In this document: in pieces, positions 1-64,000 of the stretch
How positions within the stretch are numbered: position 1 is the stretch's first letter
Layout of the letters: every line of letters starts with the position of its first letter
Source: Tubiluchus corallicola
Lineage: Eukaryota; Priapulida; Priapulimorpha; Priapulimorphida; Tubiluchidae
Assembly (NCBI GenBank): GCA_030141605.1
Contig: JAQGDQ010000106.1
Coordinates: forward strand, 372,001 to 436,000
Direction: 5' to 3'
DNA: 64,000 nucleotides
Notes under the pieces: generated by a model
Told to the model about the DNA's origin: nothing
The model's database searches: none
What the model saw: only the letters and a program-made list of their open reading frames with translations
Program-made: the position numbers and the translations under genes

Positions 1-70
1 CTGGGGCAAAAATTATGTGAATTGTATCACAACACCTTGAGAAAATGTACAAGAAGGTACATGTACTTAC

Positions 71-2354
71 CATATATGGAGATTTCCTTCAAAATCACCA
101 GTGGCAAAAGATCTTTGTTGTAGGCTACTTGCACCAAATGTACCACATTTGAAAGCCTTTCCTTTCTCCTCCTAAATAATCAAACATATGAACAATAAAC
201 AACAGAGTAACCATGAACTACAAGTTAGTGCCTCAGCTTGTTGCTATAATTCATTCAAAAGCATATTGCCAATCTGGTTGATCCTAATTTGAGGTCAACC
301 CTGCAGTCTTTTGTTTAACAACTGCTTCTTTTACGGAACATAAACCTCTAGTCGCTGTTTTTTTATTAAATGCCAACACTTTGTTCATAGTACTTGCTTT
401 TCTGATCTTTTTCGTAGGTTTACTCTATAGACATTCCCAGAAGCAGGGGCTTACAAATGCTTATAAATAGCTTTATCCCTCACATTTCTTACCTGTGAAA
501 TTCTCTACCAAAAACTTGTTTCTTGAAAACTACAACCTGATTCAAGAAAAACATTAAAAGATACCTTTTATCACCAGCAGATTAGTTATAAATTCTATTT
601 CTGTGAATACCTATTCACATCACTTTTTAACGTGCCCCCCATCTTAAGTACAGCAAATGTGAGCAAGTTCATAGTTGATAATAAATCAAGATAATGTACT
701 TCAGTCTAAAGACAAAAAAAAGATGATCTACCTATGTAGATGCTCGTCTAATCTGCAGCTGAAAAAAGCTTCACCAATCAAAGTAAAACTTCTAGAGCAG
801 GAAATATACATTTTAGGAAGTCCTACGATGTTAGTATTTTTATCATTCAAGAGTCATACAATCATCACCCGGCAAGGTATCAATAATTATATTTTATCAG
901 TTTTGCAAACTTCGGATAAAGCTAATTATGCAGCCCTTCTCTGCTGAAATATGTTCAAGAAAAAGTTGCTTGAATGACCTAATTGAAGGCATTGCTAAAC
1001 TTCAGCTATTTTTTGAGTCATCACCAATAACTGATAATGACATGTTCACATGTTTTTCGAAACTTGACAGCTCCTTCAATAAAACTGTGGTTCAATTTAA
1101 TGTGAAGCTGGCTAACATAAACGAGTTTTTCAAAAATAAACTTCTGCTTTGCACAGGACTTTGAATTTTTGGTGATGACCTGTCATCATGACTTGTGCGT
1201 GACTTGGTTTAAAGTGAGGGAGAGGTTGCACCAGGTTGCCAGCCTCACTCTCTCCACGCCAGAAGTATGATCCATGAGAAAGGCAGAGCCAGTACAACTG
1301 GTACTTCAGGCGTCACAGGAGTTGTAGGAATCATGGTGCTATGCAATATGACCCGCCTATAGGGACTTCAGCTCTGGATTTTTCCTTGGGGTTTACTCCC
1401 GAAGCCTTTCTCATGGAGGTTTGTGATCAGTGTTTTCCTTCACCTAGATGGATTGCCGGCCAAGGCTAAGGAGCCCCATCTACCCCATAATACTGGTATA
1501 ACATAACCATAAATACGGTGTCCGTGTAGCTGCACATGGTGAGAACACTGACATTTATTCATCTGCAACAACTATGGCTGAGTGCAGAAAAATTCTTTGT
1601 CATATATACCTTATGAACTAGAAAGTTTTTTATTGCCCCCTTTACTAACTTGTAAAGAAAAATCTTTCAGAAAAATTTTCTCCTGCCGATGTTCATCATT
1701 TAGTATGCCGCAGCTACCATCATCGCATCCGGATATCTGCATACTATGAAAAACCCCTAATAGTTACGTACTTTTTGACCTGCCGACTGCAATCACTGTT
1801 CGGGGAGTTGGATTCGAGGCAGCAAGAAAAAGAATCATTCAAAATAGATGTCATTTGTTACACGCGCTTTACCTAGGTATACTCCATCACAGTATCTCTG
1901 CCGAGGTACAGTGCACTGTAGTATATTTCCCATGGTATACTCTGCGGAGGTTCACTCCGCCATGGTGCACGGTAAAGTAGTATAAAGGGCGCCTCGATGC
2001 AAGGCGACCACTGAACAATGAATATTTGAATATAGAATATGAAAAGAGGCGATATGGTTTACGTTTATGTCCACACACATAGTCCATATCTGTAACCTCG
2101 AAAACGCATGGGACGATTAGGACCTGATTGTTGACAGTACCATTCATAATAGTACTATTAATACTCAGAAAACTGCTTACTTGATGAACTAGTTTAGCAT
2201 CTGTGCCGCAAATTTCGAATATTTGTAGTGCTCCAGTTCCACGAGGATGACTGCCAAGAACAACAACTTTTGCGCTACATGGAATCCATTTCACATCATA
2301 AAGAGTAAAATTAAGAGATTTTTCGATGTGTAAAATTATTTGAGGTTTATCCAT
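71..2354 (-). CDS. WDR92 (DNAAF10): WDR92/DNAAF10-type WD40 protein, N-terminal exons (partial)
   Basis: Two coding exons are visible: exon 1 at 2181-2354 (58 codons, phase 0, donor GTAAGC) and exon 2 at 71-171 (33 codons plus 2 nt, acceptor TTTAG, donor GTAAGT). The start is the ATG at 2352-2354. The peptide opens [17 protein letters not shown] and contains [20 protein letters not shown]. Exon 2 contains [20 protein letters not shown] and ends GNLHIW. Both blocks match the N-terminal WD40 region of WDR92 (also called monad), a seven-bladed propeller of about 357 residues. That protein works in the cytoplasm with the R2TP-like co-chaperone complex to preassemble axonemal dynein. The remaining blades lie left of the window. 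The intron is about 2 kb and holds a GC-richer repeat-like segment. Identity is recalled from the family, not computed. Confidence 0.88.
1190..1560. repeat. Probable interspersed repeat in WDR92 intron 1, unclassified
   Basis: This block is clearly richer in G and C than the surrounding intron and has no coding potential. It reads like a low-decay insertion (for example TTGGGGTTTACTCCCGAAGC at about 1387-1406). I see no terminal inverted repeats, poly-A tail or target duplication, so the class is unknown. It could be a SINE or a fragment of a larger element. Confidence 0.3.
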
Positions 2355-2639
2355 GCTTGTTAGGAAGCCGCAACGTTGGGCGCCATTTGGTACGTTAGGT
2401 CATGTACCGAACTTGCACTACTGCGCATGTAAATAAAAATTTCAGGCGAACTTTTTATTTCAGATTCAGTTCTGTGTGAAGTGTTGAGGCGTTCTGAACT
2501 TGAATATTATCTTATTTCATCATTATTGTAATGACGATAATGTAATACTTCTTTAATAATAATATTAATAAATTATAAATAAATAAAGCAACTAGGCCTA
2601 TTTCATTCTAGAAGTATTCTTGCTGACAATGCACTATTT

Positions 2640-3390
2640 GCCCTCCCACTATACTAAATTCCCTGAGATGTTAAATATAGTGGCTCACAGCAGATGGGAG
2701 GCCATGCCATCAGAACATTTTGTTCCCATTGGGATAACATGGGATCTATTAATTTTGATGGATTCTGCTGCCAATGCTTGTCAAGATGTGCCTTAAATTG
2801 CGCAACGTTTGTTGCCTCAACGACATTTGCTGGAGCCTGGATCAACAACCCTGAATGAAAATATGTCCCGACGTCTTGACCAACTGCCTTGGATGTAATG
2901 CAGCTCTCTTCTCTGTTGTTGACGTCTTGTAACATAACCATTTATGTGTACTTTGTCAATACCACGCAGAATCTTAACAGTTTGGATCACGTCCTATTTC
3001 AGGCGCCTATGCTCAAGTATGGTTAGATCAATTTCTTGAAGCCTTTGTGAACAAACTAAGTTACTCGATCAGTCCTGGAATCAACCTTGTGATTCTTCAT
3101 TGAATTTTCTCTACTGTGCGTGTTAATCCTGTCTTGGAAAGTCATACACCACATCTGCGTAACCTAGGATGAGTCGGACCAATGACTTATATAACCTGAG
3201 AACCATTGTTTTAATGTTTTATCAAGAAACTGAAAATTGCACATGATTAGTGTTAACCTGCAGTCAGCCTTCTAGCTGTCTGATGTAAGCAATATGAGGC
3301 CAGAAGTCAATTTTGCTGTCTACAATGACTCCAAGGTCTGTTTCCGTATCAACTTTGCTAATACTTGACACTTGATTACCAGATCTGATG
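2640..3390 (-). mobile_element. Decayed LINE reverse-transcriptase C-terminal remnant
   Basis: Read on the minus strand, short in-frame pieces of a non-LTR retrotransposon ORF2 appear in the right order: DLGVIVDSKIDFWPHI (about 3290-3340), RLKYKSLVRLILG-like text around 3160-3210, RLQEIDLTILEHRRLK then DVIQTVKILRGIDKV (about 2955-3050), and PANVVEATNVAQFKAHLDKH (about 2770-2840). These are typical of the region after the catalytic core in CR1/jockey-like LINEs. The frame shifts several times and stops interrupt it, so it is a dead 5'-truncated copy. Confidence 0.7.
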
Positions 3391-4921
3391 GCACAGTTTA
3401 GACTGGAAAATAGTTCTACCAACAGTCATTACCTTATTTCTTTAGTATAAAAAATTAAAACTGACATCACAATAACAGTACTGTCCCTGATTTAAAAACA
3501 ACTGTGAGTGAAACTAGCCACGAGTAAAAAATACCCTGCAAACTACTGCAGATGGCATTGTCTTTTGTAGAGAAACAAAAACCGTGTAAAAGTGCATTGG
3601 CAGGCGAATTAAACTATCTGCAAATTATTATGTGTATGTTATACACAATTCATGTATGCGTCATAATGCAAAACACTGGTACCGAGATAAACTCACCAGC
3701 ACCACCTGTAAACCTCGACTAATATATTAATACTAACATATATAGTAGGTTGTTTATGAAATGCGTATTGTTCATATTATAATTAATTTAAAAACGTTAC
3801 TATGGAATATATATAGCTATCGGTGGTAACAGCTGAGCAGCACTGGCTAAGCAGTAGCGCTTACATTTTCACAACACTGATTGATTAGGAAGTAAATGGC
3901 TCATCGGCCTGTATACAACACTCCAGATCAAAAATGAGTGAAGGGGAAAACATTTCACCTGCCATATATAGTGCCTCACATGAGCCTTTTATAAGCTTTA
4001 AAAGTACAGTAATATTAAAAAATAATAATTAGCTTTAGAAATCAATTGCTCATCCTAATGGCTCAAAATAGATAAATTAATTAAGGTACTAATAATAATT
4101 TTATTAAATTTAAAACTTAAACTTCATTTTAATAATTATTGTTATTGAATAAGAAGAACAACGACGATTAAGCTTAACACATTACATATTTAAAAGTTTT
4201 AATGCACCTCAATTTCTGAAGCTCCGATTAGTGGGGTACATGGTACTTTCCGATAAACCGATAACTGTATCTCTGCGGCCAGGCTAAACAACACCTGCGC
4301 GATATACGGGCTGGACCAAATAGCAAGTACCGCATTGTCCAGCCGATGCGGTATATGGGCTAATGCCAAATGGCGCCCAACACGCCATACACTTTATTGC
4401 AGTAACCGCAAATAAATGAGATAACAATATGATTACGGAAACTTTCATTATTTTGACGCGCCTGCAAATAAATTTTTAAGATCATCACCACCATATATAC
4501 GTACACATATATACTATGTAATCCCATGGTTATTCGGTCACCACGCTTGGAAAAGACCGAACAGCTGCTTGTGCAATTCATCTTGTTGTGCAAATTCACA
4601 AATTGAAAATCATGAAAATATTAATTTTGTCATTTTAAAAAGTAACTTTTTTGACCAGGCAGTTAGCCTTCAACCAAATTGAATCAAAGCCAAAACTAAA
4701 AGTTTGCAAAATTTGCATTACACTCAAGATATAATCTACACAAACTAAGGCAAGCTCTTGGCATTTGCCCATCTGCAAAATCTAATACATATAGGGACCG
4801 ACATTATGGAAGTTTGCAAGTCTTAAAGTGCCAATATAATATAACACAACCCGAAAAGACAAAACATGAGGTTAACCTGTGTGGGAGGGCCATTCCTAAT
4901 TGCTAAACTCAACAGTGAAAG

Positions 4922-5370
4922 TATTATAATGACAGTAAATTATAGAACTGATTTAGTTTATTAAGTATTATCATGCTCTTTTTACAGAAACAGAGTAATA
5001 AGGGAAAGAAAACAATTAGCATCACACAATGTAAACCTTCATCTCTTATTCAACCTGTATGCAAAACATGGAATATCTGTTATAATAATTAAAGAAAGAG
5101 CTTATTAATAGTAAACTACTAAAGCCATTGGTAATGGCAATAAATTATAGAACTGTTTTAGCTTACTGAGTATTATCATACTCTTTATAGAAACAGAGTA
5201 ACAAGGGAAGGAAAGCAATTAATATCAATCACACAATGAAAATCTTCATCTCTTATTCAACTTGCATGCAAAACATGTATGTATGTAAGTAAAATAATTA
5301 TAAAACATGTAATATATGCTGTAATAATTAACGAAAAAGCTTATTAGTACTAATGCCACTGTTGACAAAA
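4922..5370. repeat. Diverged tandem duplication of about 220 bp
   Basis: Two adjacent segments, about 4922-5115 and 5141-5360, share long stretches in the same order: AAATTATAGAACTG, GTATTATCAT, AAACAGAGTAA, CTTCATCTCTTATTCAAC and GCAAAACATG. Small insertions separate them. They are non-coding and lie just beyond the likely CENP-E 3' end. Confidence 0.65.
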
Positions 5371-5773
5371 TTTATTGTAATAAAAGCTTAAAACATGTAG
5401 GCTCTATGTTTTGCAAAAGTCTGGTAATAATGGGTACATCCACTTTCTCTTCAGGTACAACCTTAGTGGAAGCCAAAAAACTTAAAATTTTTGCAGTGTA
5501 GCAACTGTTAAATATTTCCATGCAAGCGTGAGGGTTGTGTAAGCTGATAACCAAGACAAACGATGAAAAAACAATATTATGAGAGCAGCAACTCAGCATA
5601 ATCTTACTGAATGCATTCATTGCAGAAAAAACGTGTGATACCAATGTACTAATTACATCTATCATCATTAGAAAAAAGCAGCACATATAAAATAGTGTGG
5701 CACATAAGTGACATTATGCAAACACAGTAATGACTAAATACAGGAACAAAACAAGTCAATAATATCGCTCTAA

Positions 5774-8700
5774 TCATTGTTGTTTACAATCTGATGGAAC
5801 ATGATCAGATTTTTTTGCAAATACTTCTTGGTTTGATGAGCTCATGTTTGAATCATTTTCAATAATTGATGCCGTATCACCTGGTGCTTGAAGATAACTC
5901 GTAGTAGATGAGGACCTTTTAGCTACATCTTTTCGTGGGCTGTTAGTCATTCCTGTAATGTAAGCAAAAACTTGTAGAAAAGGTTAATTACATTAATTAT
6001 ACACTTGTTACCTCAAATCTTAAGCATTTACAAAGTGAAAAGAGTTGCACCAGGAAAATTTGAACCACCAATACAAAAATGATTTACATGTACACTACAG
6101 TAAATTAGCAGAGAGTTTTACTTTCTAAAAACATATTTCATGTGCATGATACAACTTGAAACCATCAATAGCTTCTATTTATGGCTTGCATTCGATTCAG
6201 AGATTGTGCACACAATGTGTGAATAATCTTGATTTATAGAAAATCTGCAATTCTCTCACTCAATATTCAACATTTTGACTGAGAACTACTCAATGAAAAG
6301 TCAGACATGTCAAACTACACATGCATCACACACACGCATGCACACACATAGCAAGATGATAACATTATTTATTATATTTTTATGATACACTATCTTGTAT
6401 AGTACAATACAATGCAATAAAATAATATAAATTTGTTATTTGTTATGTTTTTTGGCTCTATTGCTAAATGTACTAACTCTGTTTTGTACTTTTGTATTTT
6501 GTTGTTGTTTTGTTGTATGTATGTCATTGGACTATAATGTATATGCTAACAATGAATTCTAGCAAAAATGCATTTACCTTGCAATGGCTGAGAAGCACGT
6601 TCTTTTTTTGCCATGTCTTGTTTGATGTAAGCTCGAAGTTTATGAACCTGTTCTTCCCGTCTCTTCCGTTCTTTCTCACTTTCCTCCAGTTTTTGCCTAA
6701 GCAAAAAGTTTCACTAATACATATCCATCACCAAGCAATCATGAAAAGAAATACATGTGAAATCTTGACAATAAAAAGCCACAAGGAAACACAACCATGC
6801 TTCTGCATGTTTGCAGTCTCATTTTTCAAGACAACTTTCACAGTTAGCTAGGTTCCAGTCTCGTTACAACATTATACAGTATGTGTAGTAGTAAGACTGG
6901 TATTGAGTGCCGAAAACTGGTGTTGCAAGCTGTATGTACAAAAATGGAACTACCGAAATATAAACAATGAGTTGTTACAGCTCAAATGTCTTTGTAACAT
7001 GGCTTGAATATCTGAATTTGAGCAATAAAACAGTCATAAGTGCTTAAGAAAACTGGAATATTGGATGCAAGAAATATGTTTTCAGGCTGCATATTATATG
7101 TGAAATGACATTTAACAGGAGGTGCATCAAAGCAGAAGAAAAAAATCCAGGTACTATAGCATAATTTTCAAAAAACACCGCCTAATTGTGCAAATCAGAT
7201 AAACTTGAAACTATCTTTTTTAATTTGTTCATATTGCCGGCCAAATGACTTATACTTTAAAACAGCTGCAGTAACTTTTAACAACTTAACAGCAACTTAC
7301 CTGAGAACATTCATTTCTTTATTGAGATTGTACACCCTATTCTCCAGTGTTAGCACTAGACACTCGCTAACAATTCCACTTCCTCCTCTACCATAAGAAA
7401 CCCGAGGGAGTTCCATTTCGCTGGAACCTGCAAAAAGTGTAAATAATTCAAAGAAAAATTCCAAAAACAGAATTCTAACATCACCTACCTTTAGTATAAC
7501 AACGCAGCATGCTAATAATAAAAGAACCAGAGCCGTCGATGACACTGTGGGCAATATTTGCAATATTTGACAAAACGCATGGACGCATACACACACACAT
7601 TCAGTGGTAGAAAGACTGCATTTCAGTACAGTTGATAAATTCTCAAGTAGCTAACATTAACACAACCATATACAGAGTGTAGATATGCTGGTACTTAAGA
7701 AACTCCTGTAAATCAGGCAGTGCTCCTGGGATCTGCCCATAGAAGGTTAAAAACTTTCTGTCAAAGTTAGATTGCCGATATATCATACATAACCCTAATT
7801 CACTGCATTGAGTTACTCAGATTTTCCCACTATCCTAGATTCTCCCTTGAAAGAGAATCATTGCAAGCCATTGTCCTAAAATTGCCACTCATCATATATC
7901 ATCTAGATTTGACATTCTGCAGGGCAAAACCTGCTTCTGCAACACTATAATTGATTCCTGGAGTTGCCCTCCCCCACTGGGGGGCTAAAATACTTTTGTC
8001 AAATGTCGGAATGTCAGTAAGAACAGGTTACTACAATTCACCACACTGAGCTGACTCAGAGACTCATCCTGGACCCTCCCGTCCACCGAGGGAAGGACAT
8101 AACTGGGCATCACCCAAAAGTTGTCGCCCATCACCTAACATCTACACTTGAATTTTTGTGGAACAAACTATGCCTTTATAACACTATAGTGATCATGTCA
8201 TGGATTTGCCCTGACCCCCTCCCACCTTACTCCAGTCCTTTGAGATGACTTGCATTCTTCCACTATACCTGGCACCATTCTGGATCCTACCCTAGGGGAA
8301 GGGAATAGAACTGCCATTGCCGAAAAATTGTTGCCCATCGCCTAACATCTTAACACGTGACATTATGTGGGACAAAACCTGTTTTTATAACTGCAAGTGT
8401 TCAAATCATGAAAATGTCCTAACTTCTCACTAAGGCAGAGAGGCTGGTCAAATACTTCTGTCAGTAGTGGCAGGTCAATTCATCACACTGAGTTGACTCA
8501 GAGTCTCCTACTATGTTCATCATTCCTATACAGCTATAACCCGTTTAACCCATTGTGGATATGTCCTCGAGAAGACCTTGGTCACGATCTTGTCCCAAAG
8601 TTACCCACACCAAAAATCTCAAGGCTATCTCAAACTGGTTTATACTGGAAAACACCCCTGTCAAGAGCAGGGTAAAAAACAATGATAAAAACAAAAGGAA

Positions 8701-9644
8701 ACTTACACTTTGTATAAAGCATGACAAAGTAAATACTAAAAAATGTTTTATTTTGGTTTCAAGCAATCACACAAAATAGCAAACAAACAGTAATGTTATT
8801 GCACTTGCTTTCTGGCCAAAACTTAAGGATCATTACACAGAAAGCTATATTCTCTTGTTACTGTAAACATAACGAAGTGCCTACTCTGGCTTTGAGCACT
8901 TCCGGAACGTAGTGAATCCAGTTCAAATTGAAGTGCATTGAGCTGTTTTTCGACATCAGCAAGTTTCTTTTTAGCCTCTGCCTCGCTTTTCACAGCACTG
9001 TCTAAAGTCTGATTCACTTTGCGAAGCTGGGTCCTGTAATCCTGAGACACAACAAGAAATCATTACATTGAATTTAAAGTTTTATTTGAAAAAAAATAAT
9101 ATTTAATTTCGAAACTTTTGCTACAAGTAGAAAAAAAATGTTGAAAGTTCGAAATTACTATACAAAAGAAAACACATTATTGTCTTTCTTAGTACATTTG
9201 TATCGTGATAAGTCATGTTTGCTTGCAAAGAAAGATGAGAAATTAAGTTTTTGGTATCAGGATCCACAAAAGACGAAAACTAAATATGACCATTGAGAAA
9301 GATGTTAAAAAAATTCTTTATAGAACGCTTTATTTGGCTACGTTGAAAATCACGAAGAAACTCAATTCTTGCACTTTACAGAACATTTTACTTTTAATCA
9401 AGAAAACCTCTCAGCTGTCTATTAAATACTGTTATTAAAAATAATGCACCAGTAAGTCAACTACTATCAATGTATATGATTACCCGACACCGGTCAGTTT
9501 CGTGTTCAATGGATTCCTTGGCTTTAGCCAACTCCTTTTTAGTTTTTTCATGCTCATGCCACGAGTTCTTCACTTCAGCAGTGAGTTTAGCTATCTTATG
9601 TTCTAAAGCTGCTTTATTGTCTGCCACTTGCTTTTTTTCCAATT
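5774..9644 (-). CDS. CENPE: CENP-E exons 19-23: C-terminal tail
   Basis: Exons 9484-9644 and 8885-9041 finish the coiled coil ([37 protein letters not shown]). Exon 7301-7427 contains [20 protein letters not shown], matching the conserved GGGSGIV segment near the vertebrate CENP-E C terminus. Exon 6578-6696 is a short helix rich in Glu, Arg and Lys. Exon 5774-5952 is Ser/Thr-rich with SPRK, a possible CDK site, and ends CKQQ before TGA at 5774-5776. The final Cys lies four residues from the end, as in a farnesylation box; vertebrate CENP-E is known to be farnesylated there. Confidence 0.9.
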
Positions 9645-12600
9645 CTGAAAAAAATGAACTGTTAATGCAATCTACCACAAGTAACCACAAATAAATAATA
9701 GTGCAATTCCTGACACTGCCCATTTTCACTTCACAGATGCAGCATGTTCCTGAAAAAGAATGGCAAGCAATAATGATGCTTAGTCTCGCCTGGAAAAGTT
9801 TTCACTCCAACTCCAACCAACCACTAAATGACCAGGCTCAGTGTTCCTTAATTTTGATCAACAAGCTCATGCAATAATTACTCAGATTCATCTCGTTCTA
9901 CACATTATTTCTCTCAGTCTTTAATTTTCAGAAATAAGTACTAAATGTTAATTTTAAAAAAATTGCAAAATTACTTATTGATGCACACATACCATCGTGA
10001 TTTGATTTCTCAAGCTCTTCAGATAACTTCTTGGCTTCCTGCTTAGATTTCTCTAACTCTTTAGACAACTTCTGAATTTGCTCTACAGATCTGTCTCTCT
10101 CCTGTCGAGCTCTCCTAGCACTCTGTTTTTCTTCTTCGATTTCGTTATCCACATCATTACAAGCTTCTGTTAGACGATCTACATCTGCTTGTAGGCATTG
10201 ACACAGTTGTGACGCTTTTGCCAACTCCGAGCGCAAATTGTCACATTCACTGACTGCAGCTCTGGCTCGATCAGTTTCTTTATTTAAGGCGCTTCTTGCC
10301 TGTTGGACGTTTTCATCTAAATTTGCAAGTTTCTGCATGAGCTGCTTGTTCTCCGCATATAGTTTTTGCGACTCCTCACTTTGAACTGCTATGCTACATT
10401 TAGTACCACTTTGCTTAAATTTCTCTAGCTCTTCAGTCAAGTCCTTGGCTTGTTTTATAGCTTCATCTCTCTCTGCTCGAGCTCTCCTAGCACTCTGTTT
10501 CTCTTCTTCAATTTCGTCGTCCACATCATTACAAGCTTCTGTCAGACGATCTACATCTGCTTGTAGGCATTCACACATTTTCGACGCTTTTGCCAACTCC
10601 AAGCGCAGATGGTTGCATTCACTGACTGCAGCTCTAGCTTGATCAGTTTCTTTATTTAAGGCGCTTCTTGCCTGTTGGAGATTTTCGTCTAAACTGGCGA
10701 GTTTCTGCATGAGCTGCTTGTTCTCCGCACATAGTTTTTGCGACTCTTCACTTTCAACTGCTACGCTACATTTAGTACCAGTTTGCTTAAATTTAGCAAG
10801 CTCTTCGGTCAAGTCTTTGGCTTGTTTTATAGCTTCATCTCTCTCTGCTCGAGCTTTCCTAGCACTCTGTTTCTCTTCTTCAATTTCGTTGTTTAGATCA
10901 TTACAAGCTTCTGTCAGATGATCTGCATCTACCTGCAAAAACTCACATTTTTGAGAGAAATTTTCCAACTCAATGCGCAGACTGTCGGATTCTTGAAGAG
11001 CAGCGGTAGCTCGTTCACCTTCTCTTTTCAGATCAACTCTTGCTTGCTGGAGGTCTTCTTTTAGATTGGCATATTTCTCAATATGCATATGCCATTCGTT
11101 TTCATCAGGCAGTTTTTGCGAATTGTCACTTTGGACAACATCGTTATTTTTACCCTCAGCCTTGTCGGGTACTTCTATCTGCTTTTCTTGTTCATGTATT
11201 TTAAACTTCAATTTATTAATTTGTTCTTCCGCATCAGCAAATTCATTGCAAGCTGCAAGGAGTTCTTTATTTTGTTTTTCCAAATTACCACATTTACCTG
11301 TTTCATTTGAAAGTTGTTTACCAAGTTGTTTAATACGTTCGTTTAGTGTTTCCACTTGTTCTTGCAAACCAGCTTTTTCCACTTCAACTGCTTTCATTAA
11401 ATTATTCCTTTCTTCTACAAGAGTCCGTAATGTATCTAATTGCTCTCTGAAACAATTTAACTGATTTTCTAATTTAAGGTTTTCTCTTTTGAGTGTTTCA
11501 ACTTCTTCGTTGGCAGTATCAATTTCATCATAGGTACCTTTTAATCTATCAACCATTTCCTCTGCAGAATTCCGCAGTTCCACTTCAACTCCCAATTTTC
11601 TAGTAAGCTCATCAATATCAGAATTTAATTTTGCAATATTTTCTCGTAGGGCATTTTTCTCATCTTCAGCTGCTTTCAACTGTTGATCTTTATCATCTAC
11701 CAGACTTAGCAATTCTTCCTTTGCTGCTTCAACAACCTTCAGTTCTTCTCTGAGAGTTGACATTACTTGTTCTAGGTTCGCAAAGCGCAAAGTTCTCTGT
11801 TCATTTTGTTCTTTTTCATGGTTTAATTCTTCACGGACGGAAGTTAAATCTTTTTCCAAGTTTTCTTCTACTAACATTTCTGCATCCACCTGCTTCTGCA
11901 ATAAACACTTTTCTTCTCGCAGCTTTGCCATTGCTGTTTCTTGTAACTCCACAACTTTGTAAGTATTATCACGAGACTCCTTCAATGCCGTTATCTCAGC
12001 TTCTAGCCGAGTGCGAGCGTCACACATTTCTTCCATGTCAGTTTCAAACTGATTACGTTGTGCCACATTAGCATCTTTTAATTCTTTTTCTGCATTCTCC
12101 AGTGTTGCAATTCGCTCCTTAAGTCCCGTCTGTACTGCACTTTTATTAGTTACAGCAGCTTCATATTCAAGCTCAAGACTTTTCAACTTCTCCTGCTGGT
12201 TATCCACTTCAGCTAATCGATCGTCATATCTTATTTGCAGTTCAGAAAGCTGCGCTTCAAATTCTTTGCACTTATCTACAGCTTCTTGTAGCTGTTTCTC
12301 AGTAATTTGCAGCTGAGATACATGTGCTGTGCAGCTTTCTTCCATTGACTGAAACTTCATCTCAAGAGCTTCCTTGGACATTTTCAGTTCACTTACATCG
12401 GCCAGTTCAACTTCAAATTGATACTGCAGTGTCGCATACTCTGCTTCAGCTTTTCTTCTGCGATCATATTCAGACTGCAGTTGTGCATCAAGTTCTCCAA
12501 CTTTCCTCCTTAAATCATCAACAACAATGGCAGTATCTTTGTTATCATGCCATGCAACGGTTTTATCTAGTTTTGATGATAGTGCACCTTCGGCATTTAA

Positions 12601-15600
12601 GTTTTTACATCCTTCTTGAACACTTTCTACATCAGTACCATCCAACTGACTTCGCAGTGAGCTTATGTCATGGTCTAGACTAAGTACACAACTGGCGGCA
12701 TCACGCAGCTTCTCATTCTGTTCTATCAACGCATTATTCTGCTCTGTAAGTGTATCTACATCACTTCTTAGTAGTTCAGTTTGATCAGCCAAATCTTCAC
12801 TTAACTTCTTCAGCTTTTCATTTTCTTTCATAAGATTTGCACAGTCAGTAACTACTTCTTTGTTTTTAACCACAAACATTGTGTGATCATCAGCCTCAAA
12901 AACACATTTGTTGGCAGCATATTCAGTGTCCACATCAACTGTTTCATCTTGAGAAACAGTTAATCTTTTACCTTGATGAAGATCTTGCTTGCTGAGAAAT
13001 TTATTGGTTTCTATGTCCAATGCATTTGTCATGATGGACGTATCTGGATCAGGAACCAAATCCATTTCACTAAAAAGACCTTCTGATAAAAACTTATTTC
13101 CTTGGTCAAACCCTTGTAACTGCAATGCTAATTCATCATTCCTCTTCTTTAGTTGTACTACCTGTTCGGCTAACTCTTCATTTTGGCAAGACATTTTTTC
13201 CAAGCGTGCAGAAATAACTGGGTTTTCTAAAGCCTCCTTAAACAATTTCTCATTCTTGGCAACCAGCACCTCCATACGTGCAGTTAAATCTGCATTTTTA
13301 TCGGAGACTTGACGACATTCCTCTAACAATTCTTGATTTCGAACTGTTGCCTCAGTGCACCTTGTGAACAGCATTTCGTTTTCATCTTTTATTGATGCAA
13401 TCTGACTGACAAGTTCTTCCTTACCGAGCACTAACACTTCCTTTTCCGACAGCAGCTGCTCATTCTTCTCAGTCAGCTCCTTGACAATTAGTGAGGCTTC
13501 CTCATTAATAGAGGTTAGTTCCGCAATTTGCAATGATAATCTTTCGTACTCCTCTTGATCACGGAAAGATTGTGCATGTTCATTGCATTGCTTCAACAAG
13601 GCAGTTAAATAGTGTGCAACCTGACCTCTTTGTCGTGGTAAATCCAGTGACGCTACATATTCACTCACTCTTTGAACAAAATTATTAACCTCACGAGCCT
13701 CAGTCAGCATGTCATCAATTTGCTTATCTTGCATGTTTAGCCTTTCACGCAGTTCCTCATTAATGTCAACATCTTCAAACTGTTCATCATCTTCTAGCTG
13801 TTCGTCAATGTTAACTTCCTCCACATCTTCCTCATTTCTGGCTCTTTCCTCGATTCTCCTGTTCAACTCTTGAATCTCATTTGACAATTCTTGGTTTACG
13901 TTTTTAAGCCTTTCTACCTCTGCAACCAGGTGTGCACATTGCTCAGGCGGATGCGCCATAACACTTGCTTTCTCGACCAATGCAGATAAAACTTCACATA
14001 TAATAACTTTATCATCGCTTTTCTTAACTAAGTCTGTCAATTCAACTGCCATTGTTTCACCAACCACAATTTCATTATTTTGAACAGTCATTTCGCTGGG
14101 CATTTCTTCACAAGCTAATTCTTGTGCATCATGAAATTCGTCACAACAGTTCAACTTGCTTTTGTCTGTATTCTCAGCATTATTGATATTACCTAATGTC
14201 CACAATGATAAATTCCTTTGCTCATTGGTATTAGCAGCATTATCACTATACGTCCTCTTTTGTTCAAATGGCACGTTCCTGTTATCATTCTCTATCTGAC
14301 ACAAAAGCTCTAAATTTTTAGTTTGCAGATCTTCCAACTGCAATGCCAAAGTTTCATTCAACTGTGTTTTTTCCTTGATAAATGTAGACAATTCTTCTGT
14401 TTTGCAAACCAATGCTTCTTTTTTTGTAATCAAAATGTAGTTATTTCGTGCAATATCTTCAATCTGTTTTGTATATTCCTCCTTAGCCTTTTTTCCATCC
14501 TGTTCCTGTATAGAAAGCAAGCCATTTTTGTTTACCAGTTCCTCAATCTGATTTGACAGCTCATTGTTACAATCAGCCATCCGCTGCACCTGATAGTCAA
14601 GTGCACTTTTTTTAATGTTCAAGTCATCAAGCTGGTTAGATAATGATTTACAGGTACTAGTCACGTGTTCTATCTGTTCAAAAAGCAATTTGTTTTCTTT
14701 GGTAAGATCAGTAATCTGTTTTGAGAGTTGATCATTTTCTGTTAGCAAATCTATCACGTGTTCAGAATTCTCTGCACATTTCTTTTTTTGCTCTTCTGAA
14801 CCATGAGCCGTATCTACCACTACCAAATCCATTGACACCGGCTGATCTTCCTCGGCCACGTGATTAATTAAGGATCGACAAACAGCCAGAATGTCGCCCG
14901 CATCTTCTTCATCACATATACATGTCTCGTATTCTGACAATACAAGGCTTTCCCGTCTTGCTTTGAAATCGGACAGCTGCTTAACGATATCATCATACAT
15001 GCCTGATATGGTCTTTACCTCGAAGCACAATTCTTCATTCCTACAACATAATTTGGCATACTCGTGTGAGATTTCATTAATTTCGATAGAGAGCTGTTCG
15101 TTTTTCATAACCACGTTGTCATACTTGTTTGTGATTTCACTTATTTTTGCGCCCAGTCGCTCGTTGCTTTCACCTGCTTCTGCAGTTTGTGTGAGCAAAT
15201 CTTCATTTTTCTCCATCAGTTCATTCACTTGGCAAGTTAACTCAGTAATCTTCATGTTTGCATCTGTCAATTGTTCAACCAGGACATTATCAGATTCTGC
15301 TGCTTTCTGCTCATCGATAGCAATGCCCACATCTAACATCCCATCCTGCTGAACAAATTCATGCATTTGTGTGCCAACATCGGTTTTTGATGGCACAAAA
15401 GAGATGGTCGGCTGCTCATCTGTAATAGCTTTCAATTTGGTTTTTAACTGCTCATTCTCATCTTTAATGGTCTTCAGGTGACTTTTAATGGTTTCTAATG
15501 AAGGCAATTGTTCTGCTGAGGATGAAACATTCCAATTAAATAATGACATCAAATCCAATAAAACTTCACTGCTATCTGTTAATGTCTTTTTCTCGGGATA

Positions 15601-18600
15601 TTCTGTAGTAGAGTGTGCTTCTGCATTCATTTGAAATAATTCCTGCAAAATAATAAGAAAATGCTGAAAGTGTCTTCTAAAGTTAAACAGGCTTATCGAA
15701 ATGCATATAACTACTTAAATGCTACAATAATCTAGTAAAGATCACACAATCAAACCAAATTTTTAGCACTTTTTACTAAAAAAATAATGCTTGTACTGCA
15801 TAATAAAAAATGATCAAAAAATTCTTGGTTATTGCAGAAAATTTATTACCCTGATGACATTTTTGCTATAATAAGAATTTGAGAGCTCTACAACATTCAA
15901 CGATATAAGGTTATCATAAATTAAAAACCGTGACTAATTAAGAGCAGTATGATACTTAGCAAAAACTAAATCTTTGCAGATTCTTTTCAAAATATTAACA
16001 AGATATGTAACGATCAGATTCTCAATACCTGTCTTTTTAAATATTCAGGTAAACTGTAAAAAACTTCCCACTTCCTGACATTTTCTAACATAGCTTTTAG
16101 TGCCCTTTCAAAATTTTCTTTCTTATTGTCCTTGAAGATCTAATCACTGAATCACTAGATAACTATGACGATCTTATGTCTGAACTACGCATACGTATAA
16201 TGTGGAATATACCTTGCGTAATCTGCTTTATTAAACATTGTATAAATTTGTTAGTCTTGTCAAAGCTACTCTATCAAAAAGCAAGGAAATGCATAACAAA
16301 TATTAAAGCCAGTGTCACATAATTGCACTTTCCAACAAAGGGGGGAACACCAAAAACTCTCCAAAATCTTTATGAGTCACTGAGTCTGGGCGTTGTTTTG
16401 GAGAGTTTTTGGTTTCTCACATTGTGTTCCTCTTGGTTGGAAAATGCAATTATGTAAAAATTGTGTATTATTCTTCTGATGCTTACTGTAATTATTTCTA
16501 CTCCCATTATGTAGACTTTGCTTTTTGCTAACTATTTGTTTGCAGGTTGTTGTGATATTTGTCGAATCTGATATATTAGCTACTGTTTTTACATTTTCTT
16601 TATGTGAGAATCTTTGATATTCTGGCAATTTAAATTCACTTTTGTGTAAATGTGTAATGATATCATATGTCTTGGTAAGTAGTGTCGTAAATTGTACTGA
16701 ATGTATCCTTTGTCTTGATTCCAGCATTGAAAATAACACATGCTGTCGCAATGATCGTTTGCGCTAATAAACACTATGTAGAGCTGAATTATTCAAGTTT
16801 GGCAGATAGCATTTGGATTTTAAATAATTAAAAGCAGGTCAATTTGGAAGATATTCCTCATTTTCAGCATTTTAAAATGGCAAAAACTGCCAAGCATTAA
16901 AACAACTTAAATATAAATATATTAGACGCTAGCCAAAAATTAATAATAAGTAGCTTCACTAGGTTAAGCTGAATAATAGCAGAGCAGTTACACATTTATC
17001 AGATATTATCATAAAAGCAGTTGAAACTAGTTTCATACCTTCTCTTTTTGTAACTGTTTAACTTTAGCTTGAAGTTTCTCATTTTGCAAAGAAAGCAGTT
17101 CCTCTTCTGCTGCACGTGTGGCATTTACATTTTTAATCTCTTGTTGAAAGCTAGACAATTTATCTCTCAAACTACCAACTTCTTTTATCTGCTCACGTGC
17201 AAGATCCAACTCCTTTTGCAAGTTTGCTACCTAAAAAAATGTACGCTGTTCTGTAAATAGCACTGTAAATAACAGTTTAACCATACGCAAACTGCATTTG
17301 GCAGCTTTTCTTTACAAGGCCAGCTGCCACTAAGTGACGCTACGGTAGCACAATGAAAATACAAATACAGGTGCAGAAAAATAGAATTCTTATAAAAATT
17401 TACTAATGATAGGAGTTATCTGTTGATCATTCCAAAACAATAGGGTATTTACAAAAGCAGCAATGTTATTAGCAGCTGCTATACCATCTCATATATATCA
17501 AGCAATTCAAACATTTGTCAATTCTTCACAATGATTACAGACAAGTAAAATATTAGAAAGCATATCTTGATGAATAACAAAGAAATTAGTTCCTAGCTCT
17601 ATACATGTCTAGAGAATATAAAGAAATTAAGAAAAATAACAAGTAAACTTGAAAGGGAGTGTAAGAAAAATAATTAGTAAATTTCAAAGGGAATGTAATA
17701 ATACCTTCATCTTTGTACAATAAGTTTTCTAGGACCAAAACAAATCAACCTGTCAATGTAAAAACTTCTGCCACTATCTACTACAGTGTCCTACACATTT
17801 TGCTACAAATGCAACTTCAAATAAAGCAATGAAATTTTGTCTACAACATACCTGTTCATCTACTTCACATTCTTGTTCTAACCTCGTGAATTCACGCAGT
17901 TCCTCATATGACAGTTCCAACTGTAGCTTTTTGTTTTCAAGAAAGTCTTTCTCCTTCTCTCTAAATTAGCAAACAACAAAATAATGACGTGACTTACAAG
18001 CAGTAGGGAGCATGAATGTTGCACACTACACTAACTAATTAGGTTGTCTAGTACATTGATCATAAGAAAAAAAACATTCAAATTAAACTGGGTGCAGAAT
18101 TTTGAAACCTAGCTTGCTCAAAAAATAAGGAAATGTGGAAAAGTAGGGACACAGTATGGATTTGAAACTGGGACTTCCTGCTTAAAAAACAAATGACATG
18201 ACTGCTAAACTACCATGTCCTAGTGATTATGACAGGTCCTAATTCAGACATTACAGCTGGCCAGCCAATTGAGCTTTTTCAAGGTTTGTTGATCTGTCCA
18301 AATGGCTTTAATGGCTCTACGTTAAAAGAAAACATTGTTAATTCATTCAGAACTGAGGCAGCCACATTGTTACAGCGCTAGTCACCCAACTGTTATGATA
18401 TCATCTCTTTAATGGTGCGCAGTGTCATGTACCCTTACTGTTGCAGTTTCTGCACTGTGATGTCACAGAATTTTCCCATACAAAAATATAGTTACTCTAG
18501 TCAAACAATAAAAACCAAAACATGTTACATGAACGAAGACAGCATTGAAGCAAAACAAGTCTCTTTATAGATTACTTTGCAAGCAAGTAACTAAAAAATG

Positions 18601-21600
18601 CAATTTATTTCAATGCAATGAAATAAATAGTATCCTAATGCTTCTACTCAGATGGGATCAGTAAACTTGCAAGTGTTTTCGTGAAACCCAACATTTACTT
18701 TAGAGAAAGTGCTTTTAAAAACAACCTGCATCAGCTTGTAGACCATTTCCTTCACGAAGCACGAAGTGCACATGTATATGGCTCAAAATTTCACATGAAC
18801 ACACGCCTGGGTTCCGTAATTTTTTACTCACGTGAAACCTATCATTAGTAACTATGTTGTATTACTGTCAAGTTCACTTTTATTCATCAAGTCACACCTA
18901 CTGCTATAATAAGTTGTCATTGTTAAAACTGTTTGCTTCACTATTGTAACAAATATTGAAGAATAAAATTTTTTGCCCTAATAGGCGTATGGTAGTCGCC
19001 ACAGTCACACAACATTTTTCAGGGTTGCCAGAAGAACGAGTCATTCGTAAGACAAAAGTAAGTCAAACACAATAAAGTTTAGCCAAATCCCTTAATCTGA
19101 ATTAAATTTTGTAATGAGTCAATGACCAATAAGTGACAATTATAATTATCAATGAGAGGTAGCCATGTTGTCAATGATTGTAATTTTTGGTAATAGATCA
19201 TTTAGGAAGCATCCTTCAGCTAAGCCAAATGGCAAGTCCATTGCTATGCAGAGCAATTTATTTTTGTAAAGGTAAAAACAAATTGAATAATTATAATTTT
19301 TTACACAAAGTATTATATTTATATTATTGGATCTCTTTAACTGATTCTGCCAAAAATTCTGGGTAACGATGCGTTTCACAAACCAAATTCAACAAGAATG
19401 AGTTTTGGGTTATGTATATTGTTGAAATTTGGAGGTTTGTGTGTGCATTTTTGCGTATAACATTCAATTAAATCGTGAAGGACAGAGTTGGGAAAATGCC
19501 AGGCGTGGGAAGTTTTAAGCCTTCCATAAAATGTTATTTTATTTAAATAATGTAAAATAAAAGTCTGGCAGTGTAACGCACATAGAATCTATGTATTTTG
19601 CCTGCTCCTCAAGCTGTTTTCTCAGCTTCTCGCAGTCGTCTGCCTGTTGTCCAACATTCTGCTCGAGAACAATTTCTGCCTCCTTGAGACGTCTCTCAAG
19701 ATCCTCTTTTTGATCTGCCAGCTCTTTATTCTCAGTGATCTGTATAACAATCAGTACGATCGACAAATAAGAACTCTAATCTTTTTAGAATGCAAAGAGT
19801 TGGGAGCTTTTTCACTGAATTTTAATACCACAGGATATAGCAGAAAGCAGAATTTAGTGGATAATAAACTATTTTATTATTATCAGTCTTTAGGCTATAT
19901 TTGACTATGTAGTAGCAATATTTTACCAGTTCTCCTGGCAAATGTTTTGTCGTAAATGACAAAAAGAGACAATCTATTTAAATAAACAAGATCTCTTTCT
20001 CAATAAAGACATCAACCAAGTCCCACCACAATGATCTATGTTAAGTATACAATGCTAGATTTTGGTTTACAGTACAAAACTATAAAAAAAACTGCATTGG
20101 GAGTAATCTTGAAAAAAATGTTTGTCTATTAACATCAGCTATATTAAGGGATTTTATACTATGAAAAATTCCTCTGTTGTACATCACACTGATGGGTACT
20201 GCTTTTGGACTTATGGATAAGATGCGGCCACATTTATCCAAGTCAAATCAGTAGTTTCCAAGAATTTAACAAAAATATTAAATGAAACTAAAACTGCGAC
20301 TACCTATTATAAAACCAGATATCACCAGTTCCAGCTAAATTGCAGAATATACCAGAACAGGCAACATACCTTTTCGTAAAGTTGCATGCGCAGTTTTTCT
20401 GCAGTTTCCTCTTTCTTTGCTAACTCTATCCTAGCATTAAGTTGATCAGATGGCATTGACCTTCTATTGACTATAAAAGATCGCCTAGCCTGAAGATCAA
20501 CACGTCCTGAACTTGTTGTTGGTACAGAGTCAGGCTGGTTGCTAACAGCAACAGTTTGGGTTCCTGCATTGGTACCGCCAAGCAATTTAGTAGTTTTATC
20601 AGCAGGAATAGCAGACTGGAAAGAACAAAAATTTGAAATATAAAAAACTTGCAAAAACAAGCAAATTGATTTAACACTATGGTAAGATCAAAGTTTTTTA
20701 AGTAAATAAGTTGCATGCATTTTGTTTTATTACTTTAAACACATATTAACAAATTACAGCAGCTATATAACTCTAAAATATATGATGGCTTGCCAAACAC
20801 GTCGTATTTAATGAAAAAATGTGAACCACTTGCCACCGTTTGCTGTAACTCATTGATCTTTCTATCTCTCTCTTCTATTTCGTTCTTAAATGTATCACTT
20901 TGTTGCTGTAGTTGGTTTTTATAATGATCAATCATTGCATTCTTTTCTGCTAGATCAATCTCTGCTGCCAGATTAGTTGACTGCTGATGCTGAGACTCCT
21001 GCAATAAGCTCAGTTTTCTCGCTGCCTCTGATTGTTCATCAAATCTCCGTTTCCGCTCAGTTTCCAACTGTTCCATAAGCCCATGCTTTGCAGCTTGAGC
21101 TTCTGCAAGATCTTGTTCTAACTGACTGATTCTTTGTTCTTCCAATTCATTGTGAACAATCTGTTCCAAGAAAAAACTTAATGTAAATCCCAAAATAGGC
21201 AAGAGACAGGCATGAAAGCAAATCAGAAAAACAAAGAACTTACACAAACAGCTAAGTCAGAAAGTGAGCAAGCAAGTAAACAACCAAAGAAATAAAAAAC
21301 AAACAAATAAATTTCATATTCTTATAAAAATATGCAATTCTGTGAACTGTGCTTTCTTTGCCTGTTTGAAATTACTTCGCCTACATAAAAATAAATATAT
21401 AACTGTTGTGGAACCATAGGTTACTTAGATCATAAAATACTTGGAAAAAAAACAAAACTTTTTTTTATAAACAAATTAGCCACAAACAGGGAAAGTAAGC
21501 ACAGTTCACAGTACAATATTTGAATGCAAATTCAGGCAAAACATGATTCAATTAACTAACATGCCAATTAATGATTGTCAAACAGTTAGTCAGTCAGAAA

Positions 21601-24600
21601 GTTTGCAAGCCAGCATCGAGATCAGTCAGCTAATCAATGTGTCTGTCGTCTATCGCACATTAAACAATCATAACAATAAATTAATTAGATAATTCTCAAA
21701 TTAATTCTGCCTGAAACTTGATGACTTACTTGATTTTCCGGTTTAGGCACAAACACTGACACATCTTGAGCTACATCATCATCAAATGTTACTGCCCTCT
21801 TTGCTTTCTTTGGGATCCTCTGAAAAATAATTCACTGTTCAGAAAACTGATAAATAAACTATTATTTACAAAATTATTATAAATGTTACAGTTAGAAAGG
21901 AATAAAAAATATTGTCCAGCCATGGCTCATTCCAACAAGGTTTTTTAAGGAATACTCTATCCAAAATCATTCTGCTCGTGTATGCTATAAAAATGCAGGA
22001 CAGTTTGTCTTCATTTTATTCCCATTCACCGGCTTTTCTCCTTCACAGTATTACCTCTTCATCAGCATCATCTTCTGACTCTTCCTCGATGATATCATCA
22101 AAGTTACCAAACTTTTCTTTTAACAGCGGTAAACGCGGGGGTGTGTACGGCAGAACACCGGACTTTCCTACGCACCATGTTTCACGCCGGAGCTTCCGCT
22201 GAAAAAAAAAGGACTTACAAACTTAAAATGACATCGCTAACATTAGCAGTAATTCAACTTAGCAATAATAACAGGAAGAGCACTATTTATATTTAAACAC
22301 CCTTATCTTACATGCAAAGTAATGCGGTGACTTTACCTTTACACCTTTTTCTGCAACTGGCCGCGAGAGACTAGAAACGCACAACATTTTCTCCAAACGT
22401 CTGATCTTTTCTTGAGACTCGGCCAGCCACTGATCTCGCTCCTCAAGCTGCCGAAGGTGTTCAGCAGAATTCTGTTGGCTTTCTGCGAGCTTCTGCTGCA
22501 AGACAACAGCTTCACCGAAAGCTGCATCCCCTTCCTCCATCTAAACAAATCAAAAGAGTAAGTTAAAGAATACGAAGCAATATTAAATTCACTTAGTTTA
22601 ATAAATTCGGACAGAATTGTTTAATTTTAATAAAAAGAGAGACATTTATGTTCAAATTTATTAAACTAAGTGAATGCAAAAATTTGAAAAAACAAAATGC
22701 TTTTCAATTTATGAACATCAATAATGATAGTTATGGAAATCATTCTGCTTTCAAAAAACGGTTTTTTCAAATTTCCCCAAAAGCACTACAGATCACCTGT
22801 CATATACCTGAAAGGCCGATACATATGCATAATTGCAACAAATGAAAAAAGCCTGTTGTGTTTAATGCACGTTACCATAGGCATTTGCACAAAAAATGTC
22901 AAAATGTCACTTCTAACTTCACAATGATGTCAAAACATCCATTTATGATGGTCTGCATTCAAGACATTAAACTAGTACATATAGTTCACCTTTACATATC
23001 TCTTAATTGCATTTAACCCGTCCTGAAATTGTTGTTGATTGAACATGAAAAAGTGCAAAAAGTTCAACTACGGACATATTATCGAATTAACACAATACCT
23101 CAAGTTAGATTACTAATATATCTGCGCATTAAAACAGAAAAAATAATATAAAAAATACCTTTCGCATTTGGTCTCTGAGCAACTCAATTTGTTTCCTATA
23201 TCGTTTTAACATTGCTTCATCCGAAACAACTTCATTTTGAAAAGCTTTAGTTCTGATGGTTTTGGCCCGAGAAGCAAACTAAACAGTAACATAGCAGCAG
23301 ACTTTATTAGACAGTTTAGAAAAACTGAAAAAACAGTCAGGAATGATCTAACATTTTGAAAATCTCTTAAAGATGCATCTACTAAGTCAAACACAAAACA
23401 AAAATAAACTACAAGACAAGTATAACAAATAATATGCAATCTGAAAAATCTGATTCTAAAATTTTGTTTTCTAACTAGTTAGATTAATGTGAAATAATGA
23501 AGTAATGATGAATTGAACTACAAATATTGACATTTTGAAACCAAACTTGAGATTAAAAAGAAGGAAATATGAAAGAAACTGGACCCTACTGGATTTGAAC
23601 CATAAAAACCTTTTGTAATGGATCATATTTGGTTTGTGAAGGCGCAATCCAAACTTCTCTGCTTGGTTATTTTCTTTTAAAGATTAAAAATTTTAATATG
23701 TGAGGCTTGATTTCCATCATTTTTGATCTTTTTTTCGATCAGTCTTTATGTATTTACAAAAAGCAATGAATGTTTCCTGATGAACAGAGAAAGGCTCTTC
23801 ATTATGCAAGCCTTTGCTAATAAATTAAGCAAGAATGACACATGAGGAGTCAGCACTTCATAAATTAAACTTTACGCCTATTATCACTGCAAAGAGCAAC
23901 GAAAACAGTAACACCGTAAGCAGCCTATTTCCACTACGTTTTTACACTAATAATTTTGTATACTTGGCGGAGATGCAACAGACAGTAACTTCAAATGTTT
24001 CACAAAACTTTTCCAAGAGTTGTATTTTGTTACCGAATTACCACTACATTTGCTCAAGTGAGGTGGTTCTGTTTTAGTACCAAAAATTTTTAGCATTAGG
24101 TTAACACAAACTTTTTTTACTTGTCAAACAATTCTCTGAAAGTCAAACGATTAATTCTGAAAAGACTTTTGAAAGTTATGTTGCCGCCTAATAACATATC
24201 AAAACTTCATTGACATTTTCTTATTTTACTATAAAAACTTGATGACATCAATGAGTTGCCTGAGAAAAACCAACATTAGGTGACCTACACAAGAAGCAGC
24301 ATTCCTAGAAGATTAACTCCAATTAGAAGCGTAATACAAACCCAGTTTCCAAAAACAGTGACCTTAAAAATTTGGTAAGGAAGTTCAATGGATTATCAAA
24401 ACACAATACCTACTATCCTTATTTGAACTAGAGTAAATTTTGGAAAAACATAAAAACGAGACAAAAACAAAGTACCTGTAAAGTTGATAATGTTTGTGAG
24501 TTATTGGCTGGGGTCACATTACAGATAACAGCTGTATGGGCATTACCACCAATGCTAGACTGCAGTAGGCGAGTCAGCTTCGAATTTCGAAAATTTACGT

Positions 24601-27600
24601 GTCTGAAAATCAATAAACGCAGAAATAATAATAATTCTTAAAGTCTTAAATTAATTTTGCATTTAATGTTGTCATAAACTGCATAACAAATCATCAATAA
24701 ATTTTGACTAAGTATAGCAAAGCAAAGCGATGATGAGTATGATGCCAATTTCACTACTTTTTTATTACAAATATTTATATATTTCTACACTATTAATTTT
24801 TGCCTAATAATACTTATTGCTAAAGACATCTAGAAATTCACAAACTCTCATGGTTGCACAGTTTGGAAATTAATGACGGATTTCGCCTTTATCAGACATG
24901 ACAGACAGCTACCACCCACCGATTAATCTTTGCCTATATATGTATTTTAATATTCTCATACTGTAAACTTCCTGTCTTCACTGGTTATCACCGTAACCCA
25001 TTCCAATTCCTGCCTCCTGCTACCACATTGACTTACTATCTTTTAAAACATAACATGAATTATTCTAGTACACAACAAGTCATTTGCTCTCATGTCATTT
25101 ATTGCTGTCACAAAATCATCAAAAACCAAATGAACACTTTTACAAATTATGTAAATTAATTAGATTCGCCTCCAAGAAAAAGATACTGCACTTTGTACAT
25201 ACCATGTATGCATGTACGCCAGTCTTTTAATTGGTTCTAAAAATTAACCACAACTGACATTCACAACTTACTTTTCGCCCTCGCTGATCTGACTAATCAC
25301 ATGAGATAGCTGAAACAGCGATGCATTTATTTTGCAGCCCTCTTTGAGTCTGTCCCCAATGGCGCCTGTCTCGCTCGCTCTTTCTGACCCAGCTAGGTCA
25401 ACCATATTTAAGTGTGCAACATTGCATGCTCCCATCAATTCATCCACATCGCGCGAGCGAGATTCTATTATCTAAAAAATATCGAAAATGTCAGAAAAGC
25501 CCACTATAAAAGTTGGTTGCATAATCTGTGACTAATTTCACTTAAAATTGTTGAAGTATTTCCCCTAATGTCACTTAAATTTGTTACAGTATTTCCCCCT
25601 ATTTTTCCTCAATCACATGCCACTTGTCAAACTACGATGATTCATATAATTTAAGTATATTGTTTTGTGTTTGGTTTCAATTGTAGCACCATTCTTGAAA
25701 ACATTCCTCAAATAATTTTCATCCAAAAGGATGACAATTGTCCTCTTTAAACCAGAAGAAACCGATATAGCATTTTAGAGAAACAAGGCAATTTGCACGT
25801 TTTTACAACACATTGCCACCAAATCAACTTCCTTTTCTTCCTTGGCCAGAAAAGATGACATTACCATTGATTTGACTATTTTTGGATGTCTGGCTAGAGC
25901 TTTTTTGTGTTCTTAGCAGACGTCTTGGAAAGTAGAATATCCTTCAGGAATCAAACACTTTTCATGGACGAAAATGTCTAAAACTATAACAAGCTAACAA
26001 AGTTGCTGATGTCTACACTGAAAGGAGGAATGCAACAGCTATACAATAACTCTAAAATTATAATTTTATGCAAATTTATTACGTTACTTAGTGCCTTGGC
26101 AGTACTGTATTTATCTAAAAGCACTCTCCTTTGGAGAGGGCATGTTCAGCATCTAAAGTCCACTTATATGATGAGGTAAAAAAGACGTTGGACTTTCTCC
26201 ATTCAGGCTCATGAATGAAAAAGCTCTCCTATTCTATATTCTCCATTCCGTCTATTAAACAGAAGCATTCTGACACAAATTCTAAACAGTGTATGCTCTC
26301 ATTTATAAACATCACAATTGCCTAATAATTGCAAATGCATCAAAATGTTAGCTATTTTGTTAGCTATTTATGTAAGCTATTTTGTTTTCTGTACATGTCA
26401 TACTGCAGCACTCACAATAGAGAAAATGGTATGGCTTCGTGAACTTCGCTCATTCATGTTAGTCTCCCCGTAACGACGCCGTTTTTCACCTCGTCTCAAC
26501 AACTGCATAATTTGCTGTGAATCTTGAACTACAGCTTCATTGGCTCCACTTACGGAAACTGAGCCAGTTTCCTACAAAAACAAACGCACTGCAAAAACTA
26601 AGAGCCATTACGTTATTTTTTCTCTCCAAACACGATTGATTTTTGTGTATTTGGCTTAGTAACTCATTACTGGTAATAAGGTGTAATCTGGCAAAACAGT
26701 CAACTACCATGTCTTTAAATTAGTAATTTTAAAAAACCTAGATTATTAACTGAAATGAACAACAGTTTATAAGAAAAATTGATTCTACATCATCATGAGC
26801 TTAATACACGCCACCTATTGTATTAGCTTAGTATCGGTAAATACGGACAATCGGCAAATTCGGACCGATGTCTCCCCGCTTTTTTCCGGCAAATCGAGAT
26901 ATGAGTGTACAAGGAAAAGCTGATATTCAAATTAATTCTAATAAAACACACATACATGCAAGCATGCACACCTGCACACACGCACACACACACAAAGACA
27001 CACCATAAGACTTCATAATAAAATGTGTTAAAAAAGGTTGTAAAATTTACATTTTCGCATATACGTAACTCTGCCTTCTTGCCCTGTTCAAGTAAAAGAT
27101 CTGTCAGATTTTCGTTGTATATTTCCAAATATCGAACGCGAATGAGATACTCCCTATCAGGATTCTGAAAAATAACATTCTTGAAATAAATATTCAATTT
27201 CATACTGATCCAATAAGTGTCATCAAAAATTATAAAGCAATAGTGTAACATGAAACTAGATCTTACAAATAAACATTAGCTACCACAATACAGAAACTTG
27301 CGGAAAGTACATGTGCAAAAGCAAACTATCACATTTATAGCATTGGATTTATTGATATTTTAAAATTTGTCATTCAGACGATGAGATCAGGGTTGCTTCA
27401 ACTTAAATAAAATTTACTTGATCAATTTTAATTCTTACAAGACAGATTTCGATACACTGTGTACTGTGTATGATAAACCTGAATAGGTTACAAGCCTAAC
27501 CTTTTAAGTACTGTAGCTTCTGTTTCACAGTAACACATTTCTAATTTCAAAGAACTTGCAACTATGCATTTTAGAAAAAAACTCCTATTACTGCCACTTC

Positions 27601-30600
27601 CAAATTGCTAAAAACAGCGGCGACAATAAATCCAACTAATAAAACCATATAATTTTAAAGCTAGTAAAAGTTGAAGACATTGTTGTGTTACATTTTCAAT
27701 GTTATTAAATATCTCGCTGATTGCTAACTGAATCACTCCGCCTTCACGGTCATTTCCCATCATCGTGTAGGTTTTCCCTGACGAAGTTTGCCCGTAAGCA
27801 AAAATAGTTCCTAGAAAAAGCAAAATACAAATTGGCTTGAAGCAAATCATGCTTATAATTAATGTTGCTCAAGATAAACATTTCTGTCGGATAGTGAACA
27901 CTGGATATAATCGAATATTTCCTCAAATTAGCTTCAGGATCCGGATTATAACTGGATAGGTTAACTAAACTCAATGTTTAACACAGTTTGGATCAGTTCG
28001 GATGAAAATAATAACTGTTTGCGAACTTTATTGTTTTCATTTAGTATGCCATTTTAAATGACAGCTTAGATACTTTAGGAGTTACTAAACAAAATCTGAA
28101 AGGAGAATAAGTAAGTCACTCAGTGAGAGACAAGATTTTGCTATACTTAATTAAAGGTGTATAAATAATAAAAATATACATCAACCTTGGTGTTGTTACA
28201 ATTACTGTGGGATTTTTTTTTCATATATTTATGTAATTTATGTATTTGTAACTCAGTTCATTGAGTTTGACAGTTAGAGGAAGTCCTTAACTACTCTTTG
28301 AAGGATCATTTGTTGCACGCCACTACGTGAAGATACACCATATCTCCACAAGCAAACGGAAAGAAACTGTGTGTAAAATTTTTGTGAAACGCAAATGTAG
28401 CCTAAAACAATTTCCGGGTTTTTTTGGTAGTAATTTATTTAATTCTGACTGCTGAATCACCCGAATTATTCTTCAACAGCACATTACGAAAACCGGATAG
28501 TGAATATTTGCGTGTATCAAATTTTTGTAACTATCGGATAATGGCTATGTGATACAAATAGCTGCAAACTCTTGCAAATATCACATCTTTCGGACACGAA
28601 TCAGATATACGGAGCACCACTACTTAAAATAACCAGTAAATTCAATTTTAAATACGTCATCAGATATATGATGTCATATAAATGCCTCTGCATATATAAT
28701 CAAACTTATTTATATTAATTACAGAATTAAAACACATGGTAAAAAAATAAAAGTTAAAGTCTCATAAAATAAATAATAAAGAAACAAAAAAAGGAACATA
28801 AACATATATGATGTTTCACAAGTCTAATAACTTTGATGATGCTTTAATTATAAAATTAAAATCAGATAAACTATATTTACAAAACCTACAATTGAAAGCT
28901 AGCTGCTGCACCACATTCCACAGTTTTCTTGCTTTGCACTATGAATTATGACAGTGATAAACAAGAACACAAATAAAATTAATCTGTCTGAAGATATGCT
29001 TGACAAACTAAATCACACTGCCTTTTATAAGTCCATGCTTGTTTTTTTTTTACCAATTTGACAATGTGATATTAATACTGCCTTAATGCTGCTATCTATC
29101 AAATGTAAGCAACTTCTCCCTATTTTAAAAAATATCACTATATACACATCCTTAGCTATCTTGGTCATAATGCGACATACCATTGAATCCATTCATAGCA
29201 GCTAGGACGATCTTTTGAACCACAGAGTTATAAACAGCCACAGTGTTTTCGTGAGTGTCAAAGACTCGATCTGAAATGAGAAACAAACCTGACAGAAAAA
29301 AGTAATTATGAATTTCTCGGTACACAGCAAAACTGTTTCCCATTCTTAGGTTTTCCAGAATCCATTTATCATAAGTTCAGATATACCACTTTACGTACTG
29401 ATCTGTTTACGAGCATGGGGCCTCAATACAATATATATAAAATGATGTGCTATACTAACGTAACTTCCGCTTTACATCATGCACCTAGGCTCATTTTGGC
29501 TCCAGTAATCTGCATTAGCCGCAAATATTTTAATCTCGAATTAATGCATGATTTCAAAGATTTTAGCAATTGATAATGTCACGTATCAACTTTTCAGTTA
29601 ACAGATTTTATTTTGCTTCGTTCAACTTCAAGAGACAGAAAAAAGCTGAAGGAAAACTCTTTAATAAGATATGAAAAACCCGTCGCTTGATAAGATTTTA
29701 CAGAGTTTAGTTCTAGCTCTAGTTGACGGGATTTAAGCATTGTAAAAGTAAAATGTAATTTTAAAAGCCCTGTAAAAATAAAATGTAATTTTAAATCAGG
29801 CACCATCCACAGATTACTTACCATATGTAAATGAAGCTCCATTTTGGTCAAGATGGCAAATTTTCGTTAAATCTTCAGTTTTCCACTGAACATGATCAGG
29901 CTGTTCTCTGAAACGTTAAAAAAATTAATTACATGGCAAGAGCAAATTTTAAAGACTAAGAATATTTTATTTCAAAAAAATTACCCACAGCAAAAAATAA
30001 TTTTTATTCTGCAGTGGTTATCGAAAACTGTAAAAAAGCAGAACAAGTGTACATACTGCAATGGAACCTGGCAGACGCTTCAGCCACATATATCAACATT
30101 TAGGATGTCGAATACTTTATTAGCACTACCTACCACAATAGAGCCATTAAATACAAGTAATCTATCTGGTGTCATTCACCTTACCTAGTGCTGTACTAAT
30201 GAATCAAGTTTATCAAAACTTGGTCAACCATGATGTTTAACTAGTCGCTCAAATCAATAAATATGATTGACGATTGGTTAATAGAATAAATGTAAAATTT
30301 TGCACACTTTGCCACTCATTTTTGTCATTTAATTACTTTAAGGCAAAAACCTACAGTATCAATTAGATGCGAAACAACATAAGGGATAAAGCAAAAGCCA
30401 AAAGCTTAATGTTCTAGTTTCATACTGAAGCAGCACCACCAAATATTACAATCGATCATTAGTCACTCATCGAACGTTTTTGAATGCTGATGATTGACTA
30501 CGGAAATGAGACCACTTCCCAACACTAACCCTACCTAATACCTAATACTATGTACTTATATGCAAGATTACAAAGATGTATCTTTAATGTCAAATTGTTT

Positions 30601-30699
30601 CAATTTTTGCACAATAAATAGTTATGCATTAATATGATACCTTTTAATCAACGGTCGAACTCTAACGACAACGCAGATTTTGTCTGACGTAACATCCAT
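5774..30699 (-). CDS. CENPE: Centromere-associated kinesin CENP-E (kinesin-7), complete
   Basis: The 23 coding exons, in transcript order, are: 30641-30699, 29822-29907, 29181-29270, 27692-27810, 27051-27164, 26416-26571, 25272-25471, 24476-24602, 23159-23278, 22337-22540, 22055-22198, 21730-21819, 20837-21160, 20370-20615, 19582-19739, 17852-17960, 17039-17230, 9993-15642, 9484-9644, 8885-9041, 7301-7427, 6578-6696, 5774-5952. All junctions are GT-AG with consistent phase, totalling 8931 nt and 2976 residues (human CENP-E is about 2700). CENP-E is a plus-end motor that carries chromosomes to the metaphase plate and binds kinetochores. Support: kinesin motor with all nucleotide motifs, the post-motor [12 protein letters not shown] motif, very long coiled coil, the C-terminal GRGGSGIV motif and a last-four CKQQ. 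The least certain donors are 20837 (GTGGCA) and 8885 (GTAGGC). Some introns hold repeats listed separately; the others look like plain AT-rich DNA. Confidence 0.93.
7796..8500. repeat. Diverged tandem repeats in a CENP-E intron
   Basis: Three roughly 210-240 bp segments repeat in the intron between exons 20 and 21. Recurring landmarks are CTGACTCAGA or TTGACTCAGA (about 8051 and 8492), the phrase around GGCAAAACCTG, GGAACAAACT and GGGACAAAACCTG (about 7921, 8160 and 8370), and CCCATCxCCTAACATCT (about 8127 and 8335). They are GC-richer than neighbouring DNA and have no coding potential. Confidence 0.5.
9993..15642 (-). CDS. CENPE: CENP-E exon 18: single 5650-nt coiled-coil stalk exon
   Basis: One uninterrupted exon encodes about 1883 residues (protein positions about 847-2729). 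It starts after TTTTGCAG with GAA ([10 protein letters not shown]) and ends at GTATGT in phase 1. Almost all of it is heptad-like, rich in Glu, Lys, Leu, Asn and Gln, with recurring NEEL, EELTEKN and LSxQIEEL-type phrases. In vertebrates this stalk is a flexible tether of more than 200 nm between motor and kinetochore. The last third carries near-identical 124-residue repeats. The reading frame has no stop or frameshift. Confidence 0.93.
10040..11060 (-). repeat. In-frame 372-bp (124-residue) tandem repeats in CENP-E stalk
   Basis: Two nearly identical complete units plus partial copies at both ends. The anchor CACTCTG on the plus strand recurs at 10119, 10491 and 10863, exactly 372 bp apart. 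Each unit encodes phrases such as [26 protein letters not shown] and [17 protein letters not shown]. The N-terminal partial copy (around 10850-11000) is more diverged. The period is a multiple of three but not of seven residues, so the heptad register must shift or skip between units. Confidence 0.88.
16316..16456. repeat. Long imperfect inverted repeat (hairpin) in a CENP-E intron
   Basis: The outer arms ACATAATTGCACTTTCCAAC (left) and its near-complement at 16437-16456 match at 19 of 20 positions. The inner arms CAAAAACTCTCCAAAA (16351-16366) and TTTTGGAGAGTTTTTG (16396-16411) are a perfect 16-bp match. The right arm has a small extra loop, and the apical loop is about 29 bp. It would fold into a strong hairpin in RNA. 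It may be a small MITE. Confidence 0.75.
17039..23278 (-). CDS. CENPE: CENP-E exons 9-17: neck and proximal stalk
   Basis: Exon 9 continues the motor into the neck ([20 protein letters not shown], then [14 protein letters not shown]), as in CENP-E. Exon 10 is a helical segment. Exon 11 holds [12 protein letters not shown], which corresponds to the basic-Trp-Cys motif after the neck in vertebrate CENP-E, followed by an acidic [11 protein letters not shown] run. Exons 12-14 contain an acidic linker and a Ser/Thr/Gln-rich non-coiled segment. Exons 13 and 15-17 are strongly charged coiled coil. A 21-bp inverted repeat at 22587-22675 lies in the intron between exons 9 and 10. Confidence 0.88.
18145..18221 (-). 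pseudogene. tRNA-like sequence (tRNA pseudogene or SINE head)
   Basis: On the minus strand this 77-nt stretch starts AGGACA and ends TGTCCCT, giving a near-complementary acceptor stem. It contains an A-box-like TAGTTTAGCAG and a B-box-like GTTTCAAATCC at tRNA-like spacing, with a T-rich anticodon-loop region. Mismatches in the B box and stems suggest it is not functional. It lies in the CENP-E intron between exons 15 and 16. A short B-box-like match also occurs near 23599. Confidence 0.45.
22587..22675. repeat. Perfect 21-bp inverted repeat with 47-bp spacer
   Basis: ATTCACTTAGTTTAATAAAT begins the left arm at 22587-22607; its exact reverse complement occupies 22655-22675. It lies in the CENP-E intron just upstream of exon 10. 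This could be a remnant of a small inverted-repeat element or a local inverted duplication. Confidence 0.8.
24476..30699 (-). CDS. CENPE: CENP-E exons 1-8: kinesin motor domain
   Basis: Residues 1-317 form the motor. It begins [19 protein letters not shown] (ATG at 30697-30699), followed by [13 protein letters not shown]. The P-loop GQTSSGKT is at residues 85-92 (exon 4), switch I NERSSRSH at 196-203 (exon 6) and switch II DLAGSE at 233-238 (exon 7). The microtubule-binding and neck-proximal block [16 protein letters not shown] is in exon 8. [13 protein letters not shown] in exon 5 is the usual kinesin signature. No catalytic residue is missing, so an active ATPase is expected. Exons are short (59-200 nt), unlike the single giant stalk exon downstream. 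Confidence 0.95.
26945..26999. repeat. CA-rich microsatellite
   Basis: An interrupted CA/GCA repeat lies in the CENP-E intron after exon 5, just 3' of the exon's splice donor on the minus strand. Confidence 0.7.
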
Positions 30700-32867
30700 A
30701 CTGTAGTTTTTAATGAGTCATGACTGAAAACCCTCTGTAAAAAATATACTTGGAAGTGCTAGTTTATAAACATTATACAGCAAATCTTGCAAAACATGAT
30801 ATTAAGTGAACTGCTATTATATGAAATCATACTTCGGAGAGAAATAGTGTGTAACTGTAAAAACATGAAGACGGCATAGAATTCTATCTCATAGTATCAA
30901 CGGAATAGGTAGTCAAGGGCGTGGTCGGTCTAAATTTGGCAGTGCTTTCCAAAATGGGGCAGTTTGATCAAGTGCACTGAAAAAGTTCGAGAGGGTTTAT
31001 TGGAGCGGCTTCCAATCCGAAATATTATTCATACTGCTTGACAAATTCTCAATTCAAATTCGTATTAATTTGCGTTTTTACTATAAGTGTGTTTTTGCCA
31101 TTTGTACGACTTATATAATTATAAGTTTGTCTGAGTGTGCAACAGGGACGATTCAACAAGAAAATTTCACACATTCTCATGACACAGTCTGGAAAAAATA
31201 AGCATTATTCCTATTGTTTATCGCTGACCCATTTTCTACATTCTTACTGGAGTTATATTTTGTTCAATGAATGTACAATTGACGTAGTTTGATGTTGCTA
31301 TAGTTTTTTCTTTTTGGTTATTCCTACGAACTTTCAGTTAATTTCAAATTTTTGTTTTTTTTTTTGTTAATTTAAATATTGTTTCATACCATTTGCCATA
31401 TTCATTTATTTATGTTGCCAATTTATTATAAACTCATTTGAATTCATTATCTTAATTTCTCCCTAGTTATTCGTCTTTATTTCTCTTTTCATTTTTAAAT
31501 GTTGATTATTATTTCCTTGTCTGTACTTGTCAGGTTATATTATTTCCCTTAAATCTGGATAGAGGTGCTTGACCTGGTGATGATTTACAATTCACATGGC
31601 TTGACATTGCTTTATTTTTCTTGCTTCCTCTGTTGGATCGAGTTTTTTTGATTTATATGTAATTTTATTTTACTTTTGTTTTTGTTGAGTTGGCCTTAGT
31701 TTCTTGATTTTAATTTAAATTTTCTGTTTCATTTGCTAATTTAAATTTTGCCTCTTCTCATTGCCAAATTTATTTATTGTTTCTAAACATAAACTAATTT
31801 GAACTTGTTGCCTCATTTTTTGTTAAGTTGCTGATTATTTTCATTTGTACATACCTTATTTGACAGGTCACTTAATTTTCTTCAATTTGGATTGGGATGG
31901 TTGACCCTTGGTCTTTTCGCCACCCCGTCTCTTTTCCATCTTTACCTTAGTTTTTGCTCTTGTTTAGGTTTATTTTGTAACATTTAGCGACAAATAAATT
32001 ATTTACTTACTCTCATAATAAAACGCCTAATGCCGATAGTAAAAATTAATTCTTCAAACATATCCACTAGAACATGAACAATAAAAAGTGTTTAAATCCA
32101 AACATAAATGACAAAATAATGTAAGCAACTTACATTAAAAGACGAAAAAACACATTACTCTCATGTTCCGCTCATACTTTTAAATTTTCACATTTTTGGT
32201 ACACAAAACGCTTGCGCCATCTGTTAGCGACAATCTAGATTCTAACGATTTGCGCAATTTGCCGTGAACCATTCCCAGCCATATTAAATAATCAAAAAAT
32301 TTAAAAATCACCAAAGCAAAGTCAAACGCGGAAGTGGTGCTGACCGATCACTGGCATAGCAATATCTAGTTTTATGACAAGGTACTGCCATGTTTACCTG
32401 TCCCGATGTTTTATTGTTTCGTTATTTCCTCGGTGTCCAGTCCACACTAGTTACCAAAGAAGACCGTCCACTGCGAGACACAACTAACGAGGTGATATTT
32501 AACCTCTTTTTTTTCATTTATTCTTCATTTTGCACCTTTTTCTCCAGTCCTGTGACATTATCATTTATTTCTATGGAATTTTCCTTCTTATGTGGTATAT
32601 TAAAGAGAGAAAGAAAATATAGTATACTGAGTCAGATTCACACTTGCAAAAATCAATAGAAGAGTGACTTGTGTTTATTAGCAGAGGAATTAATAGAAAA
32701 CTCCGATATTGCACTACTAGATGTGGGAGGACATTATATTCTAGATAGGGGCTAGAATTCTAGAATTTGGATTAACCATTAATAACGCTATAGCCTTAGA
32801 CCCTAAATTTTGTCTTCGTAGTTCTGAGATCGATAACCAATAGTGCTATTTATTGTATACAAAGACA

Positions 32868-33242
32868 GCACAGCAGGCAAACCAGAAGCAGGGCACCTTA
32901 TTCGCGTTCTTCTTGGGGAAGAAGCACAGTAGGCATACCCCAGGCGAACCAAAAGCAGAGCACATGTTTCTCATTCTTCTTGGGGAAGAAGTGCTGCAGG
33001 CATTCCCCCACGCCCAGCAGGCATCCCAAGGCGAACCAGAAGCAGGGCACGTTTCGCGTTCTTCTTGGGTAAGAAGCACAGTAGGCATACCCCAGGCGAA
33101 CCAAAAGCAGAGCACATGTTTCTCATTCTTCTTGGGGAAGAAGTGCTGCAGGCATTCCCCCACGCCCAGCAGGCATCCCAAGGCGAACCAGAAGCAGGGC
33201 ACGTTTCGCGTTCTTCTTGGGGAAGCAGCACAGCAGGCATGT
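32868..33242. repeat. Minisatellite array A with 153-bp higher-order repeat
   Basis: The unit is about 65-88 bp and contains GCGAACCAGAAGCAGGGCAC, TTCTTCTTGGGGAAGAAG and CAGGCATTCCCC. Copies of the GCGAACC landmark start near 32875, 32944, 33032, 33097 and 33184. The two-unit block starting at 32944 recurs almost exactly at 33097. Each unit holds the palindrome CTTCTTGGGGAAGAAG. Both strands happen to be open through much of the array; I treat this as an effect of repetition and higher GC, not as genes. Confidence 0.9.
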
Positions 33243-33465
33243 GTGAGCACTATGGCTTCAGTTGTGCCAACACTCCCCCTGTTACATTGGTTATACCTAC
33301 TTGTGACGTAGGCATTACTATTTACTGTTAGCCAATGCCCAATCTGGGCTTGCCTGATATAGACAGCTGTAACGTTGCCATTTTAAGCTGATGAGCCTAT
33401 TACTGTTTCCAATAAAATAGCATAATTTGGATAAATTTGTGCAGTTCTAGTGTTTCCTGTTAGTA

Positions 33466-33845
33466 GTGTTGCAGGCATTCCCCCAGGAGAACCAGAAGTG
33501 GGCACCTGCTTCCTGGGTAAGAAGCACAGCAGGTATTCCCTCAAGCGAACCAGAAGCAGGGTACCTGTTTAGCCTTCTTCCTGAGGACGAAGCACAACAG
33601 GCATTCCCTCAAGCGAACCATAAACAGGGTACCTGTTTCACCTTCTTCGTGAGGACGAAGCACAAACAGGCACTCCAAGCGAACCAGGAGCAGGGCACGT
33701 GCTTCGTGTTTTCATTGGGGAAGAAGCACAGCAGGCATTCCCACAGGCGAACCAGAATTAGGGCACGTTTCACATTCTTCTTGGGGAAGAAGCACAGCAG
33801 GCATTCCCACAAGCGAACCAGAGGCAAGGCAATTGCTTCGCGTTC
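33466..33845. repeat. Minisatellite array B, same family as array A
   Basis: Six more copies of the same unit, with landmarks near 33487, 33545, 33613, 33677, 33747 and 33813 (spacing 57-70 bp). They are separated from array A by about 220 bp of unrelated sequence. These copies are more diverged and lack the 153-bp dimer order seen in array A, though the AAGAAGCACAGCAGG core persists. Confidence 0.88.
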
Positions 33846-33978
33846 TAGCAAGGTTAAGAATTTTCATTTAACCTTAGACATTTGAAATTCAAGTTTCAAT
33901 ATAAAATAATTGTTTCACTTGGAAAGCTATTTTCGATACATGCTAAAGAAATCTACACAAGGATTATTGGCTGCATGC

Positions 33979-34025
33979 AGAGAGAGAGAGAGAGAGAGAA
34001 AGAGAGAGGGAAGGAGAGAGAGAGA
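33979..34025. repeat. GA microsatellite
   Basis: A nearly pure AG/GA run with a few interruptions, just beyond minisatellite array B. Confidence 0.9.
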
Positions 34026-34825
34026 TTTATATATACATGGCAGATGTATATAAATATGTATATATAAAAGTTTGACAGCTGTCGCAACACTACGACAAAG
34101 ACTTCCAAAATTTTATGCTGTGCCTGGGATACTAAAAATACAACATGACAATTCAAACAAATCTGTAGTAATAGTTTGTTTATAATATAATAGTGGACTA
34201 CATTATCTATACATCGTAATGAAATATTATTAAAAACGCATTACTATGCAAATGACAAGGGTACTTTCATAGCTTTAACCATGTTTCAGAACAGAAACGT
34301 CGTAACTAAGAGTAAACTAATATTAGAGCAAAGAAAAGTGAAAACAAAACAAAACAATTGCTTTTTTTGTCCATACAGTCAAAAATCTTAAAGGTGAGGT
34401 TTATATAACCTACATCAATTATCACTAGCAAACCATATTCATAAAGATAGAAACTAACTTTGCAAGATTTTTTCTATTTGACAACTGTAATAAATGAAAA
34501 CACTATAGTTTGTAATTCCACATATTAACTGATCCGAAAAACAAAGAAAAATGCTTGTTTGAAATTGTACCTACTTTGTTAATACATACAACACCCATCA
34601 AGTTACACAGAATACGTACATGAAACCACTGGCTTAAAACTAGATATTACCCCAATTTGTACATAAAACTATTGGTTTAAAAATAGATATTCCAAATTCC
34701 TATCACACAGCAAACATTATTAGGGTCTACAGCCTCTCCAGGGAACCCCAGTCAATACAAAAATAAACTAAATGAACAGGAACAACAAGGATGGTTTAGG
34801 TATCAAATTTGATAAAAATAGTTTT

Positions 34826-35008
34826 CTAATGTTGAGCTCTCCAATACACGTAAAAACCTCCCGACAGTTCAGCATGATGTTTATCAAATAAATCACAGTC
34901 ATCACTTCTCACAATTTTCAAAATTTTAACTTGTTTTTCAGAACTTTTGCACTTAATGCCACAGATATCAAACCGAATATACAATCGGGAATTAACTGGC
35001 CAGTGTGA
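34826..35008 (-). CDS. Doubtful isolated terminal exon, 60 codons
   Basis: On the minus strand a 60-codon frame follows a GCTAG acceptor and ends with TAG at 34826-34828. It begins SHWPVNSRLYIRFDICGIKC and ends GGFYVYWRAQH. Composition looks more protein-like than neighbouring DNA, but I do not recognise it. No upstream exon was found before the CLIC stop codon, and the stronger acceptor 5 nt upstream (TTGCAG) gives a frame that soon stops. It may be part of the CLIC 3' UTR, an alternative CLIC exon, or chance. Confidence 0.2.
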   Translation of the reverse strand, partial: SHWPVNSRLYIRFDICGIKCKSSEKQVKILKIVRSDDCDLFDKHHAELSGGFYVYWRAQH

Positions 35009-36747
35009 CTAGCCTGCAAGAGAAGATTTATTATATCAAACAGGTCTGTGAGATGTGTAAATACATTCCCTAAGCTAGTACATGACAAACAAATCTAGAA
35101 TGCTAATAGCCTAAAGATTTGGAACTGTTATTGGTATTAGAAAATGTCTTGTTTCAGATACTGAATGCATTTTCAACCTTGAAATTTAATTTTCGTTTAA
35201 ACTGCCTACGGTATAAGCACAACTGTAGTCCGACAATTTGAAAGCATCACCTTTTTATCAACAAAAATTTAAGACAACTAACACTGACTCAGTTAAAAAA
35301 ACACACTCGATTGCAACCTAAAAATCTTCAAAAATTAATTCACGAGTGTTATATTTCCAGGCAGTTTTAACCGATTTCAAAGCAGTCACACCGCTACAAG
35401 TGAACATGTATGTAAACACTATACAGTGTCCTAAACAACTTAACAGTTTACAGAACAAGGATATTACAAAAAATGGAAAGATGACATGCACTTTCTACAA
35501 TTTCTGCCTTTTAACACTAGGATCAACTATGACTATTACAAAGATTAAACATACAACTACAGAAAACTAATAAGCCAAATTTTTATTAAAATGTGAGCTA
35601 TGTACTTGTTTAATAACAGAAAATTCCCCACAGCATATGATTATGGCCATAGTTGTGGATATATGGCCAATACATATAAAACATTGCAACTTAATTAATA
35701 GCAAAGCATTATTCAATGTTACCAGATTAAATGCAGGTCATAATTAATGAAATACTCAAGTTTAATGTGTGGGTGAGTCTTCATCACATGCATATGCATA
35801 ACTGCAATTTACTACTTAATTTTAATGTTAAAAATGGAAACACTGATACTAAATGTAATAATTTTAACAAAAGCAGAAAAATTATAAAGAGTTCCATACT
35901 TTTACAAATTTAACAAAATCAAATTGCACAGTCGACTAATACCTTGCAAAACCAGCTTTATGAATTCAGTGATCTAAACTTTCATAGCTTGGCATTTGGC
36001 ACCTTTAGTCAGGCTCAGTAATTAAAAATATAGGTTATCATACAAGATTCCTAGTTTTGGATTATTATTAGTAACGTGCAGAATTTACATGTTTTACCCT
36101 TTTCTCTAGTTAACACAAAACTAACTAAATCATCTTTACTGAACTACATCATAAATCTATTAATGTACAACTAAACAACAAAAATAAGCAATCAGTCAAC
36201 ATTATAAATCAAATTAACCTTTGCTTGCTTTTTTGCTGTAATTACAATTATACTTAAAAAATTAAACTTCATTTATACAATTAGCAAATATAGAACACAA
36301 TATTTCATATAATTAGCAAGATTATTTAATCTATTTGCAAATACGTCTTTTCCAGTTACTTGCACAATGGCACAACTGTTCTATTCACTTTCAAGCAAAT
36401 TATTCATAAGTTGTGGTATAATTACAAGTGGCATAACCCCAACAATATTTTTTTAGAAGTTAACGACTGAAACAAGAAAGATCCTTTCAAATACATCTAA
36501 TTTTAAGTACCACTCAAAGCATTGGGCAAATACATGTTCACTTAGTAAAAGCCATGGAGAAAAACAAAATGAACTATAAAATTTCTGTATCTGGGTTATA
36601 CCACTCACTGGCTATAATCATACTTGAGAAATCAGTCTCTAGATTATTATTGCAAATACAACCAAATTACCCACTCAGCTAGGCACTCTTGAGTATACAA
36701 CACTGTCGCTATTCAGAGAGAATCATCTTCATAAGCTTCCATATCCC

Positions 36748-39700
36748 TTAATAGCCAACATCATCAGGTAAGGAGAGGGTGAACGTTGGTCTTTGCAGGG
36801 ATTCTTCCTTCGGGGACTGCGGGTGCAAACCATCTGTCTGTGCTTTGCCACGGTAGTTTGCGATAATGTCCTGGTCAGCTGGACACGATTCTTGGAATGC
36901 TTCCGTCTCATAAGCTGTCTATAAAAGGTTAAAATACAAAATTAAAAAATGTTTCCAAAAGGCACAGACAAATATTGTAAATGATGCAATTTCATGACGA
37001 GCTGTTGAAACTCAACTTTAAAATAAACAATTCATTTCCAATGAAAAACATGAACAATATAATTTCATAGTGAGAAAAGTTAGGCACGCAGCAACAAGGT
37101 GCAAAAACAAATAAAACTATAAATGGAGTGGATCGTGCAGTAGCAAGAAAAGTACATACAAGTTGAAACAACTCCAGTGGCGGGTCTGGCAGCAGTGTTA
37201 CAATAAAAAAAGTAAAAGCACAGTTACCAATTATGCAGTTACTACTAGCATAAGAACAAGCAATGCAATGTCATTAGGACTGCAAGCAAAAAGTGCTACA
37301 AATTCAAACAAGAAAGTGCCACGCAAACAAAACAATGTCACGGAGCTCAACACTATAATACGTAGGGTTCACTCATACAAAAATCAATAACGCATATGTG
37401 GCGCTAACGCTTCAATGGCGAGCAGGTAAACCCATATTATGGCAAGTATAAGATAGCGTTATGTATTTAATACCAACGTTATAGATATGAGGAACGCATT
37501 GAATATTTTTACCCGCTAGCCGTTGGATGATGCAGCGTGTCACGCTTTTGCACTTCACAGACAGAGTGAATTCTCCGATTATAGCGTCATCTCCGTGACA
37601 ATGTCATAAAAAGCATGATTACCAATAGACTAATACTACAACAGTGCCTGGGTTAATACAAATACTGCACTACTATGATTATAAAAACAAAACAACACTG
37701 TCTCAAAAAGAATACAAATAATATAATTATGACAATGAGTACAAACACAGAAGTGCCACGAAAAGTACAAACTACGGAGGTTGTAGTCCATTTAAACAAT
37801 AAAGTGCCAAAAAATCAACGGTACAAGAAGAAGAGATCCACACTGAACAAAAAAGTATTACTCATACCAAACCTGTAGCAAAAACACCAAATCTGTGCTT
37901 GTTCGATAGTGATATAGCAGTTTACAGTCTTACCTTGATGTAATTCCAAATTCCCGTAAATTCATGTGGTATTTCGAAGTTCCGATACCATTTCGAAGCA
38001 ACGCGAATGTGCTGTAGCTTTGGCATCAACTCACAGTCGTAAAGCGTCAGCTCATTTCCACACAAATACTAAAAGTCACAAAAATATAAACAAGTAGGCT
38101 TTTGGAATTTTAAATATTGATATTACACAAGCACTGACATTGAAAGGAACGATTTAAAGTCAATTTTAAATAAAGCAACTAGCATACACATTCGTATCAT
38201 TATATTTCAATTAAAACTGTGAATTTGTTGTAAATATACAAACTTTATTTATTTTGAGTGGATTTACAATAAAGTACAATATAATTACTGGCCACGGTAT
38301 ATCCACTATGTGTATCGTTATAAAGACTTTGCTGTAAAAAACTTCAGGCTTTTACGTTAGGTCAGAAAACTAAAAAAAAATAAATTAAAATTTTAAAACC
38401 CTACGACAGTAAATACCCAAAAACTCCACACTGGAATACTGAGTTGAGCATTATTGTTGCATCTTTAAGTCTTTACCACTAGTATCAATATCTTAAATAC
38501 ATGTTGTTGACTAAAACTAATATACTTTCTTAAGTGTCTATTTACCTAACCCAACTAGAATACATAATTGCCTGACCTAAAAGAAAACACCGAGAATTCC
38601 TGAGTAGGTTAGCAGCTTAGTAATTCACATACTTTTGTGTTCCAAAACTCATTTTGTTTCTTCTTTAAGTCACTACATCAATTACCTTGTTTAAGATTAA
38701 ATCAGTAAAAAACACAAAACACACGTAAAATAATAATTATAACGATAAACTAAATTTGAAAAGTATAACATCTTAAGCCAACTGTCCCAATTTTAAATGA
38801 GACTGCACTTTCGTGTTTGCTTGTTTTATCATTTTAATAACTTTGAAACTATGCAAAGAAACCATCAAGTGCCTTAATTTTTCTTAGGAGAATATGATGT
38901 TACACAATCTTTTTGGTACAGACAAGGGACTACTTATATGATCACCTAAAAATTATCTTTGGAAAGAGTTATAGAAATTTAAATCGATTTTAAATGTTGT
39001 TACAAGACACACTGCTTTGCAAAATATTAATGATAAGGTGGTAGTGTTAATAGTGCTTGCAAAGTTGCAATAATGTTGAGTGTTGTTCAGTGCAAGAAAC
39101 TGCGGGCAATTTTCCTGGCAACTTCTAATAATAGGTCTAATGGTAATTTTTATTACACGGGTTTAGAAACAACAGACAACGTAACCTTGCTATAAGGCTT
39201 GTATCGCCGATTGTAAATAACAAACTATAACTACATAACAGAGATGATTATTACCCCGCTTTTACTCTAAATACGTCCCAAGCAGGGCAACGGCAGATAG
39301 CACTTCAAAGTCTTGGGTGTGACAAGCTAGGATATCGAAACCTCGACCCTCACACAGAAAGCAGACACGAGGTACGTTGCTCTCTAGACAGATCCGGTCC
39401 TGACTATATTTTCAAGCAGTTTCTGACACGCAATTTAGGCTGCTCAGGACCGATACACAGTTTCAGGCAGCTCCTAACACGTGCCCAGCCCCCAAAATGC
39501 AAAATCGAATTCTAGCTCTACACATGCAAGTTTGGCCAAATATCTTGCGTGCAGCCTCAACTTTGATAACGACAATGCCAATGTTTCGTTTATTTAAATA
39601 TATATTTTGTGGTACATTGTAAGCTGTGTAATGATTAAATTAGTCACAGAAGTGAATATTTTATAGAAGGAGCTCAAATATGACACATTAACCATTACAT

Positions 39701-42700
39701 CCTGTATCTTCCTGTAACAATGAGTGCCATAATGTGATAATATTGCATGAAAACAATGTCTAGAACAGTACTACTATCACGTTGTTTCTTACCTTGTATC
39801 CACTAGTCAGCAAGTGATTGTTGATGTTCGCAAGTTCAGTAACAAGATTTTTTTCAGCTCTGTGAACAGCGTCATCGCTTGTTGCAGCTAGAAAGTGATT
39901 GAACTTCTACAAATAAACAACACTTTCATAAAAATATTAACCTTTTCGTTCAGGAGTATTAATTTATGCTATATCAATTATGATCATGCATAGCAATATA
40001 CAAAAATGCAGTGTAGTGCGCTATTAACACTGTTAAAGGACACAGGACAAGGACATATGCTTACAAGAAATACACTAATCATGAAAAATCAGTATTAGTT
40101 TTTACATTTTCACTTCAAAATGAAGTAACACCAAGAGCATCACAAGTATTAGTACAAGAATTATTAATATTAGAAGTCAGATGCTTGATATCATCCCTGC
40201 AACCCTGTAATTCTAAGTACAACTTTAATTCGTCTGTCTGAGATGTAATGTCCATCACATCATCATAATACGAGCGCTAACGAAATTCACGACTTTGCGC
40301 ATGATTTAAAAAGAATTACTTGTTTCACTTCTACCTACACTTCATCAAAGTAAGACAAGCATCACACGCAGAAACGCAAGCTGACAACGACGTTCAATTG
40401 AATAGATTCCAACATCATTTTTTGACACAGTGCGTCGTAAGCACCGTGAAGCACAACAAGTTCACAGCATACTGAGTGACATTCAATTGGACGATAGTAA
40501 ACCGGGGGTATTTATTAATAATCAAGGTAATACTGATGGCTGTACAAGCGCGTATAAGACTCCAACAATAATTTACATTTCTCTCAGAGCAATCACGTGG
40601 TCAATTCCGAACCGGGTGCGTGTAAACAATAAAAGGCCAACAAACCGTTTGGTAAACAGAATGAGAATACATCATAAGTCCGAGAAACACGCCTTCCCTA
40701 GGTTGACACCCTCGCCCCATCGCCGCTCACATAAACAGCAATATCATGTCGACTACATCCGGAGTCATCTTTTGCAAGTAAAGAGTTACTTTAACTTTTA
40801 CCTGAACAAGATTCACCTTGGCGGCACAGCCTTGCGTGTTTCTCTAGCAAGAGAGTAAACAAACGCAGGAAGGGCAAACAGGTTTAGCGAGACATGACAC
40901 TCGTTTTACTCGCTTCAAGCGAGGTTTTTGTAGAGTAATGCCAAGACCTCGGGCGCAATAGCAAGCGTTTTCTAACTATTGAAATACCACTACGATACCA
41001 CGGAGCAGGATATTTCATCACTCAAAAAAGTATAGGACCAAATAGCTTGTAGACCCGCGTTTCCAAACACCAATACTTTCCGGAAACGTGTCTGCTAGGT
41101 TTCCACGTGTAAATGGCAATCATAACAACTATTTATCAAACTTTAACTTTGCCAGACTGTCAATAAGTTTACTTCTGCTTAAATTACCATAATTTTCTAA
41201 AAAAAATCAATCAAACCAGTAGATATGATGTACAAATTAGAAAAGAAACAGGTTACGGAGATTATCAGAGGTTAATATCATGAACTTAAAAACATAAATT
41301 CTTTTCTCCATTGTCATATCATGCAAATATGATAAATAAATAAATATCGGGTTACTATAGAAGATTCCAGGCCATGAAGCAGTTTTTGGATCACCTAAAG
41401 GCCACTAAAATATTGATGGTAAAGCAAAAACTGTAGCTCAATGCGGCACTAAATCAGCAAACCTGTTTAATTCATGTTTAATTAATTACATATGATTGGT
41501 GAAATTAGATACAAAAATGACACAAATTACTCATTTTAGTGATCACAGTGGGCGCTTGGGGGTATAACTGTTTTAAACAGATTGGAACTTGGTTAGTAAA
41601 TGGTTTGGCGACTGTGCAGTTTATCTGCTACGAACGCGCACATACTGTCGGACTTTGAATGGGACCAAAATTATTAATAGGTCAGTAGCAATTAACGAAC
41701 TAAACTGTTTTCCAACAAACCGTATACTTATACAATTATACTTAATTTCATAAGTTGCATTAATTTTTATCCGAGTGATTCCTCACCTAATGTTCATAAA
41801 GCTAAGAAGATAAGAGAGTAGTACGATACTGTCAGGGCGAGATAAATCACTGGATAGCTTATGTAATTATCAACAAGTCTATCCATCATTATTGATCGAA
41901 ACCAGAAGTATGTTTTACTACATATTACCACTAGATACACAACCTTTAAAACATAAACACGGACCGAGACTGGGACCTCGTATGAACATAGAAATGGGGG
42001 GGGGGCGTAAGTTACGGAATATGGTATAATTGTATATGTAGTTACAACATCTAATTTCCCTAAAAACAAGGCACAGAAAACACTACAAGCTTACTCATAT
42101 AGGATGGAGAGGAAGCATTTACACAAACTTGCTTATATTAGGTAAATACCTTAAATAAAAAAAAAACAAAACATGGCGTTGAGTAGTTGGCGTGTCTTCA
42201 GAGCTTAATTTTATTTAAATGTGCAACTGTGGCTGAATTGAGGAAGGAGCGACCACCCACAGATCACGCGTAAGATGTCATCCAATGTACATATCGCAGC
42301 CAACATTAATAACAGACGAGCGAAGTCCTACAGCTAACGTAAGGGTCTTAATGGACAGAATGAGACACAACCTCCGAAATAATGCAAAATAGCCTTCGGA
42401 GAAAGTCTGTAACCACAAGAAGCCCCTTTCCCAGCTCGTGAAACGCGAGTTGTGAGTGACTGTTAAAAAAGGTATCGTTCTCAATGCACGTACTGAATAC
42501 GGCTTGACAAAAAACAATCCGGTTATAATACAGTATAACTGCATAAGCACTACTAAACTACATTTTTGTGCCCGACTCTGTAATCTCTCGCAAACATAGA
42601 TAAGGTGCATAATGGATTAAGCCTACCTGTGCAAATACGCACGCCGTCGCAATAAATTACCCGCGCCTTGGATAGCCAGAAAACACGCATGCATTACTCC

Positions 42701-45700
42701 AGCGGTCAATCAGAGGTTATAGCGAATTGGGAACAAGTTTACTCGAAGGGAATCGAGGGATTTTCCCTTACCCTAAATAGCAATCATTTGTTACTATGGC
42801 AACTGTGCAACAACTTTTTTGGTTGGAAGCAGGTGTGATCACAATCGACGACGCGTGATGATTACATTACCTGCTTTAATTCCTTGTTAATAGCTACAGT
42901 ATGAAAATTGCGCGCAACGGACGTCTAATGGTCATGTTAAAACATATTGCTATTAGTTCACCACTGGCCATTCTATCTAAAAAGAAGTTACACCTACTAC
43001 AGCATTTTGTTGCATTTGTTATAACCATTGTTAATCGACCGAAATAGCTGTCTTAGAGTTGTGTTAGCCAAATTCAGATTCATACATACATACAATCGTC
43101 GAGGTGAACAGCAATGGGTGCATGGCGAAACAAAATACGCAAAGAAAATTTTCCCGGCGGTCACTCGTTCATTTATTGACCTGCTTAACTTCGTCCCTAG
43201 TCATTACAAAACCAGCCGGTCTTTCCTAAACCAGCTCGCCTCTACATACCTGCAGTTAATGCACATAGATGTACATGTATAAGCATTAGAATGAGTAGTA
43301 CCGCTCTCATCAGGTCCTAGTAATTTAGTAAATGCAATACACTGCACAGCCGAGAAAATAAGTCAGTGTCAGTGGCTGTTGTGGGGGATATTACACATAC
43401 CTCTCAAGTAACACGTCTTTGAAATCTCGAAAAAATGGCTATGAAACAAATAAAAACAAGACACTCCATGAAATGCAACAATGTTGGTGACAGCTTACAA
43501 GCAACCGATCAAAGAAATGAAACCTAAAATATGTAAAAATTTATTGTACGCATTATAGTAAAAAATACACTGAAAAGGTCAATTTTGTAGCTAATTTTGT
43601 TAATGCAACTTGTCATGAAACTGCCACCCTCGTGCGATCGCCACGGTAGATTGTGCGCTACGATCAAACTCCGTGACTGATACATTCCATTGCACTGGCT
43701 CATGCAGGTGTAGTTGCTGATATTGTACAGTAGCTATCAAGTACATGATCCAGCAAAAATGATAAGACCGCTTCCCAGCGCTCAAGCTAAATAATTCAGG
43801 TTTATTGGTAATCTCGGGTGCTGTACTGTTTGTACAGCAGGCGCTACGCTGCGGCTGTCGATAGAGCAGTTTACCAAGTCCAAAAACTGTATTAATATAC
43901 TATGGAGAACTCCTTCTAATACGACTTTTAAATACACGTAAAAAAATCTGTCGATAAAAAAGAAAAGTGCAGAATGCTGGAAACTGTCTTCAACAGAAAA
44001 GTACAAAAGATCACTGAAATTCTTTTCAAATTTGATCCGAGTGACCTTTGGGCATTCCTATAATTTTTTTTGCCTGAAGATACTTCAAAAGCGGGGACAA
44101 AAATGTTGTGTTTCTTTATTTATTTTTTGTGTTACTTTTTTTACCTTGCACCATTTCTTGACATTTAAGAATTAGTCTCATGTTACTTATAATTACCACT
44201 TACACGCATACACAAAAAACGCAAAGTATATAAATTAAATACGCTTTACTTATAAGCTACAACAAGATTTTTTACGACATAACATTTATCGCGCTGAGTT
44301 ATGACGTTGTCAATAAATAACTCTGTTTGGAAGGAAAAAACAGGAAACAAATACTTTGCTTTTAAAATGGCAAGAAAAGACCTAAAAAGCATGCAGGTTG
44401 TGTTCCTTCTTTAACTGTTTACAACTGACCAAAATCAACGGTCTCTGCGCATCTGATCTGACCTAAAAAATTTCTGAAATTTGTGAGTGAGATGAAACGC
44501 TATACTTATACTTCGATCTCGGGCACAATTGTCAGAAAAGAAAATGTTTCAGTCTTCTAATAAGATTAAGAATCGTCTTATTCTTGGCAATGGCCGAATG
44601 AGGTCAATGTCAGAGATTATAACATAGTTTATACACTGTTTAGCAAGTTGTAACTGGCTCTGTCTTTTGGTTTAAAAGAAGAAAGGTAGTAACATTGAGC
44701 ATGTGACCTCGCGTTCAGAATTAGACACTTTAGTGAGTCAATATTTTCTCAAGAAAAAAGCAGTACAGAACTACAGAACTAACTGGCTACAGTCGCTTAA
44801 CAAAGTTGTTCTTTTATAGAGAAAGAAAACAGCTTATCGCGAGCACGGTAATGGTCGAGTCGGCAAAATAATATCAACAAACATAATACGCCATTGATTG
44901 AATTTTACTGCTTTTAAAACATTAAATAACTGAACCTACACGCAATAAATCACAGGTATTCGATAAGGTTATGATTCCAAGCGCTGTTATACGCTAGTAC
45001 AGGCCCCGAGGTTGAAAAATAATTAATGACGCGAGTGTTAAAGGTTGACTAAACATTTTGATTTTATTGCTGACAGTTTTTTTTCAAGGACACAAACTAA
45101 TAACTTCAGCTAAATTTGCACCCTCCCACAGTACTACTATACACGGAACTACAAAGCATCTCAAAATAAACTGCAAAATCTGACAAGCCACACCATGACT
45201 CTGACACTCTATATTCTCTGAAAACAGCAAAATGATTAAAGCCTCTGACCACTGTCCCAAATTTCGCTTAAGAAAAACGCACTTACCAAGAAAACGTCAC
45301 CAATCTTCTTCCTGGCCAACGGAATGTCTATAAAGAGAGTTTGATCTGGAAACTCTTCCTTCAGGTATTCCTCAATTCTGTCTTCTGGAAGAGCAAGGTC
45401 GTCCGTCAGCAGAATTGGCGGAGGACTGTGAGTCAACTCCTACAGTGTAAATAAACAAATATTAGGCAATGTAGTTGTGGACTCTTGAACTAAGAGCAAA
45501 CTGTATAGGTGGACGACGTATAGGTGAATTAAACGTATCAAGTAATTGTTAAGTAGATTAAAATGCATTCCAGAGTGGTAATCAATGATATGGTTCTCTT
45601 AGAATAGGCCTTGTAGTAGTGTTCAAGGCTTCAGACTGAAGATGTTCGCTTACTCAAAGTGCCAATACTTTTTTATAAGTGTTGTATTAATAGTGTAAAT

Positions 45701-48700
45701 TGTTATACAACAGTTTCCAGCATTCTTTTCTTTCACTTATTTATAATATAATGTTGATGCAGATGAATCCACCATAATTCGCGTCGTTTTCCTTTGTTTT
45801 GAATCATGTTTAATTTCAACTGCTACAAGTAAACGTAAACTATGACGCATAATTAAGAGTTTTTCGGTTCAAATGTTTTTTAAACCGTTCATCAAATTTA
45901 AATAAAATGACAAGATAACCAGGTCGCCATGATGATTATAATGGTTTACCTTGATTTCTTTGGGGTATTGTTTCATGTTGACCGTCGTCACCGTCAGTGC
46001 TAGCTCATTCTTTTTTGACTTGAGGTACAGAACCATAAACCATTTCTGGCAGAATATGCAAGGACCTTTTCGCTCTCCATCAATTGGTGATGCCTGGAAT
46101 AGTGAATTAAATATCTCAGTGCTTTCCAAACACCTTAACATTTTGGGATTTTTGATACCTTATTTAATATGCAGTCAGACACTTGTTGCTGTCAAATTCG
46201 ATAGCACTCGATGTATTTTTGTATTTAATGAGCAAGAACATTTCCTAAGCCCCACACTGAGAGTATGCGGTTATGTACCAAAACGCCTTTCCCATAAAGA
46301 AGAAGGAATTTTAAAGTATATTCCAAAGAACTTTCCACAAAAAGTTATTTACTTAGCATTACGCTTACCCGCTAGAACGACTTATGTTATTGAAAAAGAA
46401 AATTCTTAATCAATTAAAATGTTCGCGCCACTTGGTAAAACGGCACTGCAACGCCATCGCATATAAAATAATTTATAATGCTTAGTTAGTGAATACAAAT
46501 GCTCTGATTATTTTTTCAAACTTTATGCAGTGTTATCTCAACTAAGTCTTGTCTCAAGTAACTTGCTTGTTAAAATGGCTGAGCATAACGGTCATCGCGG
46601 GAGCTGACTGCTAGTTTTATAAGGCAAGGCAAACCCTGTATGAAATGACGTTTAAGTGATTTAAAACAGCATTTAAATGATATAAAATTTCAAGACGATT
46701 TTTTTAACTTGATTTATGAAGAGTTTTTTGTGCTTTAAGATACTTTAGTAGTTACACCTGCTTGCATTTTTATAAAACTTTAAAAACCACTATACCTAAG
46801 ACCGCTATATTGTATAAACAACTAATTAGTGAGTCTACTAATTCTACTTTAAATGATTCTATATTATTTAGAAAAACGGCTAAGCAGGCATTTCGTGGCC
46901 AAAACCAATTCAAATAAAACTTTCAAAGTTACGACTGTACAGTTACACTTCGTTACAACATAATGAAAAAATGCATTTCTCTCATCCTCAGTGACTTTTT
47001 ATTTGTTTGAACAGCAGTTTGCCTTGTAAAGTCGTCCCCAAAAGCAAAATTGTTAACCTTGTAAAAAGTTACAAATTAGCGGCTTTTTAGCCCCTTTTAA
47101 GTGGCACTCGCCGTGACACCGGAGTGAAGTTTAATCGGTTTTGTCTCTGGTTTAACAGTGAAAAATAAAAGTTCACTCAAAGTGAAATTTGCCAAGTAAC
47201 CAACATACATAATCAACCCAGTAGTTTTTAATTCAGTGCAGTTTTTTAACTTATGCTTACAAACACTTAAACTTGAACTAACAATAGATTAAGCTTATTT
47301 CAACTCGTAGTGGCAGAAGTTATTTTAAATTATAGGTATAGGCATAATTAGAATCATGAGATTACTTCAAATTAGGTCCCTGTTTCCCTCAGTCTTCTGA
47401 ATATACGCTCAGTCCTGAATCCCGGCATTTCCTTTTTTCGGACAAATTTTACAAAAAATACTGATCAAATTCAAGTTAACGGTTAGGCCTACATAGCCTT
47501 AATGAAACAACTGTTAATATTAGAACAAAAATTTAGAAAACTGTAAATTTCGGTTTATTGTAAAGAAAAATGTTCCGTGCACCGCTAAGAAAGTTTGTTA
47601 TCAGTTACGATACCAGCATGTACAGCGCGCTCGTGCAAGCAGCTAACAACAATAACAGCAGCAGCACGTAACCAGAGGTACCGATGTAACGACCTTGACC
47701 TACTGGCACCTCCATGACAAATGCATCTAACCTTTCCCGCCGTCTTTGCACATATTAATAGAATATAATAGCAGGTTGAAATGCAAATCAATAGCCATAA
47801 GCTAGTGACTGCCAGAGACTAGAGTATAATTCTACACTCAACTGACTAATCTATTTAATAACGCCAAAAAAAAATTTCGTTTTCTTGTTGCTTTAAAAAG
47901 TGTTTTAACAGCAACAAATTATCACAGCATGACAAAACAGATATATATATATATATTGTACATGTCTACATTGCAAAAAACAACCAATTACAGGTTATCA
48001 ATTTTCAGTAACCTAAGCAGTTTTCATTAATGCACTGCGTTCAGCGTTATTAGTTATCCATAAGTGGTTAAAGCCAAACAATTGCTGCAATTGGTTTCTT
48101 TATTATAAGGATCCGCAGCTCAACAAACGTTATATTGGGGCAGTCGGTTTCCGTCACCGTTTCCTCGTCGTAATACTCTACATTTCTTGTTTTCGTTGAA
48201 ACTTTACCCTATTTCGATATTGCTGATGTGTCATGAGATACCTTATTCCATTCAATTCAATGTTATTGCAGAAATACAATAGTGTATCATGGCAAAAAAT
48301 TACAATTACAAAAAAAAATCAAAGTACAAGAACAAATACAATTATGCAACGCTGCAAAAACATGAGTTTTACAATTTAAATAATTTCATTTCAACTCAAT
48401 TCAATTTTATCTCGCAAATAGGATAGTGTATCATGGAAAAAATTACAATTGCAAAAAAGATCAAAGTACAAGAAATACAAAATATAACAAATACAATTAC
48501 ACAACGTTGCAAGAACATGATCAAAATAAAAGAGTGGGTTATAGGAACTGACAAGCGTACACTCATTCCATACAAATCAGTAAAAAACTGTAGGAGAGCA
48601 AAATTTTGCACACATTAATAGCTCCCAAATTCTAGTAAAGAACAGCGGTACAGGAAGTAATAGTAGAAGTACAACTTTACTTATTATATTACTAATTTTA

Positions 48701-49132
48701 CACAATAATCCTCTTTACGTAACGAACTATCTCGATGCTTATCTAGCAAAGACCAGTGAAATGACTATCTCACACTATGCAAACTTATCCATTGTTAATT
48801 ATACACGTATACAGTAAATATCATTCACGTACACGTAAGCATAAAAATATTCATACACATCTATATGAACTAAATCTACAGCAGAAGCCAGCAGGTAAGG
48901 TAGAATGGTAATTAGCTAAAATTAACAACAATGATAATTTACATCAATATCGTGAACACGGAAAACATGGAGGCACATTTCTTTCTGGAGCACGCTTTTT
49001 CAAGTGTACTAACAGAAACAGCATACACGCTATAGGTAACCATTACAAAAAATAAAAAACGACGCCGTTCGTTACCTTTATAAAAAGCTCCACCTCCGCC
49101 TTCCTCACGGGATGTGAGTTCGTTTCTGTCAT
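36748..49132 (-). CDS. CLIC: Chloride intracellular channel (CLIC/EXC-4) family protein, complete
   Basis: The six exons, in transcript order, are 49076-49132, 45950-46093, 45287-45439, 39793-39906, 37934-38068 and 36748-36918. All are phase 0 with GT-AG borders, totalling 774 nt and 257 residues (CLICs are usually about 240-260). CLICs have a glutathione-transferase fold, occur in soluble and membrane-inserted forms and have oxidoreductase activity. The N-terminal thioredoxin-like half has VELFIK, then a redox-type C-I-F-C motif at residues 31-34 and WFMVLYLKSKK, the putative membrane-inserting helix. The all-helical half has LTLYDCELMPKLQHIRVASK and SCPADQDIIANY. The two-cysteine site and helical core resemble the insect and nematode type more than vertebrate CLIC1/4 (CPFS). 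The ATG at 49130-49132 gives MTETNSHPVRKAEVELFIK. Intron 3 is about 5.4 kb. The paralog cannot be assigned. Confidence 0.93.
39907..45286. other. CLIC intron 3, no gene seen
   Basis: This 5.4-kb intron contains a GC-richer patch (about 40380-43300) with an open frame of 142 codons at 40430-40858 on the plus strand. The frame has no recognisable domain, and no splice partners or upstream signals are visible. I see no convincing gene or classifiable repeat. Confidence 0.5.
46094..49075. other. CLIC intron 1 with a local duplication and AT microsatellite
   Basis: About 3 kb. It holds a short AT microsatellite at about 47940-47957. It also holds a tandem duplication: GTGTATCATGG followed by AATTACAATT and ATCAAAGTACAAGAA occurs at about 48283 and again at about 48427, an offset of 144 bp. 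Otherwise it is featureless AT-rich DNA. Confidence 0.6.
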
Positions 49133-51539
49133 AATTTTTCCTCGCAGGTAACTGCCTAATAGACAACAAGAAAATTGATCACTTTCACTGTTAAATTACT
49201 AAACACACAACTTTACTAATGTATGCACTAACGCCCGACAACGAAATCGCAGGCAAAGGATTATAGCAGGTGTCTCACACGGTTTGCGCATATACCTGTT
49301 GCAGGACACACCCACTCTGGAATTTCTTGTAAGGTAGAACTGCCATCTAGTGATAAACTTGATTATTAAATAACTAGCTAGATGATGAGAAGAGTTTATG
49401 CTAAACAAGCTTTCACAGTTCAGGATGATCACAACCGTCTAATAACAATATTAAAAATTAAAAAGAAGTTACTTTTAGTCAACAAAAAAGAAAGGAAAAA
49501 CAATAGCAGCCAGCTAGGTATAAAAAATCTATTTATAAAGTATTAAAATTACATTCACATGAGGCACGACCAATCCAGACAACAATTCATAAAAAACATC
49601 ATGATTTTATGTGTATTATATTATCGGAACTTTTAAGTGGGTCATTTATTAAACAAACTGCTTACAATTTTACAAGCAAGTAATCTGCAACGTATAGCCA
49701 ATATCCGAGAGAGTAAAATGGTATATTGTTGATCTTGAATATGTATGTGTATGTGTCTGTATATAAGTTCGCACCATACTGTGTGTTTGTGTATAGCAGC
49801 AATTAAAAGAGATGAATCACTCGTTTTCTTCATGACTGAAGTCAAGCAACATCGATGCTGGGCTGTGAATGGCATGCGATCGCCTGAGTTCAATTACTTG
49901 CTCAGGGAAGTTTTCTCTAAACTGATTTTGGCTGCTTGAGGAAGGATACCCTGGGTGTATATATTACATACATTCGAAGATGTGTCTGCCAGTCTTGTTT
50001 TGAACAATGTTTTACCATAATTGTGACTGTCTAAATGAATAAATGAAAACTTAATTAACGTCATTGATAGGAAGTTACTGACTTTTGTAGATTCTCATGC
50101 ATGCAGCACGCTCGTCTCCAGTTAGACTTTTCTTACTGATAACAGTATGAGATCAATCACAAGGGTGATCTAGGTTTAACATAGTATTATAATACCTACC
50201 ATCTTTGTTCACCTAAATAGCATGTGTTCACTTTAGTAATTAATTTCTTTTAAAAGCAGTTGTACTTTTATTTATTTTATGCATAATGCGCACAGTCAGT
50301 CATGTACCCCAGTATTTTAGCAACTTCTTACTATTATACAACTTTTAGTATCATTTCTAATTGTTTTTCTTCTACGTACCATTTTACCTTTGCTCTGATG
50401 TTTGCTTCTCATGAGTTCTTTGTATCCTGATTAAGCTTACTATTGGGCACGTCACTCACTGACATAATAAATCACTTGAACGTCGTGTAGCTACTATGTT
50501 TAAAAATAATAGTTATTAATTAGATTAAACTTTACCGGGATGGATGCGGCAATAATAGTCATCGATTCAACGTCTTCGTGTCACAAATACATCTTGTCAT
50601 CTGCATGGCTTCTGCCATGTCAGTTAAATTTCATCCTTCGTGGTAGGTACAATTACGTAAGTTATTTCCAGTAAGGCAGTAACATACCTTATAATGTCTA
50701 TATCTACTACCCACTGATCAAAGTAATATCAATATAAAAAATTTACACTAAATTAAAAGCATAATAAGATTATTATGCGTCACAGTACCCGAATGTTTGT
50801 ATGCCAACTGCCAAGCAGACGACAGGTCCGGGTTTGCAGAATAAATTGCTAACTTTGCTTACTGGTTTACAGGATAATCAAGCTTAATGAAGAGTTCCCA
50901 TATTGAATGCCTTAGTAATCGACAATTCGTGTGTCTAACATCAGAATGTTAAGATGTGTAGGACTTCTAATGAAATTGTCAAAAACAACACTAGTAAGAT
51001 TAGCATTTAACAATTCACTGAAACCTATAAAACGACCTTCTGGGAAACCAAAAACAATTTGGATATCAAGAATTAATAATTCATTTTATTTTTCTAAAAC
51101 AACAATTTTTGCAATTTTATAATAAAAAATGAAAATTATATAAATGAGAAGGGGCAGCGAAGGGACCATACGGACATCAGGTCAGCTGCCTCTATAATAA
51201 TAGCTTATTGCAACAGTTAACGTATATAAGAACTTTGCAGTTTGTTGTAAAAATACACGAAAATGATGATAAAGACTTAGTCAATGCACAATATACAAAA
51301 CAAAAAGAGAATCAAAACTTGTTGGGCAAGAAAAACAAAGTAATAATCGAAACAAAATAAAAATATAAAAGAAGGAGAATAATTTGTTGCAGTAATGTAA
51401 ACAAAGCTCAAACAAAATGAAAATATAACACAAAAGAGAACAATCTAATGATCTAATCTCTAATATCAAATCAAAGCAACAAAAAAGAGAAAAAATAAAA
51501 GAAATCCCAAAATAAAAAAAGAATAATGAATAGCATGCT

Positions 51540-52400
51540 ATGTGATATTCTTAAATGGCAGCAGTACTAATTTTGATTATATTGTGACATCAAGATCTGT
51601 TTATATTTTTTGATCAAGTTAAAGTAAGAGCTAGATGTTACTTCATTTGGCAGTGAGTTCCATAATGTGGCATCTTTACATCTTAGAGAATTTTGGCCCA
51701 TACTAGTATTGAATCTTTCAATGAAACATGACTGACTATATGCAAATCTGGTTGCGTAACGTTGTACAGTAGAAGCTGCGTTATAATAATTTAAGAATAG
51801 AGATGGCAGCATTTGGTGTTTAAATTTTAACATAAACTTTGCCAGTTCGAGCTGGCAAGTGTCCTGAAGTTTTAGAAGGTTGAGATTAAAATATAGAGGT
51901 GTCATGTGGTCCTGTCTATTAGAGTAAGTCATCACTTGTATCATACGGTTTTGTGCTGAGGTTACAGAGTGGATTGTTGTGGCAGCAGCGCAGCCCAAGG
52001 CTAATAAGCAGTAGAGTAAATGTGGTATGAATAGAATTGTATATAATAGCCTAATGGATGAAGAATCTAAGTAATATCTAACTCTGTATGCCAAGCCAAT
52101 AACTTTGCTTATCTTATGTGAAACATGCTGAATATGTGATTTCCAGGATAGCTTTGAGTCAACCAATACACCTAAATATTTCACTTCATTTGTGTGCTCA
52201 GTGGTATTAGTACCCATTTTAACGTTAATATCAGGTTCATTTTTGCGATTAGTGATAAGCATGTATTTAGTTTTTTAAGTGTTGACAGATAATTTGTTGG
52301 CTCTTAGCCACTCATTTATTTTCATCAATTCTTGGTTAACAGAAGTTTCTAAGGCTGTTATTTATCATAAATAAATTTGTGTCATATGCAAATCGACGTT
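51540..52400 (-). mobile_element. Truncated, inactive LINE reverse-transcriptase fragment
   Basis: A 231-codon frame at 51567-52262 encodes a non-LTR retrotransposon ORF2 C-terminal region, with NEVKYLGVLVDSKLSWKSHI and FIPHLLYCLLALGCAA typical of CR1/jockey-like elements. Upstream the match continues with breaks: KINEWLRANKLSVNT, an in-frame stop, then after a frame change FAYDTN at about 52379-52392, where active enzymes have F-A-D-D. Sequence upstream of this point is lost, so the copy is 5'-truncated as is usual for LINEs. It has at least one stop, one frameshift and a lost catalytic Asp. Confidence 0.88.
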
Positions 52401-52420
52401 GTAAATAAAGATTTACAACA

Positions 52421-52879
52421 GCTGAGACCAGTGGCGGCTCTTAGCTCAATTACTGGGGGTGCTGCTTTTTAGCCATTGTTTATACAGTGTAAAACAAAAC
52501 AAACATATGTAATTTTAATGTTGTAATTTTAAACAAACAAACATGCGAAAATTTATACATAAACTTGACAAAATCCTAAACAAAAAATATTGTTTGCTTA
52601 CGAACAGCCTAAATTGTCGCATTTCAAGAATGTGCCAGTACACAGCTTTTAAGCTCTTGACAACTGACAACAAACTATGTGAGCGACAGTACTTTCTCTA
52701 CCTAGCTTCAGACTGTAGCAGCTAGCATCTTACCCTCACGTGCTTTGGACCGCACAAGTATAAAAAGAGAACTAAAGAAAAAGGACTTTATTATATTAAA
52801 TATTATCGATAATACTGAGTAAAAATAGAGGGTGCAGCAGTTCCACAGTACCTATACACGAGCTGCCACTGGCTGACAC
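52421..52879. mobile_element. hAT-like MITE with 8-bp target-site duplication
   Basis: The element itself is 52429-52871 (443 bp). It begins CAGTGGCGGCTC and ends GAGCTGCCACTG, so the 12-bp terminal inverted repeats match at 11 positions. It is flanked by GCTGAGAC (52421-52428) and GCTGACAC (52872-52879), an 8-bp duplication with one difference. CAGTG-type ends plus an 8-bp duplication are the hallmark of hAT transposons. The element has no transposase and is non-autonomous. Confidence 0.8.
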
Positions 52880-52996
52880 CAAACCTACAATAGCACCACA
52901 AGAGTTGAAAATTTTAGCTGCAGACAGGAAGCTGTGGAGTGCTCTAATAAAGGACAGAGGCTCTAAGTCTACAATAGATGCTTAGAACAACAGAAG
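52872..52996 (+). mobile_element. LINE 3'-end fragment, probably interrupted by the MITE
   Basis: In the plus-strand frame from 52872 the text reads ADTKPTIAPQELKILAADRK then LWSALIKDRGSKSTIDA and a stop at 52983-52985. This resembles the C-terminal end of some LINE ORF2 proteins (helical, with a DRxxW core). It is followed by an AAG-rich simple tail. The preceding codons (about 52409-52420) would continue across the MITE insertion point. Confidence 0.45.
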
Positions 52997-53481
52997 AAGA
53001 AGAAGAAAAAGAACATTTGTGTGCTATGTTTTGAGAATAAATGGCAAATATAGACAATGTAGACAATATAAGCAACATTCCTCACTAAATGATGTTATTT
53101 TCAGTGACTTGTCGTGACAATAGCCAACAGAATTGCCTTAAAACCTTGCAAAAACCACCTGGCAAATCAAAAACAAGTTGGGTAGCTAAAATAAATTAGA
53201 TAAATAAAGATGTTCAATAACTTCAACCAAAGCTAGCTACATTTATGAGCAGAAGATCTTACACTGTTAGCCACAGATAGGTGATGGTGGAATACTCTAA
53301 GGGTAGTATAAGACGAGGATTTTGTTTTTGAAAAAAAAATTTTATTTGGCTTTTTAGTAATTACTGAATAGTAACACTGAGTAACCATTTGGAGAAAAAT
53401 ATGCATAGTTAATCGAGTCATATGATTTTAATATAAATTGAATGTACATATCTGCATTGTGGTTTAGCATAATATGCAAAA

Positions 53482-56400
53482 ATGGCGTCAAACCAACCTC
53501 GGGCAAGACCTCGTCTGTTTAAAACAAAATCTGAGTTAGATCGTAATTTTCAGGACTTCCTCCAAGAGGTGAGTTACATTCTGAATTTCGTCAATTTATG
53601 TTGTGATTTATTTATTTGTGATACAGAATCTGGCATTACAAAAAGTGTGGCGGATAAATGTCAGCTCGATTTTAGTGTTGTCCGAACTGTTTTGAGTAAA
53701 TTTTACAAAACGAACAATCTATTATACTAGCAAACCAGCCAAAAAGGAAAAATTAATTTTGATGCATTGTCTTCCAATCAGCATTCAGCGGTGAATCTTA
53801 GTTAAATGCCTTACTAATATAATAAAAAGATGTTTGCTATGCATACCTTTTAATAAACATCACTTACTTCATCTTTGCTAATTTGGCAGTTAGATTAGGT
53901 TTGTAGTTTTTTAGGTTTGATATTTACTGGCTTAGTTTTCACCTATTTTTTTGTTTAGACCTTAGAAGAATTATGGTTGTTAGACTAACAAATGTGTTGA
54001 TTCTTGAGTTCAGGAATTAACCGTGGGAATGTGGAAAACTCATTTTCTTTTTTGTCTGTTTTATGTTATTATGTTATTTCTCTTCAAGCTGTGTGTCATT
54101 GATTTTATCATTCCTGGCGCATTGCTAAAGAATTGCGGAAACATAAAAATTGGGAAACGCAAGTTGGTAAGCAATTTGCAGAAAAGCTGAATAAACAACA
54201 AGTGAAATCTAATCAGATTTTTTAACAGGCATCCTATTTTTCCAGCCCCTTTCTTCAGATGAATCTGCAGATATTCCTGTTACTGCGGAAACCAAGGAAA
54301 ACGACAAAAAAGATTCAAAGCAGTTGAATTTGGATTCTGATTCAAAACCAAAACCATGGTGGCTAAATGATTCAAACAAGAAACAAGGAATACCACTTGG
54401 TGACGACGGTCAGTATGTAAAAATATAACTGATTTATAAAATCAGATATTACAGTTATGCAGTTTGAATGGTAAGTGTACTACAGTAGTGGCTGCTTAAT
54501 AGACTCATATGACCCAATTAACCAATGGGTGTAGTATTACTGCTATAGAAGTATGAGTCATCAGCTTACTATGCATTGCAAAGGCTTTTAATCAGTTTTA
54601 GAAACGAAGTAATGCCTAAATTATTTTGGGCAGTTAAATGGGTTTTGATGTGCATTATAATTGTCACTTATTGTACTGTGTTTTCAGGAATTTCTGTGAG
54701 TCTATCAGGTAAAGTGTTTAGAACTGCAGCTGAACAATAAGTAAGAATATATTAATTATGATGAAAGTAATAATGCTGAACTGGACAGGTGGTACATAAC
54801 CCTTTGCAAGGGGTACAAAAACAAATAATAATAGAGAACAATTTATTACGACAAGGCATTGTTCAAACATTTGTAAATCTGTCATGCCTACAAAATTTTT
54901 TGTAGAAACCTCATACGTCTCACACAACCTTCAGTCTTGAAAGTGTGATTGGTGCAGTAACACAAAGAACTCAAGATCTGCCAACACATTTTATAGATGT
55001 CTAAATGTTGAATGCTGATCATATTTTTTGATCATCTTATCGTCCACTTTGTCTTTCTGGATAAGTCCAGTGTGACTGAGGTTCAGTGAATTTTGAAGCC
55101 ACTCAGTTCAATTGAAGAAATTAATTCCAGAGTTATCCGTTCTCTGCTCCGATCATACCCCCCAAACTGCAGGCTCTGGGAGACATGTGCGGCTAAAGGG
55201 TGTGTTAGATTCTCTATCATTTTAGCAATTCCTTGATGTAATTAATTGTTCTGTGCTGTTAATTGTTATTCTGTACCCTTCGCAAAACGTTATGTACCAC
55301 CCTGCATATTGAATCCATTTAAGTATGAAATGGATGTAAGTAATTAGTATTTTTTGATGTGAACTGCCCAGCTTGATTACAGTTATGGAGAATCTGTGAA
55401 GTGTCTGCAGCTATGGTTTTCAACCCTTTTAGGCTCTGGATCATCCACCAAGAAGAGTAAATTTCTTAAGTCGCCAAAAACAACTACAGCAAAAAAGACC
55501 TCAAAAGAGTCTTCGGGCTATGCTCCTACACTGCAGGCAGCATCCTCTGGTGGCAAACAAGGTTCTGAAAGCAAGAAGAGGACAGTCACTTTCTATGCGA
55601 GGTGCCAGTATATTGATATTTTATACAGAATTTGTACGTTTAACCAATGTTTGGTACATGACACATGATACGAAATACACGAAGGGCTGCTATTCCATAT
55701 TTGAATGAAAGAAACAAAACTTTAGACATTTACAAAAACACAGGAATGAAATGAATGAAATTTTGAAAAACTAATAGCAATGCACGAAAACCAACATTTA
55801 TATAGGAACAAAAACTTATATGACAGTGCATTAAATAGTTAATAATGAATAAAATTAGAATATTTTCTACCGACACCGCTGACTTTAAGACACTATGATA
55901 CACAGCTAAGGGAAACATGTGGTGCTATCCGGCACCAAAATAGGTCATAAGGGAAAAAATTGTTAAACTATTTATTTACTGATATATCCATTTTTAGTTC
56001 TGCTTGTTAGACATTTGTTAGGCCAATTATATCCAGTATGCTAAAGAATATAAGATCTAAATAGGCACTAAGTACTTTTAATATGCCACTAAAATATTTT
56101 TTTCTCAGAAAAGATAATTACGACAAAGTTGAATGTGCTAATTGCGATAATATGTGTAATAATATACTGATAATTGCATGGTAATCGTTTCACAGATATT
56201 TGCAAAAATAAAAAATAATGTAAATATTTTTAAGAACAGTTAGTATCTGACAAAAAGTTGTAACTGCTCATGGAAAGAAAGAGCCATCTAAGCCATAGAA
56301 ACTGACAGCCTGCTTTTGTTGATATGATTAACATAACCTCAAGCTTGGCATGTATGAATTGCAAGAAGATTTTAATTTCCTTTCCAATGTAGATAAAGTA

Positions 56401-59400
56401 GATGTAGATACATGTAGATGCTGAAGAAAGTAGATGATAATGCATGTAGTAGTTACAGCAGTAGTAGTAGATGTAGGTGCTGCAAAAGTAGAACAAGATT
56501 TAAGGTAGATGAGAAAAAAGTAATTTTTCATTTTGGGAAATATATTACTATGCGTCATAATGATCTTTTAATATCATTGCTGCTCTTCTTGGCTATTTCC
56601 TAGTAGAGAATGGCTGTATACATATAAGTTCATTGATCAGACAGCCAGTATGGTGCAGTGCAATACAAAATTACAGTAGTTTTTCTTTAAAAAATAGGGT
56701 TTGACATTATGGAACATTTTTTTAAAGCAGACAGTAGTACAAACTACGATATTCTTTCTTTTCTTTTCTTTCCTTTTGTCATGTTGTTCATGTCATGTCA
56801 TGTTACCTCGTATAGTTTGTTGAAAATGTTGGGACAATAGTTGACTTTTCAAGAACCTCAGAATCTAAAATAAACAATATATAACTAATGAGCACATCTC
56901 CTGTTTACTGCTGTCACAGAGTCACAGGCCATGTATAATGTAACACTACTGCTTCAGTTGTTGATTCTGACTTTATTATTATTACATTATTGTAAACAGT
57001 TAAAAATGTGACATATGCAATGTATTTTAACCTTTGCTGACCAATTTAGTTCTGCTTTAATTCAGTTTTTTTTTATTAATAGATCTATTTAAACTCTTAA
57101 TAATTGGAACAGCTAAAAATCTGTTTTGTACACCTTTTTAGCACTGGTATACAAATCCAAAATTTATGTTTTTTTGCTATTGTATAGAAAACAAAAGCTG
57201 TTAAAGGTTTATTGCGATCATTTCTCACAATTGAAATTTCATAAAACTTTTTGATATTACGCCCAATTTTTGTAGTTTCTGCCTAATAATCCATTGCTTA
57301 CAGCATAAATTTTATTATGAAATTATATATGATGGAAATATGACAAACATTTCACAAAAGTGCAAATTTGATGTAATACTGTACTGCTCCATCATGGCAG
57401 TTTATTTGCACTTAATTATTCTAGTCTAGCCCTGTAGACTGTTCAATAAAACTATGGTCGATTTGCAAGAAATTTTGTCAAAACTTGAAGTAAAGTTCAA
57501 TGTATTTACAAATGCTAGCTTTTTTATTGATTATTCTTTCTGCAAGCAGTTCTGTGTTAAGGATGCACGTACAAGTATAATGTTTTGAAAGTCTTGAAAC
57601 ACAATACTTAATTTTTTGCAGTGAAGTTAAAAATGCAGCAGCTGATGATCCAGATGAGCCAACAGGACAAAGGAGTGGTGAACATTTTATTAAATCAGCA
57701 AAACCAGTGTTGGATACACCAGCTATTCCTGCTCACAGCAACCTTAAACAACTGTCTCGTGACCTTGATGATGATAAACCTAAAGAAACCATGCTTTCAA
57801 AGGTTGCACTGCTCGATTCACTTGACTCCACACTCAATCTGACGCAGACATTGGGCACGTCACTGAAAGGTGGGCTGCCTAGCATACAGCAATCATATAC
57901 TGAGCTGCTTGCTTTGTTTCTTAATATTGGACTAATAGTAATTATAATCTGTTAATTGTATTAGTACATTGCTAACTACCTCCTATTCAGTGGGGAAACA
58001 TTGAATGTTTCTTTATTCTCTTATTCATCTTATTCACCCTTTGACTTCCACTTTTCAGTTTCTCCTAAATAGTATATTTCCGCATATGTCACTGTGTGCG
58101 AGCCAAGTACTATACATTGTATTATACATTTGGTATGGTACATGGTAAGTATTTTGGAGAGGGAAAGATTATCTTGTGTTCACAGTTGCTCAGCAATTGT
58201 TGACGTTTGTCCTGTGATACGTTCCTGAACTTTTGCTGTTCTTTATTTCAACTTAGAGCATTCAAACTTGTATTAGGCTGTTGGCAATGTTGGATAGTAA
58301 AGTCTAGCTCACATGTAGCTCTGAAGTGACATAAGTCTGTGTAAACCAGTTTTCAATTGGCCATAACAGTATTGTTTATACAAAGAAATTTTTTTGGTGT
58401 TTTAAAATCCTGTAGCTAAATCTTTAGTTTGTATAGTCAGTAATGGGAAGCTGAACTGAACAATGTTCATTTTAATAGCATTACCTCAATTTCGGACTGA
58501 GTTGAACGTTTCTTAATTAAAGTTTATTCTACTGTGTAAACAGTTGACATGCATGATTTGTGCACATTAGGCGAGATTGATTTTTAATTGTATTTATGCT
58601 AAAAACATGCAATTTATTCCTTGTTTCACTCATCATCCTTAATCCTCGGCCACCCAGAAATGGAGTGCAAAGATGCCCTAAGTATCTTTATTTCATTATA
58701 CCATTTTGCCATTAAGCTGCCAGTACCTGTTCTTTTCTGTGTTTAAATAATGGTCTGTATATTATAAGCTGGTGTCATCACCTTTGATCTTTCGTCACTT
58801 TCATTATATTTATTACAAATGCGGCATAGTGTATTTTCACCCCAGTGCAGGTATTGCTGTCATACTGACTTTCTCCATTAATTAGTATAGTATAGTATAG
58901 TATAGTATAGTATAGTATAGTATAGTATAGTATAGTATAGTATAAAAATTAGAAAGTAAACAAATGCTAAATATTTTATAGTGTGGGTAGGCTGGCTTTG
59001 AAATTTACTGTTGTTGTGGAAAAATGGTCTATGTTAGGCCTTGGAGGTCTTATTAATTAAAGTAACATAATTCACTAAATAAAAACATGCCTTCTGACAA
59101 TTTTCTTTGTATCATTTTTCATGTTTAAATTTAACACAGCATATGTCAATATAGCAGAGTAGTCAAATATGTTGTAGGCTGACTAACAGAAGTGAATCTG
59201 AAGCTGTGCAGTAGCGTTTCTTCTGCATTTATGCATAGAGTGCAATTTCACCTCATTGCCAATATTCATGGGACTATGATATAATTCTGGTGGCCGAGGA
59301 TTAATCTTTGTTATTTGTTAATATGACATCTTGTGAAATGTGAAGAGAATGACCACTTTATCTCAATTATATTGGGCATCTAAAATACATTGTTCAGATC

Positions 59401-62400
59401 TTTTATCTTCATTTAAATTATTTGAAACAAATTAAAGTTATTAAAACCAATGAAATGGAATACTAAAATAATTTTTCCTTGTTGACTGTACTGCCTGAAG
59501 CTTAGGTACCTAAACTAAACATTTGTAGCATTTTATTTGTTTAGAAAAATATCACCAAGCTATTCGGGTACTGCAAAGAACAGTTGCTGAAATCTAACAA
59601 ATAATGCAGATTTTTGGATAAACTTTATTTTATTAGATGCACAATTAGACACAGGCAGAGCAAACAGCAAGCTTGGTGTGGATCGTGCCAGCCCAGATGC
59701 TAATGGTGATTCTTCTGACAGTCAGGCATCACAAGTTCTAGCTCCCACTTCTAGTACATTACAAACTGCCTCATTATCACCAAGGTAGAAGTTAATTCTT
59801 GCCTATTTTCACTGTGTACTGGCTCACCCTCAGAAGCTGGTATTTCGTTTTAATTCGAGACGATTGCATCACTCTGCTGCTGAATTTTTTGATAAGTTTG
59901 ATAACACAACTTGAAACATTCATTTTGTCGTTAGTATAGTTTGTGGTAAACACAAGTGTAATTTATGTTAAAATATTTAGAGTGATACTATTCTGTTATG
60001 AAGCAGACTTTTGGACTGGTGTCAAAACTTGTGAATAAATTCAAATTTTCTAATTTTTTACAATTTTATGGGTTTATTTTGATGTTGTAGTTAGCTTTAT
60101 TAGAACAAATTTTTACATTGTTGTAGTGAACACAAGATTGGGGATCAAGCGAGTGATGTTGATAGATCAATGGACTCTTTAGAGAAAGGATTTCAAAGAG
60201 GCCAGGCAAGAACTTCAGAACCAGCTCCTGAAGTTAGAGACACAGTGGCTGAAAGTCATAAAAATGAGGTGGGACAAAGCGGAGACAGTTTTGGAAATAT
60301 GGATGACATTGTAAATATTCTGAATGATGATGCAAAATTTACAGAATTTGGTGGTATTGGAGATTCCTTAATAGGGGCAAAAGTTGCAACAAGCGACCAA
60401 AAAATTACACATCTGAAGGCGGAAAGAGGTGATAAAGAGACAGTGTCTATTGATCATTCCAGTGCTCTTCCTAGTAAACAGATGGGTATGTCAAATCGAA
60501 GCCATCTTGTACCAAAAAGGAGAGATCAAGATCTCAAAGAAGCCCTTCTTTTTCAAAAACCAAATGAGCAAGACCTGTTTAGCAGGCAGACACTGGACAC
60601 CAGTCACGTTCAGCTCACAGATGATATTCTATCAAAGGTCACAGAAATTGATGTTCACAATCAGGGACAAGCAAAAAGAGATACATCACCCGAACATTCT
60701 GGAACTAGATCTAAAAAATCTGCTGGAACCAGCCATGAAAGTGTCAACAAACTGGTGAATAAAAAATGATACTTTCTTATTTGTTGAAAGTGTTTTACAT
60801 GAGTTACAGTCATAGTAATCATATCACAATTAGCTTTTCACACTGATGTGAAATGATTTTTATAAATACAGCTTTGATAATTTACATATCTCCAATAATT
60901 TATTCAAAACTATCACAAAATGGGCTAAAGTTCTTCTTCTTAACATTAAATAACCATTGATTAGTTGTGTGTATAATTATTTAAAATGCAAAACGAATAA
61001 GCAAACTACTGTATGGTTTAGCCAGAGTAGTGGTCTGCTAATAGTAGATTAAGAATAAGAACAGAATTAAGAACAGGGCATCTCTACGAATGGGGGTAAG
61101 AAGGGTCTCTTAAAAAATGTTACGTAGCTCTCTGCTTCCATTCCAAATGGTTCTTCTGAATCAAATACTTGTAAATATGATTAGAATCGTTGTCTTCTGG
61201 AATTTTCAGGTATCAAGTGGAAAGACTTTACATTCTTCACCTAGCTTTGACCCATCAGAGAAAGAGGTTGAAGTTGATAAGAAGGTGTTGGCTGCTTATC
61301 AGACAGAGAATGAAAAACTGTGCAGAAAAGTGAGTAACCTTGATTTTTCCAACTTTTACATCAAAAAATGAAAAACTGTGCAGAAAAGTGAGTAACCTTG
61401 ATTTTTCCAACTTTTACGTCAGAGAATGAAAAAACTGTGCAGAAAAGTGAGTAGCCTTGATTTTTCCAACTTTTACATCAAAAAATGAAAAACTGTGCAG
61501 AAAAGTGAGTAACCTTGATTTTTCCAACTTTTATGTCAGAGAATGAAAAAACTGTGCAGAAAAGTGAGTAGCCTTGATTTTTCCAACTTTTACATCAAAA
61601 AATGAAAAACTGTGCAGAAAAGTGAGTAACCTTGATTTTTCCAACTTTTATGTCAGAGAATGAAAAAACTGTGCAGAAAAGTGAGTAGCCTTGATTTTTC
61701 CAACTTTTACATCAAAAAATGAAAAACTGTGCAGAAAAGTGAGTAACCTTGATTTTTCCAACTTTTATGTCAGAGAATGAAAAAACTGTGCAGAAAAGTG
61801 AGTAGCCTTGATTTTTCCAACTTTTACATCAAAAAATGAAAAACTGTGCAGAAAAGTGAGTAACCTTGATTTTTCCAACTTTTATGTCAGAGAATGAAAA
61901 AACTGTGCAGAAAAGTGAGTAGCCTTGATTTTTCCAACTTTTACATCAGAAAATGAAAAACTGTGCAGAAAAGTGAGTAACCTTGATTTTTCTAACTTTT
62001 ACATCTGAGAATGAAAAAACTGTGCAGAAAAGTGAGTAACCTTGATTTTTCCAACTTTTACATCAGAGAATGAAAAACTGTGCAGAAAAGTGAGTAACCT
62101 TGATTTTTCTAACTTTTACATTAGTTACAATTTAAATATAAAATTCTTGAATCACTAAGCTAAATACAAATTATAAGGCTGAATACAAACCTTGTGTAAT
62201 TATCTCTCTGTAGGTGTGGCTTAAGTATTTTTAGCTTTTTAATTTCCTTTGACTGTTCAAAGCAAATTAGTTTTTAAGCAACATTATGTTGAATCAAAAG
62301 CAACCTAATAACTTCTAACAAAAGAAGTCTTAAACACTAATAACTTCTTTCAAAAGATGCATGCCAATAAATAAAGTAATATGTTTATTTGCATCTAAAG

Positions 62401-63485
62401 TGAAAGCTTTGTAGCCAAATGCACACTGCATTCAGCATTTTTTTAAATTTTTTAACAAGATTAAAGAGATTGAGTTGACAAGGAAACAAGATGAGACCCG
62501 GATGATGCTTGAAAATCAGCAGCTGCAGCAACAACTTGCCCTTGCTCGGTAAGTAATTAATTATATGTGCAATGCATAATGACTTCATTAAAAAGCTGTG
62601 TTTTTCCATTATACAAACTTTGGAGTATATTTTACTAATTTACAAATGCGAAGTGACAATAAATAGGTGAGGGAGGATTGTAGTAGTCCTTGACCTTATT
62701 ATCTTTAGTACACATTTAGTATCTATTTACTGTTTAAGGCAAATAAGTGTCTTTTTGTGAAAATTAATGCTATTCGTTGGTATGGAAAACAAGTTGCATT
62801 TACACAAAGGAGTGTTCATTAATAATGTAAAAATTGTAACAGAATAAGAAAATATTTTTCTGTTATTCAGGGAGGAAACAGAACGAAAAACAACAGAAGC
62901 ATTTCAGGCAAAGAAAGATCTAAACCAGAAGGTAACTTCTTTGCGGCAAAGCAATATGAATCAGCAGCAGATGGCTAAGATATCTCTTCTAGAAGCTGAA
63001 CTTCAAATGGCTCAGGTAACCACTAATGTGCACATATTAAAAAAATCAATTTATATTTTCATTTTACTAGATGCATGCAAGCATTTATCACTGAGGTAGC
63101 TGCTATCGCCTGTGGTTAAATTTATGCTTTGTCTCCAGAACTGGTTATTGTGAGCATCGTTTCAATAATGCACTTCATCAAATAGCAAAGACTAGTGACC
63201 AGAAGAGGTGACCAGTACTTTTAACAGCCTACTGACTTTTCTAAAAAAATATGGAGACATATATATATATCATACTTGATAATTTTCTGAGCTAAGTAAC
63301 TGTGAAGGAAAATAATTTGTTTTATCTAGGAATCAGAATGTTCGTTAAAGGAACAAGTGTCACAGTTGCAGAATGCAATAACGAACAGAGAAACTCAGCT
63401 TGTTACCAATTATGAAGAAAAATTGGGAAGCAAAGAGGAGAGAATTGTGAAATTACGGCAAGACTTGCAAGCTGTAGAGGAGCAG
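53482..63485 (+). CDS. CEP162: CEP162-like ciliary/centrosomal coiled-coil protein, N-terminal part
   Basis: Eleven exons: 53482-53568, 54246-54408, 54688-54708, 55433-55601, 57622-57869, 59637-59784, 60127-60754, 61210-61329, 62460-62548, 62871-63015, 63330-63485. They total 1974 nt (658 codons) with consistent phases, and the gene continues past the window. Order: basic N terminus (RPRLFKTKSELDRNFQDFLQ), acidic-Ser segment, KPKPWWLND at about residues 64-72, a KSKFLKSPK stretch, MLSKVALLDSLDSTLNLTQ, a long disordered Ser/Asp region, then coiled coil from exon 8 (NEKLCRKIKEIELTRKQDET; TERKTTEAFQAKKDLNQKV). An N-terminal F-x-x-F-L, Pro-Trp-Trp and FLKS arrangement before a coiled coil fits CEP162 (QN1, KIAA1009), a transition-zone protein binding axonemal microtubules. 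The gene name is less certain than the gene structure. The ATG at 53482 is the first in its exon. Confidence 0.72.
54688..54708 (+). CDS. CEP162: 21-nt microexon of the CEP162-like gene
   Basis: Acceptor TTTTCAG is followed by a 21-nt exon and donor GTAAAG. It joins a phase-1 exon end (GAC G) and a following exon starting GC, giving GISVSLSG and keeping the frame. Because 21 is divisible by three, skipping it would delete seven residues without a frameshift. Confidence 0.75.
58639..59304. mobile_element. TTAA-flanked MITE
   Basis: TTAA at 58639-58642 is followed by TCCTCGGCCACC, and the element ends GGTGGCCGAGGA before TTAA at 59301-59304. The 12-bp arms are a perfect inverted match, and the match continues (CAGAA versus AGAA) with one gap. 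TTAA target duplication suggests a piggyBac-type mobiliser; a TA-duplicating Tc/mariner origin with a longer inverted repeat is the alternative. There is no transposase frame. Confidence 0.75.
58893..58944. repeat. AGTAT pentanucleotide microsatellite, about 10 copies
   Basis: A near-perfect run of the 5-bp unit AGTAT, inside the TTAA-flanked MITE. Confidence 0.97.
61304..62130. repeat. 14-copy tandem array of an exon end plus splice donor
   Basis: Starting inside exon 8 of the CEP162-like gene, a 58/59-bp unit repeats 14 times. Each copy carries the last coding bases (AATGAAAAACTGTGCAGAAA or the six-A variant) followed by GTGAGT and intron sequence. The G of GTGAGT falls at 61330, 61388, 61447, 61505, 61564, 61622, 61681, 61739, 61798, 61856, 61915, 61973, 62032 and 62090. 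Steps alternate strictly 58 and 59, so the true period is a 117-bp dimer. The array ends before exon 9 (62460). Confidence 0.95.
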
Positions 63486-63860
63486 GTGTCGATTAAGTTT
63501 TTTTTACATTTTTTCACGATTTGTGATCAGCTACTTGATTTACTTGACTGAGCTGTTGCTTATTCTGTTTTAGTCATTAGTAGCTGTACTGCTGTTGTTT
63601 ATAATGTCTCGCTAGTCACTATGAGATGCAGAATGTGTCAGCTGGATGCATATTTGCAAGCTGTGTGTCTTCATAAGGTTGAGAAATTCACTATTACATA
63701 GCTCTGTATGTTACAGAACTTTTATTTTTTGATTACACAAAATAGTAATTGCTTTCATATAAAAGTTTTTATTGCAAAATAAAGTATCTTAACAAATTTA
63801 GTGGTTTGAAATAAGTTAATGCAATTTTCTAAAAGTTCCATAAGACAGTGCAGCAGATAG

Positions 63861-64000
63861 TAGGGGTGAGCATTCTCTATTAGAAAGCGAATTCAAATCC
63901 AATCGAATTTTTGACTTTGGAACTCAAATTAAATCGAATAACAAGATTTCGATTCCGAATCTAATTCGAATTCAGTTTTAAAAATTTTCATATAAATGTT
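63861..64000. mobile_element. Possible end of a hAT-like or satellite-like element
   Basis: TAGGGGTGAGCATTC at 63861 is followed by a run rich in ATTCGAAT/AATCGAAT-type words up to the window edge. Such starts followed by TTCGAA-rich sequence are common in non-autonomous hAT elements. The other end is outside the window, so this is tentative. Confidence 0.35.

What the first reader, a model, noticed from the sequence alone, without database searches (positions are those of the whole stretch)
61304..62130. A minisatellite that multiplies a coding exon end and its 5' splice site 14 times
The array begins within exon 8 of the CEP162-like gene and each of the 14 units repeats about 26 exonic bases plus the donor GTGAGT. 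The first donor (61330) keeps the frame. Using any later donor would include TGA at 61369-61371, so it should give a truncated protein or a decayed transcript. The cell must choose the first of 14 almost identical donors, or the array could act as a splice-site decoy or dosage switch. The function is inference; the repetition is directly visible.
Basis: partly seen in the sequence, partly recalled or inferred. Interest (0 to 1): 0.75.

Follow-up and report, generated by a model that had tools for sequence, protein, structure and literature searches.

The report
Exon-end minisatellite with fourteen splice donors
A 58-base stretch that straddles the end of an exon and its splice signal is repeated 14 times in a row in what looks like an animal gene; this is real and a good natural test of how cells pick one of many identical splice sites, but it is most likely a tolerated accident, since the same genome holds similar arrays at exon ends of several other genes.

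Summary
Window 61304-62121 holds 14 tandem units of 58 or 59 bp. Each repeats the last 26 nt of a 120-nt coding exon (61210-61329) plus its donor GTGAGT. Units 2-13 form a 117-bp two-unit repeat; four of its dimers are identical, so expansion looks recent. All 14 donors are identical from -17 to +7. Extending the exon to any of donors 2-14 includes the stop at 61369-61371. The array is single-copy in the 343.5-Mb genome.

First, alternate units (3, 5, 7, 9, 11) also have an acceptor scoring like the gene's real ones, followed by a 24-nt open in-frame mini-exon (RMKKLCRK) and a donor; the units between have lost the AG. Second, the array is one of a class: of 17 AGGTRAGT arrays sampled in this genome, 8 begin at a coding exon end (HSP60, a dynein heavy chain, a Frizzled-domain gene and others). 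The donor word is itself a real donor about as often, so no special seeding is shown.

Best reading: a neutral repeat tolerated because the first donor works. A human precedent exists (IFI6, 1995). The decoy or dosage-switch role is unsupported. No RNA data were available.

The parts
61210..61329 (+). coding exon, 120 nt, phase 0 at both ends (VSSGKTLHS...QTENEKLCRK); its last 26 nt are the start of the array
   Evidence: acceptor TTTTCAG at 61209, open frame
61304..62121 (+). minisatellite array, 14 units of 58 or 59 bp
61330..61335 (+). first donor GTGAGT, the one that keeps the frame
61369..61371 (+). TGA in frame, included by every later donor
61362..62063 (+). six 117-bp dimers (units 2-13); dimers 4-5, 6-7, 8-9, 10-11 identical
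61423..61446 (+). potential 24-nt in-frame mini-exon of unit 3 (acceptor score 7.9)
61540..61563 (+). potential 24-nt in-frame mini-exon of unit 5 (acceptor score 8.5)
61657..61680 (+). potential 24-nt in-frame mini-exon of unit 7 (acceptor score 8.5)
61774..61797 (+). potential 24-nt in-frame mini-exon of unit 9 (acceptor score 8.5)
61891..61914 (+). potential 24-nt in-frame mini-exon of unit 11 (acceptor score 8.5)
62460..62548 (+). next coding exon (IKEIELTRKQ...), acceptor score 5.7

Best explanation
A recently expanded, probably copy-number-variable minisatellite. It was seeded by a chance 58-bp tandem duplication across an exon end and its donor and grew mainly in 117-bp two-unit steps. 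It is tolerated because splicing joins the first donor (61330) to the next exon (62460) often enough: the 120-nt exon with its own acceptor defines that donor, and transcripts that use later donors carry a stop and should be removed by nonsense-mediated decay. Shown: the array, the identical donors, the stop, the two-unit structure, and similar arrays at other exon ends of this genome. Inferred: that donor 1 dominates, that decay removes the rest, and that there is no benefit.
For: Identical dimers show recent growth. All 13 later donors give a stop. Eight of 17 sampled AGGTRAGT arrays of this genome also begin at coding exon ends, including HSP60 and a dynein heavy chain, and their share is about what the background of the donor word predicts (11,176 v 7,069 in the reversed control, about 37% excess; 5-6 of 11 AGGTGAGT arrays). 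The locus is single-copy. No structured RNA or inverted repeat is found.
Against: No RNA data, so use of donor 1 is not shown. With duplicated identical donors, the one nearest the downstream acceptor is often preferred in published test systems (general knowledge), which would harm this gene unless something favours donor 1. The amplified dimer is just the frame-safe pair (one unit without an acceptor, one with an in-frame mini-exon), which a purely neutral account treats as luck.
Confidence: 0.63

Rival explanations
1. Decoy or dosage device: later donors compete for U1 and a copy-number-dependent share of transcripts takes them and is lost to nonsense-mediated decay, so array length sets the amount of protein.
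For: Fourteen identical donors and a stop for each later one. VNTR length is reported to affect splicing in human TERT (PMC3948165).
Against: No sign of constraint. The same build recurs at other exon ends at the rate expected from background. No RNA evidence. Some leakage may exist without being a device.
Confidence: 0.15
2. Mini-exon cassette: alternate units are spliced in as 24-nt in-frame exons adding RMKKLCRK once or more to the coiled coil; each 117-bp growth step adds one more potential exon.
For: Acceptor scores of 7.9-8.5 against a median of about 8 for twelve acceptors assigned in the gene and 5.7 for the true downstream acceptor; the six-A run makes the mini-exon 24 nt and open; the A units have lost the AG. 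Donor 1 to the first such acceptor is a 93-nt intron.
Against: Exons this short are usually skipped without special enhancers (general knowledge). Units 12 and 14 have equally good acceptors but would shift the frame. The scoring matrix is generic and was written from memory.
Confidence: 0.08
3. The array exists but its copy number in the assembly is wrong (collapsed or inflated).
For: Four identical 117-bp dimers are hard to place with short reads; sequencing method unknown; no second haplotype held.
Against: Units are ordered with distinct edge variants (1, 2, 12, 13, 14) and the flanks are unique. Similar arrays occur elsewhere in the genome.
Confidence: 0.07
4. Helper sites: the extra U1-binding sites strengthen the exon end or block premature polyadenylation in this intron.
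For: Thirteen spare donors lie upstream of an AATAAATAAA at 62366-62375 in the same 1.1-kb intron.
Against: Such motifs are expected often in sequence this AT-rich; the intron is short; nothing here tests it.
Confidence: 0.05

Closest known systems
Human IFI6 (6-16, G1P3) minisatellite providing multiple splice donor sites (Turri, Cuin and Porter 1995, Nucleic Acids Res 23:1854; paper not held; described in PMC4526556)
   Same: A minisatellite at an exon end whose units each carry a donor, so that one exon is followed by many near-identical donors.
   Different: In IFI6 two downstream units are reported to be used as donors, giving three mRNA species. Here use is unknown, every later donor gives a stop, and alternate units also carry acceptors. 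Details of the IFI6 repeat could not be checked here.
Intron gain by tandem duplication (PMC2891723; PMC4974935)
   Same: A tandem duplication supplies new splice signals; in the potato case the duplicated stretch also crosses an intron-exon boundary.
   Different: Those cases duplicate once and give a new intron. Here a donor side is multiplied 14 times and no new intron is shown.
TERT intron 6 VNTR (PMC3948165)
   Same: An intronic tandem repeat whose copy number can alter splicing.
   Different: TERT repeats act by RNA:RNA pairing from more than 1 kb away from exon junctions. Here the repeats contain the splice site and no inverted pairing of 12 bp or more exists within the region.

Membership tests
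Minisatellite / VNTR | tandem units of roughly 10-100 bp, head to tail, highly similar | tested here: met
   14 units of 58/59 bp, 98% matches
Minisatellite / VNTR | copy number varies between individuals (VNTR) | not testable with these tools
   one haplotype only; identical dimers suggest it
IFI6-type donor minisatellite | array starts at a coding exon end and each unit carries a donor | tested here: met
IFI6-type donor minisatellite | more than one of the donors is used in mRNA | not testable with these tools
   no RNA data
Intron gain by tandem duplication | duplication supplies both donor and acceptor of a potential new intron | tested here: met
   donor 61330 to acceptor before 61423 encloses 93 nt; acceptor score 7.9
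Intron gain by tandem duplication | the new intron is spliced | not testable with these tools
   no RNA data
TERT-type pairing VNTR | repeats pair with other parts of the pre-mRNA | tested here: inconclusive
   no inverted repeat of 12 bp or more in 61200-62200; distant pairing not tested
CEP162 | sequence similarity of the gene product to CEP162 | tested here: inconclusive
   no Pfam match for the exons tried; name rests on recall

The most novel reading that the evidence does not exclude
The array is an expandable cassette of identical 24-nt in-frame mini-exons: each 117-bp growth step adds one potential eight-residue coding step without breaking the frame. More broadly, this genome repeatedly turns exon ends into multi-donor arrays that act as a running source of new exons and introns.
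Probability: 0.08. Interest if true: 0.8.

Novelty: new member of a known kind. Interest (0 to 1): 0.45.

Why it matters
Fourteen donors identical over 24 nt, in one intron and in native context, allow a clean test of position effects in 5' splice-site choice, separate from sequence strength. Similar arrays at other exon ends of the same genome (2 to 43 perfect donors per chain in my samples, 18 to 66 nt apart) would let one RNA-seq data set ask how donor number and spacing affect choice, decay and protein. It also shows how a tandem duplication at a splice site can create complete mini-exons, a possible route to new exons.

Tried and rejected
RNA structure as the reason donor 1 is chosen: unpaired probabilities are low and similar for all donors, and lower for donor 1 in windows of 150 nt or more; no inverted repeats. 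Known structured RNA: no Rfam match in 53000-64000. Dispersed repeat or transposon: one locus only. Second haplotype with another copy number: none held. Whole-array coding use: the exon's frame stops after 13 codons and recurrently after that, and no long ORF crosses the array on either strand. Selective constraint on the donor: about eight distinct unit variants avoid the 9-nt donor with probability about 0.26 by chance, so no case. Special seeding of arrays at donors: not needed once the background of the donor word is counted. The AAGTGAGT triple pattern, as in this array, is not enriched over its reversed control (431 v 489). Naming the species by a COX1 search failed.

Full report
What was checked. 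The array at 61304-62121 is real. TRF reports 61304-62118, period 117, 7.0 copies, 98% matches. Cut where the copies start (CAGAGAATG...) and end (...CTTTTACAT), it gives 14 units of 58 or 59 bp, each with a GTGAGT donor. A 31-base motif around the donor matches 14 times in the window and never in shuffles. The genome (343.5 Mb, 2344 contigs) holds the array at one place, and the flanking gene segment is also single copy.

Anatomy of the gene. The last part of the window carries, on the + strand, exons of a long coiled-coil gene. The exon concerned is 61210-61329 (120 nt, phase 0 at both ends), reading VSSGKTLHSSPSFDPSEKEVEVDKKVLAAYQTENEKLCRK. The next exon starts at 62460 with IKEIELTRKQ. The intron is 1130 nt, of which the array fills about 790. 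All 14 donors are identical from -17 to +7, so their local strength cannot differ.

How the array grew. Units 2-13 alternate between two kinds, A (58 bp, mostly CAAAAAATG, five-A run) and B (59 bp, mostly CAGAGAATG, six-A run), making a 117-bp two-unit repeat. Dimers 4-5, 6-7, 8-9 and 10-11 are identical, dimer 2-3 differs by one base, dimer 12-13 is more diverged, and the edge units 1 and 14 differ from each other by one base. This is the usual picture of a minisatellite that began as one duplication and then expanded by dimer steps, recently. The original event joined ...CTTTTACAT to CAGAGAATG...; no long homology is seen at the break.

What each splice site would do. Reading on from donor 1 gives VSNLDFSNFYIKK and then TGA at 61369-61371, so an exon extended to any of donors 2-14 carries a premature stop. 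The duplication junction created ...TTTTCCAACTTTTATGTCAG|AGAATG. Scored with generic animal splice frequencies (written from memory, used only for ranking), these acceptors reach 7.9 in unit 3 and 8.5 in units 5, 7, 9 and 11. Twelve acceptors assigned to the gene by eye range from -0.5 to 10.8 with a median of about 8. The acceptor of the next exon scores 5.7, and only 2.5% of all AGs in this region reach 8. In these B units acceptor and donor enclose exactly 24 nt, open in frame (RMKKLCRK), because the extra A restores a multiple of three. The A units of the amplified dimers have lost the AG. Units 12 and 14 keep acceptors but would give 23-nt frame-shifting exons. So the amplified dimer happens to be the harmless pair. 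That would fit selection on which dimer could spread, but one event is no test, and exons this short are usually skipped.

Does anything mark donor 1? Local folding does not: the unpaired probability of the 9-nt donor is low for all 14 and is highest for donor 1 only in the smallest window. No inverted repeats of 12 bp or more exist. The remaining reason to expect donor 1 is exon definition by the 120-nt exon's own acceptor. Published experiments with duplicated donors (general knowledge, not tested here) often favour the donor nearest the downstream acceptor, so the question stays open until RNA is read.

Is it unique? No. Pattern searches for three nearby perfect donors found many arrays: AGGTAAGT triples 1381 v 103 for the reversed control, AGGTGAGT triples 507 v 150. 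Much of this comes from a few dispersed families. I read the 5' edge of 17 AGGTRAGT arrays. Eight begin at a coding exon end, with the first donor of the array as the exon's donor: a Frizzled-domain exon (L051, Pfam Fz 1.8e-11), HSP60 (L083, 1.4e-20 to mitochondrial HSP60), a dynein heavy chain (L087, DHC_N2 2.9e-8), a maestro-HEAT exon (L091, 7.7e-5, below the family cut-off), and, by reading only, a phosducin-like exon (L040), a sulfotransferase-like exon (L092), a signal-peptide exon (L082) and a 99-codon open exon (L084). In most of them the unit repeats part of the exon tail as well as the donor. Two were unclear (L042, L093) and seven were not at exon ends. Seven AAGTGAGT arrays and 11 readable arrays of the reversed control word showed no sense exon end by eye. 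In six of the eight, most or all later donors give a stop or frameshift; L091 stays open in its 39-bp frame and L051 is partly open.

What that means. AGGTGAGT occurs 11,176 times and its reversed control 7,069 times, so roughly 37% of its occurrences are excess that I attribute to real donors. Of 11 AGGTGAGT arrays sampled, 5 or 6 sit on real donors, which is not more than this background explains. The data fit random formation of minisatellites, also across exon ends, with little net selection against them. That favours the bystander reading and argues against a dedicated switch in this one gene. The sample is small, follows contig order and needs perfect motifs.

Comparison. [quoted passage not shown] not held). 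A later paper states that two downstream repeat units are used as donors, giving three mRNA species. The present array has the same build; whether its later donors are used is unknown, and each would give a stop. Intron gain by tandem duplication (PMC2891723; PMC4974935) and the TERT VNTR (PMC3948165) are related in mechanism but not the same. I found no report of many exon-end donor arrays in one genome, but only open-licence papers could be searched.

Verdict. Observation confirmed; decoy or switch role not supported; most likely a recent, tolerated, probably variable repeat at a splice site, a new member of a known kind. Its value is as a natural experiment, increased by the finding that the same genome holds more of them.

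Noticed in passing
L040 = G000:C5:113500-116900 (- strand): A 33-bp array with 43 perfect AGGTAAGT donors starts at the end of a phosducin-like exon (GKQLEDLNLDELDELEDEEDERVLHMYR); every later donor includes a stop.
   Followed up: partly
L051 = G000:C32:103500-104800 (+): A Frizzled-domain exon end (…LKCENYPSKCE) and its donor are repeated in 42-bp units; the first read-through unit is open in frame.
   Followed up: partly
L091 = G000:C338:43240-44000 (- strand): A maestro-HEAT exon end is repeated as a 39-bp unit that is open in frame (VSRHQENPFPITQ) while carrying a donor each time; it could be read as coding repeat or as multiple donors.
   Followed up: partly
G000 contigs C17, C38, C46, C63, C92, C96: A dispersed minisatellite family (42 to 60 bp, AGGTAAGTCAAATGTAGACA...) carries perfect donor-like words and accounts for much of the AGGTAAGT excess.
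   Followed up: no
G000 contigs C2 and C14: AGGTGAGT sites recur with identical spacing on C2 (about 1.23-1.35 Mb) and C14 (about 0.20-0.32 Mb), which suggests that C14 is a duplicate haplotig of part of C2.
   Followed up: no
window 9928-15714 (- strand): A 1928-codon open frame of coiled-coil type with a 372-bp (124-codon) in-frame tandem repeat near its end at 10094-10930.
   Followed up: no
window 32874-33846: Dense minisatellites of 67, 85, 134 and 152 bp with a shared core (CTTCTTGGGGAAGAAGCACAGCAGGCAT).
   Followed up: no
window 51567-52274 (- strand): A 235-codon open frame that reads by eye like the end of a non-LTR retrotransposon reverse transcriptase; no Pfam match at E 1.
   Followed up: no
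window 58883-58944: A perfect TAGTA pentamer array, 12.4 copies, in the same gene.
   Followed up: no
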